Source of the DNA: Actinomycetota bacterium
Lineage (GTDB): Bacteria; Actinomycetota; Humimicrobiia; Humimicrobiales; Humimicrobiaceae
DNA: 64,000 bases
Assembly: GCA_028698215.1 (NCBI GenBank)
Contig: JAQVDY010000001.1
Coordinates: forward strand, 1 to 64,000
Direction of reading: 5' to 3'
In this document: positions 1-64,000 of the stretch, piece after piece
How positions within the stretch are numbered: position 1 is the first letter of the stretch
Layout: each line of letters starts with the position of its first letter
Program-made: the position numbers and the translations under genes
Notes under the pieces: model-generated
What the model was told of the DNA's origin: nothing
The model's input: the letters and a program-made list of their open reading frames with translations, nothing else
Database searches by the model: none

Positions 1-2
1 TT

Positions 3-38
3 AAAGAATTTGCTACCAACAAGCTGGGCGAAGAGTAG
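3..38 (+). CDS. C-terminal tail of a truncated CDS (uncertain)
   Basis: The first bases read as an open frame ending in TAG at 36-38 with a plausible charged tail (KEFATNKLGEE). The rest of the gene would lie outside the window. Another frame stays open to 45, so the assignment is weak. No function can be given. Confidence 0.25.
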   Translation, partial: KEFATNKLGEE

Positions 39-161
39 TAGCTAGATTATTAATAATCAAAATTATAATAAAACTGGCAACATTTTTAATGGTAACTATT
101 GTTTTTTAAAAAAAATATAGTAATAATCTAATCACAATAAAAAATATAGGAAGGAGAGCAA

Positions 162-437
162 ATGCAAGATGTAAAAACTGGTGCAAGCGGCATGTCTAAA
201 GGCGCCCTTATATGCGGCATACTTTCTATCATTCCCGGCGCTAGCATTGCCGCCTTAGTGCTGGCCATTATCGACCTGGTTAAAATCAACAAAGGAGAAG
301 CAGGAGTAGAAGGCAGGAAATTTGATATAATTGCAATAATTCTTGCAGTAGTTCTTCCTCCAATATTCTGGACTATCATAACTACCCTGATTTGGGGCTG
401 CGCTGCGGCTTCTGCCATGACTTACAGCGCCTTGTAA
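162..437 (+). CDS. Small membrane protein, DUF4190-like
   Basis: A 91-residue protein with two hydrophobic segments, roughly residues 16-40 and 57-85, joined by a short polar linker containing IDLVKINKGEAG. This two-helix layout resembles DUF4190-type membrane proteins, whose function is not established. The ATG is preceded by a good ribosome site (AAGGAGAG, 3 nt before ATG). The gene stands alone on the plus strand and is followed by a strong hairpin terminator. The minus-strand frame over the same bases is its shadow. Confidence 0.7.
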   Translation: MQDVKTGASGMSKGALICGILSIIPGASIAALVLAIIDLVKINKGEAGVEGRKFDIIAIILAVVLPPIFWTIITTLIWGCAAASAMTYSAL

Positions 438-466
438 GCAGTAAGCAATACAGAATTATTAATTTA

Positions 467-497
467 TTTAGGCCTATTTTTATAGGCCTAAATTTTT
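467..497 (+). terminator. Intrinsic terminator
   Basis: A perfect 10-bp stem (467-476 with 483-492, TTTAGGCCTA) encloses a 6-nt T-rich loop and is followed by TTTTT at 493-497. It lies 30 bp after the small membrane gene. The next gene converges on it from the minus strand, so it may work in both directions, although the T tract favours the plus strand. Confidence 0.8.
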
Positions 498-525
498 AAA
501 AAATATTAAATCTCCAGTCACCGGA

Positions 526-873
526 TTAGCAGTTAGGGTAATTAACATAAAAAGAATCAGGCTTGGCAGCCACATCAACAATAGACCATATCCAGGCAAC
601 AAAAGACCAGGTGCCCATGGTGACTACGGTTAAGGCCAAGTTCAGCCAGAATTTCCAGGAATCTGTCTCATAAGTATAAATCCAGGTCCAGAAACCCAGG
701 AAGATAGCCAATAAAACAGCTATCGTTTTATCCTTGGGGACCACTTTTTTGTCCAATGATTGGCCTCTTACCGCAATGCCGCAGTTAGGACACACCACTG
801 CTTCCTTAGCCAAAGGCTTACCGCAATGCATACAATAATAACCCTGGCTAACCACCTCTGCTTTTTCTTCCAT
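526..873 (-). CDS. Zinc-ribbon plus TM2-like membrane protein
   Basis: A 115-residue protein. The N-terminus (residues 13-32) holds a zinc ribbon with two CxxC pairs (CMHCGK and CPNCGI). Two hydrophobic helices follow, with GFWTWIYTY and a C-terminal WIWSIVDV, like TM2-domain proteins. Zinc-ribbon/TM2 proteins are common and mostly uncharacterised. The ATG has an AGGAG ribosome site. It is the last gene of the minus-strand run and its 3' end faces the terminator near 480. Confidence 0.7.
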   Translation of the reverse strand: MEEKAEVVSQGYYCMHCGKPLAKEAVVCPNCGIAVRGQSLDKKVVPKDKTIAVLLAIFLGFWTWIYTYETDSWKFWLNLALTVVTMGTWSFVAWIWSIVDVAAKPDSFYVNYPNC

Positions 874-965
874 TATCTTCTCCTGTTAAATTTCTGCCAA
901 TTATGAATTTTACTGGCTAGTCAAAATTATAACTTACCAGCTACAAGCCTGCTGCCGCTGCCCCA

Positions 966-1406
966 TTATTTTCTTAGCTGGGGAGAGTCAAACCACAGTC
1001 CATGTATGTTTAAAACTGGACTCTCCATATCCAATGCAGCTGTAACCATTACCTTGTCCCGGCTAAACTCTGCCTCATAATATAAAGAGATAAGCCCTTC
1101 TTTAAAATTAGCACCTATCAGCTTTTTAGTGCCGGCCTTATAGGTCCCCACTTTTCCCTTAATGAGAGGCAAAAGAGACTCCTCAAAGTTTTGCAGGTCT
1201 AATGCGCTGAGCATTTGTTCTGAAAAATCTTCAGAAAACTTCTGGTAATTTTCTTCTGATAGTCCCAGCAGGCAGTTTTCAACTACCTGGTTAGCTTGAT
1301 CCTCTTGTTCCGGGGTAAGCTCTACCCGGTTAGCAAAGCAGCCCCCTAACATCAGCATGGCAGCCATTGTCATCAGCAAAAAGGCCGCCAATATTTTCCT
1401 AGTCAT
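966..1406 (-). CDS. Lipoprotein, DUF3887-like
   Basis: A 146-residue secreted protein. Residues 1-23 form a lipoprotein signal peptide ending in a lipobox (LMLGGC), so the mature protein should begin at a lipid-modified Cys. The rest is an alpha/beta domain with an acidic helix (EENYQKFSEDFSEQM) and a strand-rich end, like DUF3887 proteins, which are extracytoplasmic and of unknown function. The start overlaps the end of the upstream flavoprotein gene by 8 nt, indicating co-transcription. Confidence 0.7.
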   Translation of the reverse strand: MTRKILAAFLLMTMAAMLMLGGCFANRVELTPEQEDQANQVVENCLLGLSEENYQKFSEDFSEQMLSALDLQNFEESLLPLIKGKVGTYKAGTKKLIGANFKEGLISLYYEAEFSRDKVMVTAALDMESPVLNIHGLWFDSPQLRK

Positions 1407-1977
1407 TAGCTACCTTCTGTAACAGCCAGGCCATATTCTCCCCCAGGACCTTCAAGGTATCCATTCCTTCCTGGTCCTCTCTTACCTGCCCTGGTTTTGC
1501 CCCTATGGCAAAATTCCAATAAATGGAAGAGGGTATTATGGTTTGGTTTAACATAAACATATTGTTTACCTGGTTAATAGTATCCACTGCCCCCTGCCTC
1601 CTGACTGCAGCTACCGCTGCACACACCTTTCGCTTTAAAAGAAAACCGCCAGCCCGGGCGCAATACCCCATCCTGTCCACCAGCGCCTTGGCCGTAGGGG
1701 TAACCGAACCAAAATAGACCGGCGAGCCTATCAGTATCCCCTGGGACTGGTAAGCCAGCTTTAAGTACTGGTTCATATTATCTTTATCTATTACACAAAA
1801 ACCATCCTTGGTTTTTTTACATACGCCGCAGCCGTCACAGGAGCTGATTTGCTCTGAACCAATCTGTATAATATTGGTATTAATCCCTTCCGCCTCCAAC
1901 TGCTCCAATACGGTTTGCATTGCTATAAAGGTATTGCCCTTCTTATGGGGGCTGCAATTGAATCCTATTACCTTCAA
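1399..1977 (-). CDS. Flavodoxin-fold NAD(P)H-dependent FMN reductase family protein
   Basis: A 192-residue protein opening with a flavodoxin-like FMN phosphate loop (GFNCSPHKKGNT). A Cys cluster at about residues 48-62 (CDGCGVCKKTKDGFC) is typical of iron-sulfur flavoproteins, and a GSPVYFGSVT segment lies near the flavin ring. Members transfer electrons from NAD(P)H or ferredoxin and are frequent in anaerobes. It follows alr by 15 nt. The physiological substrate cannot be read from the sequence. Confidence 0.75.
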   Translation of the reverse strand: MKVIGFNCSPHKKGNTFIAMQTVLEQLEAEGINTNIIQIGSEQISSCDGCGVCKKTKDGFCVIDKDNMNQYLKLAYQSQGILIGSPVYFGSVTPTAKALVDRMGYCARAGGFLLKRKVCAAVAAVRRQGAVDTINQVNNMFMLNQTIIPSSIYWNFAIGAKPGQVREDQEGMDTLKVLGENMAWLLQKVAND

Positions 1978-1992
1978 ACCTTTACCTCCATT

Positions 1993-3120
1993 CTAATTAA
2001 TATAAATTCTGGGAATCCTGCTGCCAATCATGCATACAATTTCATAATTTATAGTACCCATAATATGTGCCAGCTGGTCTGCAGTTACACACTTACCGTT
2101 AGCAGTTCCAATAAGTATGGCTTCATCATCCAGTGACACCTTTAATCCGGTAATATCTACCATACACTGGTCCATGGTAACATTGCCTACTACCGGTGCA
2201 TATTCTCCCCCCGTAATAACCCGGGCCCGGTTGGATAGGAGGCGGCTGTAGCCATCTGCATACCCTATTGGCAATACGGCAATTGTGCTTTTTTGTTTTA
2301 CTTTATGGGTACGGCAGTAAGATATGGTATCTCCGGCAGCTACTTCTTTGATAAACGCTACCCTGGCCTTTAAACTGAGCACCGGACTCAAGTCCAGGGA
2401 ACATTCTGTACTGAAAGGATTAAGCCCATACATAGCCAGGCCGACCCTGACCATATTAAATTCTTCTGCAGTATTTTCTATACAGGCTGCACTATTGGCT
2501 GCATGTATGAACTTAATTGAGTTCAGCATGGTTTTTGCCGGAGCCAGTACCTGCTTGAACCTTTCCAGCTGCAATGGGGTAAAATCGGAGCCGGAATCAC
2601 TGGCACAGGCAAAATGGGTAAATAAGCCTTCCACTTCCAAATGAGGGAGACTGGCTATCTCCTTTATTTGTTCTGGTGCCTTCCTGTAATCAAAACCTAA
2701 GCGGTTCATGCCGGTGTCTATATTTAGATGGCACCTGGCTTTACAGCCCATAGCAGCTGCCCTGTCATTAAAAGCCCGGGCTTTTTCCAGGCTGCTTATG
2801 GCTGGTATAAGATGATAGCCTAGAGCTTGGTCTACGGCTGCCAAAGGAACCTCGCTTAAAACTAAGATAGGGGCATCAATACCCTTTTGCCTTAACTGCC
2901 TGCCTTCCTGTACCAAAGCTACTCCCAGGCCATAAGCCCCTTTAGCCAAAGCCCTCTGGGCTACAGGCACCGCCCCATGGCCATAGGCATCTGCCTTCAC
3001 TATTGCCATCATATTAACCAGCCTATCCGAATACAGGCTTTTTAATGCCTCAAGATTATGCTCCAGTTTGCCCAGGTCTATTTCTGCCCAGGCATTCCTT
3101 AATTTTTTGTCTGATTCCAA
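1993..3120 (-). CDS. alr: Alanine racemase
   Basis: A 375-residue fold-III PLP enzyme that interconverts L- and D-alanine for peptidoglycan. The PLP lysine lies in the N-terminal motif AIVKADAYGHG (about residues 37-47). The C-terminal half has PIGYADGYSR and the substrate-site region VGNVTMDQCMVDIT. The length is normal for Alr. The frame opens at TTG (3118-3120), 5 nt after the CBS gene, with AAAGAG upstream. The gene lies downstream of nnrDE, as in many actinobacteria. A second racemase-like gene lies at 7523-8518. Confidence 0.93.
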   Translation of the reverse strand: MESDKKLRNAWAEIDLGKLEHNLEALKSLYSDRLVNMMAIVKADAYGHGAVPVAQRALAKGAYGLGVALVQEGRQLRQKGIDAPILVLSEVPLAAVDQALGYHLIPAISSLEKARAFNDRAAAMGCKARCHLNIDTGMNRLGFDYRKAPEQIKEIASLPHLEVEGLFTHFACASDSGSDFTPLQLERFKQVLAPAKTMLNSIKFIHAANSAACIENTAEEFNMVRVGLAMYGLNPFSTECSLDLSPVLSLKARVAFIKEVAAGDTISYCRTHKVKQKSTIAVLPIGYADGYSRLLSNRARVITGGEYAPVVGNVTMDQCMVDITGLKVSLDDEAILIGTANGKCVTADQLAHIMGTINYEIVCMIGSRIPRIYIN

Positions 3121-3125
3121 AATTA

Positions 3126-3587
3126 TTACTCTTTAATCATTGATTTTACAATATCGGCCCTGGTAATTATGCCTACCAGTTTTTTATCCTGGCCTAAAAC
3201 CGGCACCCTGTTTATATTTTTTTGAGTCATGATATTAGCAACATTATTCACGGTGGAATCCTCATCCACAGATACTACCTCAGCAGTCATGATATCTTCT
3301 ACCTTGGTTGCCAGGTGTTTTTTAAGACTTTTCTTGAATTTGGACAGGCTTTCCAGATAGATAATGCTGTCCAGCAATTTGAAATAGCTGGGAAAATGAA
3401 GATCAGTATCCTGTACAATAATATCTCCCTCAGTAACTATTCCCACCATCTGGCCTTCCTGGTCTAAAACCGGCACTCCGCTGATTTTGTTTGTTAGCAA
3501 TAGTTGTGACAACTCCTCTATAGAAGCGTCCTGGCTAATGGTGATAACTTCTTTGTTCATAATGTCTTTAGCTAATTTTTCTGCCAT
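3126..3587 (-). CDS. Tandem CBS-domain protein
   Basis: A 153-residue protein made of two CBS motifs. The first, about residues 8-60, contains SGVPVLDQEG and GIVTEGDI. The second, about 95-150, contains NRVPVLGQDK and GIITRADIV. CBS pairs bind adenine nucleotides and act as regulatory modules. No catalytic domain is attached. The gene is packed between nnrDE (3-nt gap) and alr (5-nt gap), so it belongs to this operon. Its target is unknown. Confidence 0.85.
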   Translation of the reverse strand: MAEKLAKDIMNKEVITISQDASIEELSQLLLTNKISGVPVLDQEGQMVGIVTEGDIIVQDTDLHFPSYFKLLDSIIYLESLSKFKKSLKKHLATKVEDIMTAEVVSVDEDSTVNNVANIMTQKNINRVPVLGQDKKLVGIITRADIVKSMIKE

Positions 3588-3590
3588 CTT

Positions 3591-5171
3591 TTACTCCCTG
3601 TATAAAATTTTTTCCAACTTCAAGAAAACCTTTGGCATACCTTCCAGCAAATCCGTGGCTATCATGGAGGTCTTGCTGGTATGCCTCGATATCAAATCTG
3701 AAGCCAATCCATGGATATAGGTTCCGCCGACCGCAGCCTGAAAGTTATCCATACCCTGGCACATCAATGAAGAAATAATACCGGTAAGTATATCCCCGGT
3801 CCCGGCGGTAGCTAAAGCCCAGTCACCCGTATTATTGATAAAAGTAGTCTGGTCCTGCCTGGTAATTAGGGTACGGGGCCCTTTTAATACTGACACCAGG
3901 TTAAACTTGGATGCCGCCTCTACATTAACTTCATATCTTTGTTCCAGTTTTATACGGTCCATACCCATTATTAAAGCCAGCTCTCCGGCATGAGGGGTAA
4001 TTACCACATGAGAAAAATCCGGATGTTGCTGTCCATTTACTTCCCGGGGCCCATAGATAGCCGCCAGTCCGTCCGCATCCAGCACTGTGGGTTTGGCCAC
4101 TCTCATCAGAATTTCCCTTACCAGCCTGATGGTGCTGGAATTTTTAGATATGCCCGGCCCAATAGCCAAAGCATCATAACCGGCGCTTAGGTCTATTATC
4201 TCTTCCAAGCTGTCATAATGGATAGACAAATCATCAGTCTGGTCTACAGGATAAGTCATAACTTCAGTAAGCTTCTGCTCTAATATAGGGTTTAGCTCCC
4301 AGGGGCAAACCAGGGTGACCAGTCCCGCTCCCGCCCTCATAGCTGCCTGGCAGGTCATGGCTGCTGCCCCGGTAAATCCTACTGATCCTGCTATGACCAG
4401 CAGTTTTCCCACACTATGCTTATAAGACCAGGGTGACCTTAAGGGCAGCTTGGAAGCCACCCAGTCCATGCTGGTCTCAAATATCTGCTCGTATTGTTCA
4501 AAATATTTTTCAGGTATGCCGATATCTGCTACCTTTACCTTGCCTGCATAACTGGCCCCCGGATAATTTAGAAGCCCCAGTTTCTTGCACCCAAAAGTTA
4601 TGGTAGCATCTGCCTTTACCGCTGTACCTAAAATTTGTCCTGTATCGGAGTCTATCCCCGATGGAATGTCCACTGCGTATACTTCACTGCTGCTGCGGTT
4701 TATCTCTTCAATTATCTTTTTGGCGGGGCCGTATATGTCTTTGCCGTGCAGCCCGGTGCCAAAAATAGCATCTATAATGAAATGGGCATCTTGGACATCC
4801 TGTTTAAAGCTATCCCAGGACGGGCCATTGTCTACATTCAAAAACATTACTTTAGCTCCTGCTGCTTTACCCAGCCGGTTAAAATAATGGGTTGAATCGC
4901 TGCTGAATTTTTCGGTAGGAGTTATATAAAATACCTTAACGCCTATCTTGGCCTGCAAAAGGTCATAGGCAGCTACAAAACCGTCTCCCCCATTGTTGCC
5001 GCCGCCGCAAATAACTATCCCCTGGACCTCTTTTTTGTTTTTGAAATCTGCTTTGACGGCTTTGGCTACACTGCTGCCCGCATTCTGCATCAGCCCCTTG
5101 GAATCAATCCCGTCACTGATACAGCGTGCATCTATTTCTGCTATCCTGCTGCCTTTTAGTACCCTATGCAT
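3591..5171 (-). CDS. nnr: Bifunctional NAD(P)H-hydrate epimerase / ADP-dependent dehydratase
   Basis: A 526-residue two-domain repair enzyme for hydrated NAD(P)H. The N-terminal YjeF_N epimerase (about 1-215) has CGGGNNGGDGF and DAIFGTGLHG. The C-terminal ribokinase-like dehydratase (about 230-520) has AIGPGISKN, VLDADGLAA, TPHAGELALIMG and the catalytic GTGDILTG. The full fused form is intact. Its position between acpS and alr matches actinobacterial gene order. Confidence 0.92.
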   Translation of the reverse strand: MHRVLKGSRIAEIDARCISDGIDSKGLMQNAGSSVAKAVKADFKNKKEVQGIVICGGGNNGGDGFVAAYDLLQAKIGVKVFYITPTEKFSSDSTHYFNRLGKAAGAKVMFLNVDNGPSWDSFKQDVQDAHFIIDAIFGTGLHGKDIYGPAKKIIEEINRSSSEVYAVDIPSGIDSDTGQILGTAVKADATITFGCKKLGLLNYPGASYAGKVKVADIGIPEKYFEQYEQIFETSMDWVASKLPLRSPWSYKHSVGKLLVIAGSVGFTGAAAMTCQAAMRAGAGLVTLVCPWELNPILEQKLTEVMTYPVDQTDDLSIHYDSLEEIIDLSAGYDALAIGPGISKNSSTIRLVREILMRVAKPTVLDADGLAAIYGPREVNGQQHPDFSHVVITPHAGELALIMGMDRIKLEQRYEVNVEAASKFNLVSVLKGPRTLITRQDQTTFINNTGDWALATAGTGDILTGIISSLMCQGMDNFQAAVGGTYIHGLASDLISRHTSKTSMIATDLLEGMPKVFLKLEKILYRE

Positions 5172-5202
5172 GTAAACCGCCTTTAATATGGTAATTAAGG
5201 AT

Positions 5203-5211
5203 ATTATAACA
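5203..5211 (-). promoter_or_regulatory. Possible extended -10 promoter before nnr
   Basis: On the minus strand the acpS-nnr gap contains TGTTATAAT, an extended -10 element with a perfect TATAAT. No good -35 is seen at the proper distance. It would give nnr-CBS-alr their own transcript. Confidence 0.35.
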
Positions 5212-5235
5212 AAAAAAACGGATATAATTGAAAAC

Positions 5236-5619
5236 TTATGGTTTTAAAGCCACTGCAAAAGCCACCGCATAATTTTTGGTGGCAGAAATTGAAACTTCTA
5301 TCCGGGATATGCCCAGTTTCTTTAGCAGCAAAGCCCCCCTGCCTTTAATGGTAACCCGGGGCTGCCCCGGACCGGAAATTTCAATATCTGAAAAAGAAAG
5401 GTCTGCCCCAAAGCCGGTACCTAATGATTTAGCCACTGCTTCCTTAGCAGCAAACCTGGCCGCATAGCTTCCCCAGCAGCCCTGGCCCCTGCTCTGGCAA
5501 TAGCTCCTTTCTTCCGGGGTAAACACCCTGGAAACAAAGGAGGGGGTTTGCTTGATAGAGTCAGCCACCCTTTCTACCTCGATTATGTCCGTACCCACAC
5601 CAAAAATATCCAAGATCAC
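5236..5619 (-). CDS. acpS: Holo-[acyl-carrier-protein] synthase
   Basis: A 127-residue AcpS-type phosphopantetheinyl transferase, which moves the 4'-phosphopantetheine of CoA onto acyl carrier protein. The N-terminus has the metal-binding motif GVGTDIIEVERV (Asp 9) and the mid-region has RFAAKEAVAKSLGTG with the metal Glu. The length is typical. The start is GTG (5617-5619), overlapping the glmS stop as GTGA, so the two genes are translationally coupled. Confidence 0.92.
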   Translation of the reverse strand: MILDIFGVGTDIIEVERVADSIKQTPSFVSRVFTPEERSYCQSRGQGCWGSYAARFAAKEAVAKSLGTGFGADLSFSDIEISGPGQPRVTIKGRGALLLKKLGISRIEVSISATKNYAVAFAVALKP

Positions 5620-7451
5620 TCCACAGTAACGCTTTTAGCCAGGTTCCTGGGCTGGTCCACATCTCTGCCCAGGTTTTTGGCAATATAATAAGAATACAGC
5701 TGCAAGGGAATAATAGTAAGTATCCCTGACAGCGGCTGGTCTATGGGGGGTATGAAGAAACAGTAATCAATAGCTTTTTTTAGCTCATCGTTCCCCTGGG
5801 TAGTTATGGCCAACAGGGTTGCCTTTCTGGCCTTGGCTTCCTGTACATTACCCCATATCTTTTCATAAACATCGTCCAGGGGCATGATGCCTACCACTAC
5901 CGTATTGCGGTCAGTTAAGGCAATAGGCCCATGCTTCATTTCTCCTGCCGGATATCCCTCTGCATGGATATAGCTTACCTCTTTTAGCTTTAAGGCCCCT
6001 TCCAAAGCCATGGGCAAGCCGTACAGCCGGCCTAAAAACAAGAAACAACTGTACCGGTAGGTTTTATCTGCTATTTTTTTAATCTGCTGGCTTTGGTCCA
6101 ATACCTGCTGTACCTTTTCCGGCAGGGATAAAAGCTCCCTTATAATACGGCGGTATTCCTTATCACCAATAACTTTTTTAGCCTTCGCCAGGTACAGGGC
6201 CAATAAATATATTACTACCAGCTGGGCAGAAAAGGTCTTGGTTGCACAAACCCCTATCTCGGGCCCGGCATGAGTGTAGATGACTGCATCTGATTCCCTG
6301 GCAATAGTACTGCCCACCACATTGGTAATGGCTGCTACTCTAGCCCCTTTTCCTCTTGCTTCCCTTACTGCAGCCAAGGTATCAATGGTTTCCCCGGACT
6401 GGGTAATAGCTATAACCAGGCAATGGTCTCCCACCATGGGATTACGGTACCTATACTCGGACCCATAATCCACTTCCACCGGTATTTTAGCCCATTTCTC
6501 TATGACCTGCTTGCCTGCTAAAGCAGCATGGTAAGAAGTGCCGCAAGCTATTATCTGCACCTTTTCTATATCATTTACCTGCTGTACAGAGAATCCTAGC
6601 TCTGCAAAATTAAGTTCCTGTTCAGTCAGCCTCCCCCTCATGGTTTCCCTGATTCCATAGGGTTGTTCAAAAATCTCTTTTAGCATAAAATCTGCATATC
6701 CCGCTTTTTCTGCACTTTGAATATTCCAGTTAACCCTAAACGGCTTTTTGGTAACCGCCTTGCCGTCTGGTCCAAATATTTCTACGCTTTCCGGAGTAAC
6801 CCTTACCGTTTCATAATCTTCGATAATTAAAAAATTCCTGGTATGTTCTAAAATAGCAGGCATATCCGAAGCCAGGAAATTCCCTTTAGGCGATACTCCT
6901 ACCACCAGGGGGCTGGCTATCCTGGCTGCTGCCAGCTGGTCCGGCTCGTCCAGGCATATGGCCACCACCGCACCGGAACCTTTAATACGGGCCATGGTTT
7001 TCTGCATGGCAGCAATAAGGTTACCCTCATAATATTTTTCCAACAAATGAGGCAGTACTTCTGAATCAGTTTGAGATATAAACTGGTGCCCCTCTGCTTC
7101 CAGTTCAGCCTTTAGCTGCTGATAATTTTCTATAATACCATTATGGACTACCGCAATTTTTTGGCTGCAGTCAAGGTGTGGATGGGCATTTTCCCTGGTG
7201 GGTTCGCCATGAGTAGCCCACCGGGTATGGCCAATACCGCAATTTCCAGCAACCATGGAAGAATCAAGGCTGTTTTCCAGCTCCCTTATCTTGCCTGCTT
7301 CTTTTACCACTTCCAGCGTAGGTATGGTGCCGTTCCTACTTATAATGCTGATACCGGCTGAATCATAGCCCCTGTATTCCAGCCTTTTTAAGCCTTCCAG
7401 CAGCAGTTTCCGGCAATCCTGGTTACCAGTATAGGCCACTATACCGCACAT
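5616..7451 (-). CDS. glmS: Glutamine--fructose-6-phosphate aminotransferase (isomerizing)
   Basis: A 611-residue enzyme making glucosamine-6-phosphate for peptidoglycan and amino-sugar synthesis. The N-terminal glutaminase begins MCGIVAYTG, with Cys2 as nucleophile, and has GHTRWATHG. Two SIS domains follow, the first with CGTSYHAALAGK and ITQSGETIDT. The end DQPRNLAKSVTVE is the canonical C-terminus. The ribosome site AGGAGG lies just before ATG. Only 71 nt separate it from the upstream gene and no glmS ribozyme was recognised. Confidence 0.96.
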   Translation of the reverse strand: MCGIVAYTGNQDCRKLLLEGLKRLEYRGYDSAGISIISRNGTIPTLEVVKEAGKIRELENSLDSSMVAGNCGIGHTRWATHGEPTRENAHPHLDCSQKIAVVHNGIIENYQQLKAELEAEGHQFISQTDSEVLPHLLEKYYEGNLIAAMQKTMARIKGSGAVVAICLDEPDQLAAARIASPLVVGVSPKGNFLASDMPAILEHTRNFLIIEDYETVRVTPESVEIFGPDGKAVTKKPFRVNWNIQSAEKAGYADFMLKEIFEQPYGIRETMRGRLTEQELNFAELGFSVQQVNDIEKVQIIACGTSYHAALAGKQVIEKWAKIPVEVDYGSEYRYRNPMVGDHCLVIAITQSGETIDTLAAVREARGKGARVAAITNVVGSTIARESDAVIYTHAGPEIGVCATKTFSAQLVVIYLLALYLAKAKKVIGDKEYRRIIRELLSLPEKVQQVLDQSQQIKKIADKTYRYSCFLFLGRLYGLPMALEGALKLKEVSYIHAEGYPAGEMKHGPIALTDRNTVVVGIMPLDDVYEKIWGNVQEAKARKATLLAITTQGNDELKKAIDYCFFIPPIDQPLSGILTIIPLQLYSYYIAKNLGRDVDQPRNLAKSVTVE

Positions 7452-7479
7452 AAAACCTCCTGGTGATGTTTACAGTATG

Positions 7480-7506
7480 CAAATTAAATAAATCCCCATA
7501 GGGATT
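7480..7506 (-). terminator. Possible terminator/attenuator upstream of glmS
   Basis: On the minus strand a 6-bp stem AATCCC/GGGATT with a 4-nt loop (7491-7506) is followed by TTATTTAATTT. It lies between the racemase-like gene and glmS, and could reduce read-through from the ribosomal operon. Confidence 0.4.
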
Positions 7507-7522
7507 GTCTAAAATTTATTCC

Positions 7523-8518
7523 TTACTGTCCTATAAAATTCTTATACACAAAAGGAGAAGTCATAGTTGATAATAGACTAAAATAATTTATATTAAAAGT
7601 TATTTTATGGCCCATGGCAAACAACAGCTCCCCTCTTGACTCCAATACTGTATGATCGCTGCTTTGGCCTACTATTTCCATACCGGGAGCAGGCTTTAAA
7701 TTAGCCGCATCTGCATCCTGCAGCCCCAATGCCACTATGGCCTTCCGCGGATTTTCCTTTACCTCTATTATTTCCGCTTCCAATGTAAAACAGTCCCTGT
7801 GAGCACCTTCTAGGGTAGAATAATTCAAGGTTTCATGGCCCAGAAGTATGGCCTCCCCAATCCTTAACTGGTTTATGCCTTCCGGTAGGCCAGAACCAAA
7901 CACCTGGTCCAGTAAACTGGAATTACCTCCGGATAAAACAGGGATAGCAATACCCAGCTCCCTGTAAATCCTATGCTTTAGTTCTACCATGGCTGACAAA
8001 CTTTCATAACTGGGTTTTTTACTGGAAATGCAGCGGGCATTAGTGCCCAGCCCCATAACCTTGATGTTTTCCAGCTCAACCAGCTGACGGCAAAAAGGAA
8101 GTACCTGGTAAGGCAGCAGGCCCTCTCTCTGGTCATCAGTATCCAGCATAACCATCACTGAATGGGTAATTCCCTTTTTTCCGCATACCTGGTTTATCAG
8201 CCTAGCTGCCTCTATCTGGGTACAAGCGCTTACCTGGCTATAGGCGGCAGTATGTTCTGCCTCACTGAGCATAGGGGTCCTGAGCTGCATTAAGGGATAG
8301 TTAAAATTAGCCCTTAGCTGGCGCAGGTTATCCAGCCTGCTGTCGCCCAGCATATCTATTTTGCCACTGGCCATAGCCTCTACTATCCTGGTGTGGGCCA
8401 ATACGCTCTTAGTAACAGCAACGACCGATATGCCTAGAGCGGCACACCGGTCGCAGATTATCTTAGAATTATGGGCAATTTTGCCCCTGTCAATGTTTAG
8501 TCGGGGATACGTCACCAA
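7523..8518 (-). CDS. Alanine/ornithine-racemase-family PLP enzyme
   Basis: A 331-residue fold-III PLP protein of the Orr type. The N-terminus has the PLP lysine in VVAVTKSVLAH (about residue 37). It also has a DMLGDSRLDNL motif, GLGTNARCI, and a phosphate-binding SGGNSS segment near residue 207. It is related to but distinct from Alr. Known relatives racemise ornithine or other basic amino acids, but the substrate here is not determined. The frame opens at TTG, with GTG as the next codon. It lies 7 nt after rpsI, where actinobacteria usually have glmM. Confidence 0.75.
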   Translation of the reverse strand: MVTYPRLNIDRGKIAHNSKIICDRCAALGISVVAVTKSVLAHTRIVEAMASGKIDMLGDSRLDNLRQLRANFNYPLMQLRTPMLSEAEHTAAYSQVSACTQIEAARLINQVCGKKGITHSVMVMLDTDDQREGLLPYQVLPFCRQLVELENIKVMGLGTNARCISSKKPSYESLSAMVELKHRIYRELGIAIPVLSGGNSSLLDQVFGSGLPEGINQLRIGEAILLGHETLNYSTLEGAHRDCFTLEAEIIEVKENPRKAIVALGLQDADAANLKPAPGMEIVGQSSDHTVLESRGELLFAMGHKITFNINYFSLLSTMTSPFVYKNFIGQ

Positions 8519-8525
8519 ACCATTA

Positions 8526-8921
8526 CTACCTCTTTGAGAACTGGGGTCTTTTTCTTGCTTTTTTCAGGCCATATTTCTTTCTTTCCTTCTCCCGGGGATC
8601 CCTGGTAAGCATGCCTTCTTTTTTAAGTATAGGCCTGTATTCTGCATTAATTTCTAACAGGGCCTTGGCTATGCCATGCTTTAAGGCATCAGCCTGGGCA
8701 TTGACCCCTCCACCGATAATACTAGCCAATACATCATAAGCATTATCAGTACCAGTGAGCTTTAAAGGCTCCTTTATTTTAATTACCAGCGAAGGAAGGG
8801 GGAAATAATTATCCAGGTCTCTTTTATTGATAGTTATTTTCCCTTCGCCTGGAACCAGTCTTACTTTGGCTATAGCTTCTTTTCTTTTCCCGGTAGCATA
8901 ATAACTTACACTGTCTGCCAA
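8526..8921 (-). CDS. rpsI: 30S ribosomal protein S9
   Basis: A 131-residue S9 with the N-terminal YYATGKRKEAIAKVRL, the middle SIIGGGVNAQADALKHGIAKALL and the C-terminal tail KKARKRPQFSKR, whose last Arg contacts P-site tRNA in known ribosomes. It starts at TTG (8919-8921) with GAGGA about 8 nt upstream. It pairs with rplM 13 nt upstream, as in nearly all bacteria. Confidence 0.95.
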   Translation of the reverse strand: MADSVSYYATGKRKEAIAKVRLVPGEGKITINKRDLDNYFPLPSLVIKIKEPLKLTGTDNAYDVLASIIGGGVNAQADALKHGIAKALLEINAEYRPILKKEGMLTRDPREKERKKYGLKKARKRPQFSKR

Positions 8922-8934
8922 CTTAAATTCCTCC

Positions 8935-9378
8935 TCAAATCTCTATTTTTTCAGGTTTCTGGGCCTGGTGCTCATGATTATCACCAGCATAAACCTTTAA
9001 TTTTTTAAAAATCTGCCTGCCCAGCCGGTTATGGGGAAGCATGCCCTTTATAGCCAGAGAAATAACTTGCTCCGGTTTTTTGGCCAGCTTCTCTTCCAGT
9101 GTCTGTACCTTAAGGTTTCCCACATACCCAGAATGCCTGTAATATTTTTTTTGCTTAAGTTTATCTCCGGTAACCTTAATATCCTTGGCATTTATAACAA
9201 TTACATAATCTCCGCAATCCACTGAAGGAGTAAAGATAGGTTTCCCTTTTCCCCTTAACAGCTTAGCTGCTTCTGTGGCCAGCCTGCCCAATGTTTTGCC
9301 CTGGGCATCGATTATGTACCACTTTCTTTCTATTTCTTCTTTTTTAGCATAAAAAGTTTTAATTCCCAATTCTGTCAT
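8935..9378 (-). CDS. rplM: 50S ribosomal protein L13
   Basis: A 147-residue L13 with the family motifs [35 protein letters not shown] and [11 protein letters not shown]. It binds 23S rRNA early in assembly. It sits directly between truA (13 nt) and rpsI. Confidence 0.96.
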
Positions 9379-9391
9379 TATCTTCCTCCCA

Positions 9392-10129
9392 TCAGTATAA
9401 GACCTTGGTCAGGAACAATCCCTTGGCAGGCGCAGTTTTGCCAGCCAGTTCCCTATCCCTTGCCTCTAATGCCTTTTCAATAGATTCCAGGGTCCTTAAT
9501 CCCTTTCCCAGCTCCAGTATGGTACCTACCATAATCCTAACCATATTGTATAGGAAGGAGCTTGCCTCTATATTAAAAATTATTAAATTATCACTGTTCC
9601 CTGTAATATGGAAACTGTATACCGTTCTTACCGTACTGCCATATTCGGCCTGGTTGCCAAAAGCCCTAAAATCTTTCCGCCCTATAAACAACCGGGCTGC
9701 TTTTTGCATCATTTCCAAATCCAGCTTCTGGGTAATCAATATGCTGTACTTCCTTAAAAAAACACTCTGTACATTACCATTGACCACATAATAGCTGTAT
9801 ATCCTTCTTACTGCATCCCTTCTGGCATCAAAATCACAGCCAACCCTGCTGATATCCCTGATACAGATATCCTGGGGCAAAACACAATTTAGGGACCATT
9901 GAAAACGATAAACATCAATTTCCTGATTCAGCTTAAAATTAACCACCTGGTGCAAGGCATGCACGCCTGCATCCGTTCTTCCCGCATAATTTATGCTGAC
10001 CTTATAACCTGCTACCTGGCCCAGGGCTTCCTGCAGACACCCCTGTATGGTAGCTTTGCTGTCTGGCTGGATCTGGAAACCGCAGTATTCGGTTCCATCA
10101 TACTCAACCACAGCTTTGTAATTTACCAT
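9392..10129 (-). CDS. truA: tRNA pseudouridine(38-40) synthase TruA
   Basis: A 245-residue pseudouridine synthase acting on positions 38-40 of tRNA anticodon arms. The catalytic Asp lies in [11 protein letters not shown] (about residue 52), and [12 protein letters not shown] is the conserved C-terminal motif. Length and domain layout are normal. The order rplQ-truA-rplM-rpsI is common in Firmicutes and Actinobacteria. Confidence 0.95.
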
Positions 10130-10160
10130 GGTTACTCCAGCCTTCCAATTTTCAAATAAA

Positions 10161-10520
10161 CTACTCTACCAGCTCCATAATAACCATCTGCGCATTATCG
10201 CCTAAACGGTTCTTGTATTTTAAAATCCTGGTAAAACCGCTGGATCTTTCATACATACCGGGAGCCACTTCATTAAAAAGTCTCTGTACAGCCTTATAAT
10301 TGCCTAAAAGCCTCAGGCAGTTTCTTCTGGCTGCCAGATTATCCTTTTTAGCTATGGTTATCAATTTATCTACAAACCCTCTCAGCATTTTAGCCTTGGG
10401 TAGGGTTGTGGTTATTCTTCCATGCTCAAACAGGGAAATAGCCATATTGGCCATCATTGCCTTTTGGTGACTGCTATCCTGCCCAAATCTGGGCCCTTTT
10501 TTTGGTACTACCATATCCAA
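10161..10520 (-). CDS. rplQ: 50S ribosomal protein L17
   Basis: A 119-residue L17 containing RFGQDSSHQKAMMANMA, ITTTLPKAKMLR and SGFTRILKYKNRLGDNA. It lies at the tunnel exit of the 50S subunit and is the last classic alpha-operon gene, 16 nt after rpoA. The N-terminus is a few residues longer than usual (MDMVVPKKG). Confidence 0.95.
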   Translation of the reverse strand: MDMVVPKKGPRFGQDSSHQKAMMANMAISLFEHGRITTTLPKAKMLRGFVDKLITIAKKDNLAARRNCLRLLGNYKAVQRLFNEVAPGMYERSSGFTRILKYKNRLGDNAQMVIMELVE

Positions 10521-10536
10521 TCTTCTCCTGATTTAA

Positions 10537-11472
10537 CTATTTTTTCTTAAAGGATAAACCTAGGTCCTTTACCTTATCTTTAACTTCCTGTATGGACTTC
10601 TGTCCAAAATTCCTAATATCCAACAACTCATCTTCAGAATAATTAAGCAATTTCTCTACCGTATCAATACCTTCCCTTTTTAAACAGTTGTAAGCTCTAA
10701 CCGATAGCTCCAGCTCTTCTATGGAAGGATAATGCGGTTTTTCTTCTTCTTCTTTTACCTCTTCAAAAATAGGGTCATCTTTATTGGCATTATCAGAAAG
10801 ATCAATCAGCAAAGCCATGTAATCATTAATAATTTTAGAAGCCTGGCTTAACGCATCTTCAGGTTTCATGCTGCCATTGGTATTGATATCCATAATCAGC
10901 CGGTCGAAGTTGGTCATCTGGCCCACCCTGGTATTCTCCACCTTAAAAGAAACCTTCTTAATAGGTGAAAAAATGGTATCCAGCGGGATTACTCCTAAAG
11001 CATCGCCTTCCACAGAATTCTCTGCGGCTGTTTTATAACCTTTTCCTTTTTCCAATATCAGCTCAGCCTTTAAATCCCCATCCTTGCTTAGGGTAGCCAG
11101 GTAAGCATCGGGATTAATAATCTCCACTTCTGAACTCAGCTTAATATCAGAAGCCTTGATTACCCCTGCCCCTTTCTTGGACAGCTTTAATTTAACCGGC
11201 TCCTCGGAATCCATCCTAAACACTATTTGCTTCAAATTAGCCACAAATTCCAGTATATCTTCCTTCATACCCTTAAGGGTTGAAAACTCATGTTTAACAT
11301 CCTCTATCTTGATCCTGGTTACTCCCACTCCCTCTATGGAAGAGAGAAGCACTCTCCTGATGGAATTGCCCAGGGTGTGCCCAAAGCCCCTTTCCAAGGG
11401 CTCTACCAGAAATTGTCCATTATAATCGTCTGTATGTTTAACCGTAACTTTTGGTTTTTGCATTTTAAGCAA
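10537..11472 (-). CDS. rpoA: DNA-directed RNA polymerase subunit alpha
   Basis: About 311 residues. The N-terminal domain carries EPLERGFGHTLGNSIRRVLLS, used in assembly and dimerisation. The C-terminal domain (about 240-311) holds ELSVRAYNCLKREGI and LLDIRNFGQKSIQEV, which bind UP elements and activators. The frame opens at 11490, but the first codons are the ribosome site itself (GGGAGGT). TTG at 11470-11472, 10 nt after GGAGG, is therefore preferred; ATG at 11461-11463 is an alternative. An acidic linker (EEVKEEEE) joins the domains. Confidence 0.94.
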   Translation of the reverse strand: MLKMQKPKVTVKHTDDYNGQFLVEPLERGFGHTLGNSIRRVLLSSIEGVGVTRIKIEDVKHEFSTLKGMKEDILEFVANLKQIVFRMDSEEPVKLKLSKKGAGVIKASDIKLSSEVEIINPDAYLATLSKDGDLKAELILEKGKGYKTAAENSVEGDALGVIPLDTIFSPIKKVSFKVENTRVGQMTNFDRLIMDINTNGSMKPEDALSQASKIINDYMALLIDLSDNANKDDPIFEEVKEEEEKPHYPSIEELELSVRAYNCLKREGIDTVEKLLNYSEDELLDIRNFGQKSIQEVKDKVKDLGLSFKKK

Positions 11473-11501
11473 TTTAAATCTACCTCCCAAGCTTAAATAT
11501 T

Positions 11502-12128
11502 CTACTTAGAATATAGCTCAATAATTATAAGCTCATTAATAGGTACCTTGATTTCTTCCCTGGTGGGTACCCTCAGGCATTTCCCCTTTAGCTGGTTTAG
11601 ATCTACTTCCAACCAATCCGGGGGAGTCAAGCTGGCTGCGCTTTCTTTCGCCTCTAAAATAGGCACTATTTCTTTGCTCTTATCAGCAATGCTTATTTCC
11701 TGGTTTTCTTTTACCTGGTAGGAAGGTATGTCAACTACCTTTCCATCCACCATAACATGTCCATGCCCTATCAGCTGCTTGGCTTGAATACGGGAAGAAG
11801 CCAAACCTATTAGATAAAGTACATTATCCAATCTGGTCTCCAGCAGCTGCAGCAGTATTTCACCGGTAATACCCTTCTTCTTTACTGCTTTCTCGTAATA
11901 TCGTCTAAACTGTCTTTCCCTTAGGCCGTAATACCTTTTAGCCTTCTGCTTTTCCCTTAACTGCAGGTAATACTCAGTCTCCATTGTTCTTCTTTTGGCT
12001 TTTTCGCCAGGCACATAAGGCTTTCTCTCCATTGCGCATTTATCAGTAAAACACCTCTGGCCTTTCAAAAACAATTTCTGTTTTTCTCTCCTGCATAACC
12101 TGCAGGATGCACCACTTATATTAGTCAT
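11502..12128 (-). CDS. rpsD: 30S ribosomal protein S4, zinc-binding form
   Basis: A 208-residue S4. The N-terminus has four cysteines (CRLC near residues 9-12, then CFTDKC near 26-31), the C+ zinc-binding form. The S4 RNA-binding domain contains RLDNVLYLIGLASSRIQAKQLIGHGHV. It is a primary 16S binder in the small subunit. The position between rpsK and rpoA is classical. Confidence 0.95.
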   Translation of the reverse strand: MTNISGASCRLCRREKQKLFLKGQRCFTDKCAMERKPYVPGEKAKRRTMETEYYLQLREKQKAKRYYGLRERQFRRYYEKAVKKKGITGEILLQLLETRLDNVLYLIGLASSRIQAKQLIGHGHVMVDGKVVDIPSYQVKENQEISIADKSKEIVPILEAKESAASLTPPDWLEVDLNQLKGKCLRVPTREEIKVPINELIIIELYSK

Positions 12129-12152
12129 ATTCCTGTAACTCCTTTATTTATT

Positions 12153-12548
12153 CTACACTCTTCTTCTTTTTGGCAACCTGCACCCATTATGGGGTACAGG
12201 AGTTACGTCAATGATGTTTCCAATTTCAATTCCCGCTGCCTGTAAAGACCTTACTGCGGTCTCCCTGCCGGAACCTACTCCCTTTACCCTGACATCAACC
12301 CTGCTGATGCCGTGTTCCTGGGCGGCCTTAGCCACTTCATTGGCAGTTATCTGGGCAGCATATGGGGTGCTTTTCCTGGAGCCTTTAAAGCCCATTCCCC
12401 CTGCACTCCCCCAGGCAATAGTATTGCCGTTCTGGTCAGTAATATTAACAATAGTATTGTTAAAAGTAGACTGAATATGGGCTATTCCATAAGCAATATT
12501 TTTTCGCTCTTTCTTCCTTAATCTTCTCTTGGTGGGTTTCTTAGCCAA
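12153..12548 (-). CDS. rpsK: 30S ribosomal protein S11
   Basis: A 131-residue S11 with [35 protein letters not shown] and the C-terminal [18 protein letters not shown]. It sits on the platform of the 30S subunit near the Shine-Dalgarno helix. The frame starts at TTG after a GAGG-type ribosome site. Confidence 0.95.
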
Positions 12549-12564
12549 AACCTTTACCTCCTAA

Positions 12565-12945
12565 TTAACCTGTTTTTTGCTTCTTCCTGATGCCTACGCC
12601 CCGTTTTCTTCCTTTTCTAGTTCTGGCGTTGGTATGGGTTCTCTGTCCTCTAACAGGGAGCCCTCTTTTATGTCTGATACCCTTGTAAGAGTTTATTTCT
12701 ATAAGTCTTTTTATGTTTTGGGTTACTTCTCTCCTGAGATCGCCCTCTACCTTGATATTGGCATCTATATATTCTCTTATCTTTGAAACCTCGTCTTCAC
12801 TTAAATCCTTGGTCTTTAAGCTTTTGTCTATTTTCAGATCATCTAAAATCTGGTTAGCCTTTGATTTGCCAATACCAAAGATATAGGTTAGTGAAACACT
12901 TATATGCTTATCCCTTGGAATATCTACGCCTGCTATTCTAGCCAA
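12565..12945 (-). CDS. rpsM: 30S ribosomal protein S13
   Basis: A 126-residue S13 with [19 protein letters not shown], the helix [13 protein letters not shown] and the C-terminal [18 protein letters not shown], which contacts P-site tRNA and the 50S bridge. It begins at TTG (12943-12945) behind AAGGAGG. It follows rpmJ by 12 nt. Confidence 0.95.
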
Positions 12946-12957
12946 CTTATAACCTCC

Positions 12958-13071
12958 TTAACCCTGTTTCTGTTTATGCCGAGGGTTTTTACAGATTACC
13001 ATTACTTTACCCTCTCTTTTTATAATCCTGCAATCATTGCAGATTTTCTTAACAGATGGTTTCACTTTCAT
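12958..13071 (-). CDS. rpmJ: 50S ribosomal protein L36, zinc-binding form
   Basis: A 37-residue gene found by direct reading between rpsM and infA. The translation starts [14 protein letters not shown] and ends NPRHKQKQG. The Cys-Cys-Cys-His zinc set (Cys11, Cys14, Cys27, His32) is complete, so this is the C+ paralogue type. It stops with TAA at 12958-12960. Confidence 0.95.
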
Positions 13072-13094
13072 TTTGTCAACCTCTTCTATTTAAA

Positions 13095-13316
13095 TTATTT
13101 CTTCCTGTAAGTTATCCTGCCCCTGCTCAAATCATAGGGTGATATTTCTACCTTAACCGTATCTCCTGGCAAAATTTTAATATAATGCATCCTCATTTTG
13201 CCTGAGATATGGGCCAATATCTTATGCCCATTTTCCAACTCCACCCTAAACATGGCATTGGGCAAAGCCTCCAGTATAGTACCTTCGGCCTCTATAATGC
13301 CTTCCTTTTTACTAAT
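13095..13316 (-). CDS. infA: Translation initiation factor IF-1, apparent AUU start
   Basis: A 73-residue S1-fold IF-1, very similar to known IF-1 through [20 protein letters not shown] and [15 protein letters not shown]. No ATG, GTG or TTG precedes the conserved N-terminus in frame: the codons read TAA-ATT-AAA-AAG-GGG-AAC-AAG-ATT-AGT-AAA-AAG. The ATT at 13314-13316 aligns with the usual first Met and lies 6 nt after AGGGG, so AUU is the best start. Start at the upstream ATT is less likely because it lacks a ribosome site. Neighbours are map and rpmJ, as usual. Confidence 0.9.
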
Positions 13317-13394
13317 CTTGTTCCCCTTTTTAATTTATCTAAAGCGCAAATATGTAGATTACCAAAAAATCAACCCGATGTCTACACATTTTTT

Positions 13395-14159
13395 CTAAAC
13401 CCTGGAAAGCACCAGCGGCTTTCCATCAGTTATAGCCACCATATCCTCAAAATGACATGAAGTGCTTCCATCCTGGGTCACTACTGTCCATCCATCATCT
13501 AAAACCTTTACCGCACTGCGTCCAATATTAAGCATAGGCTCAATAGCCAACACCATTCCCGGCTTAAGCTTAGGGCCTTGTCCGGGAGGCCCGTAATTCA
13601 GTATCTGGGGATCTTCATGCATCTTGGTGCCAATACCATGGCCAACAAAATCCTTCACCACTGAAAAGCCGCTCCTCTTGGCCCTCTGTTCTATGCTATG
13701 GGATAAATCTGATAGCCTGCGTCCGGCAAAACAATGCTCTATGCTTAAATCCAAAGCTTCCCGGGTAGCTTCCCACAGCTGGCGGGTAACCTCATCCACT
13801 TCCCCTATCAGGTAGCTCCGGGCTGCATCCCCAAAATAGCCGTTCAGCTCTACTCCCACATCTATGGAAACCAGGTCCCCTGCTTCTATTTTTCTAGGGC
13901 CAGGTATCCCGTGCACTACTTCATGATTTATGGAAGCGCATATACTGCTGGGAAAGGGAATGGAGCTAATCCTCCCCTTATAGCCCTTAAAGGCAGGGAT
14001 GCCGCCGCTTTTTAAAATAATTTTCTCGGCCAGCTTATCCAAGTGACCGGTAGTCATTCCCGGCTCAACAACCTGTTCAATTTTTAAAAGAACATCTGCC
14101 ACAATATGGGCAGCCTCCTGCATTTTCTTAATCTCCTGCGGCGATTTGCATATAATCAT
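13395..14159 (-). CDS. map: Methionine aminopeptidase, type I
   Basis: A 254-residue MetAP that removes initiator Met. The metal-site motifs are visible: SICASINHEVVHGIPG, SIDVGVELNGYFGDAARS (two Asp), DFVGHGIGTKMHEDP (His) and MVLAIEPM (Glu). The start overlaps the adk stop by 4 nt. The order adk-map-infA is classical for the spc/alpha junction in Gram-positive bacteria. Confidence 0.95.
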   Translation of the reverse strand: MIICKSPQEIKKMQEAAHIVADVLLKIEQVVEPGMTTGHLDKLAEKIILKSGGIPAFKGYKGRISSIPFPSSICASINHEVVHGIPGPRKIEAGDLVSIDVGVELNGYFGDAARSYLIGEVDEVTRQLWEATREALDLSIEHCFAGRRLSDLSHSIEQRAKRSGFSVVKDFVGHGIGTKMHEDPQILNYGPPGQGPKLKPGMVLAIEPMLNIGRSAVKVLDDGWTVVTQDGSTSCHFEDMVAITDGKPLVLSRV

Positions 14160-14785
14160 AAATTAGCCAATATCCTTTCCGTTACCACTTCCGGATCTGC
14201 CTCGCCGTCAATATCTATCAATATATTTTTCTGCCGGTAGTACTGTATAAGAGGCTCGGTCTGCTCCCTGTATACATCCAGCCTTTTTTCTATAACCTGC
14301 ACCTGGTCATCTTCCCTTTTTACCAGTTCCTGGCCGCAATGGGGACAATTAGCCCTGCCTTCCGGCCCCATGGTTGAAACCTGCTTACAACCAGGACACA
14401 CTCCGCGGCTGGTAAGCCTCCTTATAATCTCCTGGCGGTCTACCGATATATTTATAACCTTCTCCACGGACAAGCCCAACTTCCTGAATTTTTCATCAAG
14501 CATCCTGGCCTGGGCCAGGTTCCTGGGAAAACCATCCAGTATGAAACCATCTCTGGCCTGGGGCCTGCTGATTTCCTGCTCTATAATATCTATTATCAAC
14601 TCATCGGGAACCAGCTTGCCGCTCTCCACATATTCCCTGGCCTGGCAGCCCAGAGGGGAACCAGTCTTTATCTCTTTCCTTAATATATCCCCTGTAGATA
14701 TATGGGGGACTCCATACTTTTCAGCTATCTTCACTGCCTGGGTTCCCTTACCTGCACCAGGAGGGCCCAATAGTACGGCTATCAT
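14156..14785 (-). CDS. adk: Adenylate kinase, zinc-LID form
   Basis: A 209-residue kinase interconverting ATP plus AMP and 2 ADP. The P-loop is GPPGAGKGTQA (about 7-17), and the AMP-binding region has HISTGDILR and DGFPRNLAQA. The LID carries CPGC and CPHC pairs at about 127-153, a structural zinc site as in Gram-positive Adk. It is 4-nt coupled to both secY and map. Confidence 0.95.
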   Translation of the reverse strand: MIAVLLGPPGAGKGTQAVKIAEKYGVPHISTGDILRKEIKTGSPLGCQAREYVESGKLVPDELIIDIIEQEISRPQARDGFILDGFPRNLAQARMLDEKFRKLGLSVEKVINISVDRQEIIRRLTSRGVCPGCKQVSTMGPEGRANCPHCGQELVKREDDQVQVIEKRLDVYREQTEPLIQYYRQKNILIDIDGEADPEVVTERILANL

Positions 14786-16047
14786 TTCAAAAATCCCTCA
14801 TAATCTCTCATAGTCAGCTGTGACTCCAGCTGTCTCATGGTATCCAAAGCTACACCCACGGCAATAATAATGGAAGTGCCTCCAAACCGGAAGGGCAGCT
14901 GGGTATAATTTATCAATATTTCCGGAAGTAAGGCCACTATGGCCAGAAAGATAGCTCCCGGAAGAGTAATCCTGTTAAGTATATTGGTAAGATAATCAGC
15001 TGTATTCTTGCCTGGCCTGATACCAGGAATAAAGCCCCCGTATTTTCTTAAATTATCCGCAGTATCCAGGGGATTGAAAGTAATAGCGGTATAAAAATAA
15101 GCAAAGAATATAATCAGTAAGGTATAAACTACAGCATAAATGGGATTAAGGCCCCCTTCAGTAGTAGCGCTAAGCGCTGAAGCAATACGCTGAACATAGG
15201 GGTTAGGAATAAACTGGGCTATGGTGGCTGGAAACATAAGCACAGACACTGCAAAAATAATAGGCATTACCCCCGACTGGTTAACCTTTAAGGGGATATA
15301 AGTACTCTGTCCGCCAAATACTTTCCTTCCTACCACCCGTTTGGCATACTGTACCGGTATCCTTCTTTCTCCCTGCTGTATCATAATAACAGCCATTACC
15401 ACACCTATTGATACCAGCAAAAAAAGTATGACATAAAGCAAATTGCTGGTACCTTGAAGCCTGAACAAACTAATAAACTGGCCTGGAAGCCTGGATACAA
15501 TGGAAGCAAAAATGATCAGGGAAATCCCATTCCCAATACCATGGATATTAATCAGTTCACCCAGCCACATGATAACCGTAGTACCAGCGGTAAGGGTTAG
15601 TACAATTAAAATCACATGCATAGCATCAAACTTGGGTATGGCACCGTATCCCCTGAAGAAAAAGACCATAGCCACGGATTGGGCTAGAGCCATGCCTGCA
15701 GTAAGATACCTGGAAATCTGGTTGATCTTTCTTCTTCCCACTTCGCCCTGCTTGGCCAGCATCTCCAGCTTGGGAATTACCACCTGCAGCAACTGCATAA
15801 TAATGGTAGCAGTAATATAGGGCATAATACCCAAAGAAAAAACGGCAAACCGGCCCAGGGCACCGCCTGAAAACAAATCCATCATGCCCATAACCCCGGT
15901 TTGAACCTGGCTGGTTATAACTGAAGCATCCACTCCAGGAACAGGGAGGGTACCGCCAAAACTGTAAATAGCCAAGATGCCTATAGTAAAAAGGATCTTA
16001 TTTCTTATCTCCCTTATCCTAAAGGCAGTAATTATGGCTTTAAACAT
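14782..16047 (-). CDS. secY: Preprotein translocase subunit SecY
   Basis: A 421-residue SecY with ten predicted membrane helices, the central channel of the Sec translocon. Conserved signatures include GIMPYITATIIMQLL in TM2 and the cytoplasmic loop NPLDTADNLRKYGGFIPGIRPG. The first codons overlap rplO by 8 nt and the stop overlaps adk by 4 nt. The partner secE lies at 40138-40452. Confidence 0.96.
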   Translation of the reverse strand: MFKAIITAFRIREIRNKILFTIGILAIYSFGGTLPVPGVDASVITSQVQTGVMGMMDLFSGGALGRFAVFSLGIMPYITATIIMQLLQVVIPKLEMLAKQGEVGRRKINQISRYLTAGMALAQSVAMVFFFRGYGAIPKFDAMHVILIVLTLTAGTTVIMWLGELINIHGIGNGISLIIFASIVSRLPGQFISLFRLQGTSNLLYVILFLLVSIGVVMAVIMIQQGERRIPVQYAKRVVGRKVFGGQSTYIPLKVNQSGVMPIIFAVSVLMFPATIAQFIPNPYVQRIASALSATTEGGLNPIYAVVYTLLIIFFAYFYTAITFNPLDTADNLRKYGGFIPGIRPGKNTADYLTNILNRITLPGAIFLAIVALLPEILINYTQLPFRFGGTSIIIAVGVALDTMRQLESQLTMRDYEGFLK

Positions 16048-16492
16048 GTTTGATTACCTCCGCTTTGCCCCCTGCTTTTTCAATCTTTTGTTTCGCTGTC
16101 TGGCTAAAGCAGTCAGCCTTAACGGTAAAGCTCTTGCTTATCTGGCCATTTCCCAGTATCTTTACCAGCTTGCTGTTCTTAATTAAAAGGCCTGCCTGTT
16201 TGAGGGTCTCATAATCTAGAACGCTGTCCTTATCAAAACGCTCCAGATCCCCTACATTTAATATGTTATAAACTTTTTTCCTGGTATTCTTAAAACCCTT
16301 AAGGTGAGGAAGCCTTCTCTGCAAAGGCATCTGGCCGCCTTCAAAACCTATTCTGGTCTTTCCCCCTGACCGGGAGAGCTGGCCTTTAGTACCTCTTCCA
16401 GAAGTGGTACCATGCCCTGAACCGTTACCCCTGCCTACTCTTTTTTTTGGTTTTAAACTACCTGTTGGCGGTTTTATATCACAAAGTTTCAC
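16040..16492 (-). CDS. rplO: 50S ribosomal protein L15
   Basis: A 150-residue L15. The glycine-rich N-terminus is GRGNGSGHGTTSGRGTKGQ, followed by GFEGGQMPLQRRLPHLKGF. It is a late-assembly protein of the 50S. rpsE lies only 17 nt upstream; the rpmD gene usually found between them is missing. Confidence 0.95.
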   Translation of the reverse strand: MKLCDIKPPTGSLKPKKRVGRGNGSGHGTTSGRGTKGQLSRSGGKTRIGFEGGQMPLQRRLPHLKGFKNTRKKVYNILNVGDLERFDKDSVLDYETLKQAGLLIKNSKLVKILGNGQISKSFTVKADCFSQTAKQKIEKAGGKAEVIKHV

Positions 16493-16509
16493 TTGTATTT
16501 ACCTCCGAT

Positions 16510-16986
16510 TTAATTAGCTCTCATTTGTTTTATCTGTTCCGGTGTCCTAAGAGACTTTAGCCCGCTTACGGTAGCATTAACAATGCTTAAAGCATTAGGA
16601 CTGCCCAGAGACTTGGTAAGAACGTTTCTTACCCCTGCCAGCTCCATAACCGCCCTTACCGGACCGCCGGCAATAACACCAGTACCCTCAGAAGCAGGTT
16701 TCATAAATACATGTCCCGCCCCGTAACGGCCATCTACCTCATAGGGTATAGTGCCTTCAATCATGGGTACCTTAAACATGTTTTTCTTGGCATTGTTAAC
16801 ACCCTTTCTAATAGCTATGGAAACCTCATTGCCTTTTCCGTAACCTACTCCAACCTTGCCACTCATATCTCCCACAGCTACCAGGGCGCTGAAGCTGAAT
16901 CTTCTTCCGCCCTTTACTACTTTTGCTACCCTGTTTATCTTTATAACTCTTTCGCTTAATTCATTTGTATTGGCATTATCAGGCAC
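16510..16986 (-). CDS. rpsE: 30S ribosomal protein S5
   Basis: A 158-residue S5 with [36 protein letters not shown] and the C-terminal [12 protein letters not shown]. It acts in decoding fidelity and mRNA entry. The normal order rplR-rpsE is kept, with a 22-nt gap. Confidence 0.95.
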
Positions 16987-17008
16987 TAAACTTCCTCCTT
17001 AAATTCCT

Positions 17009-17371
17009 TTAAAATTTCAATCCGCCTTTTCTGGCGCCATCAGCCAGAGCTTTTACTCTTCCGTGATACTTGAATTTATTTTTATCAAAAGCAACTTCCG
17101 TAATTTTTTTCTCCTTGGCTAATTCTGCCAACTTCTGTCCAGTTCTAAAGCTAATATCTATTTTGCCTTTATCCTCAGGTTTTGCCTCTAAGACCTGGCT
17201 GGAAACACCAATTACCGTGTTGCCTGTAGCATCATCGATAATCTGTCCATATATATGTTTGTTGCTTCTGTAAACACAAAGCCTGGGTTTGGCGGACCTG
17301 GACTGTATCTTGTGTTTTGACCTTAATTTTCTTCTAAGCCCTTTATCTTTTTTTTCTATCTTTGTCTTCAT
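17009..17371 (-). CDS. rplR: 50S ribosomal protein L18
   Basis: A 120-residue L18, the 5S rRNA binder of the central protuberance. Motifs include SAKPRLCVYRSNKHIYGQIIDD and the C-terminal KYHGRVKALADGARKGGLKF. The basic N-terminus is typical. It lies between rplF and rpsE. Confidence 0.95.
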   Translation of the reverse strand: MKTKIEKKDKGLRRKLRSKHKIQSRSAKPRLCVYRSNKHIYGQIIDDATGNTVIGVSSQVLEAKPEDKGKIDISFRTGQKLAELAKEKKITEVAFDKNKFKYHGRVKALADGARKGGLKF

Positions 17372-17386
17372 CCTAACTCCTAAACC

Positions 17387-17941
17387 TTATTTTCCAGTTC
17401 CAGCAGTAATGGCCGCTTTACCCACTTTTTTCCTTACATATTCATTCTCATACCTGATTCCCTTACCCTTATAGGGCTCAGGTTTCCTGATATCCCTGAT
17501 GTCTGCAGTAATTTTCCCCACCAGCTGTTTATCTATTCCTTTTACCACTATGGTAGTGTTGTCAGGAACCTCAAAAGTTATGCCGGGTATCTGCTCTATT
17601 ACTACCGGGTTAGAATAACCTACCAATATTTCCAGGTTATTGCCCTTAAGGGAAGCCCTGTAGCCAACCCCTATTATTTTTAAGGTTTTGCTAAAGCCCT
17701 GGCTAACTCCTTCTACTACGTTATTTATAAGGCTTCGGTACAAACCGAACTTAGCCATATTTTCCTTGCTCTTGCTCTCCGGCTTCAATACTATCTGGCT
17801 GTCTTCCATCTTAACCCCTATACTGGGATTAATATCTATGGAAAGCTGCCCCAACTTGCCTTTAGCAGTAAATTTATCTTTCTTAATATCTACTTCTACG
17901 CCCTCCGGTACAGGAATGGGCTTTTTACCAATTCTAGACAC
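17387..17941 (-). CDS. rplF: 50S ribosomal protein L6
   Basis: A 184-residue L6 with SRIGKKPIPVPEGVEV and the C-terminal RKPEPYKGKGIRYENE. The open frame extends to TTG at 17950, but that codon touches the ribosome site GAGAGG. GTG at 17939-17941 gives the canonical N-terminus with about 9 nt spacing and is chosen here. L6 sits near the sarcin-ricin loop. Confidence 0.94.
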   Translation of the reverse strand: MSRIGKKPIPVPEGVEVDIKKDKFTAKGKLGQLSIDINPSIGVKMEDSQIVLKPESKSKENMAKFGLYRSLINNVVEGVSQGFSKTLKIIGVGYRASLKGNNLEILVGYSNPVVIEQIPGITFEVPDNTTIVVKGIDKQLVGKITADIRDIRKPEPYKGKGIRYENEYVRKKVGKAAITAGTGK

Positions 17942-17959
17942 TTTACACAACCTCTCTTT

Positions 17960-18361
17960 CTACCAAATAAAACACAGGACCTCTCCGCCTAAGCCCTCTT
18001 TTTTAGCTTGCTGGTCAGTCATTACCCCTTTAGAGGTAGAAAGCACTACCGTACCCAATCCACCCCGTACCTTGGGTATCTCTCTTCTTTTGGCATAATT
18101 CCTGAGCCCTGGCTTACTAATCCTTTTTAACCCAGTGATAGCACATCTTCTATCTTTATCATATTTAAGGTATATCCTTATTTCTTCCATGCCTGTCTCT
18201 GACTGCCTGGTTTCCTTGCTCTTTATATAGCCCTCCTGCTCCAGGATAGTGGCAATATCCAACTTAAGCTTGGAATAGGGCATATCAACCCTATCTAATT
18301 TAGCATTTCCTGCATTTCTAATTCTAGTTAACATATCTGCAACAGGATCTGTAACCGCCAT
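17960..18361 (-). CDS. rpsH: 30S ribosomal protein S8
   Basis: A 133-residue S8 with [14 protein letters not shown], the helix [12 protein letters not shown], and the C-terminal [21 protein letters not shown]. It binds 16S helix 21; in E. coli it also represses the spc operon, though no such site was sought here. It is flanked by rpsZ and rplF. Confidence 0.95.
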
Positions 18362-18376
18362 TAAACCTCCTTTATA

Positions 18377-18562
18377 TTACCAGCTGGACTTGGTTAGCCC
18401 AGGGATTTTTCCTTCATGCGCCAATTCTCTTAAACATATCCTACATAGACCAAACTTTCTAAAATAACCTCTGCTTCTGCCGCATCTATTGCATCGGCTA
18501 TATTGTCTGGTACCATATTTTTGCTGTTTTCCCTGTTTTTCTATTAAAGCTTTCTTAGCCAA
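18377..18562 (-). CDS. rpsZ: 30S ribosomal protein S14, type Z
   Basis: A 61-residue short S14 with two CxxC pairs (CNRC and CRIC, about residues 24-43), the zinc-binding type found in Gram-positives and many anaerobes. The end is [13 protein letters not shown]. It lies in the usual rplE-rpsZ-rpsH order. Confidence 0.95.
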
Positions 18563-18585
18563 TAAAAACTCCTCCTATAAAACTA

Positions 18586-19149
18586 TTATTTCCTAAAGGG
18601 AAACCCAAATTTAGTCAGCAAGCTTAATGCTTCCTGGTCATTCTGGGCAGTTGTATTTATGGTAATGTTCATTCCCCTCACACTTAATACACTGTCGTAA
18701 TCAATTTCTGGAAATACCAGCTGTTCCCTGATACCCATGGTATAATTTCCTGAACCATCAAAACTTTTGGGAGAAAGCCCCCTGAAATCTCTAACCCTTG
18801 GTAAAGCAACATTGAGCAGCCTGTCTAAAAACTCATACATCCTGGCCCCTCTTAAGGTTACCTTGCACCCAATGGGATTACCTTCCCTTACCTTAAAGCC
18901 GGCAATAGATTTTCTAGCTTTGGTTATGATTGGTTTCTGGCCGGTAATTTTAGTCAAATCTTCTACCGCCGCTTCCAATTCTTTTATGTTTTCAGTAGCT
19001 ACGCCTACCCCCATGTTAACGCTGATCTTGGTTACCTTGGGAACCTGCATGATATTCTTATAGCTAAACTCCTTACGGAGCTCATCTACTATCCTGGTTT
19101 GGTATTGTTCTTTTAATCTTGGTTTCATTGATCCCACCTTAGCACTCAT
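18586..19149 (-). CDS. rplE: 50S ribosomal protein L5
   Basis: A 187-residue L5 containing [30 protein letters not shown] and [17 protein letters not shown]. It binds 5S rRNA and contacts P-site tRNA. The N-terminus has a few extra residues before MKPRLKEQY, so a start at that internal Met is possible. It is almost contiguous with rplX. Confidence 0.95.
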
Positions 19150-19150
19150 T

Positions 19151-19462
19151 TTATATCTGCTCTCCGCACTTTTTACAAACCCTGACCTTTTTCCCTGCTT
19201 TGCCCTCCGTGAAACCTATCCTAGCCGGTTTGCCGCACTGAGGACAAATTACTGACACATTGGAAATGTGCAAGGGGCCTTCTTTATTTATAATTCCTCC
19301 AGGTTCATTCTGGCCTTTGGATCTAGTATGCCTTTTTATCATATTTAAGCCTTCTACAAAAACCTTGCCCCGCCTGGTATCAACCCGGAGCACCTTGCCG
19401 GTCTTACCCCTGTCTTTACCCTGGATTACCTTTACCTTATCATCTTTTTTTATCTTAAGCAT
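19151..19462 (-). CDS. rplX: 50S ribosomal protein L24 with C-terminal zinc ribbon
   Basis: A 103-residue L24. The N-terminal KOW region is [19 protein letters not shown]. The C-terminus carries two CxxCG pairs (CPQCGK and CKKCGE), a zinc ribbon present in many Gram-positive L24 proteins. It is an assembly initiator for the 50S subunit. Confidence 0.95.
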
Positions 19463-19474
19463 ATCTATACACTC

Positions 19475-19843
19475 CTACACTACTTCCGGTGAAAGTGAAA
19501 TAATTTTCATAAAATTTTTCTCTCTAAGCTCCCGGGCAACCGGCCCAAAAATCCTGGTTCCTCTAGGGTTGTTCTGATTGTCAATAATGACAGCAGCATT
19601 ATCGTCAAACCTTATATTAGACCCGTCTTTTCGGCGGTAAGACTTTTTGGACCTTACCAAAACAGCCTTTACGATCTCGCTTTTTTTAACCACGCCTCCC
19701 GGGATAGCTTCCTTTACGGTAGCCACAAAAACATCGCCTATCTTGGCATACCTTCTCCTGGAACCACCGAGAACCTTTATACACAGTATCTTTCTAGCAC
19801 CGGTATTATCTGCCACCTTTACCATGGTCTCTGCTTGAATCAT
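19475..19843 (-). CDS. rplN: 50S ribosomal protein L14
   Basis: A 122-residue L14, highly conserved: [38 protein letters not shown] and the C-terminal IISLSPEVV. It lies at the subunit interface and is the binding site of RsfS in bacteria. Length and order are normal. Confidence 0.96.
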
Positions 19844-19858
19844 TTTATTTACCCTTCT

Positions 19859-20116
19859 CTACTCAGCTTTCCTAATTATTTCCAGCAAACGCCATCTTTT
19901 GGTTTTGCTCAGCGGCCTGGTTTCCATAATCCTAACTATGTCGCCGGTATTGCAGGAATTATCAGGATCCTCTACCTTAAACTTTTTAAATTTCTTCATA
20001 ATCTTTTTATACAAAGGGTGCTTGTAAAGTGATGCAACCTCCACAACCGCTGTTTTTTCCATCTGGTTGCTAACTACAGTACCTACCCTTGTTTTCCTCT
20101 TTCCTCTTTCCAACAA
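19859..20116 (-). CDS. rpsQ: 30S ribosomal protein S17
   Basis: An 85-residue S17 with [32 protein letters not shown] and [17 protein letters not shown]. It is an OB-fold primary binder of 16S rRNA. It is located between rpmC and rplN as usual. Confidence 0.95.
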
Positions 20117-20124
20117 TATCCCCC

Positions 20125-20337
20125 TTATTTACCGCTTTTCTTATTTATGCCTAATTCTTTTTCTCTAATCAGAGTATTTATGGCAGCCACTTCTTTTTTT
20201 AAATTCTTAATCCTCATAGGATTTTCCAGTTGTCCCGTGGCTTTCTGAAACTTTAAATTAAAAATAGTTTTTTTAACCTCTGACAGTCTTTTTTCCAGTT
20301 CTTCTATGGTCTGTTCCCTTAATTCATTAACTTTCAT
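20125..20337 (-). CDS. rpmC: 50S ribosomal protein L29
   Basis: A 70-residue L29, an antiparallel helical pair containing [18 protein letters not shown] and [14 protein letters not shown]. It sits at the tunnel exit near the trigger-factor/SRP docking site. It lies 16 nt after rplP. Confidence 0.94.
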
Positions 20338-20353
20338 TTCTCACCCAACACTG

Positions 20354-20767
20354 CTACTCTTTTATAAATTTGGTGCCAATAGATAATTTATTGGAAGCCA
20401 GTCTTATAGCTTCTCTGGCTACTTCTTCACTTACCCCTGACAGTTCAAACATAATCTTGCCAGGTTTGATAACTGCTACCCATTGTTCAGGTGCTCCCTT
20501 ACCTCCACCCATTCTGGTCTCGGCAGGCTTTTTAGTAATAGGTTTATGGGGAAATACATTAATCCAAACCTTGCCTCCCCTTTTAATGGACCTGGTAAGA
20601 GCAATCCTGGCTGCTTCTATCTGCCTGGAGGTAACCCATCCAGGCTCCAATGCCTGCAGCCCATACTCACCAAAAGAAAGCTTTAGGCCTCCCTTGGCCA
20701 TGCCTTTCATCCTGCCCCTCTGTACTTTTCTATGTTTTACCCTTTTAGGCATCAACATTGGTGACAT
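20354..20767 (-). CDS. rplP: 50S ribosomal protein L16
   Basis: A 137-residue L16 with [45 protein letters not shown] and [21 protein letters not shown]. It contacts the A-site tRNA elbow. ATG at 20767, 6 nt after TAGGAG, is supported; this adds three residues (MSP) before the standard MLMPKR. Confidence 0.95.
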
Positions 20768-20776
20768 TTTCTACTC

Positions 20777-21484
20777 CTAACTTGAAACTTTTTCCTCTTC
20801 TTTAATGGTTTCCGTGGGCTTGTTTATCTTTTTCTTTTCTGTTTCAATTTCCTCTTTATCTAGAATCCTATCGCCCAAGTAAATCCAAACTTTAACTCCG
20901 ATTTTACCGAAAGTAGTATTAGCCTCGGCAAAACCATAATCAATATCTGCCCTTAAGGTATGCAGGGGAACACGGCCTTCACGATACCATTCTGTTCTGG
21001 CCATTTCCGCACCGCCCAGGCGCCCTGAACACTGCACCCTGATACCTTTAGCTCCGGCTTTGATAGCCAATGAAACTGCTTTTTTCATGGCTCTCCTGAA
21101 GCTAACCCTTCCTAAAAGCTGTGAAGCTATGCTCTCAGCTACCAGCTTGGCTATAAGTTCAGGTTTCTTAATTTCCACTATATTAAGCTGTATGTTACGG
21201 TTGGTCTCTTTTTCCAAAAGAGCCCTGATATCATTAATGGTATTTCCCTTTCTTCCAATAACAATACCTGGCTTAGAGGTATATACATCCACCTTTACTT
21301 CCTCGGTAGTCCTCTCTATCTCTATTGAAGATATCCCCGCATTTTCCAGCTGTCCATTTATAAGTTTTCTAATATTTAAATCTTCTTTCAGCAGCTGGGC
21401 ATAATCCTTGGTAGCAAACCATCTAGATTTCCAACCCTTATTTATTGCCAGCCTCAGGCCGTTAGGATTTACTTTTTGGCCCAT
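20777..21484 (-). CDS. rpsC: 30S ribosomal protein S3
   Basis: A 235-residue S3 with the N-terminal [18 protein letters not shown], the KH domain [15 protein letters not shown], and [17 protein letters not shown]. The C-terminal tail is Lys/Glu-rich. ATG follows AGGAGG located inside the rplV coding region; the two genes overlap by 23 nt. Confidence 0.95.
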
Positions 21485-21836
21485 TATTTTCTACCTCCTC
21501 TTGTTTTCCATCAGACACAATTACCGTAATATGAGAAGTTCTTTTTCTAATCCTGGTAGCTCTACCTCTGGCTCTAGGCCTGAACCTCTTCAGGGTAGGA
21601 CCCTCATTTACATATATTTTAGAAACAAATAAATCATCTTCCTCCATGCCATGATTCTCAGTAGCATTGGCAGCAGCGCTGCTAATGGCTTTCTTAACAA
21701 TATCGGCGGCCTTCTTAGGAGTAAAAGATAATAAATTTACGGCATCTTCCACCTTTTTATTCCTTACCAAGTCTACCACCAATCTCATCTTCTGCGGTGA
21801 TATCCTTATAAATTTTTCCACGGCTTTAGCTTCCAA
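21462..21836 (-). CDS. rplV: 50S ribosomal protein L22
   Basis: A 124-residue L22 with [19 protein letters not shown] and the tunnel-lining loop followed by [18 protein letters not shown]. The C-terminus has an added tail ([12 protein letters not shown]) that overlaps the start of rpsC. Confidence 0.95.
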
Positions 21837-21871
21837 CGCTTACTGCCTCCCTAATCAACATTAATAATTAA

Positions 21872-22168
21872 CTATTTCTTCTTAACTGAAGCTACTTTCT
21901 CACTCTTGCCCTTAAACACATGGGGCCTGATAGACCTGGTAGGGGCAAACTCTCCCAGTTTATGTCCCACCATGGCTTCAGATACAAATACCGGTATATG
22001 CCTCTTGCCATCATGGACGGCTATGGTATGGCCCACCATATCTGGAAATATGGTAGAGCTCCGGGACCAAGTCTTGATAATTTTCTTTTCGCCCTTTTCG
22101 TTAAGCTGCTCAACTTTCACTAACAGTTTTGGATCTATAAAAGGTCCTTTCTTTAAAGACCTGGACAT
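21872..22168 (-). CDS. rpsS: 30S ribosomal protein S19
   Basis: A 98-residue S19 beginning [16 protein letters not shown], with [22 protein letters not shown] and [17 protein letters not shown]. It is in the head of the 30S. The order rplB-rpsS-rplV is standard. Confidence 0.96.
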
Positions 22169-22189
22169 ACAATTCCTCCTCAGATATTC

Positions 22190-23017
22190 TTATTTTCTTC
22201 TCTTAACAATATATTGATCACTATGCTTATTTTTTTTACGGGTCCTGTAACCCAATGTGGGTTTACCCCATGGAGTTACCGGATCTCTACCCGCGGTTTT
22301 ATTCTTTCCTTCGCCGCCGCCATGCGGATGATCAATGGGATTCATAGCCGTACCTCTAACTGTAGGCCTTACCCCCAACCATCTTTTTCTGCCTGCTTTT
22401 CCCAGCCTTACAATCTCATGTTCAACATTGCCAATCTGCCCGATGGTAGCCCTGCATTTTATACTTACCATTCTTACTTCTCCAGAAGGCAGCTTTATAC
22501 TGGCATAACCCTCTTCCTTGGCTACCAGCTGAGCTGAACCTCCTGCTGAGCGCACTATTTCCGCTCCCTTGCCTGCCTTAAGCTCAATATTGTGTATAAC
22601 TGTACCGGTAGGTATATTTTCCAAAGGTAGGCAGTTACCAGGTTTAATATCAGCCTGGGGACCGGATACTACTGTATCTCCTACATTAAGCTTTCTGGGA
22701 GCCACGATATATCTTTTTTCACCATCAGCATAATTAAGCAGCGCAATCCTGGCGCTGCGGTTAGGATCATATTCAATAGCGGCTACCTTAGCCGGTATAT
22801 TATCCTTGTTTCTCTTAAAATCTATTGCCCTGTATAACCTTTTATGCCCACCGCCGGTATGCCTGGTCGTTACCCTGCCATTATTGTTCCTGCCTGACTT
22901 CTTATTCAAAGAAGAAGTGAGGGACTTTTCCGGCCGCTTTTTGGTCAGATCCGAAAAATCCGACACGGTAGCCAGTCTTCTGCCCGGTGATGTAGGTTTA
23001 TATTTTTTTAAAGCCAA
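22190..23017 (-). CDS. rplB: 50S ribosomal protein L2
   Basis: A 275-residue L2 with [18 protein letters not shown] and the C-terminal [20 protein letters not shown], holding the conserved His near the peptidyl-transferase region. The open frame reaches 23032, but its first codons are the ribosome site GGAGGT. TTG at 23015-23017, 8 nt later, restores the canonical N-terminus and is chosen. Confidence 0.95.
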
Positions 23018-23039
23018 CTTTATTACCTCCAAAAACTAG

Positions 23040-23327
23040 TTAAACTGTTTGAAAGAAATCAATCTTATCTTTAGCCCGCAATGTAACTACGGCCTTCTTA
23101 CCTTTGGCACTTTTGCCCACAGACCTGCCCAGTCTCTTTGGTTTGGGCTTGGTATTAATAGTACTGATATTTAGGACCTTAACCTTAAAAATCTCTTCCA
23201 CAGCTTTTTTTATCTGGGTTTTGTTAGCCCTAAAATCTACATAGAATGAATACCTGTTTTGCTGTACTACCCCATAACTTTTTTCTGAAACCACAGGGCC
23301 TAATATTATATCCCTAGGATCTTGCAT
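23040..23327 (-). CDS. rplW: 50S ribosomal protein L23
   Basis: A 95-residue L23 with DIILGPVVSEKSY, YSFYVDFRANKTQIKKAVEEIF and the basic loop TINTKPKPKRLGRSVG. It is the exit-tunnel docking protein for trigger factor and SRP. Its start overlaps rplD by 14 nt, so the two are likely translationally coupled. Confidence 0.95.
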   Translation of the reverse strand: MQDPRDIILGPVVSEKSYGVVQQNRYSFYVDFRANKTQIKKAVEEIFKVKVLNISTINTKPKPKRLGRSVGKSAKGKKAVVTLRAKDKIDFFQTV

Positions 23328-23952
23328 TGGTCAACCTCTCCACTAATTCAGTTAATGATTCCCTGGAAAAGACAATACAGTCCGCCACCAGCATCAAATA
23401 AGCATTTACAGACCTGGCTGTGGCTATTTCCACATTTTCTATATTGGCAAATGACTTGGCAGTATTACCATCCACCTGGCCTAATACCAGCAGCACCTTG
23501 CTATCTCCCAGCTCCAGCTTTTGCAAGATCTGGGCTGCCGTTTTAGTGCTGGGCTTATCAAACTCAAGTTTATCCAGTACTTTTATCCCGCCCTGGTTAA
23601 ACTTTTCAGAAAGTGCAATCAGCTTGGATTTTTTCAATACTTTCTTATTTAGCTTAAAGGAATAATCTCTGGGCTTAGGCCCGAATACCACTCCCCCGCC
23701 TTTCCACAAAGGCGAACGGTTGGTCCCAGCCCTGGCATTTCCAGTACCTTTCTGCCTCCAGGGCTTTCGGCCTCCGCCTCTTACCTCACTTCTGGTCTTG
23801 GTGCTATGGGTACCGGACCTCTGTGAAGCCAAAAACCTTCTTACCTCCTGGTACAAAATCTCGTGGTTGGACTCCTGCTTAACCAGCTGGTCATCTATAT
23901 TTATTTTTTCTATCTCTTTTCCTTCAGCATCTATTACATTCAAGCTAGCCAT
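23314..23952 (-). CDS. rplD: 50S ribosomal protein L4
   Basis: A 212-residue L4 with the tunnel loop STKTRSEVRGGGRKPWRQKG and GNARAGTNRSPLWKGGGVVFG. In E. coli L4 also represses the S10 operon; no matching leader was recognised here. It overlaps rplW by 14 nt. Confidence 0.95.
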   Translation of the reverse strand: MASLNVIDAEGKEIEKINIDDQLVKQESNHEILYQEVRRFLASQRSGTHSTKTRSEVRGGGRKPWRQKGTGNARAGTNRSPLWKGGGVVFGPKPRDYSFKLNKKVLKKSKLIALSEKFNQGGIKVLDKLEFDKPSTKTAAQILQKLELGDSKVLLVLGQVDGNTAKSFANIENVEIATARSVNAYLMLVADCIVFSRESLTELVERLTNARS

Positions 23953-23964
23953 TATAATCTCCTG

Positions 23965-24591
23965 TTAATTTTGTTTTTCCAGGTAAACAATATTGCCTTT
24001 ACTGCCGGGCACGCTTCCCTTCACCAGAATAAGATTCTGTTCTGCCAGTATTTCCACAACCTCTGAACCCTTTATGGTAACCGTGGCATTACCCATTCTG
24101 CCCGGCATTTTCTTGCCCTTATGAATACGGGCAGGAGTAGCGCACATACCTACAGACCCTGGAATCCGGTGTGAATGGGAACCATGCGACATTCTTCCCC
24201 GATGGAAATTATGCCTTTTGATTACCCCGGCAAAACCCTTACCCTTGGAAGTGCCCCTAATTTTGAGCTTATCTCCCACTTTAAACACAGCATCAGGATC
24301 AATGCTGTCTCCAGCTTTAATGTCTACCGCTTCCTGCAGCCTGATTTCCTGGGTATACCTTTTAGGTTCAGCTTTCAGTTTGGAAAATTCACCCTGCTTA
24401 GGTTTGTTTACCTTTTTCTTATCTACCTTGCCAAAAGCTACCTTTAAAGCATGGTATCCATCTTTCTCTTTATCTTTTACCTGAAGCACTACACAGGGTT
24501 CAGCTTCAATAGCTGTAACATAAACAGCATTGCCGTTATCCTTAAACACCTGTGTGGTACCTATTTTTTTTCCATATATCGCATCTACCAT
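23965..24591 (-). CDS. rplC: 50S ribosomal protein L3
   Basis: A 208-residue L3 starting MVDAIYGKKIGTTQVFKDNG, with GTSKGKGFAGVIKRHNFHRG and HSHRIPGSVGMCATPARIHKG. It is an assembly initiator contacting the peptidyl-transferase centre. A hairpin with a T tract lies in the 69-nt gap to rpsJ. Confidence 0.95.
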   Translation of the reverse strand: MVDAIYGKKIGTTQVFKDNGNAVYVTAIEAEPCVVLQVKDKEKDGYHALKVAFGKVDKKKVNKPKQGEFSKLKAEPKRYTQEIRLQEAVDIKAGDSIDPDAVFKVGDKLKIRGTSKGKGFAGVIKRHNFHRGRMSHGSHSHRIPGSVGMCATPARIHKGKKMPGRMGNATVTIKGSEVVEILAEQNLILVKGSVPGSKGNIVYLEKQN

Positions 24592-24615
24592 TTTTCCACC
24601 ACTTTCAAACTTTAC

Positions 24616-24643
24616 AAAAAAGTAGTTATTTTAATCAAATAAC
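24616..24643 (-). terminator. Weak hairpin with T tract between rpsJ and rplC
   Basis: On the minus strand GTTATTT/AAATAAC (24637-24643 with 24625-24631) forms a 7-bp stem with a 5-nt loop, followed after three bases by TTTTTT. AT-rich; it may be a leaky attenuator or an mRNA 3'-end stabiliser. Confidence 0.35.
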
Positions 24644-24660
24644 CGTATATTGCAACCCGG

Positions 24661-24981
24661 CTAAGACTTAATCTCTATGTCTACTCCTGCCGGTAAACTC
24701 AACCTCATTAAAAGATCCACTGTTTTGGGAGTAGGCTCCAGAATATCTATAAGTCTCTTATGGACCCTGATCTCGAAATGCTCCCTGGAATCCTTATTGA
24801 CATGAGGAGACCTTATAACGCAATATAGATTTCTCCTGGTAGGCAAAGGAACCGGACCCAAAACCTTGGCTCCTGAATTCTCTGCCGTTTCCACGATCTT
24901 TTTTGCAGACTTATCTATAATCTCATGGTCATAAGCCTTTAATTTTATTCTTATTTTCTGCCCGATTTTAGCCGCAGCCAC
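24661..24981 (-). CDS. rpsJ: 30S ribosomal protein S10
   Basis: A 106-residue S10 (NusE) with [41 protein letters not shown] and [16 protein letters not shown]. Besides its ribosomal role, S10 joins the NusB/NusG antitermination complex. It follows tuf by 16 nt. Confidence 0.96.
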
Positions 24982-24993
24982 AATTCCTCCTAC

Positions 24994-26241
<1,248 letters not shown>

Positions 26242-26259
26242 TAATATATATTCAAAGCC

Positions 26260-28350
26260 TTATACTGCTATACTTGTTCCCCTGCTCTTGTTAATAATTT
26301 CATCCGAAATATTAGCCGGAACCGGCTCATATTTTAAGAACTGCATGGTAAAAGTGGCTCTTCCCTGGGTCTTGGACCTCAAATCGGTAGCATAGCCAAA
26401 CATATTAGCCAAAGGAACCTCACATTCTATAACCCTGGTATTGCTCCTCAGATTAACCTGGACAATACGTCCCCTACGGGAATTAATGTCTCCGATAACC
26501 TCGCCCATAAATTCATCAGGGGTTACCACTTCCACATCCATGATAGGCTCCAACATCACCGGTCCGCATTTTTTCATAGCATCCCTGAAAGCTTTGGAAG
26601 CAGCTATCCTGTAAGCCAAATCAGAAGAATCCACATCATGGTAGGAACCGTCCAGCAGAACTGCCTTAACATCCACTACCGGATAGCCAGCCAGCTCGCC
26701 GCTCTGCATTGCATCCTCTATACCGCGTTTAATTGACGGTATAAATTCATTAGGTATGGCTCCGCCCTTGATTTTGTCTTCAAACTCAAAGCCCTTACCA
26801 TATTCATTGGGACTAAACTTGACAATAACATGTCCATACTGGCCCCGGCCGCCGCTCTGCCTTATATATTTTCCTTCTATCTGGGCTTCCTTGGTAATAG
26901 TTTCCCGGTAGGAAACCTGCGGCCTACCCACATTAGCATCTACTCCATACTCTCTCAGAAGGCGGTCCACTATAATTTCTAAGTGAAGCTCGCCCATACC
27001 TTCAATAATGGTCTGCCCGGTTTCAGCATCAGTGCCCACCCTGAAAGTGGGGTCTTCATCCGAAAGCTTCCTTAATGCCTTGCCCAGCTTTTCCTGGTCT
27101 ACCTTGGTCTTGGGCTCTATGGCTATAGACAGCACAGGCTCCGGGAAAGTTATGTTCTCATATTTTATAGGATGCTGTACATCACAGATGGTATCTCCGG
27201 TTTTAACCTGTTTTAAGCCCACTACTGCTACTATGTCACCGCAGTATACTTCATCTCTTTCTTCCCTGCGGTTGGCATGCATCTGGAGCAGTTTGCCTAT
27301 TCTCTCTTTTTTGCCATTTTCGGCATTAAGCACCTGGGATCCTGTGGCAAGGGTTCCGGAATATATCCTGACATAAGCCAGCTTGCCTACAAAAGGATCA
27401 GTCATTATCTTAAATACCAGGCCCGAGAAAGGTGAGTTATCATCAATATCGCGATATATTTCTTCTCCTGTTTCCAAATCCAGGCCCTTGGGCTGAGGCA
27501 CCTCCAGCGGGGAAGGCAGATAATCCAGTACTGCATCCAGCAGAGGCTGGACACCCTTGTTTTTAAATGCAGACCCGCATAATACCGGTATGGCCTGCAT
27601 GTTCAAAGTAATATCCCTTATAGCCTCCTTGATTTCGGCTTCAGAGATTTCCATATTCTCCACATACTTAGTTAAAATTTCATCATTGAAATTGGAGATA
27701 TTCTCTATCATTTCCTGCCGGTACTTGTTGGCCTCCTCTACCATATCTTCCGGTATATCCTCAAATTCAAACTTCATGCCCATTTCATCTTTATAGATGA
27801 TGGCCTTCATGCTTACCAGGTCTATGAGACCGGTAAAATTATCTTCACTGCCTATGGGGATCTGCACCGGGACAGGGTTGGCATTTAGCCTGGTTTTAAT
27901 CATCTCCATTACATAGAAGAAGTCAGCTCCAGTCCTGTCCATCTTATTTACAAAGGCAATCCTGGGTACATTGTATTTTACAGCCTGCCTCCATACTGTT
28001 TCTGACTGGGGCTCTACCCCGCCTACCGCACAAAAGACAGCAATCATGCCGTCCAGTACCCTTAGCGACCTCTCCACCTCTACTGTGAAATCAACATGGC
28101 CCGGAGTATCGATTATATTTATCCGGTGGTCCTTCCAGAAACAGGTAGTAGCGGCAGAAGTAATGGTAATGCCCCTTTCCTGCTCCTGGACCATCCAGTC
28201 CATAACCGCAGCTCCATCATGCACTTCACCTATCTTGTATGTTTTTCCAGTATAATAGAGGATACGCTCACTGGTAGTAGTTTTACCCGCATCTATATGA
28301 GCAGTAATCCCTATATTTCTTGTATTCTTTAACGATACTTGCCTAGCCAT
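26260..28350 (-). CDS. fusA: Elongation factor G
   Basis: A 696-residue translocase GTPase. N-terminal G motifs: [24 protein letters not shown] and NKMDRTGAD. Domain IV has the conserved GRGQYGHV region, and the C-terminus contains [14 protein letters not shown] and [14 protein letters not shown]. The single gene sits between rpsG and tuf. No features of EF-G2-like paralogues were noted. Confidence 0.96.
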
Positions 28351-28368
28351 AAAATAATCACCCTATAA

Positions 28369-28842
28369 TTACCATCTGTAATGGGCAAAAGCCTTATTGG
28401 CTTCTGCCATCTTATGCAAATCTTCTTTTTTCTTCACACTGTTGCCTGTATTGCTGGCACCATCCAATATCTCTGCAGCCAGCCTTTCAGCCATACTTTT
28501 TTCCCTTCTTTTTCTGGCAAAACCTACAATCCACCTGATAGACAGGGTAAGGGCCCTATCCGACTGTACCTCTATAGGCACCTGGTAGGTAGCTCCTCCT
28601 ACCCTTCGGGGTTTTACTTCCAGTATGGGCCTTACATTTTCCAGGCATTTATCCAAAATCTCTAAAGGATTTTCCTTGGTTTTATCCTCCAATATCTTCA
28701 AGCTTCCATAAACTATTTTCTCAGCAGTACTCTTTTTTCCTCCCAATAGAATCTTGCTTATAAGCTTGGCTACTATCCTACTCTTGTACATAGGATCGAC
28801 CTTATTTGCTTTTCTCTTAGTTGCTGTACCTTTTCTAGCCAT
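28369..28842 (-). CDS. rpsG: 30S ribosomal protein S7
   Basis: A 157-residue S7 with [41 protein letters not shown] and the C-terminal [14 protein letters not shown]. It initiates 30S head assembly. The length and position between rpsL and fusA are normal. Confidence 0.96.
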
Positions 28843-28860
28843 TAATATACTCCTTAAACC

Positions 28861-29232
28861 TTACTTTGGTTTCTTTGCCCCATACCTTGAACGGGCTGAT
28901 TTTCTTCCTTCTACGCCTGCTGTATCCAGAGCGCCTCTTACTACCTTGTAACGCACGCCCGGCAAGTCCTTTACCCTGCCGCCTCTTACCAGCACAATGG
29001 AGTGCTCCTGCAGGTTATGCCCTATTCCGGGTATATAAGCGGTAACTTCAACCCCATTGGTCAACCTAACCCTGGCTACTTTCCTGAGGGCAGAGTTGGG
29101 CTTCTTGGGGGTAGTAGTATAAACTCTTACACAAACACCCCTTCTTAAAGGGTTGTCCTGCAAAGCAGGAGTCTTCCTCTTTTTGCTTATATTTTTTCTA
29201 CCTTTTCTTACTAACTGATTAATCGTAGGCAT
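28861..29232 (-). CDS. rpsL: 30S ribosomal protein S12
   Basis: A 123-residue S12 with [19 protein letters not shown] and [24 protein letters not shown]. The streptomycin-contact lysines in PKKPNSA and GRVKDLPG are the wild-type residues of sensitive strains. It is the first gene after a consensus promoter in the rpoC-rpsL gap. Confidence 0.96.
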
Positions 29233-29328
29233 AAAACCTTACCTTTATCTTAAATTTAACAAATAACTATAATAATCCAGTTTTTATTTGAATTTACTCT
29301 CCACATATATTTGGAGGCACGAAAAAAA

Positions 29329-29357
29329 AATTTATCATTATCAATATAAAATGTCAA
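29329..29357 (-). promoter_or_regulatory. Promoter for the rpsL-rpsG-fusA-tuf run
   Basis: On the minus strand a perfect -35 TTGACA (29352-29357) is separated by 17 bp from TAAATT (29329-29334, 4/6 to TATAAT). The start point would be near 29322, leaving a leader of about 90 nt with a short hairpin before rpsL. Confidence 0.6.
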
Positions 29358-29394
29358 TAATTAATTGATTAAATTGCCATTCTACCCTTATTAT

Positions 29395-32300
29395 TTATAT
29401 ATTTATCTCTATATTTTCCGTATTGTCCTCCTCATTGTTCTGAACCACTTCTATCTGGCCCTCATCTTCTTCTTCATAACCAGGGTATATAAGCTCAATG
29501 TTTCTATACCTGTTCATCCCTGTTCCTGCCGGAATAGACTTTCCAAGTATCACATTTTCCTTTAACCCTGACAGATAGTCAACCTTGTTCTCCAGGGCAG
29601 CATCAGTCAGCACCCTGGTAGTTTCCTGGAACGAAGCTGCCGCCAGGAAGCTGTCTGTAGCCAGGGAAGCCTTGGTTATTCCCATCAAATTGGGAGAAGC
29701 GGTCGCAGTAGCTTTCATCTGGGCAGAAAGTTCCTTGTTTACCTTCTTATGCTGCAGCCCATCTACCAGCTGTCCGGGTAGAAAATCACTGTCTCCCGGC
29801 TCAGTTATAGTAACTTTTTTAAGCATCTGCCTGGAAATAACCTCGATATGCTTATCATTTATGTCTACTCCCTGAGACTTATAAACATTCTGTATTTCCC
29901 TTATCAGGTACTGCTCACAGGCCTTGCTGCCGCTAACCCTTAAAATGTCATGAGGGTTTTTCGGTCCTTCAGTAATCTGTTCACCAGCATGTATTTTTTC
30001 TCCTGAATTTATCCTTAATTTGGTTCGGGTAGAAACCTGATAGGTTTTTTCTGACTTGCCGTCATCTCCCTTAATAGTAACCATCCTGAATTTGCTGTCA
30101 ATATCTTCTATTTCTACCTTGCCGCTGATATCAGCAATAAAGGCATGCTCTTTGGGCCTTCTGGCCTCAAACAGCTCTACTACCCGGGGCAAACCACTGG
30201 TAATATCAATGCCTTCAAAGGTTTTCTCATGCTTGTGCACATGAGTCTTCCTCTTGGCGGTCATCATCAGCTTGGCAAATACTTCACCCTCATCCACATT
30301 TATATTCTTATTAAGGATCAATATTTCACCCTTAGGTATGATAACATCTACAATATCTCCCCTCTCCATCTGTACCTGGAATATTAACTTATGGGGAATA
30401 TGTTCAATATTTACTTCCATGGTAGCCTTACCCTGCTGGGTAAAATCCTTCTTGGTCAGCTTAAGCTCTTTTAGCATCTGGTCAGTTAACAGTATTTTTC
30501 CTGTAACCGGAGACTTGATCTGTCTCTGTATAACAGTAGAGGCTACCCCTCCTGTATGGAAAGTACGCATGGTAAGCTGGGTGCCCGGCTCCCCGATAGA
30601 CTGGGCGGCAATAATACCTACTGCTTCCCCTATCTCTACTATTTTGCCTGTAGCCAGGTCCCTGCCGTAGCACTGCTGGCAGATCCCATTTTCACTTTCA
30701 CAAGTCAAGGGTGAACGCACCCTTATGCTCTCGATATTAGCCCGGATAAGTTTTCCTAAATGCTTTTCAGTAATCTCTTCTCCCACCTTGATAATATTTT
30801 TCTTGCTGGTGGGGTTATCCTTATCTTCCAGGCAAATCCTTCCAATAAGGTTGGTATTGGGCTCACCTTCCAGGGTAAGTACAAACAAATTAATGCCTTC
30901 CTCGGTACCGCAGTCAGCTTCCCTGATCATGGTATCCTGGGCCACATCTACCAATCTACGGGTTAAGTATCCTGAGTCGGCAGTCCTTAAAGCAGTATCT
31001 GCCAGACCCTGCCTGGCCCCGTGGGTAGACAGGAAATATTCAATAACGGTCAGTCCTTCCCTGAAGTTGGATTTAATGGGCCGGTCTATAATATCGCCAC
31101 GGGCATTAGCTACCAGGCCCCGCATACCGGCCAGCTGCCTCAGCTGCTTGATATTACCACGGGCTCCGGAGGTGGCCATCATGTACACCGGGTTGAACTT
31201 GCTAAAGTTCTTTTCCATGGCTTCAGCCACTTTTTCATTGGCCTGGGACCATATCTGTATAACCCTCTGGTGTCTTTCAAACTCGGTAATCAGTCCCTGA
31301 CTGTAGTAGCTTTCTATCTTTTCAATTTTTTCCTCTACTTTTTTTAATATATCTGCCTTTTCCTGGGGCACAGTAATATCATCGATACCTATGGTTAACC
31401 CTGAACGGGTAGAATATTTAAAACCGTGCTCCTTTATATTGTCTAAAATCTGGCATACAACTTCATTGGGATAAATGCTGATAACCTCAGATATAATGGA
31501 TATGAGCGCCTTTTTATCCACTTCCTTGTTTATGAAGGGATAATCATCAGGCAACAGGTTGTTAAAGATTACCCGGCCCAAAGTAGTTTTTACCTTTTTA
31601 TCCCCCAGGTTTACCACTATAGGGGTATGGAGGGTTATAAAGCCGTAATCATAATCAAGATAAGCGCTGTCCCTATCAGCATAATACTTCTTGGCTTCCT
31701 TTAGGTCTTCCCTTTCTGAAGTAAGGTAGTATATGCCCAGTACCATATCCTGGGTAGGGGTAACTATAGGCTCTCCGCTGGCAGGGGAGAGCAGGTTCTT
31801 AGATGCCAGCATCAGCATGATAGCTTCTGCCCTGGCTTCATTAGACAATGGTACATGAACCGCCATCTGGTCTCCGTCAAAGTCGGCATTAAAGGGAGGG
31901 CAAACCAGGGGATGAACCTGTATGGCTTTGCCTTCTACCAAAATAGGCATGAAAGCCTGTATACCAAGCCGGTGAAGGGTAGGAGCCCTGTTAAGCAGCA
32001 CGGGATGGTTCTTGATTACATCCTCTAAAATATCCCATACTTCATTGGTTCCCCTATCTACCATAGACCTGGCATTCTTGATGTTCTGGGCAAATCCCTC
32101 ATCTACCAGCCTCTTCATCACGAAGGGCTTAAACAGCTCCAGGGCAATCTCCTTGGGAAGCCCGCATTGGTACAGCTTAAGATTGGGATTTACTACAATA
32201 ACCGAACGGCCGGAGTAATCCACCCTTTTACCTAAAAGATTCTGTCTGAACCTTCCCTGCTTTCCCTTGAGCATATCGCTTATGGATTTTAGGGGCCTAT

Positions 32301-33543
32301 TTCCGGCTCCCAATACTGCCCTGCCTCTTCTTCCATTATCAAACAGGGCATCCACTGCTTCCTGCAGCATCCTCTTTTCATTATTAACAATTATTTCAGG
32401 AGCTCCCAGCTCCAATAGTTTTTTCAGCCGGTTGTTTCTATTTATAACCCTTCGGTACAGGTCATTTAAATCAGAGGTGGCAAACCTGCCGCCGTCCAGC
32501 TGTACCATGGGCCTTAAGTCCGGAGGTATAACCGGAAGCACATCCAAAACCATATATTCCGGCTTATTGTCAGAGCCGATAAAAGCAGAAATTATCTTAA
32601 GCCTTTTTATGGCCCTGCTTCTTTTCTGGCCTTTTGAATTTTTTATAATGTCTTTTAGTTCCTCTGCTTCCTTTTCGCAGTCAATCCTGGACAAAAGATC
32701 CCTTACCGCTTCTGCGCCCATTCCGCCGGAAAAATAATCGCTGTAGATTTCCTGCATTTTCTTAAATAGAGCCTCATCAGAAACCAGCATCTTTTCTTCC
32801 AGGTTAAAGAAGAAAGTGTGAGCCCGGTCAATCAGCTCCACTTCTTCGGAATATATTTCCTCTTCTTCTACCAGCAATGACTCTGTTTCCTTATTTATCT
32901 TTTCTATCTTGGCCTCTATATCTTCCATGCCGCCCATATTTTCGTCTATTGCTTTTAGCTCTTCCGCATCCTCTACATTTTGATACTTTTCTGTAATTTC
33001 ATCACGGTTTATGGCCAAATCTTCTTTCCTCAAAATATGAAGCTCTTCCGCCTGCTTTATGGCTTCCAGGTGAAGCTGGTCCAATTTATCCTTTTCTTTT
33101 TCAATTCTCTCTTTGTCTATAAAAGTCACTATATAGGAGTCAAAGTAAAGCACCTTTTCCAGATCCTTGGGACTTAAGTCCAGGATATAGCCCATCCGGC
33201 TGGGCACTCCCTTAAAGAACCATATGTGGGATACGGGACAGGCCAGTTCAATATGGCCCATTCTTTCCCTTCTTACATTGGACCTGGTAACCTCTACCCC
33301 GCACCTTTCACAGATAATACCTTTAAACCTTACCCTCTTGTATTTTCCGCAATAGCATTCCCAGTCCTTGGTAGGCCCGAAAATCCTCTCGCAGAAAAGT
33401 CCGTCCTTTTCAGGTTTTAAAGTACGGTAATTAATTGTTTCCGGCTTTTTAACTTCACCATTAGACCATGACCTTATCTTTTCTGATGAAGCAAGCCCTA
33501 TCCTTATTGCATCAAAATTATTTACATCTATATTTATAGCCAT
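29395..33543 (-). CDS. rpoC: DNA-directed RNA polymerase subunit beta'
   Basis: A 1,382-residue beta'. The N-terminal zinc site is Cys63, 65, 78 and 81. The catalytic Mg loop is NADFDGDQM (about 552-560), and a second zinc region lies near [18 protein letters not shown]. Trigger-loop motifs such as [10 protein letters not shown] are present. Between about residues 145 and 235 there is a long charged, probably coiled-coil stretch in the clamp region. The extreme C-terminus is strongly acidic. It follows rpoB by 22 nt. Confidence 0.97.
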
Positions 33544-33565
33544 GTATTAAATCCTCCCCAAAAAA

Positions 33566-36500
33566 TTATCCTTTATTAGCTTTCTCCTGCTCATCCTCTG
33601 AACCTTGAGGCTCTTCTATTTCCTCCGGTTCTTCTTCCTCTTCATCTGGGATATTAATATTATCCAAATCATCCTCTGTATCCTGGACCTGCCCTATATC
33701 CTGCATGAAATCAATTCCCAGATCCTTTACTGTCTGCATGATTTCATCATCCTCGGCAGATACATCCACCTCTTTGCCTTCATCGGAAATTACCTCTACA
33801 TCCAAAGTAAGGCTCTGCATCTCCTTTATCAGCACCTTAAATGATTCCGGTATACCAGGTTTTTCAATATTCTCACCTTTTACTATGGATTCATAGGTCT
33901 TAACCCTTCCTACCACATCATCAGATTTTATGGTAAGCATCTCCTGCAAAGCATAGGCAGCTCCATAAGCCTCCAGGGCCCATACTTCCATTTCTCCAAA
34001 CCTTTGGCCTCCAAATTGTGCTTTACCTCCCAGGGGCTGCTGGGTTACCAAAGAGTAAGGCCCGGTAGACCTGGCATGTATCTTATCATCTACCAAGTGC
34101 AGCAGCTTAAGCACATAGGCATACCCTATTGCAATATTATCAGATAGCTTCTCTCCGCTCCGGCCATCGTACAGAGCGGTCTTCCCGTTCTGGGGAAGCC
34201 CCGCCTTCTTGAGCAGTCCCAAAATTTCTTCCTCTGAAGCTCCGTCAAATATTGGGCTGGAACAATAAACCCTGCTGTCTTCTGACTGGGCCGTATCCTT
34301 GCTTTCCCATCCCCGGCTGGCTGCCCAGCCCAGATGGGTTTCCAAAACCTGGCCCACATTCATTCGTGAAGGTACGCTTAATGGATTGAAAATAATGTCC
34401 ACCGGAGTACCGTCCTCGGTATAAGGCATATCTTCTTCCGGCAGTACTATGGATATAACACCTTTATTGCCGTGTCTTCCCGCTAATTTGTCTCCAGTAG
34501 ATATCTTTCTTTTCTTGGCAATAAATACCCTCACCAGTTCATTAACTCCCGGTGGAAGATCATGCCCCTTCTTCCGGGAAAAAATCTGCACATCCAAAAC
34601 CTTGCCGTATTCCCCGTGAGGAACTTTCAGGGAACTGTCTCTTACCTCCCTGGCCTTTTCACCAAAAATAGCCCTGAGAAGTTTCTCTTCAGCAGTAAGC
34701 TCAGTCTCTCCCTTGGGAGTAATCTTGCCTACCAGAACATCTCCCGGTTTAACTTCAGCTCCAATCCTTATAATTCCCCGCTCATCCAGGTTAGCTAAAA
34801 CTTCTTCCCCTACATTAGGTATATCCCTGGTAATTTCTTCCGGTCCCAGCTTAGTCTGCCTGGCTTCTACCTCCTGTTTGGATATATGGATTGAAGACAG
34901 CATATCTTCCTTAACCAGTTTCTCAGAAATTATTATAGCATCCTCATAATTGTAACCCTCCCAAGACATGAAAGCCAAAAGGAGGTTTCTTCCCAAAGCC
35001 AACTCCCCATTCTTGGTAGCAGGGCCATCAGCAATAACATCGCCTTTCTTTACCTTATCCCCGCTATTAACCAGAGGCCTTTGATTTATACAGGTACCCT
35101 GGTTTGATCTTTGGAACTTATACAGAGGGTAGGTAGCCATCTTTCCGTTCTTGTACCTTACCTTTATATTTTCCCCGGTAACCTCTTCTATCTTGCCGTC
35201 ATCAGCAGCTATTATCAGCTGGCCGCTGTCCCTGGCTACCTCAAACTCCATGCCGGTTCCCACCAGGGGAGGTTCAGGATCTATTAAAGGCACAGCTTGC
35301 CTCTGCATATTGGAGCCCATCAAAGCCCGGTTGGCATCATCGTGCTCCAAAAAAGGAATAAGGGAAGCAGCAGCGCTAAATATCTGCTTGGGTGAAATAT
35401 CCATGTAATCTACAAGTTCAGGAGCCACGGTTACCGCTTCACCAGCAGTCATGCACAATACCTTGTCTTCCTTAAATTTTCCATTCTTATCCAACAAAGC
35501 GGTGGCCTGGGCAATAGTATAATTTTCCTCTTCATCAGCTGAAAGGTAGTCCACCTGTTCAGTAGCCACTCCTTTTTTTACCTTACGGTAGGGAGAAACT
35601 ATAAACCCGTACTCATTCAGCTTGGCAAAAGTAGCCAATGAACCTATTAGACCAATATTAGGCCCTTCAGGAGTTTCAATGGGGCACATCCTTCCATAAT
35701 GGGAGGCGTGAACATCCCTTACCTCAAAACCGGCCCTTTCCCTGCTTAATCCCCCGGGACCTAATGCCGACAGCCTTCTTTTATGGGTGATCTCCGCTAA
35801 CGGGTTGGTCTGGTCTAAAAATTGTGAAAGCTGGCCGCTGCCGAAAAATTCCTTAAGGCTGGCTACCAAAGGCCTGATATTTATAAGGGTTTTAGGGGTA
35901 ATGGATTCGATATCCTGGGTAGTCATTCTTTCCTTTACTACCCTCTCCATCCTGGACAAACCAATTCTAACCTGGTTTTGCACCAGCTCACCCACGCTTC
36001 TTACCCTCCTGTTACCGAAATGGTCTATGTCATCTATCTCACCAATTCCGTTCATAAGCTGTATCAGGTATTTAGTAATTAAAAATAAATCTTTGCTGTG
36101 CAGGATATTACCATTGCCGGTATCAATATCCATATTCTTATCTATCTCCAGAAGCCTCTCTTCTGTTTCCTTATCTATATTCTCTTCCAGCTTCTGGTTA
36201 AGCTTGTATCGGCCTACCTTCCCAAAATCGTACCTTTTGGGATTAAAAAACATAGAATGTATAAGGCTTACCGCACTTTCCACAGTGGGTGGTTCTCCCG
36301 GCCTCAATTTCTTGTAAATTTCTATTAACGCCTCTTCTGTAGTTTCAGTAACATCCTTTTCCAAGGTATTTTTAATACAGTTTTCTTTATCGTAAGGGCT
36401 AAACATATCGATAAGATCCTGGTTGCTGCCAAAACCCACTGATTTTAAGAAAATAGTCAGTAAAAATTTTCTTCTACGGTCAATTCTTACGTAAGCCACT

Positions 36501-37021
36501 CCTTTTTTATCAGTTTCAATCTCAATCCAGGAACCCCTGGTAGGAATAACCTTACACATATATAGTTCTTTTTCAGTTTTCTTATCTATATCCGTATCAT
36601 AAAATACACCTGGTGAGCGCACCAGCTGGGATACAATAACCCTTTCTGTACCATTTATGATAAAAGTACCCTTGTCAGTCATTATGGGAAAATCACCCAT
36701 AAAAACTTCCTGCTCTTTCATCTCTCCAGTTTCCTTGTTTACAAAACGGGCACTGACCTTCAATGGTGCGGTATAGGACATGTCCTGTTGTTTGCACTCA
36801 TCTGCAGAGACTTCCATAGGATCAAAACTGTATCCTGTAAACTCCAGGGACATATTTCCAGTAAAGTCCTCTATGGGGGATATATCCTTCAAAGCATCCA
36901 TAAGCCCTTCTTTTTTAAACCATTCAAAAGATTCCTTCTGAATATCCAGAAGATCGGGCATCTCCATTATTTTAGGAATTTTACCGAATTCATACCTTTG
37001 GATTTGTTTATTATTTTGCAT
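33566..37021 (-). CDS. rpoB: DNA-directed RNA polymerase subunit beta
   Basis: A 1,151-residue beta subunit. The rifampicin-binding region at about residues 395-430 reads as wild type ([12 protein letters not shown], then [14 protein letters not shown]). Conserved blocks [15 protein letters not shown]-type, NMQRQAVP and [10 protein letters not shown] are present. The last 40 residues are very acidic ([14 protein letters not shown]), beyond the usual C-terminus. It is separated from rplL by 201 nt carrying a strong attenuator-like hairpin. Confidence 0.97.
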
Positions 37022-37139
37022 TAAATAAGTCTCCCCTTTATAATAAAATCAAAGTTAAATAAGCAGAAAGTAAGGAATTTTAGCGAAAAAAAACCTTACT
37101 TAAAATTATCCATAAATATTAGTAATTTTTTACTGCCTG

Positions 37140-37186
37140 AAAAAACTGACAAACTATCATTTTAGGAAAAAATGATAGTATTGTCA
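37140..37186 (-). terminator. rplL-rpoB intergenic terminator/attenuator
   Basis: On the minus strand a near-perfect 17-bp stem (arms 37169-37186 and 37147-37163, one bulged base, loop of about 5 nt) is followed by GTTTTTT. It lies between rplL and rpoB, where many bacteria have partial attenuation that lowers rpoBC output relative to rplJL. A second smaller repeat, AGTAAGG/CCTTACT (37069-37075 with 37094-37100), lies further downstream in the rpoB leader. Confidence 0.7.
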
Positions 37187-37222
37187 ATCTATTTTTTACG
37201 CCGGAAAATTTTATAGAAGAAT

Positions 37223-37699
37223 TTATTTAACTTCTACTTCCGCGCCAGCTTCTTCAAGCTGTTTCTTGATATCTTCTGCTTCTTCTTTGCTTATTTTTTC
37301 TTTTACAGTATTAGGCGCTTTATCTACCAGGTCCTTGGCTTCCTTCAATCCCAGGCTGGTAATAGCCCTAACCACTTTTATTACCTGAATCTTCTTGGCG
37401 CCAGCAGATTTTAGAATAACATCAAACTCAGTCTGTTCTTCATCCGCAGCAGCTCCGCCTGCAGCAGCTCCTGCTGCCGGTGCCGCTACTACAGCCTGTG
37501 CGCTTACACCAAATTTTTCTTCTAAAGCGCTTACCAGTTCTGATAACTCTAAAACGGTCATGGTTTCAATAGACTTTAAAATTTCATCGATATTTGAACC
37601 CTTTTTGGCAGTCTTGGTTTCTTTAGCAGCCATCTCTTTAGTATCCTTTCCCTTCGCTTTTGTCTCTTTCTTTTCAGTATCTTTTTTAGTATCAGCCAT
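37223..37699 (-). CDS. rplL: 50S ribosomal protein L7/L12 with N-terminal extension
   Basis: A 158-residue stalk protein. The usual L12 begins near residue 36 ([20 protein letters not shown]), followed by an Ala/Gly hinge and the C-terminal factor-binding domain with [19 protein letters not shown]. The first 35 residues are a Lys/Glu-rich extension. The ATG at 37699 has GGGAGG with 5 nt spacing, supporting the long form. An internal ATG (MAAKETK) with a weaker AAGGA is a possible second start. Confidence 0.94.
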
Positions 37700-37717
37700 T
37701 TAATCCTCCCTTAATTA

Positions 37718-38242
37718 TTAATTTTTTTCTTTCTCTTTTCTTATAGCTTCCAGCACCATAACCAGCTTTCTGTTTAAACCGTTAAGAGTCATAACCAATC
37801 CGCTGATAGGAGAGTTTAAAGCTACAGCCAGCTGAGTAAGCAGAACCTCCCTGGAGGGAAGCCCGGCAATCTTTTTAACCATCTCTGCAGTCAGGATCTG
37901 CTCTTCCAATATTCCTCCCTTAACCTGCAGGGTTTCATGCTCTTCCGTAAAATCCTTGATAACCTTGGCGGCTGCCACTATATCTTCGCCGGCCACTATA
38001 ACGCTGGTAGGGCCTTTCAGCAACTGTTCCAGGTCCAGGTCTGTAAATACTTCCTTGGCCGCTATTAAGGCCAGGGTATTTTTCAGCACCCTTAAATATG
38101 CCTGGTTCTCTGCCAGTTTATCCCTGACTATTACTGCTTCCTCAACAGTCAACCCTGTATGATCAGCAAAAATCAAGCCGGCTCCCTGGCTAAAAACCTC
38201 TTTTATGGCTTTTACTTTTACTTCTTTTTCTTTTTTAACCAC
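37718..38242 (-). CDS. rplJ: 50S ribosomal protein L10
   Basis: A 174-residue L10, the base of the L7/L12 stalk. It carries GLIFADHTGLTVEEAVIVRD, LRVLKNTLALIAA and GPTSVIVAGED. The C-terminal helix binds L12 dimers. It starts at GTG (38240-38242) behind GGGGG. An L10 leader RNA lies immediately upstream. Confidence 0.95.
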   Translation of the reverse strand: MVKKEKEVKVKAIKEVFSQGAGLIFADHTGLTVEEAVIVRDKLAENQAYLRVLKNTLALIAAKEVFTDLDLEQLLKGPTSVIVAGEDIVAAAKVIKDFTEEHETLQVKGGILEEQILTAEMVKKIAGLPSREVLLTQLAVALNSPISGLVMTLNGLNRKLVMVLEAIRKEKEKN

Positions 38243-38276
38243 TGTAACCCCCGAAAATCTTTCTTGTATAAACTAA

Positions 38277-38366
38277 AATCGGCCCGCAAACAGGCCGATT
38301 AAACTATTTTTAATCAACCTCGGCAGGAAATTAAGTTAATTATAAACACCTGCTGTCTGCGGTTAC
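38277..38366 (-). promoter_or_regulatory. Ribosomal L10 leader RNA with attenuator hairpin
   Basis: On the minus strand the leader has ACCGCAGACAGCAGGTG (about 38347-38365) and CCTGCCGAGGTTGA (about 38314-38327), the paired segments of the known L10 leader bound by L10(L12)4. They are followed by AATCGGCC/GGCCGATT (38293-38300 with 38277-38284) and TTAGTTT. Autoregulation of rplJL by L10 is expected from the family. Confidence 0.85.
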
Positions 38367-38378
38367 CTTTATATTTAC

Positions 38379-39092
38379 CTAAGCTACTTCTTCTATATCA
38401 GAAACCTTTGCTGTATCTATCTTTACACTGGGCCCCATGGTATTGGAGACAAACACGCTTTTAATGTATCTTCCCTTAGCGGCAGGGGGCTTAGATTTAA
38501 TAATTGCATCCATTAAAGCTGCATAATTTTCTAAAATCTTATCCAGCCCAAAAGAAACCTTGCCTAAAATACTGTGCACTACCCCGTTTTTATCAGTCCT
38601 GTACTCCAATTTACCTTTCTTGGTATCTTCTACCGCTTTAGCCAGCTCAAAAGTAACAGTACCGGATTTGGGGTTAGGCATTAATTTCCTGGGCCCTAAA
38701 ACCTTACCCAGCTGGCCTACAAATTTCATCATATCTGGAGCAGCTATACAAACATCAAAATCCAGCCAGCCCTGGTTTATCTTTTCTACAAATTCCTCGC
38801 CGCCCACATAATCAGCTCCGGCAGACTTAGCCTCCTCTGCCTTTTCGCCCTGGGCAAATACCAATACTTTGGGAGTCTTGCCGGTCCCGTTAGGAAGAAC
38901 AATAGTGCCCCTCACTATCTGGTCTGCTTTTCTGGGATCAACCCCTAGATTAACTGAAAGATCCACCGTTTCATCGAAACCTGCATAATGATTAGCCAGC
39001 AGCCATTCCAGGGCCTGCCTGGGACTTTTGGCTCCCTTATCTAAACTTTCTATCTTTTCCTTATATTTTTTCCCTCTAACCAAGATCATCAC
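38379..39092 (-). CDS. rplA: 50S ribosomal protein L1
   Basis: A 237-residue L1 with [18 protein letters not shown], the domain-II segment [20 protein letters not shown] and [17 protein letters not shown]. It forms the mobile L1 stalk of the E site. It follows rplK by 18 nt. L1 often represses its own operon, but no binding site was verified here. Confidence 0.96.
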
Positions 39093-39110
39093 CTTTGTTG
39101 AAAAATTTAC

Positions 39111-39533
39111 CTAAACTACCTTAACACCCATATTCTTAGCAGTGCCTTCAATTATCTTTATTGCACTTTCCACTGTCCTGGCATTAAGATCCTTTAATTT
39201 CATCTTAGCAATCTCTTCCAATTGCTCTCTCTTTATCTCTCCCACCTTGTTCTTATTAGGTTCTCCAGAACCTTTCTCAATATTTATAGCCTTCTTGATA
39301 AGTACAGCCGCAGGGGGAGTCTTTGTTATAAAACTAAAAGACCGGTCATTGTAAACAGTCAGGATAACCGGAATGATCATTCCCTGTTCCTGGGAAGTCT
39401 TTTCATTAAAAGCTTTACAGAACTCCATAATATTCACCCCGTGCTGTCCCAATGCAGGACCAACGGGAGGCGCAGGATTAGCCTGTCCGGCTGGTATCTG
39501 TAATTTAACTTGTGCGATAATTTTTTTAGCCAT
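39111..39533 (-). CDS. rplK: 50S ribosomal protein L11
   Basis: A 140-residue L11 with [33 protein letters not shown] and the C-terminal [19 protein letters not shown]. It forms the GTPase-associated centre with 23S helices 43/44. The thiostrepton-contact prolines are intact. Confidence 0.96.
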
Positions 39534-39593
39534 TACTATTCCTCAAATTAACATAGGTTTGTAATTATACACATAAAAATTAATATTTCAATG

Positions 39594-40118
39594 TTATATT
39601 TTGGCCACCTGGTTGAAATTTAACTCTACCGGGGTTTGCCTTCCAAATATGGACACCAGAACTTTGATCTTGCCCTGGTCCAGATTGATTTCACTTATTG
39701 TCCCGTCAAAATTACTGAAAGGACCAGAAGTAACCTTTATAGGCTGGCCTATTTCAAAATCAGTCTTAGGTTTGGGTTTCTCGGAAACCTCTCTCTTCAT
39801 TATCTTTTTTACTTCCGAATCGCTTAAAGGCACAGGCTTATTTTCAGTACCCACAAAACCAGTAACTCCGGGGGTATTCCTTACCACATACCATGAATCA
39901 TCATCAAGATACATCTTAACCAAAAGATACCCGGGGAATACCCTTTTGGTAGATACCTGTTTCTTGCCTCCATGTATCTCCATAATATCTTCCTTGGGTA
40001 TGTATATCTCAAATATTTTGTCATCCATATTCATGGACTCAATCCTATGCTCAAGATTTGCCTTTATCTTGTTCTCATATCCCGCATAGGAATTTATAAC
40101 GTACCATCTAGGTCTCAT
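39594..40118 (-). CDS. nusG: Transcription termination/antitermination factor NusG
   Basis: A 174-residue NusG. The NGN domain has [27 protein letters not shown] and TPGVTGFVG. The C-terminal KOW domain has [15 protein letters not shown], which binds Rho or S10. Order secE-nusG-rplK and spacing are standard. Confidence 0.96.
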
Positions 40119-40137
40119 TTGTAATCACCAAACTCTT

Positions 40138-40452
40138 TTAGATATTTATAAGAAAATCCACAGCCTGTAAGAATATAAAGTCAAACAAGCCTAAAATAGC
40201 AGCAAATATAATAATAGTAACTATTACTACCAAAGTATAACTAAGCAGGGCTTTTCGGGTAGGCCAGGTTACTTTTTTAAGCTCCCTTACCACTCCCCTG
40301 AAAAAGCTGGAAATCCTTTTTGGTATCTGCTTTATAAACTGTTTCCAGTCTATTTTCTTTTTAGGCAGAGCTGCTGGCTGTTTACGCTCCTTGGCCAGCT
40401 GTTCCATCATTTTCTTTGGTTTGAACTTTCTTGATACTTTTCTTTTAGCCAT
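40138..40452 (-). CDS. secE: Preprotein translocase subunit SecE
   Basis: A 104-residue SecE: a basic N-terminal extension of about 40 residues, an amphipathic helix with RGVVRELKKVTWPTRKALL (the family signature) and one C-terminal membrane helix. It clamps SecY in the translocon. It is preceded by tRNA-Trp, a common arrangement. Confidence 0.94.
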   Translation of the reverse strand: MAKRKVSRKFKPKKMMEQLAKERKQPAALPKKKIDWKQFIKQIPKRISSFFRGVVRELKKVTWPTRKALLSYTLVVIVTIIIFAAILGLFDFIFLQAVDFLINI

Positions 40453-40482
40453 TATTCCCTATAATCTTGTTTACATAAACAC

Positions 40483-40559
40483 TGGCAGGGCTGGAGGGAC
40501 TCGAACCCCCAACACCCGGTTTTGGAGACCGGTGCTCTACCAATTGGAGCTACAGCCCT
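40483..40559 (-). tRNA. tRNA-Trp (CCA)
   Basis: A full cloverleaf on the minus strand: acceptor AGGGCTG/CAGCCCT, D-stem GCTC/GAGC, anticodon stem CCGGT/ACCGG with loop CTCCAAA (anticodon CCA), T-arm with GTTCGAGTC. Discriminator G and an encoded 3' CCA (40483-40485). Its first two bases coincide with the last two of the rpmG stop codon. Confidence 0.95.
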
Positions 40560-40707
40560 ATCTGGTCTCTTTATGAACCGTATGTTTTTTACACCACTTA
40601 CAATATTTTTTTATCTCTATTCTGTCCGGATCATTCTTTTTATTCTTAAAAGAACTATAATTTCTTCTTTTACACTCCGTACAGCCCAATATCATTATCT
40701 GTCTCAA
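40558..40707 (-). CDS. rpmG: 50S ribosomal protein L33, zinc-binding form
   Basis: A 49-residue L33 found by direct reading. The translation has [13 protein letters not shown] and [13 protein letters not shown], so all four zinc cysteines (9, 12, 36, 39) are present. The start is TTG (40705-40707) after GGTGAG with a 5-nt spacing. The TAG stop (40558-40560) runs into tRNA-Trp by two bases. rpmG-trpT-secE-nusG is a common order in Gram-positive bacteria. Confidence 0.93.
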
Positions 40708-40759
40708 TTTAGCTCACCATTTTAGTTGATTTATAATTAACTTTAAGGCGCAGAAAAAT

Positions 40760-40788
40760 AACTTACCACTATCTACCCCTGATGTCAA
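40760..40788 (-). promoter_or_regulatory. Promoter candidate for rpmG-tRNA-Trp-secE-nusG
   Basis: On the minus strand a perfect TTGACA (40783-40788), a 17-bp spacer and an extended -10 of the TGn type before TAAGTT (40760-40765). The hexamer is weak (3/6), but the -35 and the TG extension support it. It lies in the gap after tuf copy B. Confidence 0.45.
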
Positions 40789-40798
40789 TAAATTATTA

Positions 40799-42045
<1,247 letters not shown>

Positions 42046-42046
<1 letters not shown>

Positions 42047-42121
42047 GGTAGCGGTGATTGGATTTGAACCAATGACCCCACGGGTATGAACCGTGTGCTC
42101 TAACCCCTGAGCTACACCGCC
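42046..42121 (-). tRNA. tRNA-Met (CAT), elongator type
   Basis: A full cloverleaf: acceptor GGCGGTG/CACCGCT (first pair G-U), D-stem GCTC/GAGC, anticodon stem CACGG/CCGTG with loop TTCATAC, T-loop TTCAAAT, discriminator A and encoded CCA (42046-42048). The anticodon stem lacks the three G-C pairs of initiator tRNA, so elongator Met is favoured. A tRNA-Ile with modified CAT cannot be fully excluded. Confidence 0.92.
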
Positions 42122-42191
42122 ACGTAAAAACCTTACCCCATTATATAATGCATTATAATAATTATTTTCTATATTTAAAGCAAAGATAAAT

Positions 42192-42218
42192 TTTATACAA
42201 GTTAGAATATGCTGTCAA
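42192..42218 (-). promoter_or_regulatory. Promoter candidate for tRNA-Met-tuf
   Basis: On the minus strand a perfect TTGACA (42213-42218) with TATAAA (42192-42197) after a short 15-bp spacer. Two perfect TATAAT hexamers also lie closer to the tRNA (42152-42157 and 42140-42145) but lack good -35 partners. The exact start point is uncertain. Confidence 0.45.
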
Positions 42219-42243
42219 CCGTATTGGCCTTCTATAAGCGAGG

Positions 42244-42371
42244 ATTACCGGGAAAAAGAAGCCAGCCCGGTTCGGTTGGTAACGGTGGTTTCGCCCCCAG
42301 GATAAGCTTTAAATTAGAATAGCCGGGCCAGGACGGTAATAGCTTAATAAATTGAGGTTAATAACCTTTTT
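42244..42371. other. Unassigned structured element in a gene-free gap
   Basis: The gap 42122-42535 has no convincing ORF. Within it ATTACCG (42244-42250) pairs with CGGTAAT (42334-42340), and GCCCGG (42265-42270) pairs inside it with CCGGGC (42323-42328). An alternative pairing CCGGG/CCCGG (42248-42252 with 42266-42270) would compete. On the plus strand a short repeat AGGTT/AACCT followed by TTTT lies at 42355-42371. No known RNA family was recognised. Beyond it lies only a C8 run with a small hairpin (42483-42507). Confidence 0.3.
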
Positions 42372-42535
42372 GCAGACTTTAAAAATAGGCTGGACTGCTG
42401 CAAACCATAGAAATAATTATTAATGTTGATTATTTTTATTCTTCTTCCTTATCTTTTCTTTTTTATCCTTAACCATACCAGACCCCCCCCTAGCCCTGGC
42501 CGGGCTAAAAAAAACTTTTACTGTCCATACTGGCC

Positions 42536-42769
42536 TTAAAGGCTGTGCTCTTCGCATACACTCTGCCAATTTTTTTGATCCCAAAACAGGCAATAATCAC
42601 CTTCAGGCTCTTTTATATGGATAACCTTAACTGCAGGAACAATATTGCCTTCTAACAGACATTTTTCACAGTAGGGGTTTTCATTTAGGTACAACCCGGC
42701 ATGGGAATTCCATTTCATGGATTTAAGGTAACTGTTCTTTTTTAAATATTTTTCAGCCATACATTTCAT
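42536..42769 (-). CDS. HNH-endonuclease-like small protein
   Basis: A 77-residue protein. The second half has PYCEKCLLEGN, a VIHI segment where HNH proteins have VHHI or VDHI, and LFWDQKNWQSVCEEHS, close to the phage-type HNH pattern. The first His of the motif is replaced, so activity is doubtful. ATG at 42767-42769 is chosen because a near-perfect ribosome site (GGAGGTGAT) lies 7 nt upstream inside the preceding gene. The open frame extends to GTG at 42781. It overlaps the upstream gene by 17 nt. Confidence 0.6.
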   Translation of the reverse strand: MKCMAEKYLKKNSYLKSMKWNSHAGLYLNENPYCEKCLLEGNIVPAVKVIHIKEPEGDYCLFWDQKNWQSVCEEHSL

Positions 42770-43211
42770 TCCGGATATCACCTCCCCGGCTATTTCCTAA
42801 AGCCAATGCCTCTATTTCCTTTTCCACATTTTCCATTTCCCTTTTCAAATAGCAGGATTCTTGCCTGAATTCTTCTTTAAAGTAGAAGTAATAGTCTGAC
42901 ACACACTTGTAATAATCCTTGGCCAGGCCATACCATTCCCTGGCTGTATTAAGTATCTCTACCGGGCTCAAACCCATATCCTGCTGCTGGTTAATAATTT
43001 CTTCTGTCTGCTGCAAGTCACATAGCACCTTTTGGGAAAGATCCAGAAATCTCAGGGAGGCTTCATACCTGGCTTCTTCCTGGTCAATAAAGTCATCTGC
43101 CAAATCATTATTTATGCTTTGCTCAATTTTTTCATATTCATTTTTACTTTTTTTTAATTCATGCCTAATTCTTTCCAATAATCCATTAAACCTAGAATGG
43201 GTAAAACACAT
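42753..43211 (-). CDS. Coiled-coil protein of unknown function
   Basis: A 152-residue helical protein rich in Glu/Lys with heptad-like stretches near residues 10-45 and 110-140, and a central NTAREWYGLAKDYYKC segment. No family was recognised. ATG at 43209-43211 follows AAGGG by 6 nt; the frame extends to an ATG at 43226 without a ribosome site. It is coupled to the HNH-like gene and preceded by its own promoter, so the two form a small independent unit. Confidence 0.65.
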   Translation of the reverse strand: MCFTHSRFNGLLERIRHELKKSKNEYEKIEQSINNDLADDFIDQEEARYEASLRFLDLSQKVLCDLQQTEEIINQQQDMGLSPVEILNTAREWYGLAKDYYKCVSDYYFYFKEEFRQESCYLKREMENVEKEIEALALGNSRGGDIRNEMYG

Positions 43212-43353
43212 GACTATCCCTTCCATAAGTTGATTGATCTAAAAGAGAACCGCGGGATGGATAAAACGCCGCTTGTTTTAAGAAACCTAATTGTCCTACT
43301 CTGTTTTCATAGGCCTCAACCTAGACGCTTAACTGCTGTTGCATATAAGCGGA

Positions 43354-43381
43354 ACCATAGCAAATAAAAAAATAAAGTCAA
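43354..43381 (-). promoter_or_regulatory. Promoter of the coiled-coil/HNH pair
   Basis: On the minus strand TTGACT (43376-43381), a 16-bp spacer and TATGGT (43354-43359). The rest of the gap 43212-43467 shows no gene. On the plus side TTTTCA/TAGAAT with 17-bp spacing lies before the zinc-ribbon gene. Confidence 0.5.
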
Positions 43382-43467
43382 GTATAGGGGTGCAGGCTAC
43401 TTATTGGAAAAATTTTTTTGTTTTCAATAGAAGCCATATACAGTAGAATATTACCGGGGTGATGAAT

Positions 43468-43713
43468 ATGGAAAAAGAAGAAGTTTATTGTCCTGTATGT
43501 TCACAGCCTATTAAAAAGGGGGAAGAAGTCTGTCCGCATTGTGAAACTAAAATCAAAGACATTCCCCAGGATCGGCTGCCGCTGGAATCATATCCCAAAG
43601 AAATAGACCTGGAATATGGAAAGTCACGATTTTTAATATGGATTATAGTAGGCATAATCATCCTGGTAGTGGTAGCAGCCGTCATATTTTTTGGATTAAA
43701 CCCTATAAGATAA
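43468..43713 (+). CDS. Zinc-ribbon protein with C-terminal membrane anchor
   Basis: An 81-residue protein. Two CxxC pairs (CPVC and CPHC, about residues 8-27) form a zinc ribbon, and residues 52-75 form a single membrane helix near the C-terminus. ATG at 43468 is chosen because GGGGTG ends 6 nt upstream; codons at 43459 and 43462 lie inside that site. Function unknown. Confidence 0.7.
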   Translation: MEKEEVYCPVCSQPIKKGEEVCPHCETKIKDIPQDRLPLESYPKEIDLEYGKSRFLIWIIVGIIILVVVAAVIFFGLNPIR

Positions 43714-43783
43714 TTTAAATATTGGAGACAGCCATGGACCAAGCTTTTATTTTACTGATTAAATAGTTAAAATAAGAGCTCAA

Positions 43784-44704
43784 ATGAAAAAGAAGATACT
43801 TCTATGGCTAAAAGCAATAAGGGCTCCTTTTTTTTCAGCCACCATAATGTCCGCTGTGGTTGGATCATCTTTGGCTTTTAAGGATTCCAGTTTTAATTGG
43901 TTATACCTCCTTCTATCCATCATTATTATTGCCGGCACTAACTGTGGAATTAATCTGGTAAATGACTACTATGACCATAAAAATAAAGCCGATGATATCA
44001 ATATGCTCTACACCCCTTTTTCCGGGGGGAGCAGGGTGATTCAAGACAAGCAGCTAAAACCGTCACGGGTACTGGCAGCAGGCATAGCCTCTTTTGCCCT
44101 GGTAGCTATTCTGGGCATAATTTTATCTATAGTGGCCAATATTTATTTATTGTGGTTTGGCCTGGCTGGTATTGCCCTGGGTTTTTTTTACTCTGCCAAT
44201 CCTTTCCGGCTGGTATACCGGGGGTGGGGGGAAGCAGTAATATTTTTACTGGTAGGTCCAGTATCGGTAATAGGCACTTACTTCTTGCAAACCAGCAGTA
44301 TAACCCTGGAGTCCATACTGGTTTCTATACCGGTAGGATTTTTGACAGCCAATATACTACTAATTAATGAATTTCCCGACTATGCGTCAGATAAACAGGC
44401 AGGCAAGAACCAGTTGGTAGTGATAATAGGAAGAAAAAAGGCAAGATACATTTACCTGGCCCTTACAGCAGCCATTTATGTTTCGGTTATAATACCGGTA
44501 ATTCTTTCACTATTGAGCCCTTTCCTGCTGGTGGTATTGCTGGGTATCCCCCTGGCCGTATGGGCCTCCTATACTGCCTTTAAATACCATTCTAACCCTG
44601 AAAAGATACTTCCTGCCCAAGCCAACACCATATTGTTGACCCTAATAAGCACAGCCTTAATTTCCCTGGGGTTGATTCTGCAAAAACTGGTTTACCCTTT
44701 GTAG
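43784..44704 (+). CDS. menA: UbiA-family prenyltransferase, probable MenA
   Basis: A 306-residue polytopic membrane enzyme. The first prenyl-diphosphate motif is NLVNDYYDHKNKAD (about 57-70) and the second is EFPDYASDKQAGK (about 191-203). About eight membrane helices are expected. 1,4-dihydroxy-2-naphthoate prenyltransferase is the favoured role because ubiE/menG lies tail-to-tail next to it. Other UbiA substrates are possible. The 3' ends of the two genes overlap by 13 nt. Confidence 0.75.
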   Translation: MKKKILLWLKAIRAPFFSATIMSAVVGSSLAFKDSSFNWLYLLLSIIIIAGTNCGINLVNDYYDHKNKADDINMLYTPFSGGSRVIQDKQLKPSRVLAAGIASFALVAILGIILSIVANIYLLWFGLAGIALGFFYSANPFRLVYRGWGEAVIFLLVGPVSVIGTYFLQTSSITLESILVSIPVGFLTANILLINEFPDYASDKQAGKNQLVVIIGRKKARYIYLALTAAIYVSVIIPVILSLLSPFLLVVLLGIPLAVWASYTAFKYHSNPEKILPAQANTILLTLISTALISLGLILQKLVYPL

Positions 44705-45381
44705 GCCAGGTATAGGTTACAAATTCCCATGCTAAGAGGGAGGACCTCCACTTTTTGGTAACCTGCTGCTTTTATCACTTCCAGGAATTGAAAGGATGGG
44801 GGAAATTCCCTTATGGATTTAACCAGGTAGGCATAAGCAGCCCTGTTTTTGCTTAACAGTCCTCCCAGGTTGATTAGCACCAGATTTAGATACAGCCCGT
44901 AAGCCCAGCCTACCAAACCGTTCTGGGGATAACCGAATTCCAGGCATATTAGTTTTCCTCCTGCTTTAGTCACCCTGTAAAACTCGGCTAAAGCCTTTCC
45001 CCTTTCTGTAATATTTCTAATTCCATAGGCTATGGTTACCGCATCAAAAAAGTTATCTTCAAAATCTAGATTTGAAGCATCGGAAAAACCAAATTTTAGA
45101 TGGGGTGCAAAATGAGCATATCTTTTTTTTGCTTTCTCTAGCATCTTTGGAGAAAAATCTATGCCAAATACATGAGCATTCCTGCCGCTAGCCTTATAAA
45201 AGCTGTAGCTGGAGCTGCCAGTGCCGCAGCAGGCATCAAGAATATTATGGGTGCCTGCTTTTAGGCAGCGGACCATCTTAAATCGCCAGTAATGATCCAG
45301 GCCTAAACTTAATAAGGAATTTGCCCGGTCATAATTTAAAGATATGCTATCAAAAAGATTGGCTATTGCTGTTTTTTCCAT
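44692..45381 (-). CDS. menG: Demethylmenaquinone methyltransferase (UbiE/MenG family)
   Basis: A 229-residue SAM methyltransferase with FDSISLNYDRANSLLSLGLD (family N-terminal signature), the SAM loop LDACCGTGSSS, FGIDFSPKMLEKA and TIAYGIRNIT. It would methylate demethylmenaquinone in the last step of menaquinone synthesis. The gene converges with menA; no other men genes lie in the window. Confidence 0.85.
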   Translation of the reverse strand: MEKTAIANLFDSISLNYDRANSLLSLGLDHYWRFKMVRCLKAGTHNILDACCGTGSSSYSFYKASGRNAHVFGIDFSPKMLEKAKKRYAHFAPHLKFGFSDASNLDFEDNFFDAVTIAYGIRNITERGKALAEFYRVTKAGGKLICLEFGYPQNGLVGWAYGLYLNLVLINLGGLLSKNRAAYAYLVKSIREFPPSFQFLEVIKAAGYQKVEVLPLSMGICNLYLAYKG

Positions 45382-45487
45382 TTTTTTTTAAATCTAGCAA
45401 GCCTTTTGATTATATTATAAAAAAGTTTCCAATACTATGCAGGTACAGGCTTTTAGCGGCATTTAAAAAAATTTCCTGGTTTAGTTC

Positions 45488-45516
45488 TTTAAAACCACCT
45501 ATACTTTTACTATAAT
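45488..45516 (+). promoter_or_regulatory. Promoter candidate before zinc-ribbon gene
   Basis: TTTAAA (45488-45493), a 17-bp spacer and a perfect TATAAT (45511-45516), 35 bp before the TTG start at 45551. Confidence 0.4.
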
Positions 45517-45550
45517 TATAAGGCCAGTCAATTTTCTATAAGGAGATCAT

Positions 45551-45883
45551 TTGCCTCGCTGTAAAAACTGTGGCCTTTTTGGCTTTTTTTTAAAACTGAC
45601 CCCCCAGGGCTTATGCAGTAAATGTGAGCTTATAGTAGAGGGCATTGTCACCAGCTGCGCCAGCACCATGAAAAGATCACTTGATAAACTGGAAAATACC
45701 CATGATATAATACGCCGCATCCAATACTGCAATACGCTATTTGAACATGCCACCAGGCTTCAAAAATATGAGGATAAAGGCATACCGACCATCAAACCCA
45801 AACCCTCTGTTTTTATTCAGGAATGTGAAAAAATTAAAAGGGAAATATATAAGCAGAGCATTTCTCAAGATAAAGTATGCTAG
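45551..45883 (+). CDS. Hypothetical protein with N-terminal zinc ribbon
   Basis: A 110-residue protein beginning at TTG behind AAGGAG (5-nt spacing). Residues 3-25 contain CKNC and CSKC, a treble-clef-like zinc site. A helical region follows with NTHDIIRRIQYCNTLFEHA. The arrangement resembles small Gram-positive proteins with a zinc finger and a helical tail, but no family could be named. Confidence 0.6.
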   Translation: MPRCKNCGLFGFFLKLTPQGLCSKCELIVEGIVTSCASTMKRSLDKLENTHDIIRRIQYCNTLFEHATRLQKYEDKGIPTIKPKPSVFIQECEKIKREIYKQSISQDKVC

Positions 45884-46479
45884 CTTGGGTTTGGCCATTT
45901 AGGCATCAGGTTACTTACAATTAAACCCGTCCCTGCTTTTTTATTCCCTAAGTGCTTGTCCCGAACCTTCCACAGATATCAATCCATTACCAGCTGCCGG
46001 GACCAGTATAAAAGCCCCTCATTAGCCGGTTAAGAATATTATCATAGGGAAACTTTATTAAACCCTCATCGGTGCATCCATAGTGCTGCCTTAACTAATA
46101 GATGCTTAGGTCCTTTTCTATACCCAATTTTCATCAGTTAAGGAACACGGTGGCAAAGGAGACGGCGAATTATCCAACAGGGATACATTGCCAAGCCGGA
46201 ATTCTCCAATACCGTCCAGCTCAAACCATACTATCATATGGTAGAACTCCGGCGGAGAATCTCCTGAGAATCCTTGATTCCAGAGCTGCCTAAGGTCCAG
46301 CTGGTTATTTCTATACCAAGTATCTAATTCAGTGAAGTGCTGGCCGGCAGAGGCAGAACCATAATATTTTCCCACCATGCCACAGATACTATAGATAATT
46401 TTTATAGCAAATTAAGTTTAATCAGAAGTAAATAACCATATACTAGCCTGGCTGCTGGCAAGAAGACCTAAAATCAAAA
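45884..46479. other. Gene-poor interval before the tRNA cluster
   Basis: About 600 bp between a plus-strand gene and tRNA-Thr, with one doubtful minus-strand frame (46118-46378). No promoter, repeat or RNA gene was recognised. It may be decayed sequence at the edge of the block that interrupts the tRNA-tuf array. Confidence 0.4.
46118..46378 (-). pseudogene. Possible gene remnant or small hypothetical
   Basis: An 86-residue frame of protein-like composition (WYRNNQLDLRQLW, then GDSPPEFYHMIVWFELDG), but with no ribosome site before its ATG and no partner gene. It could be a fragment of a larger lost gene. No family recognised. Confidence 0.3.
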
Positions 46480-46555
46480 TGGAGCCCGCGATCGGACTTG
46501 AACCGATGACCTTTTCCTTACCGAGGAAATGCTCTACCATCTGAGCTACACGGGC
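46480..46555 (-). tRNA. tRNA-Thr (GGT)
   Basis: Cloverleaf: acceptor GCCCGTG/CGCGGGC, anticodon stem TTTCC/GGAAA with loop TCGGTAA (anticodon GGT), T-stem ATCGG/CCGAT, discriminator T and encoded CCA (46480-46482). Third of three tRNAs in the order Thr-Tyr-Thr. Confidence 0.95.
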
Positions 46556-46560
46556 TTAAA

Positions 46561-46646
<86 letters not shown>

Positions 46647-46651
46647 ATTAA

Positions 46652-46727
46652 TGGAGCCGGCGATCCGACTTGAACGGACAACCTGCTGATTACAAATCAG
46701 CTGCTCTGCCAATTGAGCTACACCGGC
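46652..46727 (-). tRNA. tRNA-Thr (TGT)
   Basis: Cloverleaf: acceptor GCCGGTG/CGCCGGC, anticodon stem GCTGA/TCAGC with loop TTTGTAA (anticodon TGT), T-stem GTCCG/CGGAT with one G-U pair, discriminator T and encoded CCA (46652-46654). First gene after the cluster promoter. Confidence 0.95.
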
Positions 46728-46744
46728 AATTTACTTGCCCAACC

Positions 46745-46773
46745 ATTATCCAAATCTACCCTCATTATGTCAA
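46745..46773 (-). promoter_or_regulatory. Promoter of the Thr-Tyr-Thr tRNA cluster
   Basis: On the minus strand a perfect TTGACA (46768-46773), exactly 17 bp, then GATAAT (46745-46750, 5/6). The start point would fall about 10 bp before the first tRNA. Confidence 0.8.
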
Positions 46774-46822
46774 GATGCAACTCTTATATCAATAGGCAGA
46801 ACAAAACCATTTTATACTAAAA

Positions 46823-47755
46823 TTACAAGTTTTCAATAGCCAATTTAACTGCCCCATGTACCGGCTCCCGGGTGAGGGGTAGAAATTTTATTCCAGGGTA
46901 TTTGGCTTTAAGATCCAGGGCCAGCTTTTGCTTAAAATACTTCTCACACTTGAAATTTCCTCCCACCATAACCAAATCAAATTCCTGGCCTTCCAGCCCC
47001 AGTTTTTCCACTACTGCCGATACGCTTCTAACTGCCTCTTTGGCTTCCTCTGCTAATATCTGCTGACTAACCTGATCCCCGTTTTCAGCGGCGTCACATA
47101 CCTGCTTGGACAGATCTCCTATCCTGTCCTTGGAAAAAGGCTTTTGATAGGTCCACATTATCAGGTGGTCAATGGATTCCAGTCCCAGATGCCCGAGTAT
47201 AATATCAGTTAGCAGGGTGTATGGCCCCCTGCCGTCATAAGCTTTCATTATAGCCCTTAATGCCTTAAGCCCCATGCTGTAGCCGCTGCCTTCATCAGCC
47301 AGAATATAGTCCCAGCCTGTAGCTTTGGCTTGCTGGCCCTGTTGGTTTAAGCCATAACAGTTGGAACCAGTACCCGCTATTAATATTACTTTGTTGGAAC
47401 AGTCACTGCCTGCTGCCAGGCCTACCCTGGTATCATTGAAAATAAGGACCCTGTCCGTATTGAGCAGGGGAGTAAGCTGGGCATTGAAAACTATCCTTTC
47501 ATAGCTTGGCCGGTCCAATTCCGTATTATACCCGGCAAAACCAAAACAGCAGCTGGCAAATACGGTTGGCAGCAAGCCTGAATCAGACCAGGCTTTATTT
47601 ATAGCCTGATTTAAGTTCATGATAGCTTTTTCTATCCCTACACTATGGTAATTGCTGGCTCCGGAAACCCCCTGGCCCAGGGTATTGCCTTCCTTATCAG
47701 CTATCCTGGCCGTGGTTTTAGTTCCTCCTCCATCAACTCCTAATATGTACCTCAT
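46823..47755 (-). CDS. BadF/BcrA-type ATPase, N-acetylglucosamine-kinase-like
   Basis: A 310-residue ASKHA-fold kinase. Phosphate-1 motif ILGVDGGGTKTTARI, FGFAGYNTELD, adenosine region ILIAGTGSNCYG and EGSGYSMGLKAL. The family includes GlcNAc and other sugar kinases as well as 2-hydroxyacyl-CoA dehydratase activators; the lack of an activator-type Fe-S cysteine pair favours a sugar kinase. ATG at 47753-47755 follows GAGG by 6 nt; the frame extends to TTG at 47761. Confidence 0.8.
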   Translation of the reverse strand: MRYILGVDGGGTKTTARIADKEGNTLGQGVSGASNYHSVGIEKAIMNLNQAINKAWSDSGLLPTVFASCCFGFAGYNTELDRPSYERIVFNAQLTPLLNTDRVLIFNDTRVGLAAGSDCSNKVILIAGTGSNCYGLNQQGQQAKATGWDYILADEGSGYSMGLKALRAIMKAYDGRGPYTLLTDIILGHLGLESIDHLIMWTYQKPFSKDRIGDLSKQVCDAAENGDQVSQQILAEEAKEAVRSVSAVVEKLGLEGQEFDLVMVGGNFKCEKYFKQKLALDLKAKYPGIKFLPLTREPVHGAVKLAIENL

Positions 47756-47787
47756 AGGCAACCTCGAGTAAAGTTAAAATATTAATA

Positions 47788-47816
47788 ATTCTATACTATT
47801 ATAGAGCTGGTGTTAA
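47788..47816 (-). promoter_or_regulatory. Promoter of the sugar-kinase gene
   Basis: On the minus strand TTAACA (47811-47816), 17 bp, TAGAAT (47788-47793). It lies in the 98-bp divergent gap before the DUF2905 gene. Confidence 0.5.
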
Positions 47817-47853
47817 TGGTTTTTAAAAAATACAAATTTAATATAATATATAT

Positions 47854-48087
47854 ATGAACTGGAACATGCTGGGAAAAATATTAATAATGGCAGGTATCGG
47901 CCTGGCTGTTTTGGGAGCTTTGTTTCTGCTATTTCCCAGGGTTCCCTTCCTGGGCAACCTGCCGGGGGATATACAGGTTAAAAGAGAAAACTTTACCTTG
48001 CATATACCCATAACCACCAGCATTATCTTAAGTGTGGCGCTTACGGTGATAATTAATGTAATTATAAGGGTATTGATAAGAAAATAA
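47854..48087 (+). CDS. DUF2905 family membrane protein
   Basis: A 77-residue protein with two membrane helices (about 6-28 and 50-73) and the family signature between them (FLGNLPGDIQVKRENFT). Function unknown. It is followed directly by the MEMO gene, 12 nt to the chosen start. Confidence 0.85.
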   Translation: MNWNMLGKILIMAGIGLAVLGALFLLFPRVPFLGNLPGDIQVKRENFTLHIPITTSIILSVALTVIINVIIRVLIRK

Positions 48088-48099
48088 GGGGTGATGAAC

Positions 48100-48921
48100 A
48101 TGATGGGACCAGATATAAGGCAGCCAATTGCTTCCGGAAGCTTTTATTCTTCAGATCCAGGCCGCCTCACCAAGGATATAAAGGGATTTCTAAGTAATTC
48201 TAAATACCATAACCTGTCCGGCATAAAGGCATTGATTTCGCCCCATGCCGGCTATATCTACTCTGGCCAGGTAGCCGCACATGCCTACCGGCAGATAGAG
48301 GGGGGTGGCTACCAGCTGGCATTGGTTATTGCTCCCTCCCATTCCGAATACTTTAACTACATATCCATATACCCGGGAAGCTCTTATGCTACCCCCCTGG
48401 GTTATTTGGAAATTGATCGAAAAAATTCTGAAAAATTAGCCGGCCAGAGCCGGTTAATTCAATTTTCCGCCCGGGGACATCAGCAGGAACACAGCCTGGA
48501 AGTGCAGCTGCCATTCCTGCAGGTAGTGCTGGGCGATATCCCCATTATTCCTATGGTCATGGGCAATCAGGACCCTTCCCTGGTTCAGGAACTGGGCCAA
48601 GCCCTGGGTGAGGTTTTTGCAGCTGATAACATCCTTATTGTAGGCAGCACCGATCTTTCCCACTATCATCCTTATCAGGAAGCAGAGGACTTGGATAGCC
48701 AGGTTAAAAACCTGGTGGAAAAATTTGATATTCAAGGCCTGGCTAATAAGCTTTTCAGCCAAGAAATAGAGATGTGCGGAGGCGGACCGGCATTAGCAGC
48801 TATGATTGCCGCCCGAAACCTGGGAGCGACACAGGCTAAGGTCACCAGTTACCAGAACTCAGGGGATGTAACCGGGGATACGCAGGCAGTAGTGGGTTAT
48901 CTTTCCGCTGTATTTTATTGA
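48100..48921 (+). CDS. amrB: MEMO family protein (AmmeMemoRadiSam protein B)
   Basis: A 273-residue MEMO-fold protein with RQPIASGSFYSSDP, the metal-site region ISPHAGYIYSG, HSLEVQLPFLQ and GSTDLSHYHPY, and the end GDTQAVVGYL. MEMO proteins bind metal and occur with AMMECR1 and a radical-SAM protein; their reaction is not settled. ATG at 48100 sits 6 nt after GGGGTG; upstream in-frame GTG/ATG codons fall in that site. Confidence 0.9.
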   Translation: MMGPDIRQPIASGSFYSSDPGRLTKDIKGFLSNSKYHNLSGIKALISPHAGYIYSGQVAAHAYRQIEGGGYQLALVIAPSHSEYFNYISIYPGSSYATPLGYLEIDRKNSEKLAGQSRLIQFSARGHQQEHSLEVQLPFLQVVLGDIPIIPMVMGNQDPSLVQELGQALGEVFAADNILIVGSTDLSHYHPYQEAEDLDSQVKNLVEKFDIQGLANKLFSQEIEMCGGGPALAAMIAARNLGATQAKVTSYQNSGDVTGDTQAVVGYLSAVFY

Positions 48922-48941
48922 TAATTATACAGGAGTAATTT

Positions 48942-49508
48942 ATGGAAATTTTAAACTTAAGTTCAAGCCAGAAAGAATTGTTGCTGGACATTGCCAGCCA
49001 ATCAATAGAGGCTGCAGTCCAGGGACAAGAGCCTTCATTTTCTCCAGTTGAAGACCAAGCTTTAAACCGGTATTACGGGGCTTTTGTAACCATCCACAAA
49101 CAGGGAAGCTTAAGAGGCTGCATAGGGAACCTTACCGGCAGCTCACCCTTGTGGAAAACGGTGAGCAGAATGGCGGTAGAGGCAGCTTTCCATGATCCCC
49201 GTTTTCCCGCCCTTACCGCAGCAGAGTTAGGCGATATTGATATCGAAATATCGGTACTGTCGCCTTTGGAGGAAATTACCGACATATCCCTTATCCAGGT
49301 AGGAAAACACGGGATACTTATAAAAAAAGGGCCTTATCAAGGGCTGCTGCTTCCCCAGGTAGCCACCGAATATGGATGGAGCCGCAAGCAGTTTCTGGAA
49401 CAAACCTGCCAAAAGGCTGGGCTTGCCCCAGACTGTTATCAGGCCCCAGGATGCCAAATATTCATATTTAGCGCTAATGTGTTCAGCTATGGCCATCTAG
49501 GAAGTTAA
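48942..49508 (+). CDS. amrA: AMMECR1 family protein (AmmeMemoRadiSam protein A)
   Basis: A 188-residue AMMECR1-domain protein with GAFVTIHKQGSLRGCIGNL, the core family signature, then AAFHDPRFPALTAAEL, ISVLSPLEEI and LLLPQVATEYGW. The molecular role is unknown. A good AGGAG ribosome site precedes ATG and the gene follows MEMO by 20 nt. The end overlaps the convergent DegV gene by 12 nt. Confidence 0.92.
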   Translation: MEILNLSSSQKELLLDIASQSIEAAVQGQEPSFSPVEDQALNRYYGAFVTIHKQGSLRGCIGNLTGSSPLWKTVSRMAVEAAFHDPRFPALTAAELGDIDIEISVLSPLEEITDISLIQVGKHGILIKKGPYQGLLLPQVATEYGWSRKQFLEQTCQKAGLAPDCYQAPGCQIFIFSANVFSYGHLGS

Positions 49509-50405
49509 GATTTTATGAACATCCTGGTTAAGCCTGCAGGCAATTATGCCCACCAGGCCAGGACCGGTATGGGCTCCTATAACTGGAGTGCACTGGCTAA
49601 TGGTAGCCAGGGTACAGTTTAATCTTGATATCAATATATTTTTAATAATTTCTGCTTCCTGCCCTGACAGGGAATGAATCAGTGATATTGACACCCACTG
49701 CTCATGCTCAAAATTCCTTATTACCTTGCTGGTTATTGCTTTAAGAGAGCCTTTCCTGGTAATTGCCAAACCGGTCATAGCTACCTTGCCCTGTTTTATT
49801 CCCAATAGCGGTTTTAAGTGAAGCCAGGAAGAAATATGGCTGGCTGCAGCCGGAACCCTGCCGCTTATACTTAAGAATTTTAAAGTATCCAGGGTACCAT
49901 AAAGATTAATATTGGCTTTAATATAGTTTAGGAAAGCCAGGGTTTTATCTAAAGTATACCCCTGCAAGGAAGCCTTGGCGGCAATCATGGCCATCAACCC
50001 GCAGCCCATAGTGGCAGCCATGGAATCATAAATCGTGATCCTGGAAGCTGCCTGCAGCAGTTTCCTGGCGGTATGGGCAGAATTTATTAAAGCAGAAAGC
50101 CTGGAGCTAATATGTATGGACAATACATGGGGGTAATGGTTAAGAAGCTGCTGATAAACCTGGTAGAAATCCCGGGGAGAAGGAGCAGAGGACCTGAATA
50201 TGGATCCCTTGTCCCTCTGCATCCTGTAAATTTGTTCTGAATTTATATCTATCCCGTCCCGGTATTCCTGCCAGCCTTGGCCTACATAGAAAGGGATAAC
50301 AGCTATCCTATATTTTTCCCTGAATTCTATAGGAATATCTGAAGCGCTGTCGGTTACTACCGCAAAAGATGAATGTTGGGGACTATTGCTGTTTTTTTCA
50401 CCCAT
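49497..50405 (-). CDS. DegV family fatty-acid-binding protein
   Basis: A 302-residue DegV/FakB-type protein with AVVTDSASDIP, SIFRSSAPSPRDFYQVY, SIHISSRLSALINSA and GRVPAAASHISSW. FakB proteins present fatty acids to the kinase FakA; no FakA is seen here. The start ATG follows AAGGA by 6 nt. Confidence 0.88.
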   Translation of the reverse strand: MGEKNSNSPQHSSFAVVTDSASDIPIEFREKYRIAVIPFYVGQGWQEYRDGIDINSEQIYRMQRDKGSIFRSSAPSPRDFYQVYQQLLNHYPHVLSIHISSRLSALINSAHTARKLLQAASRITIYDSMAATMGCGLMAMIAAKASLQGYTLDKTLAFLNYIKANINLYGTLDTLKFLSISGRVPAAASHISSWLHLKPLLGIKQGKVAMTGLAITRKGSLKAITSKVIRNFEHEQWVSISLIHSLSGQEAEIIKNILISRLNCTLATISQCTPVIGAHTGPGLVGIIACRLNQDVHKILTS

Positions 50406-50435
50406 ATCAAGTCCTTGGCCAGGTTAGTTATTGAC

Positions 50436-50455
50436 AGTTTGAGTGTCCTCAAACT
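50436..50455. repeat. Short perfect inverted repeat upstream of degV-like gene
   Basis: AGTTTGAG and CTCAAACT form an 8-bp stem with a 4-nt loop, between the CapA-like gene and the DegV gene, 31 bp before the DegV start. No T tract follows on either strand, so an operator or a leader hairpin is more likely than a terminator. Confidence 0.4.
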
Positions 50456-50477
50456 TACCATATCCCCATAGTGCCGC

Positions 50478-52136
50478 TTATTTTATGCTGCCTTCAAATA
50501 TTGAAGCAAGCAGTTCCTGTCTTTCCTCGGCAGTAGTAAGCCGGGGCTGGCTGTAATCTTCCAGCATGGTAGTAATAAGTTCTGTGCCTATATGCCTGTT
50601 TTCATAAAATACATGCCTGGCTATAATGCCCTGCCTCATGCCCAGGCTCCTCATCTGGTCAAAGAAAATATTGCCCAGCCCGTAATTTATAAAGCCCTCC
50701 GGCTTAAACTCTACTCCCATGGGATGATGGGACTGGCTTCCGCTTACGATGCTGGCCCCGGCATCTACCATACGGCCAAAATCTATTACTTGCTGTTCGG
50801 TAGGGTAATAATTATATGTTTCTACATATTGAAAAGTGAATATCACATTATAGCCCTGGCTTTTAAGATCAGCCGTTATGGCCTCCAAATCCTCCAGGTT
50901 AGGCGGAGTGGAGCCAGGCGAATCTTCAGTAGCCCAATCATAAGCAGGACCCCAATAATTACATCCTAAAAAGGCGATCTTGTTGCCCCCTATTTCAAAT
51001 AAAGCAGGCTGGTAGGAATCTTCCAGGTCTCTTCCTCCGCCGAAATAAGGCAAACCTGCTTCATCGTAAATGTCCAGGGTGTATTCCATCCACTGGGGAC
51101 CGTAATCATTCATATGGTTTCCAGTAAGCTCTACCACATCGGTTCCCACATGCTGAAGCAGTTCAAAATATTCGGGCTTGCTGCAAAAAACCAAGGCGCT
51201 GTCCCTGGCTCCTGTACAGCCTTCTACAAAAGGTATCTCATTGCTGATATGAGTTATATCAGCTGCCAGCAGGGTATCTGTTATCTGTTCTGCAGGATAA
51301 AGAATCCCATTTTGCTCCATACGGTTGGCGGTACCCCTTACCAGGGCGGTAACCCCGGTCATGTTTATGGTAAGCATTTTGTCTGTATCCCGGTTACTGA
51401 GCTGGTAGCCATCCAGTATTTCAGCCAAGGGAAGCAAGAATTGCTCTTCCCCTTCCAATTTCAGGCCCAGCTGCAGGGGATAATTATCCATGGGAGCATC
51501 TTTAGCCAGTACTGATATGCCGTCCAGGTAAAGCACTTTGTATTCCTTCTTTATTTCATCGAAAGGAACTATGGAAAAATTACCCCCTTCGGCCAAGGCC
51601 GCTGCCAGCTCATCTTCATTTACTACCCTAACCTGCCCAGCCTGGATGGGGCCCAAAACCGCTTCCAGAAGGCTTAAGTTGGAGTCAGTTATTACCAGCT
51701 CCATTTCCAGAGAGGTTCCCTTATCCCAGAAATCCTTAAGCTGATCGAAACTAATCTCATCAGTTAAATTAAAAAAACCGGTTACGGGAGCAAAGACCAA
51801 GGATATGGATTCCAAACCATCCTGCAGTTCCAAACCTATGCTAATGTCTGCAGCCTGGGCGTCATCTGAAATCTCCGAATGGGGGAAGGTTTCTTTGGCC
51901 GCCTGGGTTATGACTGCACCTAAACTAGCGGGGATAGAACTGTCTATAGCCACAGATACCGGCTCTGGAGGTTCGGCCTGTTCTGGTTCGGCCTGTTCTT
52001 CAGGTTTTTCTTCCACCGTAGCCTCTCCCTGGCTTACAGGCTGGGCTGTTTCCGGTTCAGTTGCCTGGCACCCGGAAAAGGCAATAACCAAAATCAGGGG
52101 TAAAATTACGCATATGGCAAGCTTAAGTCTTTTCAT
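50478..52136 (-). CDS. CapA-family lipoprotein
   Basis: A 552-residue secreted protein. Residues 1-24 are a lipoprotein signal (lipobox AFSGC), followed by a Pro/Glu/Gln-rich linker to about 55. The middle, up to about 255, resembles a substrate-binding-protein-like domain. The C-terminal CapA metallophosphatase-like domain has GVTALVRGT, SNEIPF, ELTGNHMNDYG, SGSQSHHPMGVE and INYGLGNIFFDQ. CapA proteins take part in poly-gamma-glutamate or related envelope functions. No cap operon accompanies it. Confidence 0.82.
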   Translation of the reverse strand: MKRLKLAICVILPLILVIAFSGCQATEPETAQPVSQGEATVEEKPEEQAEPEQAEPPEPVSVAIDSSIPASLGAVITQAAKETFPHSEISDDAQAADISIGLELQDGLESISLVFAPVTGFFNLTDEISFDQLKDFWDKGTSLEMELVITDSNLSLLEAVLGPIQAGQVRVVNEDELAAALAEGGNFSIVPFDEIKKEYKVLYLDGISVLAKDAPMDNYPLQLGLKLEGEEQFLLPLAEILDGYQLSNRDTDKMLTINMTGVTALVRGTANRMEQNGILYPAEQITDTLLAADITHISNEIPFVEGCTGARDSALVFCSKPEYFELLQHVGTDVVELTGNHMNDYGPQWMEYTLDIYDEAGLPYFGGGRDLEDSYQPALFEIGGNKIAFLGCNYWGPAYDWATEDSPGSTPPNLEDLEAITADLKSQGYNVIFTFQYVETYNYYPTEQQVIDFGRMVDAGASIVSGSQSHHPMGVEFKPEGFINYGLGNIFFDQMRSLGMRQGIIARHVFYENRHIGTELITTMLEDYSQPRLTTAEERQELLASIFEGSIK

Positions 52137-52258
52137 AACCCTTCTCCGAATAATGAAATAAATTAAATATATTCTATAATTTTAAATCTAAAAACTAAAC
52201 CATTTCTTTTGAAAAGATGTTATAATAATTTTCCTATATGGAAACTTAAAAGGAGAGT

Positions 52259-52717
52259 ATGCCTATTTTTGCTAAAAATGAAAACACCAAGGCCAGTAAA
52301 ACAGTTACTTTAATTGCAGAAGGAGTAAGCATAGAAGGCAAAATTTATTCTCCGGGTTCTACCCGGATAGACGGTTCCCTGAAAGGGATGATCATTTCCG
52401 AAAAGGAACTTATAGTGGGCAAGGAAGGCAAAGTTGAGGCTGATGCTAAAACCAACAACGCTACTATTGCCGGCTCTTTTAAGGGAGATATCATAGCTTC
52501 CGGGGAAGTGGAGATAACCTCTACCGGCAAACTTATAGGAAACTTAACCCAGAAAGATGCCTTACTAACCGTATCCAAGGGTGGAGTTTTTAAAGGGGAA
52601 AGCAAGATATCGGATAATGCTGATATCTTCAAAATGGGAAAAGAGCAGATCATACCAGAGCATAAACCGGCTGATGGGAAACCAGCCTCCATACATCCCC
52701 AAGTCAATCGATTCTAA
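52259..52717 (+). CDS. Bactofilin family cytoskeletal protein (1)
   Basis: A 152-residue bactofilin: a repetitive beta-helix core (about 14-125) with TLIAEGVSIEGKIYS, STRIDGSLKGMI and EVEITSTGKLIGNL, and a short disordered C-terminus. Bactofilins polymerise without nucleotide and scaffold envelope or chromosome-segregation proteins. ATG follows AGGAGAG. It converges with UPF0280, 18 bp away. Confidence 0.9.
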   Translation: MPIFAKNENTKASKTVTLIAEGVSIEGKIYSPGSTRIDGSLKGMIISEKELIVGKEGKVEADAKTNNATIAGSFKGDIIASGEVEITSTGKLIGNLTQKDALLTVSKGGVFKGESKISDNADIFKMGKEQIIPEHKPADGKPASIHPQVNRF

Positions 52718-52735
52718 TATCTGATATAAAATAGT

Positions 52736-53491
52736 TTATGGGACCAGCTGTACCTGTCCCCATATGCCTATGGTCTTATCTTTTAAAGCCAGCAGCCCCA
52801 AAATACCCTTTTGGCTTTTAAATTTTTCAATAGCCCGTTCGACGTGCTCCGGACTTGATATGCAGTTGGCCATAGCAGTAGCCGCAGCATCCGCCGCTAT
52901 GGCAGTGGTAGCTAAAACACAGGCAATATCTGCCTTTCCCATGCTAAAGGAATGGCCGAACTTTCCAGAGGAGCAGCAAAGCCCGCAGGGAGTAACCTGA
53001 TGTGGAATATGTAAGTTTATATTATTGGTCAGATTGGAGTTAGCGGTAAAAACCTGGGCGGTGATGTCTTGACTGGACTTGATATAGGTGTCGCCTCCAT
53101 TTTCAATTATCAGCTCAGAACACCGGGTCCCTGTCTTTTGGCCCAGATAATCGCACACAGCCCCGGCTACCGCCGCCATGGGGCCTACCTTAAACTGCCG
53201 GGATTTAGCCAGCATCTGTCCAATTACCGGGGCATACTCTCCAGGTAAAGCCACTGGAGACAAGGCCTTGAGAAACACTGGGTTTTTATCAATTACAGTT
53301 TCAATTGCTGTATAGAATTTTACCAGATAGCCGGCAATATAGGCTGCTACATCCTTATCGCTGGCTACATAGAGGTCACTATGCCGGTAATTTATGTTCC
53401 ATCTGTATGGCAGGCGGGTGCTTATTTTGCTGCGATAAATATCCCTGTCTGCAGTGAGCTTATTTATTTTTGGGTTAGAGTTAGCTGACAC
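52736..53491 (-). CDS. UPF0280 (ApbE-like fold) family protein
   Basis: A 251-residue protein with NYRHSDLYVASDKDV, the UPF0280 signature VGPMAAVAGAVCDYLG, ELIIENGGDTYIK and ADAAATAMANCI. Relatives occur mostly in methanogens and anaerobes and share the ApbE fold; function unknown. The frame runs up to 53578, but that part overlaps the upstream gene. GTG at 53489-53491 after AGGA (4-nt gap) shares one base with the upstream stop (TAGTG) and is preferred. Confidence 0.85.
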   Translation of the reverse strand: MSANSNPKINKLTADRDIYRSKISTRLPYRWNINYRHSDLYVASDKDVAAYIAGYLVKFYTAIETVIDKNPVFLKALSPVALPGEYAPVIGQMLAKSRQFKVGPMAAVAGAVCDYLGQKTGTRCSELIIENGGDTYIKSSQDITAQVFTANSNLTNNINLHIPHQVTPCGLCCSSGKFGHSFSMGKADIACVLATTAIAADAAATAMANCISSPEHVERAIEKFKSQKGILGLLALKDKTIGIWGQVQLVP

Positions 53492-53679
53492 TATTTCCTG
53501 CCAATACCGCCATAATAAAGGTAAATCAAAAAAATAACTACAAAATAGACAGCCACAGTAACTGCCAGCATGGCCCAATTAACAGTATTAAAAAGGTACA
53601 TGGCCATTATCATGATAGGGATTAAAAATACTGTAGATACAATACTTAGTATCAGAGGATTCTTATATCTAGGTTTCAA
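53491..53679 (-). CDS. Small two-helix membrane protein
   Basis: A 62-residue protein with two membrane helices (about 8-28 and 33-57) and a short basic C-terminus. No family recognised. Its stop TAG overlaps the GTG start of the UPF0280 gene by one base, so the two are probably translationally coupled; a link between them is inference. Confidence 0.6.
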   Translation of the reverse strand: MKPRYKNPLILSIVSTVFLIPIMIMAMYLFNTVNWAMLAVTVAVYFVVIFLIYLYYGGIGRK

Positions 53680-53704
53680 AGGGGCCAGAACCTCCTAAGC
53701 TCTG

Positions 53705-54196
53705 TTAAATTTCAAGATCCTGGGAATAGTCATCCTGCTGATCGTCTAAATTTACCTCATCTTCATCTTCTTCTGCTGGTTCCGGTTCTTCCTGTTCAGC
53801 CTCAGGTTCAATCTGTTTAGCATTAATCCTGGTAACATTTCCGCTAAAGATTCCGCCTTTGTTTATAATCAGTGAATCTGTTTTTATATTTCCATTTACA
53901 AGACCATTTTCTTTGATTTCTACTGAGTCGGCAGCTTCCATGTTTCCCTCGTACTTACCTATAACTTGAGCAGTAATGGTTTTAACATCAGCATTAACAT
54001 GGCCATCTTTTTTAATAACCAGTTCTCCATCAATTTCCAGCTCCCCTGAAACCTCACAGTCAATTTCTATAGATTTTGAAACTACAAATTTTCCCTCAAT
54101 CTTGGCATTGTCTCCGCTGATGGTGAGCAGAGTCCTGGCCTCTCCTGGAGCCTGGTAATCATTTTCTTCGATATTTTCCTTGTTGATGAACGCCAT
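53705..54196 (-). CDS. Bactofilin family protein (2) with acidic tail
   Basis: A 163-residue bactofilin. The beta-helix core (about 22-125) has AKIEGKFVVSKSIEIDCEVS, ELEIDGELVIKKDGHVNADV and GLVNGNIKTDSLIINKGG. It is followed by about 35 highly acidic residues (EPEAEQEEPEPAEEDEDEV). It shares the fold but not the tail with the copy at 52259-52717. It lies 85 bp downstream of the ParA-like gene. Confidence 0.88.
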   Translation of the reverse strand: MAFINKENIEENDYQAPGEARTLLTISGDNAKIEGKFVVSKSIEIDCEVSGELEIDGELVIKKDGHVNADVKTITAQVIGKYEGNMEAADSVEIKENGLVNGNIKTDSLIINKGGIFSGNVTRINAKQIEPEAEQEEPEPAEEDEDEVNLDDQQDDYSQDLEI

Positions 54197-54281
54197 CTAC
54201 AACCCCCCTGTGGATATTGGTTTATTAATAATTATAATGATAAATATATATTAAATAGTTTTAATAATTTTTACAATTATT

Positions 54282-55133
54282 TTACTTGAAATAGAATTCG
54301 TCTTCCCGGCCAGCTATTTCTGCACATAACTTCAACATCTCCTGGGCTGCTTCTGAGCCTGGATAGGCAGTAAATACCGGTTTCCGGGCCACAGCTATGG
54401 ATTTCTGGTAGTCTGATAGATACCTGATTTTATTCTGGTATATCCTGATGCTGTCTCCGTATCTGTGCTGTAGCTCCTCTGCCAAAAACCGGGCATCTTT
54501 TTTCCTCTTTTCAAATGAATTTATAATGACCCCCACAATCTTTATATTAACATAAAAATTTTTTTCCAGGCTGCGTATTATTTTCTGAAGATACTTGATA
54601 TCTAAAAAAGAAAAAAGTTCCGGCCTTATAACCACCATTATGTTTTTGGCATACACGATAGAGCTGGTGGAAAGCAGCGAATAATTAGGCTGGGAATCTA
54701 TCAATATATAGTCATAGCTGGATTCAGGGATATAGTCTTCCAGCACTTTCTTTATAATTTGGTTTCTGTATTTGGAACGGTATATTATTCTTTCTTTAAA
54801 AGTCCTGTTTATTATGTGATCGGTTAGATATTCTTCTATCAAGGAAATATTATTGGAAGAAGGCAGAAGGTCCATATTGCGGGACACTTTAATGATATAG
54901 CTGGATAGGTTTATTTCTTTGCCTTCCACAAAGTTTTTAATCAGTGTTTCCAGATTTTGTCCAAATTTGCTGGCTGAGCCCAAATTAAAGGACTGCACCA
55001 GGTTTATCTGGGGGTCAAAATCCATCATCAGTACTTTTTTTCCTTTTTGATGGGAAAGATACCACCCATAGTTATAGCATAGGGTGGTTTTTCCAGTGCC
55101 CCCCTTGGCATTAAAAAAAACTATTTTTTTCAT
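54282..55133 (-). CDS. ParA/Soj-like ATPase
   Basis: A 283-residue deviant Walker ATPase. Walker A is KGGTGKTT with the signature first Lys (residues 10-17), A' is MMDFDPQINL, and Walker B lies in YILIDSQPNYS. ParA proteins move cargo or chromosomes along the nucleoid. No parB or parS-like repeat is seen. The adjacent bactofilin suggests cargo or envelope positioning, as known for ParA-bactofilin partnerships in Myxococcus. Confidence 0.85.
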   Translation of the reverse strand: MKKIVFFNAKGGTGKTTLCYNYGWYLSHQKGKKVLMMDFDPQINLVQSFNLGSASKFGQNLETLIKNFVEGKEINLSSYIIKVSRNMDLLPSSNNISLIEEYLTDHIINRTFKERIIYRSKYRNQIIKKVLEDYIPESSYDYILIDSQPNYSLLSTSSIVYAKNIMVVIRPELFSFLDIKYLQKIIRSLEKNFYVNIKIVGVIINSFEKRKKDARFLAEELQHRYGDSIRIYQNKIRYLSDYQKSIAVARKPVFTAYPGSEAAQEMLKLCAEIAGREDEFYFK

Positions 55134-55254
55134 AGTAGACCAATTAATATAGAAAATTGTTATTTATTTTATACTAAAAACATATATTTTTATACAGGTT
55201 TTATTAAGGATTATTGTATGGTAAGTTGTCTTTAATTTTCCCCGGTGGCCTTAT

Positions 55255-55282
55255 TTGCAAAACTAAAATATTTGAGTATTAT
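55255..55282 (+). promoter_or_regulatory. Promoter of the homocysteine-biosynthesis pair
   Basis: TTGCAA (55255-55260), a 16-bp spacer and TATTAT (55277-55282). The start point would be about 23 bp before the ATG. The divergent gap (55134-55311) holds no other recognised element. Confidence 0.5.
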
Positions 55283-55311
55283 TAAAGATTAATTCTTAAT
55301 AGAGGTTTCCA

Positions 55312-56475
55312 ATGGCTAAAACAATTACTGAAATTAATGAAAAAATAAAGCAGGGCCAAGTAGTAGTTCTGGATGCTGAAGAGATTATTGGCTATGTCCA
55401 GAAGCATGGAATAAAAAAGACTGCCCAACAGGTAGATGTGGTAACTACTGCCACCTTTGGACCTATGTGCTCTTCCGGGGCTTTCCTTAATTTTGGACAT
55501 GCAGACCCTCCCATAAAAATGGGCAGGGTTTGGCTCAATGATGTGCCGGCTTATTCCGGAGTAGCAGCAGTGGATGCCTACCTGGGCGCTACTGAAATAT
55601 CCGAATCTGATGCTGGTTATGGCGGGGCGCATGTCATACAGGACCTGCTGGAGGGAAAACCGGTTAAGCTTAAGGCCACTGCTTATGGAACCGACTGCTA
55701 TCCCCGCAAAAGCATAGAAACCTATATTACCTTAGAGACCTTAAACCAGGCTTACCTTTATAATCCCAGAAATGTATACCAGAATTATGATGTGGCTACC
55801 AATTCCTCGGATCGTACCATTTATACCTATATGGGCAAATTACTGCCCCGTTTTGGAAATGCCACTTACAGCAGCGCCGGCCAGCTTAACCCGCTGCTAA
55901 ATGACCCTTATTACCGAACCATAGGGCTGGGAACCAGAATATTTATAGGCGGTGCTGCCGGATATGTGGCCTGGCACGGAACCCAGCATAATCCCCAGCA
56001 GGAAAGGCTGGCCAATGGGACCACCTTGGGGCCGGGAGGCACCCTGGCGGTGATAGGAGACCTTAAACAAATGAATCCCCGCTATCTTAGGGCAGCCCGG
56101 TTTTACGGCTACGGGGTTACCATGTTTATGGGTATCGGGATACCCATACCGGTACTGGATGAAGAAATGGTTAAGTTCCTGAGCATAAGGGATGAAGATA
56201 TTTATACTGAAATATATGATTACTCGGTGCAGAGAAGAAACCGGCCCAGTTATGGAAGAGTTAACTACCAACAGCTCCGCAGCGGGCAGATAGACATAAA
56301 AGGCAAAAAGGTCCAGACCGGATCCATATCCAGCTATGCACAGGCTAAAGAAATAGCCCAGCATCTTAAGAAACTTATAAAAGCCAATAAATTTTTGCTG
56401 ACTGAGGCGGTAGCGCCGCTGCCTGCAGAAGAAAAATTAAAAAGCCTTGATATCTTAAGCCAGGAGGAACTGTGA
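55312..56475 (+). CDS. Homocysteine biosynthesis protein (HcyBio, DUF39)
   Basis: A 387-residue DUF39 protein with TTATFGPMCSSGAFLNFGH (conserved Cys), YGGAHVIQDLLEG, AYGTDCYPRK (Cys), RIFIGGAAGYVAWHGTQHNP and GPGGTLAVIGDLKQMNP. The Methanosarcina relative (MA1821) and its NIL-ferredoxin partner convert aspartate semialdehyde and a sulfur donor to homocysteine. The partner gene follows here with a 4-nt overlap. Confidence 0.9.
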   Translation: MAKTITEINEKIKQGQVVVLDAEEIIGYVQKHGIKKTAQQVDVVTTATFGPMCSSGAFLNFGHADPPIKMGRVWLNDVPAYSGVAAVDAYLGATEISESDAGYGGAHVIQDLLEGKPVKLKATAYGTDCYPRKSIETYITLETLNQAYLYNPRNVYQNYDVATNSSDRTIYTYMGKLLPRFGNATYSSAGQLNPLLNDPYYRTIGLGTRIFIGGAAGYVAWHGTQHNPQQERLANGTTLGPGGTLAVIGDLKQMNPRYLRAARFYGYGVTMFMGIGIPIPVLDEEMVKFLSIRDEDIYTEIYDYSVQRRNRPSYGRVNYQQLRSGQIDIKGKKVQTGSISSYAQAKEIAQHLKKLIKANKFLLTEAVAPLPAEEKLKSLDILSQEEL

Positions 56476-56882
56476 GCCAAAAGAGGAAACTGGTACTTAC
56501 TTTTAGTGAAGATATAGTAACTCAACCTATAACTTACCGGCTGGTCAAGGATTATGACCTGGCCTTCAATATATTAAGGGCAGAAATCACCCCTAACATG
56601 GAAGGCAAGATACTGATAGAAATCACCGGTAAAAAAGACAATATAGAAAAGGGAATAGATTTTTTAAAATATTCCGGGGTAAGCATACAGGAAGCAGCCA
56701 AGGATATAAGGGTGGACAAGGAATTATGTGTCTCCTGTGGCTTGTGTACATCTATCTGTATTACCCAGGCCTTGAACCTGGATAATATCAGCAAAAAACT
56801 TATATTTGATAAAGAAAAATGCATCCTTTGTGGGCTCTGTGCTAACAGCTGCCCACTGGATGCCATTAAGCTTAATATTTAG
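56472..56882 (+). CDS. NIL-domain / 2x[4Fe-4S] ferredoxin protein
   Basis: A 136-residue protein: an N-terminal NIL domain (about 1-75) and two 4Fe-4S motifs, CVSCGLCTSIC and CILCGLCANSC. This is the MA1822-type electron or sulfur-transfer partner of DUF39. The start is GTG at 56472-56474, overlapping the previous stop (GTGA), with AGGAGG about 6 nt upstream. The cysteine sets are complete. Confidence 0.9.
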   Translation: MSQKRKLVLTFSEDIVTQPITYRLVKDYDLAFNILRAEITPNMEGKILIEITGKKDNIEKGIDFLKYSGVSIQEAAKDIRVDKELCVSCGLCTSICITQALNLDNISKKLIFDKEKCILCGLCANSCPLDAIKLNI

Positions 56883-56888
56883 CAAACC

Positions 56889-57053
56889 TTATTCTTCCAG
56901 CTCTTCAAACTGGTCTTTTTCTGCACCGCACTGGGGGCAAACCCAGTCTTCTGGCAAATCCTCAAATGCAGTACCCGGCTCTATATCATTGTCTGGATCC
57001 CCTTCTTCGGGATCATATATATAACCGCATACCAGGCATTCCCATTTACCCAT
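56889..57053 (-). CDS. Rubredoxin
   Basis: A 54-residue gene read directly. It has the two iron-binding loops [10 protein letters not shown] (near 6-15) and [11 protein letters not shown] (near 39-49), the aromatic core residues and an acidic tail. Rubredoxins carry single electrons to oxygen- or peroxide-detoxifying enzymes in anaerobes. It is convergent with the ferredoxin gene, 6 bp away. Confidence 0.95.
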
Positions 57054-57194
57054 TAATATCCTCCTGCTTGTTATTAATTGCCCTTATTATGTATAAATAA
57101 TTATCAGTTGTAAATAAGAATATTTCTTCAAGTTTTCTCAGGCTCTGCCTTACATGCTAAAATAGATATAGAAACATTATCAAATACAAGGAAT

Positions 57195-58523
57195 ATGGGT
57201 AACAGAGGTAAAATTAACAAAATCAAGCTGAGCCTTCTTATGGTAACTACCGCTATAATGCTGCTGATGATGCCTGCTTCCTTAGACGCCCAGCAAAAAG
57301 TGCAGGACTTCTACATTACCAGCATAGAAGGAATAATTGATCCTGCCATTTCCAGTCACCTTAAAAGATGCATCAGCCAGGCTGAACAGGATAACAGGGC
57401 ATTAATTATCCAGATGGACACCCCTGGGGGCCTGGAGGCTTCCATGCAGGAAATAATCAGGGATATGTTGGCCAGCAAGGTGCCCCTAATAATATATATA
57501 TCACCTCAGGGAGCCAGGGCAGCTTCTGCCGGAGTATTTATAACATATGCTGCTGATATAGCAGTAATGCATCCTTCTACCCATATAGGGGCTGCCCATC
57601 CGGTCACCCTGGGAGGAGGCCAGGTGGATCCGGAATCCATGAATAAGATCACCAATGATTCCGTAGCATTGATACAGAGCTTGGCAGAAGCCAAGGGCAG
57701 AAACAGCCAATGGGCAGAAAAGGCAGTGACCGAAAGTGTTTCGGTCACTGCAGGCCAGGCACTGGAGCTGGGAGTAATAGATTTTACTGCAGAAAGCTTG
57801 GAAGATGTTTTAGCCCAGATTGACCAGTTTGAGATAAATAAATTTGGTGCCCAGTATATCCTGGATACCGGCCATGCCCGCCTGGATATTATAGAAACCA
57901 GCTTTGCCAACCGTTTTTTACATATAATAGCCAATCCCAATATTGCCTACATCCTCTTTCTGCTGGGTATTTTAGGCATAATATATGAATTCTCGTCCCC
58001 GGGACTGGGCATATCCGGGGCACTGGGGGTGCTGTTTTTGATTTTAGGGCTCTACGCTTTAAGCATTCTGCCTGTAAACTATGCCGGCATGGGAATTATA
58101 GTGCTGGGGGTAATATTGTTTATAGTGGACCTGGCTGTAGCTACCGGGGGAATATTATCTGTTTGTGGGCTAATATGCCTGGTTTTGGGTTCTATTATAC
58201 TTATTGACAGCCCTGCACCCTATCTAAACATAGCCAAACCCCTTATAATAGGATTCAGTGTAATATTTTCGGGTATGGCTTTTATTGCCCTCCGGGCCCT
58301 TTATCTTTCCCGCCGGGTAAAGCCGGTAACCGGAAGCACATCCCTGGTTGGCAGGGAGGCAGTTACCGTCAGCATATTAGACCCCCAGGGCCAGGTAAAG
58401 ATAGATGGGGAGATCTGGAGAGCAGTAGCTGAACAGGGAAAGGTAGGCAGCAACAGAAAGGTGGTCATAACCGGAAACAGGGGACTGACCCTTTATGTAA
58501 AACAAACCGACAGAGGAGGTTAG
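57195..58523 (+). CDS. NfeD family membrane-bound serine protease
   Basis: A 442-residue protein: signal peptide (about 12-33), a ClpP-like serine protease domain with QMDTPGGLEASMQEI and ARAASAGVFITYAADIAV, four or so membrane helices (about 240-375) and a C-terminal OB-fold NfeD domain with TSLVGREAVTVSIL. Such proteases pair with stomatin-like proteins, as here. The ribosome site AAGGA lies very close to ATG. Confidence 0.9.
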   Translation: MGNRGKINKIKLSLLMVTTAIMLLMMPASLDAQQKVQDFYITSIEGIIDPAISSHLKRCISQAEQDNRALIIQMDTPGGLEASMQEIIRDMLASKVPLIIYISPQGARAASAGVFITYAADIAVMHPSTHIGAAHPVTLGGGQVDPESMNKITNDSVALIQSLAEAKGRNSQWAEKAVTESVSVTAGQALELGVIDFTAESLEDVLAQIDQFEINKFGAQYILDTGHARLDIIETSFANRFLHIIANPNIAYILFLLGILGIIYEFSSPGLGISGALGVLFLILGLYALSILPVNYAGMGIIVLGVILFIVDLAVATGGILSVCGLICLVLGSIILIDSPAPYLNIAKPLIIGFSVIFSGMAFIALRALYLSRRVKPVTGSTSLVGREAVTVSILDPQGQVKIDGEIWRAVAEQGKVGSNRKVVITGNRGLTLYVKQTDRGG

Positions 58524-58526
58524 GTT

Positions 58527-59291
58527 ATGTATTTAGGAACATTGGTATTTATAGTACTTATAGCACTAGTTGTATTTATCCTACTGGTATCTGCCATTAA
58601 AATTTTAAAAGAATATGAGCGGGGAGTAATATTTAGATTCGGGCGGCTGAAAGGGGTAAAAGGGCCGGGAATATTTTTAATCATCCCCCTGGTAGATAAA
58701 ATGGTAAAAGTGGATTTAAGGATTGTAACCCTGGATGTCCCGCCCCAGGATATCATCACCAAGGATAATGTACCGGTAAAAGTAAATGCAGTGGTTTATT
58801 TTAAAGTCCTGGAACCTGAAAAAAGTGTCATAGCCATCGAAAATTATATCGTGGGTACCTCGCAGATTGCCCAGACTACTTTAAGAAGCATAATAGGCCA
58901 GGTAGATCTGGATGACCTGCTGTCTAAAAGGGATAAAATAAATCAGGAGCTCCAGAAAATAATTGATGACCAGACTGATCCCTGGGGAATCAAGGTATCC
59001 ACAGTAGAAATAAAAGATGTAGAACTTCCCCAGTCCATTCAGAGGGCGTTTGCCCGCCAGGCAGAAGCTGAAAGGGAAAGAAGGGCTAAAATCATCAATG
59101 CCGAAGGTGAATTTCAGGCCTCAGAAAGGCTTTCAGAAGCAGCCAAGGTATTGAGCCAGTATCCGGTTTCAGTACAGTTGAGATTTCTGCAGACATTAAA
59201 AGAAATTTCTGCCGAACAAAACTCAACCATCATATTTCCAGTGCCTATTGACCTTATAACCTCTTTTATAGATAAAATAACCAAAACCTAA
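58527..59291 (+). CDS. Slipin/stomatin (SPFH domain) protein
   Basis: A 254-residue protein with an N-terminal membrane hairpin (about 5-25), the SPFH core [19 protein letters not shown] and [17 protein letters not shown], a coiled-coil rich in Ala/Glu ([14 protein letters not shown]) and a C-terminal oligomerisation segment. It forms membrane microdomain scaffolds and is a known substrate/partner of NfeD-type proteases. It starts 3 nt after nfeD. Confidence 0.93.
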
Positions 59292-59292
59292 G

Positions 59293-59556
59293 CTAAGAGG
59301 GCATATAATAATATTTTATGCCCTCCTGTTTTGATTTTCCCTTAAAAGGGCAGCTGACACAGGCGCCCCGGGCTTTTCCCGCACAGCCGGAGGCCGGCAT
59401 TGTTTGCTGGAAATCTACTTTAAGTTTTTCCTTTTTAACCAAAAAATCCAGCATGCCTTCCAAGGCAGAAGCCTTAATTTGCAGTTCCCGGGCCAGCTGG
59501 GCCAGGGTCCTGGTATCGTTCCCTTGTTTAAAATAGTCCATTATCTTATCCAGCAT
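59293..59556 (-). CDS. feoC: FeoC-like regulator
   Basis: An 87-residue protein with a winged-helix N-terminus (about 1-55) and a Cys cluster in CAGKARGACVSCPF, the Fe-S-binding pattern of FeoC-like proteins. It may control FeoB stability or transcription. The FeoB stop TGA is followed at once by TTG; ATG at 59554-59556 is preferred because GGTGAT lies upstream of it. Confidence 0.8.
   Translation of the reverse strand: MLDKIMDYFKQGNDTRTLAQLARELQIKASALEGMLDFLVKKEKLKVDFQQTMPASGCAGKARGACVSCPFKGKSKQEGIKYYYMPS
59297..59332 (+). terminator. Terminator after the slipin gene
   Basis: An 8-bp stem GAGGGCAT/ATGCCCTC (59297-59304 with 59318-59325) with an AT loop, then CTGTTTT. It begins 5 bp after the slipin stop and lies inside the last codons of the convergent FeoC gene. 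Confidence 0.6.
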
Positions 59557-59562
59557 AACCAA

Positions 59563-61602
59563 TCACCATCCTATCCACAGCCCTATGCGATAGATTATAA
59601 AAGATATAACCCAGGCTACCAGCAGGCTGTATGCAATTGAAAAAAAGGTCCATTTATAGGAGCCTGTCTCCCTCTTAATGGCTGCTACCGTTCCCAGGCA
59701 GGGAGTATAAAGCAGTGTAAATACCATAAAAGTATAGGCACTCAGGGGAGTCATAATGCCCTGAATAGCCTGGGTTAAGCTGCCTGATGCCTCCGAGGTG
59801 CCCAGCACCACTCCAAAGGTACCCACTACTATTTCCTTAGCCACAAAGCCAAACAACAAGGCAATACTTTCCACCCATCCAAAACCCAGGGGTTTGAGTA
59901 CTGGTGATATAAATAATCCAACCCGGCCGGCAATTGATTCCTGGCTGGCATATTCAACTCCTACCGGCAGGGCCCCCATAAGCCAGATAAGTATCGAACC
60001 TATCAGTATTACCGTACCCATTTTCTTTAAAAATTCAGATCCCTTTTCCCACATATGGATCACTGCCCCCTTAAAAGTAGGAACCCGGTAGGGGGGCAGT
60101 TCCATTACAAAAGGCTTGGAAAGCCCTTTAAAAAATATTTTGTGAAATAGCTTGCTGCTTCCCACTGCCACTGCCAGTCCTAAAATATAAAGGGAGAAGA
60201 CCACTACCGAAGCCCAGGGCCCAAAAAAAGCCCCTGCCAGCAGTATATATATAGGTATTCTGGCACTGCAGGAAACAAAAGGGATAATCAGTATGGTCAG
60301 TATCCGGTCTTTCTTTTCCTCCAGGGTCCTGGTAGCCATAATGGCGGGTACATTACAACCAAAACCCATTACCATGGGTATAAAGGATTTGCCGTGGAGT
60401 CCAATCCGGTGCATAAGGTTATCCATTATAAAAGCAGCCCTGGCCATATAGCCGCTATCCTCTAAAAATGATATCAGAAAAAACAGGATAAATATATTGG
60501 GGATAAACACCAAAACTCCGCCTACGCCTCCAATTATTCCATCAATGAGCAGGGAAATTACCCAGCCGCTAATTCCCGCCTGTGCCATGAAATTAGCCAG
60601 GCTGCTGCCCATCAATTCCAGGCCCTGCTCCATCCATCCCTGTATATAGCCTCCTATCTGGAAGGTAAGAAAGAAAGTTATAAACATGAGCAGTAAAAAT
60701 ATAGGGATGCCAGCAGCCCTGCTGGTAGTAATCAAGTCTATCTGGTCTGATATGGTATGCCGGTCCAGGTCAGTATCAAAATAGCCAATCTCCCTAAGGA
60801 GTCCGCTGATATGTCCGTATCTCCTGTCTGCTATTATAATATCTGCATTTTCACCAAATACTTTACCTAGATGATTTTTTACTTCTTCCAGATATCCTGT
60901 CAGGCCTGACCGGCCTTCATCTATTTTATTTACCTGCTCCAGTAACGCCTGATCCTGTTCCAAAAGCTTAATAGCTGCCCATCTTAGCGAAAACCTGTCC
61001 TGCAGGGAGCTTACCTGTCCCAATTTCTGGGTAAGTTTTTTTATTTCATGCTCCAGCTCCCCTCCATAATTGACTGGTTTGGGCTTAGGATGGGAAGGAT
61101 TTAGATAAGCTTCCAGGATTTTTTCCTTTAGATGCTCCAGCCCTTCCCCTGTAGTGCCCACTGTGGTAATTATGGGTACACCCAGCAATGAGCCGAGGCG
61201 TTCAATATCCAGCTTTTGCTTGCGCTTTTGTACAATATCAAACATATTGAATACAAAAATAAGCCGGGTGGAAAAACCCAGCTCTATCAACTCTAAAGCC
61301 AGGTACAGATTTCGTTCCAGGTTGGAACAGTCGATAATATCAACTACAATATCCGGCTGGGATTCTACAATGTAGTCCCGGGCTACCACTTCATCCAAAG
61401 ACAGGGCGGAAAGGCTGTAGACCCCGGGCAGGTCCACCACATTAAACCTGAAGTTTTTGTACTGGAAAATCCCTTCTTTTTTCTCCACAGTAACCCCCGG
61501 CCAGTTGCCTACATGCTGCCTGGCACCGGTCAACTGGTTAAACAGGGTGGTTTTGCCTGAGTTGGGATTTCCGGCCAAAGCTATATTTATGGATTTTTCC
61601 AT
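59563..61602 (-). CDS. feoB: Ferrous iron transporter FeoB
   Basis: A 679-residue protein. N-terminal GTPase: G1 AGNPNSGKTTLFN (10-22), GNWPGVTVEKKEG, G3 DLPGVYSL and G4-like NMFD. A helical guanine-dissociation-inhibitor region follows (about 165-270), then the two Gate motifs with conserved Cys (GFGCNVPAIMATRT, TPCLGTVAAI). FeoA is not present in the window. The promoter region carries a DtxR-like palindrome. Confidence 0.95.
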   Translation of the reverse strand: MEKSINIALAGNPNSGKTTLFNQLTGARQHVGNWPGVTVEKKEGIFQYKNFRFNVVDLPGVYSLSALSLDEVVARDYIVESQPDIVVDIIDCSNLERNLYLALELIELGFSTRLIFVFNMFDIVQKRKQKLDIERLGSLLGVPIITTVGTTGEGLEHLKEKILEAYLNPSHPKPKPVNYGGELEHEIKKLTQKLGQVSSLQDRFSLRWAAIKLLEQDQALLEQVNKIDEGRSGLTGYLEEVKNHLGKVFGENADIIIADRRYGHISGLLREIGYFDTDLDRHTISDQIDLITTSRAAGIPIFLLLMFITFFLTFQIGGYIQGWMEQGLELMGSSLANFMAQAGISGWVISLLIDGIIGGVGGVLVFIPNIFILFFLISFLEDSGYMARAAFIMDNLMHRIGLHGKSFIPMVMGFGCNVPAIMATRTLEEKKDRILTILIIPFVSCSARIPIYILLAGAFFGPWASVVVFSLYILGLAVAVGSSKLFHKIFFKGLSKPFVMELPPYRVPTFKGAVIHMWEKGSEFLKKMGTVILIGSILIWLMGALPVGVEYASQESIAGRVGLFISPVLKPLGFGWVESIALLFGFVAKEIVVGTFGVVLGTSEASGSLTQAIQGIMTPLSAYTFMVFTLLYTPCLGTVAAIKRETGSYKWTFFSIAYSLLVAWVISFIIYRIGLWIGW

Positions 61603-61616
61603 AATTTTTCCTTAAT

Positions 61617-61630
61617 TTAGGAGTACCTAA
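61617..61630. promoter_or_regulatory. Putative DtxR/IdeR-like iron box
   Basis: TTAGG-AGTA-CCTAA, a palindrome resembling a half of the DtxR/IdeR consensus. It lies at about +4 to +17 relative to the inferred feoB start and 15 bp before the ATG. A metal-dependent repressor could block feoB here. The full 19-bp consensus is not present. Confidence 0.45.
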
Positions 61631-61640
61631 CTTTTTTCAA

Positions 61641-61669
61641 AGCATATATTATTTCTATTGCTCTGTCAA
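61641..61669 (-). promoter_or_regulatory. feoB promoter
   Basis: On the minus strand a perfect TTGACA (61664-61669), 17 bp, and TATGCT (61641-61646, 4/6). The start point is inferred near 61634. Confidence 0.6.
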
Positions 61670-61754
61670 TGTATACCAGCCTAAAATTTTTTATTTTTTC
61701 CCATTTTGTTGTAGAATTTATTTTATTATTAATTCCGGCAGTTTTGAATTAGCA

Positions 61755-62306
61755 TTGCGAAAATATCCAAAAAAAATTATAGGCAAAAAAGCAGTAATCA
61801 GAAAACTGGAGCCTAAAGATTTAGCCCAATCATTAGCCTGGCTGAAAGATCACCAGGTAAACAAGTTTTTAAGTCAGGATTTTTCCGGTTTTGACCTGAA
61901 GCAGGAGAACCAATGGTACCAGTTTATTCAAAGCTCCCATAATGATATGGCCTTTGCCATAGATACCCAAACCGGCAAGTATATCGGCAATTGCGCCCTG
62001 CATAAAATAAATTGGATTAAAAAAATAGCCGAGTTTGGTATAGTGATTGGTGACAAGCAATATTGGAACCAGGGCTATGGCACTGATGCGGTAAAACTGG
62101 TATTACAATATGCCACCCATGACTTGGGCTTAAGAAAAATTGAATTGAATGTATATAATTACAATGGAAGAGCTATAAAAACTTATCTTAAATGCGGCTT
62201 TAAACATAAAGAGGTACTTAAAAAAGACCACTACTATAATGGCCGGTATTGGGATACCTATGTTATGGAATATGTAAAACATAAAAAAGAAGAAAAAGAT
62301 GTATGA
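61755..62306 (+). CDS. GNAT family N-acetyltransferase (RimJ/RimL-like)
   Basis: A 183-residue acetyltransferase with IGKKAVIRKLEPKDLAQSL, GNCALHKINW, the acetyl-CoA loop QYWNQGYGTDAVKLVL and KIELNVYNYNGRAIKTYLKCGF. Related enzymes acetylate protein N-termini or small amines. The frame starts at TTG without a clear ribosome site. It overlaps the TPR gene by 8 nt. Confidence 0.85.
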   Translation: MRKYPKKIIGKKAVIRKLEPKDLAQSLAWLKDHQVNKFLSQDFSGFDLKQENQWYQFIQSSHNDMAFAIDTQTGKYIGNCALHKINWIKKIAEFGIVIGDKQYWNQGYGTDAVKLVLQYATHDLGLRKIELNVYNYNGRAIKTYLKCGFKHKEVLKKDHYYNGRYWDTYVMEYVKHKKEEKDV

Positions 62307-63690
62307 GTATAGCGGAAGACATAAAACCGGGGCCGGCTCCCTGATAATTATAGCCCTTTTTTTGCTGTCCGCCGCCGGTTTAGGCTATCTGGCTTATGCA
62401 GACAGGGGCCTATTTTGGGATTATCTGCCCATAGCCAGCATAGCTGCGGTGGTATTAAGCTTAATATTTGCAATTTTTAACCTGGTCAGGAAAAACGCTA
62501 TAGGCTTCCTCTTTATATTATTTTTGCTGGCTTCCATAGGAGGCATCGTTTTTTCCAGCCTTTTTGGGCCTTTTGCCCTGAACCAGAGAGCCCAGAATTC
62601 CTACCAGGAGGGCAGTTACCCTGAAGCCATACATTCCTGGGAAGCCCTGGTAGGGCATTACCCCAGCAGCCGTTATTACCAAACAGCTATGGGTATCCTC
62701 CCTATGGCCTATTACCAGCAGGGCGACTGCATAAACACCATAAATTACCTGGATAAAGCCCTGGATTTAAAACTGCTGGAGTCCAATCTGGAAACCAGCA
62801 ATATGTACACCCAATGCCACTTGGATTTAGCAGAAAACTATTTTAAGCAGAACAGTTACCAACAAGCTGCTCACCACTACCTGGCAACCATAAACCTTTA
62901 TCAAAAATTAAAACAGGATTATCCCGATACCGATGAGGCTTTTGTAGCTGATTACAAGATACCGGAGCTCACCTTTAAGGCAGCCACCTGCTATAAGCAG
63001 GCTGGTGACCGGCAGAAATCAAATGAAATACTGACCTCCCTGATAGACCAGTATCCCTTAAGCGAATATTCGGAAAGTGCCAAAGAAATGCTGTTTGCAA
63101 ACTACATAAACAACGCCCTGCAGCTAAAACAGCAAAAGGAATACGAAGCAGCCATAGAAGAACTGCTGCGGGTAACCGAGTTGTTTAATTCCCCCCGGGA
63201 TGTTTTCAGGGTTTCCCATTACAGCCAGGTGATATTATCGGATATACCTCAAATTCAATTGGGGAAAGCTGCCCTGCAGCATTATGACCAGCAGGAGTAT
63301 GATAAATCAGCTTACCTCTATCAGGCCATACTGGAATACTACCCTGAGTCTTCCCTGGACTATATGACCAATTTAGTGTTAAGCAAAATTAATGTGATAC
63401 AGAATTCCAGCTATCATAACCTGTCTTTTACCGGAGAAGCCACCCGCATATATGCACCTGAGCAAAGTAAGCTGGAAGTCAATAATACTGGTTCCCATGA
63501 TGCTGTGTTGTACCTTTCCGGTCCTCAAAAGATAAGGACAGAAATTGCTTCCAATACCACTTTGGAATTGGAGCTTATGCCGGGAGTTTACCAATCGGCA
63601 GTGGAATACCTTTCCCGGTCTTCCATACCCCTGTTCGGAAACTTAAGCTTTGAACAGGACAGCAGGTATTTTTTGGATATTGGTTTTTAG
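62299..63690 (+). CDS. Membrane-anchored TPR-repeat protein
   Basis: A 463-residue protein: three membrane helices in the first 95 residues, then tetratricopeptide-like repeats (NSYQEGSYPEAIHSWEALV, CYKQAGDRQKSNEILTSLI, LKQQKEYEAAIEELLRV, HYDQQEYDKSAYLYQAILEY) over about 100-370 and a C-terminal beta-rich domain. Probably a protein-interaction scaffold on the outside of the membrane. Function unknown. Confidence 0.75.
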   Translation: MYEYSGRHKTGAGSLIIIALFLLSAAGLGYLAYADRGLFWDYLPIASIAAVVLSLIFAIFNLVRKNAIGFLFILFLLASIGGIVFSSLFGPFALNQRAQNSYQEGSYPEAIHSWEALVGHYPSSRYYQTAMGILPMAYYQQGDCINTINYLDKALDLKLLESNLETSNMYTQCHLDLAENYFKQNSYQQAAHHYLATINLYQKLKQDYPDTDEAFVADYKIPELTFKAATCYKQAGDRQKSNEILTSLIDQYPLSEYSESAKEMLFANYINNALQLKQQKEYEAAIEELLRVTELFNSPRDVFRVSHYSQVILSDIPQIQLGKAALQHYDQQEYDKSAYLYQAILEYYPESSLDYMTNLVLSKINVIQNSSYHNLSFTGEATRIYAPEQSKLEVNNTGSHDAVLYLSGPQKIRTEIASNTTLELELMPGVYQSAVEYLSRSSIPLFGNLSFEQDSRYFLDIGF

Positions 63691-63998
63691 TTGATTTCTT
63701 TTAGGCCGTCATCAATAAGCCTTCTAAGGTTTCCGTCCAGAAAACCTCTTACATAGCTTCTGTCAGTAGCACGGTCTACCTCTAAATTGCCTTCCATTTT
63801 TTGCATTAATTGGTCTAGAATTCCACTGGCCGCTTCTATCTTGTCCTTGGTGGCCTGTTCATTATCGGCCTTCATGTCTTTGGCTATCTGGTCAGCTTGT
63901 TGGTTGAACTGATCATAATTATCCTTTAATGCTCCGGTAAATTGGGCCCTCTGCCAGAACCATCTGCCCCTGTTTTTCTGATTGTAAAGGTTAAACAA
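63687..63998 (-). CDS. Hypothetical helical protein, possibly cut by the window edge
   Basis: A 103-residue helical protein (DNYDQFNQQADQIAKDM and QATKDKIEAASGILDQLMQK) whose first codon in view is TTG at 63996-63998. It may extend beyond the window. No family recognised. Its stop overlaps the convergent TPR gene by 4 nt. Confidence 0.5.
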   Translation of the reverse strand: MFNLYNQKNRGRWFWQRAQFTGALKDNYDQFNQQADQIAKDMKADNEQATKDKIEAASGILDQLMQKMEGNLEVDRATDRSYVRGFLDGNLRRLIDDGLKEIN

Positions 63999-64000
63999 TC

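Follow-up and report, generated by a model that had tools for sequence, protein, structure and literature searches.

The infA gene of the window (the whole stretch of 64,000 nucleotides that was analysed) raises two questions: whether synthesis of the initiation factor IF1 can begin at an AUU codon, and, if it does, whether that codon places IF1 under the control of the initiation factors themselves. The features on which the first question turns are the following:

13095..13316, minus strand: infA, coding for IF-1 (TIGR00008); AUU start, 73 codons and a stop
13314..13316, minus strand: AUU initiation codon of infA, assigned from conservation in the class and from the lack of ATG, GTG or TTG in the frame from the upstream stop to codon 22
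13323..13327, minus strand: Shine-Dalgarno-like (SD) AGGGG of infA, 6 nt from the AUU, read from the sequence; GGAGG- or GGGGG-like and in register in nearly all relatives
13335..13337, minus strand: in-frame TAA before infA, which blocks upstream starts; similar nearby stops in relatives
12958..13071, minus strand: rpmJ, next gene downstream of infA, ATG start, used as a control gene
13395..14159, minus strand: map (methionine aminopeptidase), next gene upstream of infA, ATG start, used as a control gene

The original prediction had taken the identity of the gene as unmistakable, and the 73-residue product indeed scores far above the cut-off of the NCBIfam equivalog model for IF-1 (TIGR00008; 129.5 bits versus 61.15, E 3.3e-38) in a full-length match, with residues 4-72 aligned to profile positions 1-69 of 69. 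The gene is present as a single copy in the 1.78-Mb draft genome (63 contigs), and the gene order map-infA-rpmJ-rpsM is that of an IF-1 locus, with a gap of 78 nt between infA and the end of map at 13395. On the minus strand, the start region reads TTT AGA TAA ATT AAA AAG GGG AAC AAG ATT AGT AAA AAG GAA GGC. The details on which the prediction was built are accurate: no ATG, GTG or TTG lies in frame ahead of the conserved N-terminus, the earliest being the ATG of codon 22 (in NAM-F); the frame is interrupted by a TAA (13337-13335) seven codons ahead of the ATT; and the ATT at 13314-13316 sits where IF-1 starts, with AGGGG ending 6 nt before it (its GGGG part at 13326-13323).

The comparison with relatives showed that this arrangement is a property of the entire class. 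By means of a Pfam search of relatives combined with their DNA, the infA start region was readable in 37 of 40 class genomes, the rest being cut by contig ends or giving no hit; these 37 represent three families and 15 genera. The start is ATT in 31 genomes, ATA in four (all in family f3) and ATC in two, with not a single ATG, GTG or TTG (n = 37). A purine-rich SD in register and a close in-frame upstream stop accompany it in most of them. Conservation of the ATT at the 5' ends of related infA genes, which had been proposed as a check, was thus found as ATT, ATA or ATC in 37/37 class genomes. An ordinary start in relatives, which had been named as evidence against the idea, is absent across the class (AUH, that is AUU, AUC or AUA, in 37/37) and present in other classes. 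Outside the class, 14/14 other Actinomycetota and 77 loci of other records have a canonical start (ATG, GTG or TTG) in frame at this site or close to it, phyla beyond Actinomycetota being sampled through individual loci only; in two of these loci (L023 and L024) the canonical start lies further upstream. A search pattern that required ATH as the first codon of IF-1 matched 35 of 39 class genomes versus 0 of ~358 other Actinomycetota, and its DTG version 0 of 9 class genomes versus 20 of 92 outside; given that the sensitivity of the pattern outside the class is only ~20%, rare AUH starts on infA may exist elsewhere. The gene therefore displays the sequence features of infC, namely an AUH start, a properly spaced SD and lineage-wide conservation by descent.

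Several lines of evidence indicate that the sequence beginning at the AUU is translated. First, pN/pS for infA codons 2-21 is 0.137 versus 0.105 for codons 22-72 (35 genomes); these values are close, and the stretch ahead of Met22 is therefore protein. By this measure, codons 2-21 are under purifying selection. Second, of 30 aligned genes from the window's family, 28 begin with ATT, as do 13/13 when one genome per genus is kept. Inside these genes, isoleucine is encoded by ATA 119 times, by ATT 109 times and by ATC 14 times. Although kinship inflates any P value for this bias, the bias sets the start triplet apart from an ordinary isoleucine codon. Third, the control genes have canonical starts: rpmJ has ATG in 35/35 class genomes, rpsM has TTG, GTG or ATG in 34/34, and map has ATG or TTG in 32/33. 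A CAT-anticodon initiator-type tRNA is present in a related genome (G002), and the window's own genome (G000) carries a copy with 96% identity. Initiation of infA at the AUU in the window is, from these comparisons, close to certain. As a separate observation, UUG is the usual start of the ribosomal protein genes at 10161-13000 of the window, with TTG in 26 of 34 rpsM and 14 of 14 rpsK genes in the class genomes read.

A candidate promoter was noted in the gap between map and infA:

13356..13384, minus strand: promoter-like block TAGACA-N17-TAATCT, then TTTGCG, recognized by eye in the upstream sequences of 36 genomes

This block is common to most of the window's family, and its TTTGCG is conserved; a consensus promoter scan did not flag it. 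If it acts, the infA leader would be ~33 nt long. No stable fold was detected in the leader (z -0.71).

We then considered the start codons of other genes. Those bearing on the argument are listed with their loci (L) and, where available, their position in the window's own genome:

L158:1480-1986: infC of the own genome, the IF3 gene, AUH start
L317:1004-3106 (G000:C3:49503 onward): infB of the own genome, coding for IF2, AUU start
L376:1501-2049 (G000:C3:21403-21942): rsmD, coding for the 16S rRNA m2G966 methylase, AUH start
L344:14558-15580 and L222:12750-14492: ruvB and nadE, AUH starts
L240:7694, L350:5776 and L230:10733: LCP-family, photolyase and PHP-domain genes of the own genome, SD in register

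The infC start is AUH in the class genomes and in other Actinomycetota too. In the window's genus and a second genus, infB lacks a canonical start: G000-G003 and G007 have ATT-AGA-GTW soon after a stop, with an extended GGAAGTGATC-like SD, and in the own genome the region reads TGA-TCT-AAA-ATT-AGA-GTA. Together with the AUH starts of infA and infC, this means that IF1, IF2 and IF3 all start with AUU there. On infB, ATG or GTG is the start in most of the other genera that could be read. In rsmD, ATT, ATC or ATA follows GGTGAT in 20 genomes of the window's family, one of which (G018) has an additional in-frame GTG within the SD, and family f3 has ATG. Loss of the m2G966 methylase RsmD relaxes initiator selection (PMC7949028).

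A start survey set 1.245 Mb of sequence from the own genome against two relatives (400 kb and 276 kb) and covered 353 and 199 orthologous ORFs. After exclusion of prfB and of leaders with canonical starts, it left infA, infB, infC, rsmD and one LCP-family gene, to which a scan guided by SD sequences contributed ruvB (ATC after AAGGAGGT) and nadE (ATT). The latter two have AUH patchily, in many members of the window's family but with ATG or GTG in others, and AUH starts are therefore not restricted to initiation genes. The LCP-family, photolyase and PHP-domain genes probably also start with AUU, with thinner homologue support. As a scan by SD alone is noisy (AUH 8.1% versus 4.6% for other triplets), the count was limited to genes with aligned homologues. 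On this count, AUH starts are a modest general habit of the window's family, with at least six well-supported genes; infA stands out as the class-wide case that has never reverted. Other survey flags were dismissed: argS has a tRNA gene upstream and a TTG start, rplC, alr, murA, murJ and others have conserved leaders with canonical starts, and antisense shadows were discarded on inspection. The prfB flag reflects a programmed frameshift rather than an AUH start and served as a positive control; in the own genome (L233:5059-6103) the main frame of this RF2 gene opens without a start, so that the frameshift is needed.

Autocontrol of IF3 through an AUU start is a textbook case. IF3, helped by IF1, discriminates against AUH codons when the initiation complex locks and when the subunits join (PMC4611024). 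An AUU on infA would make IF1 output subject to this discrimination. We favor the reading that the AUU has been retained on infA as a feedback device tying IF1 to discrimination by IF3 and IF1 (probability roughly 0.58). The normal initiator tRNA would read the infA AUU (AUC or AUA in some members) on an SD-led mRNA, and selection would keep the poor third base such that IF1 synthesis stays sensitive to the fidelity machinery. With abundant IF3 and IF1, AUU complexes would be rejected and less IF1 made; with scarce factors, rejection would ease and IF1 would rise. IF1 and IF3, along with IF2 in the window's genus, might in this manner be held in step by an infC-type homeostasis. The codon and its conservation are observed; from them we infer discrimination at the infA AUU, feedback and coordination of the factors. 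The proposal that IF1 synthesis is controlled by initiation factors is plausible in the light of the AUH start of infC in the same genomes and of the action of IF1 beside IF3 against such codons, and it is weakened by the AUH starts of ruvB and nadE, by virtue of which an AUH start by itself is no proof of a dedicated feedback loop.

The main rival holds that AUU, AUC and AUA are ordinary minor starts in this lineage, which drift onto genes, with infA being under no special feedback. We regard this account as a serious but less likely competitor, and feedback as the best single explanation. The patchy AUH starts of ruvB and nadE, with their reversals, and the probable ones of the LCP, photolyase and PHP genes speak for relaxed choice, as do the frequent use of UUG even on ribosomal protein genes and the loss of conserved C-domain arginines from the IF3 of the window's family (f1). 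With residues numbered on the E. coli IF3 sequence (R116, R147 and R168), R116 is K in 23 of 29 f1 proteins (R in 14/14 outside the class), R147 is lost to various residues in 29/29 (R in 12/14 outside), and R168 is Y or F in 26 of 29 (R in 14/14 outside). Work by Petrelli and co-workers in the early 2000s is said to have shown that these arginines matter for the binding of IF3 to the 30S subunit. Their loss is a possible cause of the AUH starts in f1, the two being correlated, and it might weaken codon discrimination and therefore any feedback on infA too. Against relaxed choice, infA reverted in 0 of 37 genomes, including those of families f2 and f3, whose IF3 keeps a basic residue at position 168; the lineage-wide AUH genes (infC, infA and rsmD) are all parts of initiation; and few other genes lack a canonical start among the 353 and 199 orthologous ORFs. 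Feedback and relaxed choice may also both be true, with infA and infC coming first and other genes following after the change in IF3. We tentatively suggest a stepwise spread of the infC trick, in which IF1 would have been recruited class-wide, RsmD in one family and IF2 in two genera, the window's own among them, with the altered IF3 C-domain setting the level of AUH initiation across a regulon that would also include a few other genes (ruvB and nadE).

A start further upstream or in another frame, by readthrough or programmed frameshifting, or an altered initiator tRNA would remove the need for AUU initiation. Frameshifting does exist in this genome, on prfB, and a second in-frame ATT lies at 13332-13334; this ATT was ruled out as the infA start, as it lies before the SD. 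These routes are very improbable, given that in most genomes a stop within a few codons shuts off the upstream frame, that the relatives share no start in another frame and no joint frameshift or readthrough signal, and that the CAT initiator-type tRNA is present and the neighboring genes use AUG, UUG and GUG. Even less credible is a start at the internal AUG of codon 22, with the part upstream untranslated. That AUG is the earliest canonical in-frame start and the choice of automatic gene finders, but codons 2-21 change mainly synonymously, in keeping with their conservation as protein, and the IF-1 model is matched from its first position. Further, the best SD match at any canonical start in the infA ORF is 4 nt, at a TTG deep inside the gene. 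An IF1 begun at Met22 would also miss the first strand of the OB-fold. Finally, an assembly or sequencing error at 13314-13316, conceivable in a draft of 63 contigs, is refuted by the relatives, since the same codon class recurs in 37 genomes, several of them from independent projects.

Under the favored feedback reading, the closest parallel is infC itself, with an AUU start and autocontrol in E. coli and an ATC start in Streptomyces (Butler 1987 and Sacerdot 1996, as cited in PMC5472188 and PMC9410913). Like infA here, it is an initiation-factor gene with an AUH start, a good SD and conservation in its lineage; however, IF1 is not the main discriminator of codons but an auxiliary to IF3, and feedback on infA is the inferred part of the parallel. 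Streptomyces sigR, with a GTC start repressed by IF3 (PMC5472188), is likewise an Actinomycetota gene held down by IF3 at a non-canonical start, but the codon is not AUH, and the product is a sigma factor that does not feed back on the initiation machinery itself. AUU starts outside infC are also found on E. coli pcnB (Binns and Masters 2002, as cited in PMC9410913) and Borrelia pncA (PMC13398362), where they are translationally limiting or misannotated; unlike infA, these are single genes, do not code for initiation factors and are not known class-wide. Chloroplast infA has a UUG start (Hirose 1999, as cited in PMC9845219), again a weaker start codon, but one that is canonical for IF3 and in an organelle. 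Eukaryotic eIF1 is autoregulated via a poor start context (Ivanov 2010, as cited in PMC9845219); it resembles the proposed infA case in that a poor start on the mRNA of a fidelity factor limits that factor, and differs in that context rather than codon is involved and in that the protein is unrelated to IF1. A conserved AUH start on a bacterial infA is not described in the open-access literature that was searched.

Gene finders that accept only ATG, GTG and TTG would truncate or drop IF1, IF2, RsmD, RuvB and NadE in these genomes. The class supplies natural IF3 variants for studies of start-codon discrimination. Moreover, with near-cognate initiation of both IF1 and IF3, and of all three factors in one genus, it makes coordinated control of the initiation factors directly testable.

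Follow-up and report, generated by a model that had tools for sequence, protein, structure and literature searches.

An orphan ParA-like ATPase beside a tip-bearing bactofilin suggests a small positioning machine, set within a sulphur-assimilation locus

Bactofilins have been linked to ParA in Myxococcus xanthus, where the bacM bactofilin gene lies immediately downstream of the parAB operon and a bactofilin tail is described as binding the ParB-like adapter PadC (PMC5703909). The tail of BacP carries a KKKVVVKK motif (PMC12448750). For ParA/MinD ATPases more generally, the cargo has previously been found through gene neighbourhood (PMC10241942). Titles and abstract openings of the papers listed for bactofilin tails, ParA and Actinomycetota yielded no ParA-bactofilin pair. 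COG2122 proteins are described as having a role in homocysteine synthesis (PMC5764234).

Within the window, by which we mean the whole stretch of 64,000 nucleotides analyzed, a gene for a ParA-like ATPase lies together with genes for two bactofilins (BacA and BacB), a small membrane protein and UPF0280 (Table 1). All five genes occur where a preliminary description of this DNA had placed them, and profile matches confirmed ParA, UPF0280 and both bactofilins, the latter above the PF04519 cut-off of 27.9 bits. The four minus-strand genes are tightly spaced in this genome, with gaps of 85 and 25 bp followed by an overlap. Just past ParA, outside the region described earlier, are the genes for HcyBio and a NIL-domain ferredoxin. 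The five genes represent two modules, a sulphur module and a ParA-bactofilin pair.

Table 1. Genes and sequence features of the locus (positions in the window)
Feature	Position	Strand	Remarks
BacB, second bactofilin	52259..52717	+	PF04519, 79 bits
UPF0280, 251 aa from likely GTG start	52736..53491	-	NF003323; PDB 2o34
Small membrane protein, 62 aa, two hydrophobic stretches (by eye)	53491..53679	-	
BacA, bactofilin with long disordered C-terminal tail, 163 aa	53705..54196	-	PF04519, 76 bits
BacA C-terminal tip LEI-COOH	53708..53716	-	Consensus acidic residues + [LM]x[LI]
BacA disordered tail, residues 127-163	53708..53818	-	Model and sequence
ParA-like ATPase, 283 aa	54282..55133	-	AAA_31, 107 bits
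ParA K235-I236-R/K237	54423..54431	-	Second predicted DNA contact
ParA R210 K211	54501..54506	-	Invariant 14/14; predicted DNA contact
ParA Walker A' DFDPQ, residues 38-42, catalytic-type Asp40	55008..55022	-	Invariant 14/14
ParA deviant Walker A KGGTGKTT, residues 10-17	55083..55106	-	Invariant in 14/14 aligned orthologs
HcyBio (DUF39/COG1900)	55312..56475	+	PF01837, 524 bits
NIL-domain ferredoxin	56472..56882	+	PF09383 and Fer4

The signature lysine K10, residues G14-K15-T16, the Walker A' aspartates D38/D40 and the Walker B aspartate D146 are invariant in all 14 aligned ParA orthologs; Soj entry 2bek has an alanine at the place aligned with Asp40. When aligned with Thermus Soj, R210 falls opposite the arginine of YDGR and position 237, which is R or K in 14/14 orthologs, opposite the arginine of NVR. 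We take these positions to correspond to the two DNA-contact arginines of Soj. K235 is retained in 14/14 as well. The ten best structure matches of the predicted model (pLDDT 84) are all Soj, ParA or McdA proteins (Z 27.3-28.8, rmsd 2.2-2.7 over 242-255 residues). As judged from its sequence, ParA is an apparently intact ATPase with the predicted DNA-contact residues kept.

This ParA is an orphan, with neither parB nor parS adjacent to it. The same genome has a separate parA-parB pair at about 110-116 kb of contig C1, about 60 kb from the locus, and two exact parS sites (C1:114295 and C1:116086); no other match to the parS pattern was found with up to 2 mismatches allowed. A search of the genome for ParB_N returned a single protein, the chromosomal ParB beside the other parA, and no second, PadC-like one. 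The earlier statement that ParA comes without parB therefore holds at the locus but not genome-wide. A role for this ParA in segregating the chromosome was rejected, as the chromosomal ParABS system uses a different parA.

ParA orthologs are present in 17 of the 35 genomes of the window's family, one of them (in G008) as a fragment of 31 residues where the contig ends, and none outside the family was among the matches listed for a 396-genome sample of the phylum. The assignment of that phylum to Actinomycetota is indirect and follows from the ParA DNA of one phylum relative, which is 80% identical to Nonomuraea. The synteny counts exclude G025 and G008, whose ParA loci break off within the gene. 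In the 15 loci where the contig runs on past ParA, BacA follows on the same strand without exception, and BacB is nearby in 12. Four genomes of genus g7 have the pair apart from UPF0280, each with its own copy of BacB. Thus, the ParA-bactofilin neighbourhood postulated earlier is conserved in relatives, and gene order shows ParA and BacA to be a conserved gene pair, beyond a chance arrangement. Outside family f1, no bactofilin was seen near any ParA among the matches listed (compared by eye), and BacA retrieved only three weak bactofilins from plasmid and phage records. A TnpB-like gene, recognized by eye, is found in both G029 and G034, at the same intergenic site.

We counted 68 bactofilins, 24 of the BacA type and 44 of the BacB type, leaving out five weak partial bactofilin-like matches of family f1 (G013:C165, G025:C30, G024:C448, G015:C54, and G016:C62). 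In a descriptive comparison of 11 genomes, four of which belong to genus g7, BacA distances follow those of the linked BacB (r 0.91; 0.86 with UPF0280 removed), which fits a mixed polymer. BacA distances also track the UPF0280-side copies of BacB (r 0.88, likewise descriptive and from 11 genomes). Between BacA and ParA the correlation is weak when vertical descent is removed (partial 0.26 and 0.34 in two comparisons).

Structural modeling of BacA predicts a beta core at residues 24-121, with pLDDT below 50 at residues 1-20 and 127-163. The tail of the window's BacA has a net charge of -17, and its acidity had been proposed as the ParA-binding part. Across tip-bearing tails, the net charge ranges from -20 to +1; acidity was therefore rejected as a conserved feature, and its place is taken by the C-terminal tip [LM]x[LI]-COOH. 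The tip occurs in 16/24 BacA-type vs 0/44 BacB-type proteins, and nowhere inside the 16 tip-bearing tails. It is found in 13/15 BacA proteins encoded next to ParA vs 3/9 of the others (Fisher p 0.02, relatedness ignored). In G012 and G027, the BacA adjoining ParA has no tail or tip (G012 encodes a tip-bearing BacA elsewhere), and G022 and G032 carry the tip but lack a ParA ortholog. An ssrA-like tag was rejected as an explanation of the tip, since the tmRNA tag of the genome (ADDTQLALAA) ends in LALAA, unlike the tip.

At the other end of BacA, the first 20 residues have a net charge of -5 to 0 in 24/24 proteins, and a positively charged N-terminus is absent; the proteins begin with MSLGG, MVFS or other residues. 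Tip and charge counts used the first possible start codon, and some N-termini may be wrong (e.g., those of BacA in G002 and G028). The window's BacB starts with MPIFAKN, and about 20 of the 44 BacB-type proteins begin, by eye, with MFSKK, MFSRK or MLSRK. The MFSKK-type starts resemble a known membrane-targeting peptide of the MFSKKKK type (PMC12448750).

The conserved gene pair, the apparently intact ATPase and its DNA-contact residues, the lack of a ParB at the locus and the conserved tip together give sequence-level support to a common function. Our tentative proposal, in which we place slightly less than even confidence, is that ParA and BacA constitute a dedicated ParA-bactofilin module for positioning, in which BacB is the polymer partner. 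In its ATP-bound form, ParA would dimerize and bind the nucleoid non-specifically, BacA would co-polymerize with BacB, and the MFSKK-like N-terminus that BacB has in many relatives would tether the polymer at the membrane. The acidic residues and LxL-COOH tip of the disordered BacA tail would be recognized by ParA, much as the tails of SSB and FtsZ dock on their partners, and the ATPase cycle of ParA could set where the bactofilin patch lies with respect to the nucleoid. The more specific claim, that BacA contacts its own ParA directly via the LxL-COOH tip, so that the nucleoid positions a membrane-bound polymer of BacA and BacB without needing a ParB-like adapter, we consider possible but somewhat doubtful. 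Against the module and its tip-ParA contact stand the mismatches of tip and ParA in the four genomes named above, the weak co-variation of BacA and ParA, and the tracking of BacA with the UPF0280-side BacB. Published findings weigh on the same side: a Myxococcus bactofilin tail alone is described as not binding ParA (PMC5703909), and known ParA/MinD partners use a positively charged disordered N-terminus (PMC10241942).

A scaffold as in Myxococcus, in which the membrane-bound BacA/BacB polymer would be a landmark holding ParA, perhaps as a monomer, and ParA would not move the bactofilin, is in our view rather unlikely. BacNOP and PadC of M. xanthus are described as recruiting ParA, mostly monomeric, to bactofilin patches, and in E. 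coli a minor fraction of a monomeric ParA seemed to remain associated when PadC was absent (PMC5703909). Moreover, family genomes contain BacB-type bactofilins whether or not they have this ParA, as expected of a standing scaffold. However, the ParA tethered in M. xanthus is the chromosomal one, and here it is a separate protein in a genome where the search returned no PadC-like ParB_N protein. The parallel with Myxococcus drawn in the preliminary description has to be amended for the tail, which in Myxococcus binds PadC (PMC5703909).

We regard it as unlikely that the tip serves a target other than ParA, as a ligand of a PDZ-type protein or protease or as a degradation signal, with ParA and BacA connected through the core domain or by history only. 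The tip has the form Phi-x-Phi-COOH, which resembles a class II PDZ ligand. It is retained in the two genomes without a ParA ortholog and missing beside ParA in two others, and the weak rate coupling of ParA and BacA points the same way. The enrichment of the tip in ParA-adjacent BacA argues against this explanation, and the dissimilar tmRNA tag against a degradation signal.

It is very improbable that ParA is a leftover partition ATPase of a plasmid or other element, with an unseen centromere-binding partner and beside BacA by chance. Its fold is nearest to Soj-type ParA, plasmid ParAs among the matches listed reach up to about 30% identity, and the TnpB-like gene in two genomes would suit such an origin. 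On the other hand, BacA follows ParA in every countable locus, and ParA distances track those of UPF0280 (r 0.92, descriptive), as vertical descent would give. No ParA at least 60% identical was found among the best 5000 plasmid records or among 113 phage records. The contig search with ParA gave an archaeal ParA, 22% identical, as its sole match.

The remaining genes follow a different pattern. UPF0280 scores 216 bits with NF003323, under the equivalog cut-off of 271, and matches PDB 2o34 (E 2.4e-28); we take both UPF0280 and 2o34 to be COG2122 proteins. Its start is probably the GTG at 53491 and not 53578, because in 6/7 relatives the alignment does not start before residue 28-43 of the longer frame (the exception being the near relative G002); the GTG and the TAG stop of the membrane gene have one G in common. 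All three genes of the DUF39/NIL/COG2122 homocysteine pathway are present, and the adjacent HcyBio and NIL-ferredoxin genes explain UPF0280. Matches to UPF0280 occur in 30/35 family genomes, compared with 17/35 for ParA, and UPF0280 adjoins HcyBio, with at most the membrane gene called between them, in 12/21 loci, including loci without ParA. The membrane gene lies immediately upstream of UPF0280 in 22 loci, in 15 of which the stretch fetched contains no ParA, and was not called in 9 further UPF0280 loci, some of which are cut by contig ends. UPF0280 and the membrane gene thus belong with HcyBio and NIL-ferredoxin, not with the ParA-BacA module, and were rejected as parts of the system, since their occurrence and synteny follow the sulphur genes. 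That all five genes are one system, anchored by the membrane protein and with UPF0280 as a functional component, as first suggested, is scarcely credible: the close packing of the four minus-strand genes, which may therefore share a transcript, and the presence of UPF0280 in 8/15 ParA loci stand against these distributions and the homocysteine role of the family (PMC5764234).

If the proposed tip-mediated contact is true, a nucleotide-independent cytoskeletal polymer would have its own ParA, contacted directly through a short C-terminal peptide. This would dispense with the Myxococcus adapter and set the partner apart from those of other ParA/MinD systems, which use basic N-terminal peptides. 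With the conserved tip, what had been loosely described as an acidic tail narrows to a short peptide that can be tested, and a published sulphur-assimilation module is told apart from the cytoskeletal genes sitting inside it.

Compared with the published homocysteine pathway, the locus has UPF0280 with HcyBio and NIL-ferredoxin, as in Desulfovibrio, but adds the small membrane gene upstream of UPF0280, of which the available text of PMC5764234 makes no mention. With chromosomal ParABS (Soj/Spo0J) it shares the ATPase fold and the DNA-contact positions, whereas ParB and parS are absent from the locus and the ParABS of the genome lies elsewhere. The BacNOP-PadC-ParA system of M. xanthus likewise combines a bactofilin polymer, a long disordered C-terminal tail and a link to ParA (PMC5703909); here, in contrast, the parA gene is separate from the chromosomal one and adjoins the bactofilin gene without parB, and the tail terminates with an acidic LxL tip, with no ParB-like adapter found in the genome. 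The orphan ATPases McdA, PpfA/ParC and PomZ also have a ParA fold, no parB/parS of their own, a likely partner encoded next door and predicted nucleoid binding. Unlike their partners, BacA has no positively charged disordered N-terminus (PMC10241942), and the partner here is a bactofilin.

The locus comprises BacB and BacA (the latter the tailed bactofilin next to ParA), ParA itself, UPF0280, a small membrane protein, the DUF39 protein HcyBio and a NIL-ferredoxin, with coordinates and gene calls as in the preliminary description. A UPF0280 start at 53578 is improbable, as the alignment of relatives begins at residue 28–43 of that frame in 6/7 (the exception is G002). Judged from the sequence, the start is probably the GTG that shares one base, the last of TAG, with the stop codon of the membrane gene. 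A lipoprotein-like gene with a PGA_cap domain (50478–52136) adjoins BacB, as in many loci of the window's family (f1); G015, G023, G028 and G012:C164 carry it as a tandem pair.

Genes of the locus and their positions in the window
Feature	Position	Strand
BacB, bactofilin	52259–52717	+
UPF0280	likely start 53491	-
Membrane protein, 62 aa	53491–53679	-
BacA, bactofilin	53705–54196	-
ParA	54282–55133	-
HcyBio	55312–56475	+
NIL-ferredoxin	56472–56882	+

These genes form two modules. UPF0280, which we take to be COG2122, matches PDB 2o34 at 2.4e-28. Homocysteine synthesis in Desulfovibrio requires DUF39, NIL/ferredoxin and COG2122 (excerpt of PMC5764234), and the Methanosarcina homocysteine enzyme is described as DUF39 plus NIL-ferredoxin (excerpt of PMC12068725). 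Our survey covered 100 genomes (G000–G099); within the 35 of f1 (G000–G034), UPF0280 was matched in 30, HcyBio in 29 and a ParA ortholog in 17, the G008 copy being a fragment of 31 residues at the end of a contig. Across 21 loci with both UPF0280 and HcyBio called, no gene other than the membrane gene was called between them in 12 (gaps 77–551 bp), which speaks against the earlier inclusion of UPF0280 and the small membrane protein in a ParA system. ParA and BacA lay between in five, the window among them, BacA alone, followed directly by HcyBio, in one (G022), and a TnpB-like gene in two (G029, G034; proteins judged by eye); the arrangement differed in G033. From the homocysteine-pathway papers and this arrangement, UPF0280 is assigned to the sulphur module, as is, by association, the membrane protein. 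The latter's gene lies immediately upstream of UPF0280 in 22 loci, with ParA also in the fetched stretch for seven, and was uncalled in nine further UPF0280 loci, some cut by contig ends. It is retained at L064 (G012:C164) and L065 (G032:C40), in genomes without a UPF0280 match. The TnpB/OrfB-like zinc-ribbon gene (by eye; L070:3808–4962 in G029, L071:3197–4105 in G034) occupies the site between membrane gene and HcyBio that holds ParA–BacA in the window; this site seems tolerant of insertions.

The gene neighbourhood of ParA and a bactofilin described before is conserved in relatives: BacA was the next called same-strand gene after ParA in all 15 loci whose contig continues past ParA. BacB was present in 12 of these (missing from G014, G012:C154 and G027:C1), in divergent orientation in G013 and convergent in the others, and UPF0280 in eight. 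In genus g7 of f1 (G026, G031, G009, G021), the ParA–BacA pair stands apart from the sulphur genes with its own BacB copy (4/4), and another BacB remains next to UPF0280. A ParA profile search of a sample of 396 phylum genomes, with up to six candidates scored per genome, found 20 at E 1e-25 or better, 16 of them with orthologs (best match at least 215 bits). The other four (G007, G019 and G034 in f1, and G225, the only one of the 20 outside f1) scored 99–113 bits and look like other ParAs. ParA distances correlate with those of UPF0280 (r 0.92) and HcyBio (r 0.92), in keeping with an old, vertically inherited gene that has been lost in places, and less so with one recently transferred.

Walker A, the signature lysine, D40, the Walker B Asp and R210 are invariant in 14/14 aligned ParA orthologs, and position 237 is basic in all of them. 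R210 and residue 237 align with arginines of Thermus Soj, presumably the two DNA-binding arginines of ParA homologs. Two arginines are implicated in that binding in an excerpt of PMC7229837. The predicted model (pLDDT 84) has Soj/ParA and McdA as closest structures, and from sequence and model the orphan ParA looks active. As described before, parB is absent at this locus; that a chromosomal parB/parS system uses this ParA does not apply, since a single ParB_N protein was found in this genome and it adjoins a second parA, together with two exact parS sites and next to gidB-/gidA-like genes (by eye). At L036 (~5010–11071) of the same genome, two gidA/mnmG-like genes lie in a row (609 and 592 aa; by eye), after which come a gidB-like gene, parA and parB.

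The β core of BacA spans residues 24–121; both ends have pLDDT < 50 and are taken as disordered in the model. Best-match typing of all 68 full-size bactofilins from f1 (five weak partial ones excluded) gave 24 BacA-type and 44 BacB-type proteins, one of the latter cut by a contig end. The tip, acidic residues then [LM]x[LI]-COOH as the final residues of BacA, occurs in 16/24 BacA-type and 0/44 BacB-type proteins, and its pattern was found nowhere inside the 16 tip-bearing tails; its chance from the tails' own composition is ~0.003 per tail, tails of one genus not being independent. Net charge of these tails ranges from -20 to +1, so that acidity as such, previously put forward as the feature of the tail, is not conserved; the D/E share at positions -9 to -4 is 58% versus 32% in the remaining tail. 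The tip is present in 13/15 ParA-adjacent BacA versus 3/9 others (Fisher p 0.02, relatedness ignored). The exceptions are BacA of G012:C154 and G027:C1 (ParA-adjacent, no tip, no BacB nearby) and of G012:C164, G022 and G032 (tip present, ParA not adjacent); G022 and G032, drafts 90% and 79% complete, have no ParA ortholog. BacA-type proteins of G004 and G010, also without ParA ortholog, lack the tip. Tandem BacA-type bactofilins occur at L080:3689–4690 (G004:C119), with the tip on neither copy, and at L044:3273–4359 (G013:C55), with the tip confined to the ParA-adjacent copy. A fourth, divergent bactofilin (L054:8961–9371, G000:C30) adjoins a flagellar cluster encoding flagellin-, CsrA-, FliW-, FlgL- and FlgK-like proteins (by eye).

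As BacA is the neighbouring gene, its N-terminus is not positive (net charge 0 or below in 24/24) and its C-terminal tip is conserved, we propose that nucleoid-bound ParA would engage BacA as part of a BacA/BacB polymer that BacB would anchor to the membrane. The tip would contact ParA, the weakest step of this scheme. Approximately 20/44 BacB-type N-termini read MFSKK, MFSRK or MLSRK (by eye); an excerpt of PMC12448750 describes an MFSKKKK consensus and its role, and the KKKVVVKK motif of BacP. BacA distances correlate with those of linked BacB (r 0.91; 0.86 given UPF0280) and more weakly with those of ParA (0.34 given UPF0280), a coupling that would suit a mixed polymer but is in itself no evidence for contact with ParA.

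Orphan ParAs have been reviewed (PMC9178275), and the sole experimentally shown bactofilin–ParA link that we found is that of M. xanthus. There PadC is bound by the BacP tail and in turn binds ParA; the tail by itself showed no binding to ParA in vitro, and in E. coli without PadC a minor fraction of a monomeric ParA was seemingly bactofilin-associated (excerpt of PMC5703909). In BacNOP–PadC the bactofilin tail reaches ParA via PadC, whereas a direct contact of the BacA tip with ParA is proposed here. A positively charged disordered N-terminus is reported as the part through which partners contact ParA/MinD ATPases (excerpt of PMC10241942), whereas BacA has an N-terminus that is not positive and a conserved C-terminal tip instead. 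Judged by titles and abstract openings, no parB-less ParA–bactofilin pair of this kind was found among the open-licence papers listed. The nearest known arrangement is M. xanthus bacM beside parAB (excerpt of PMC5703909), whereas the pair described here is parB-less.
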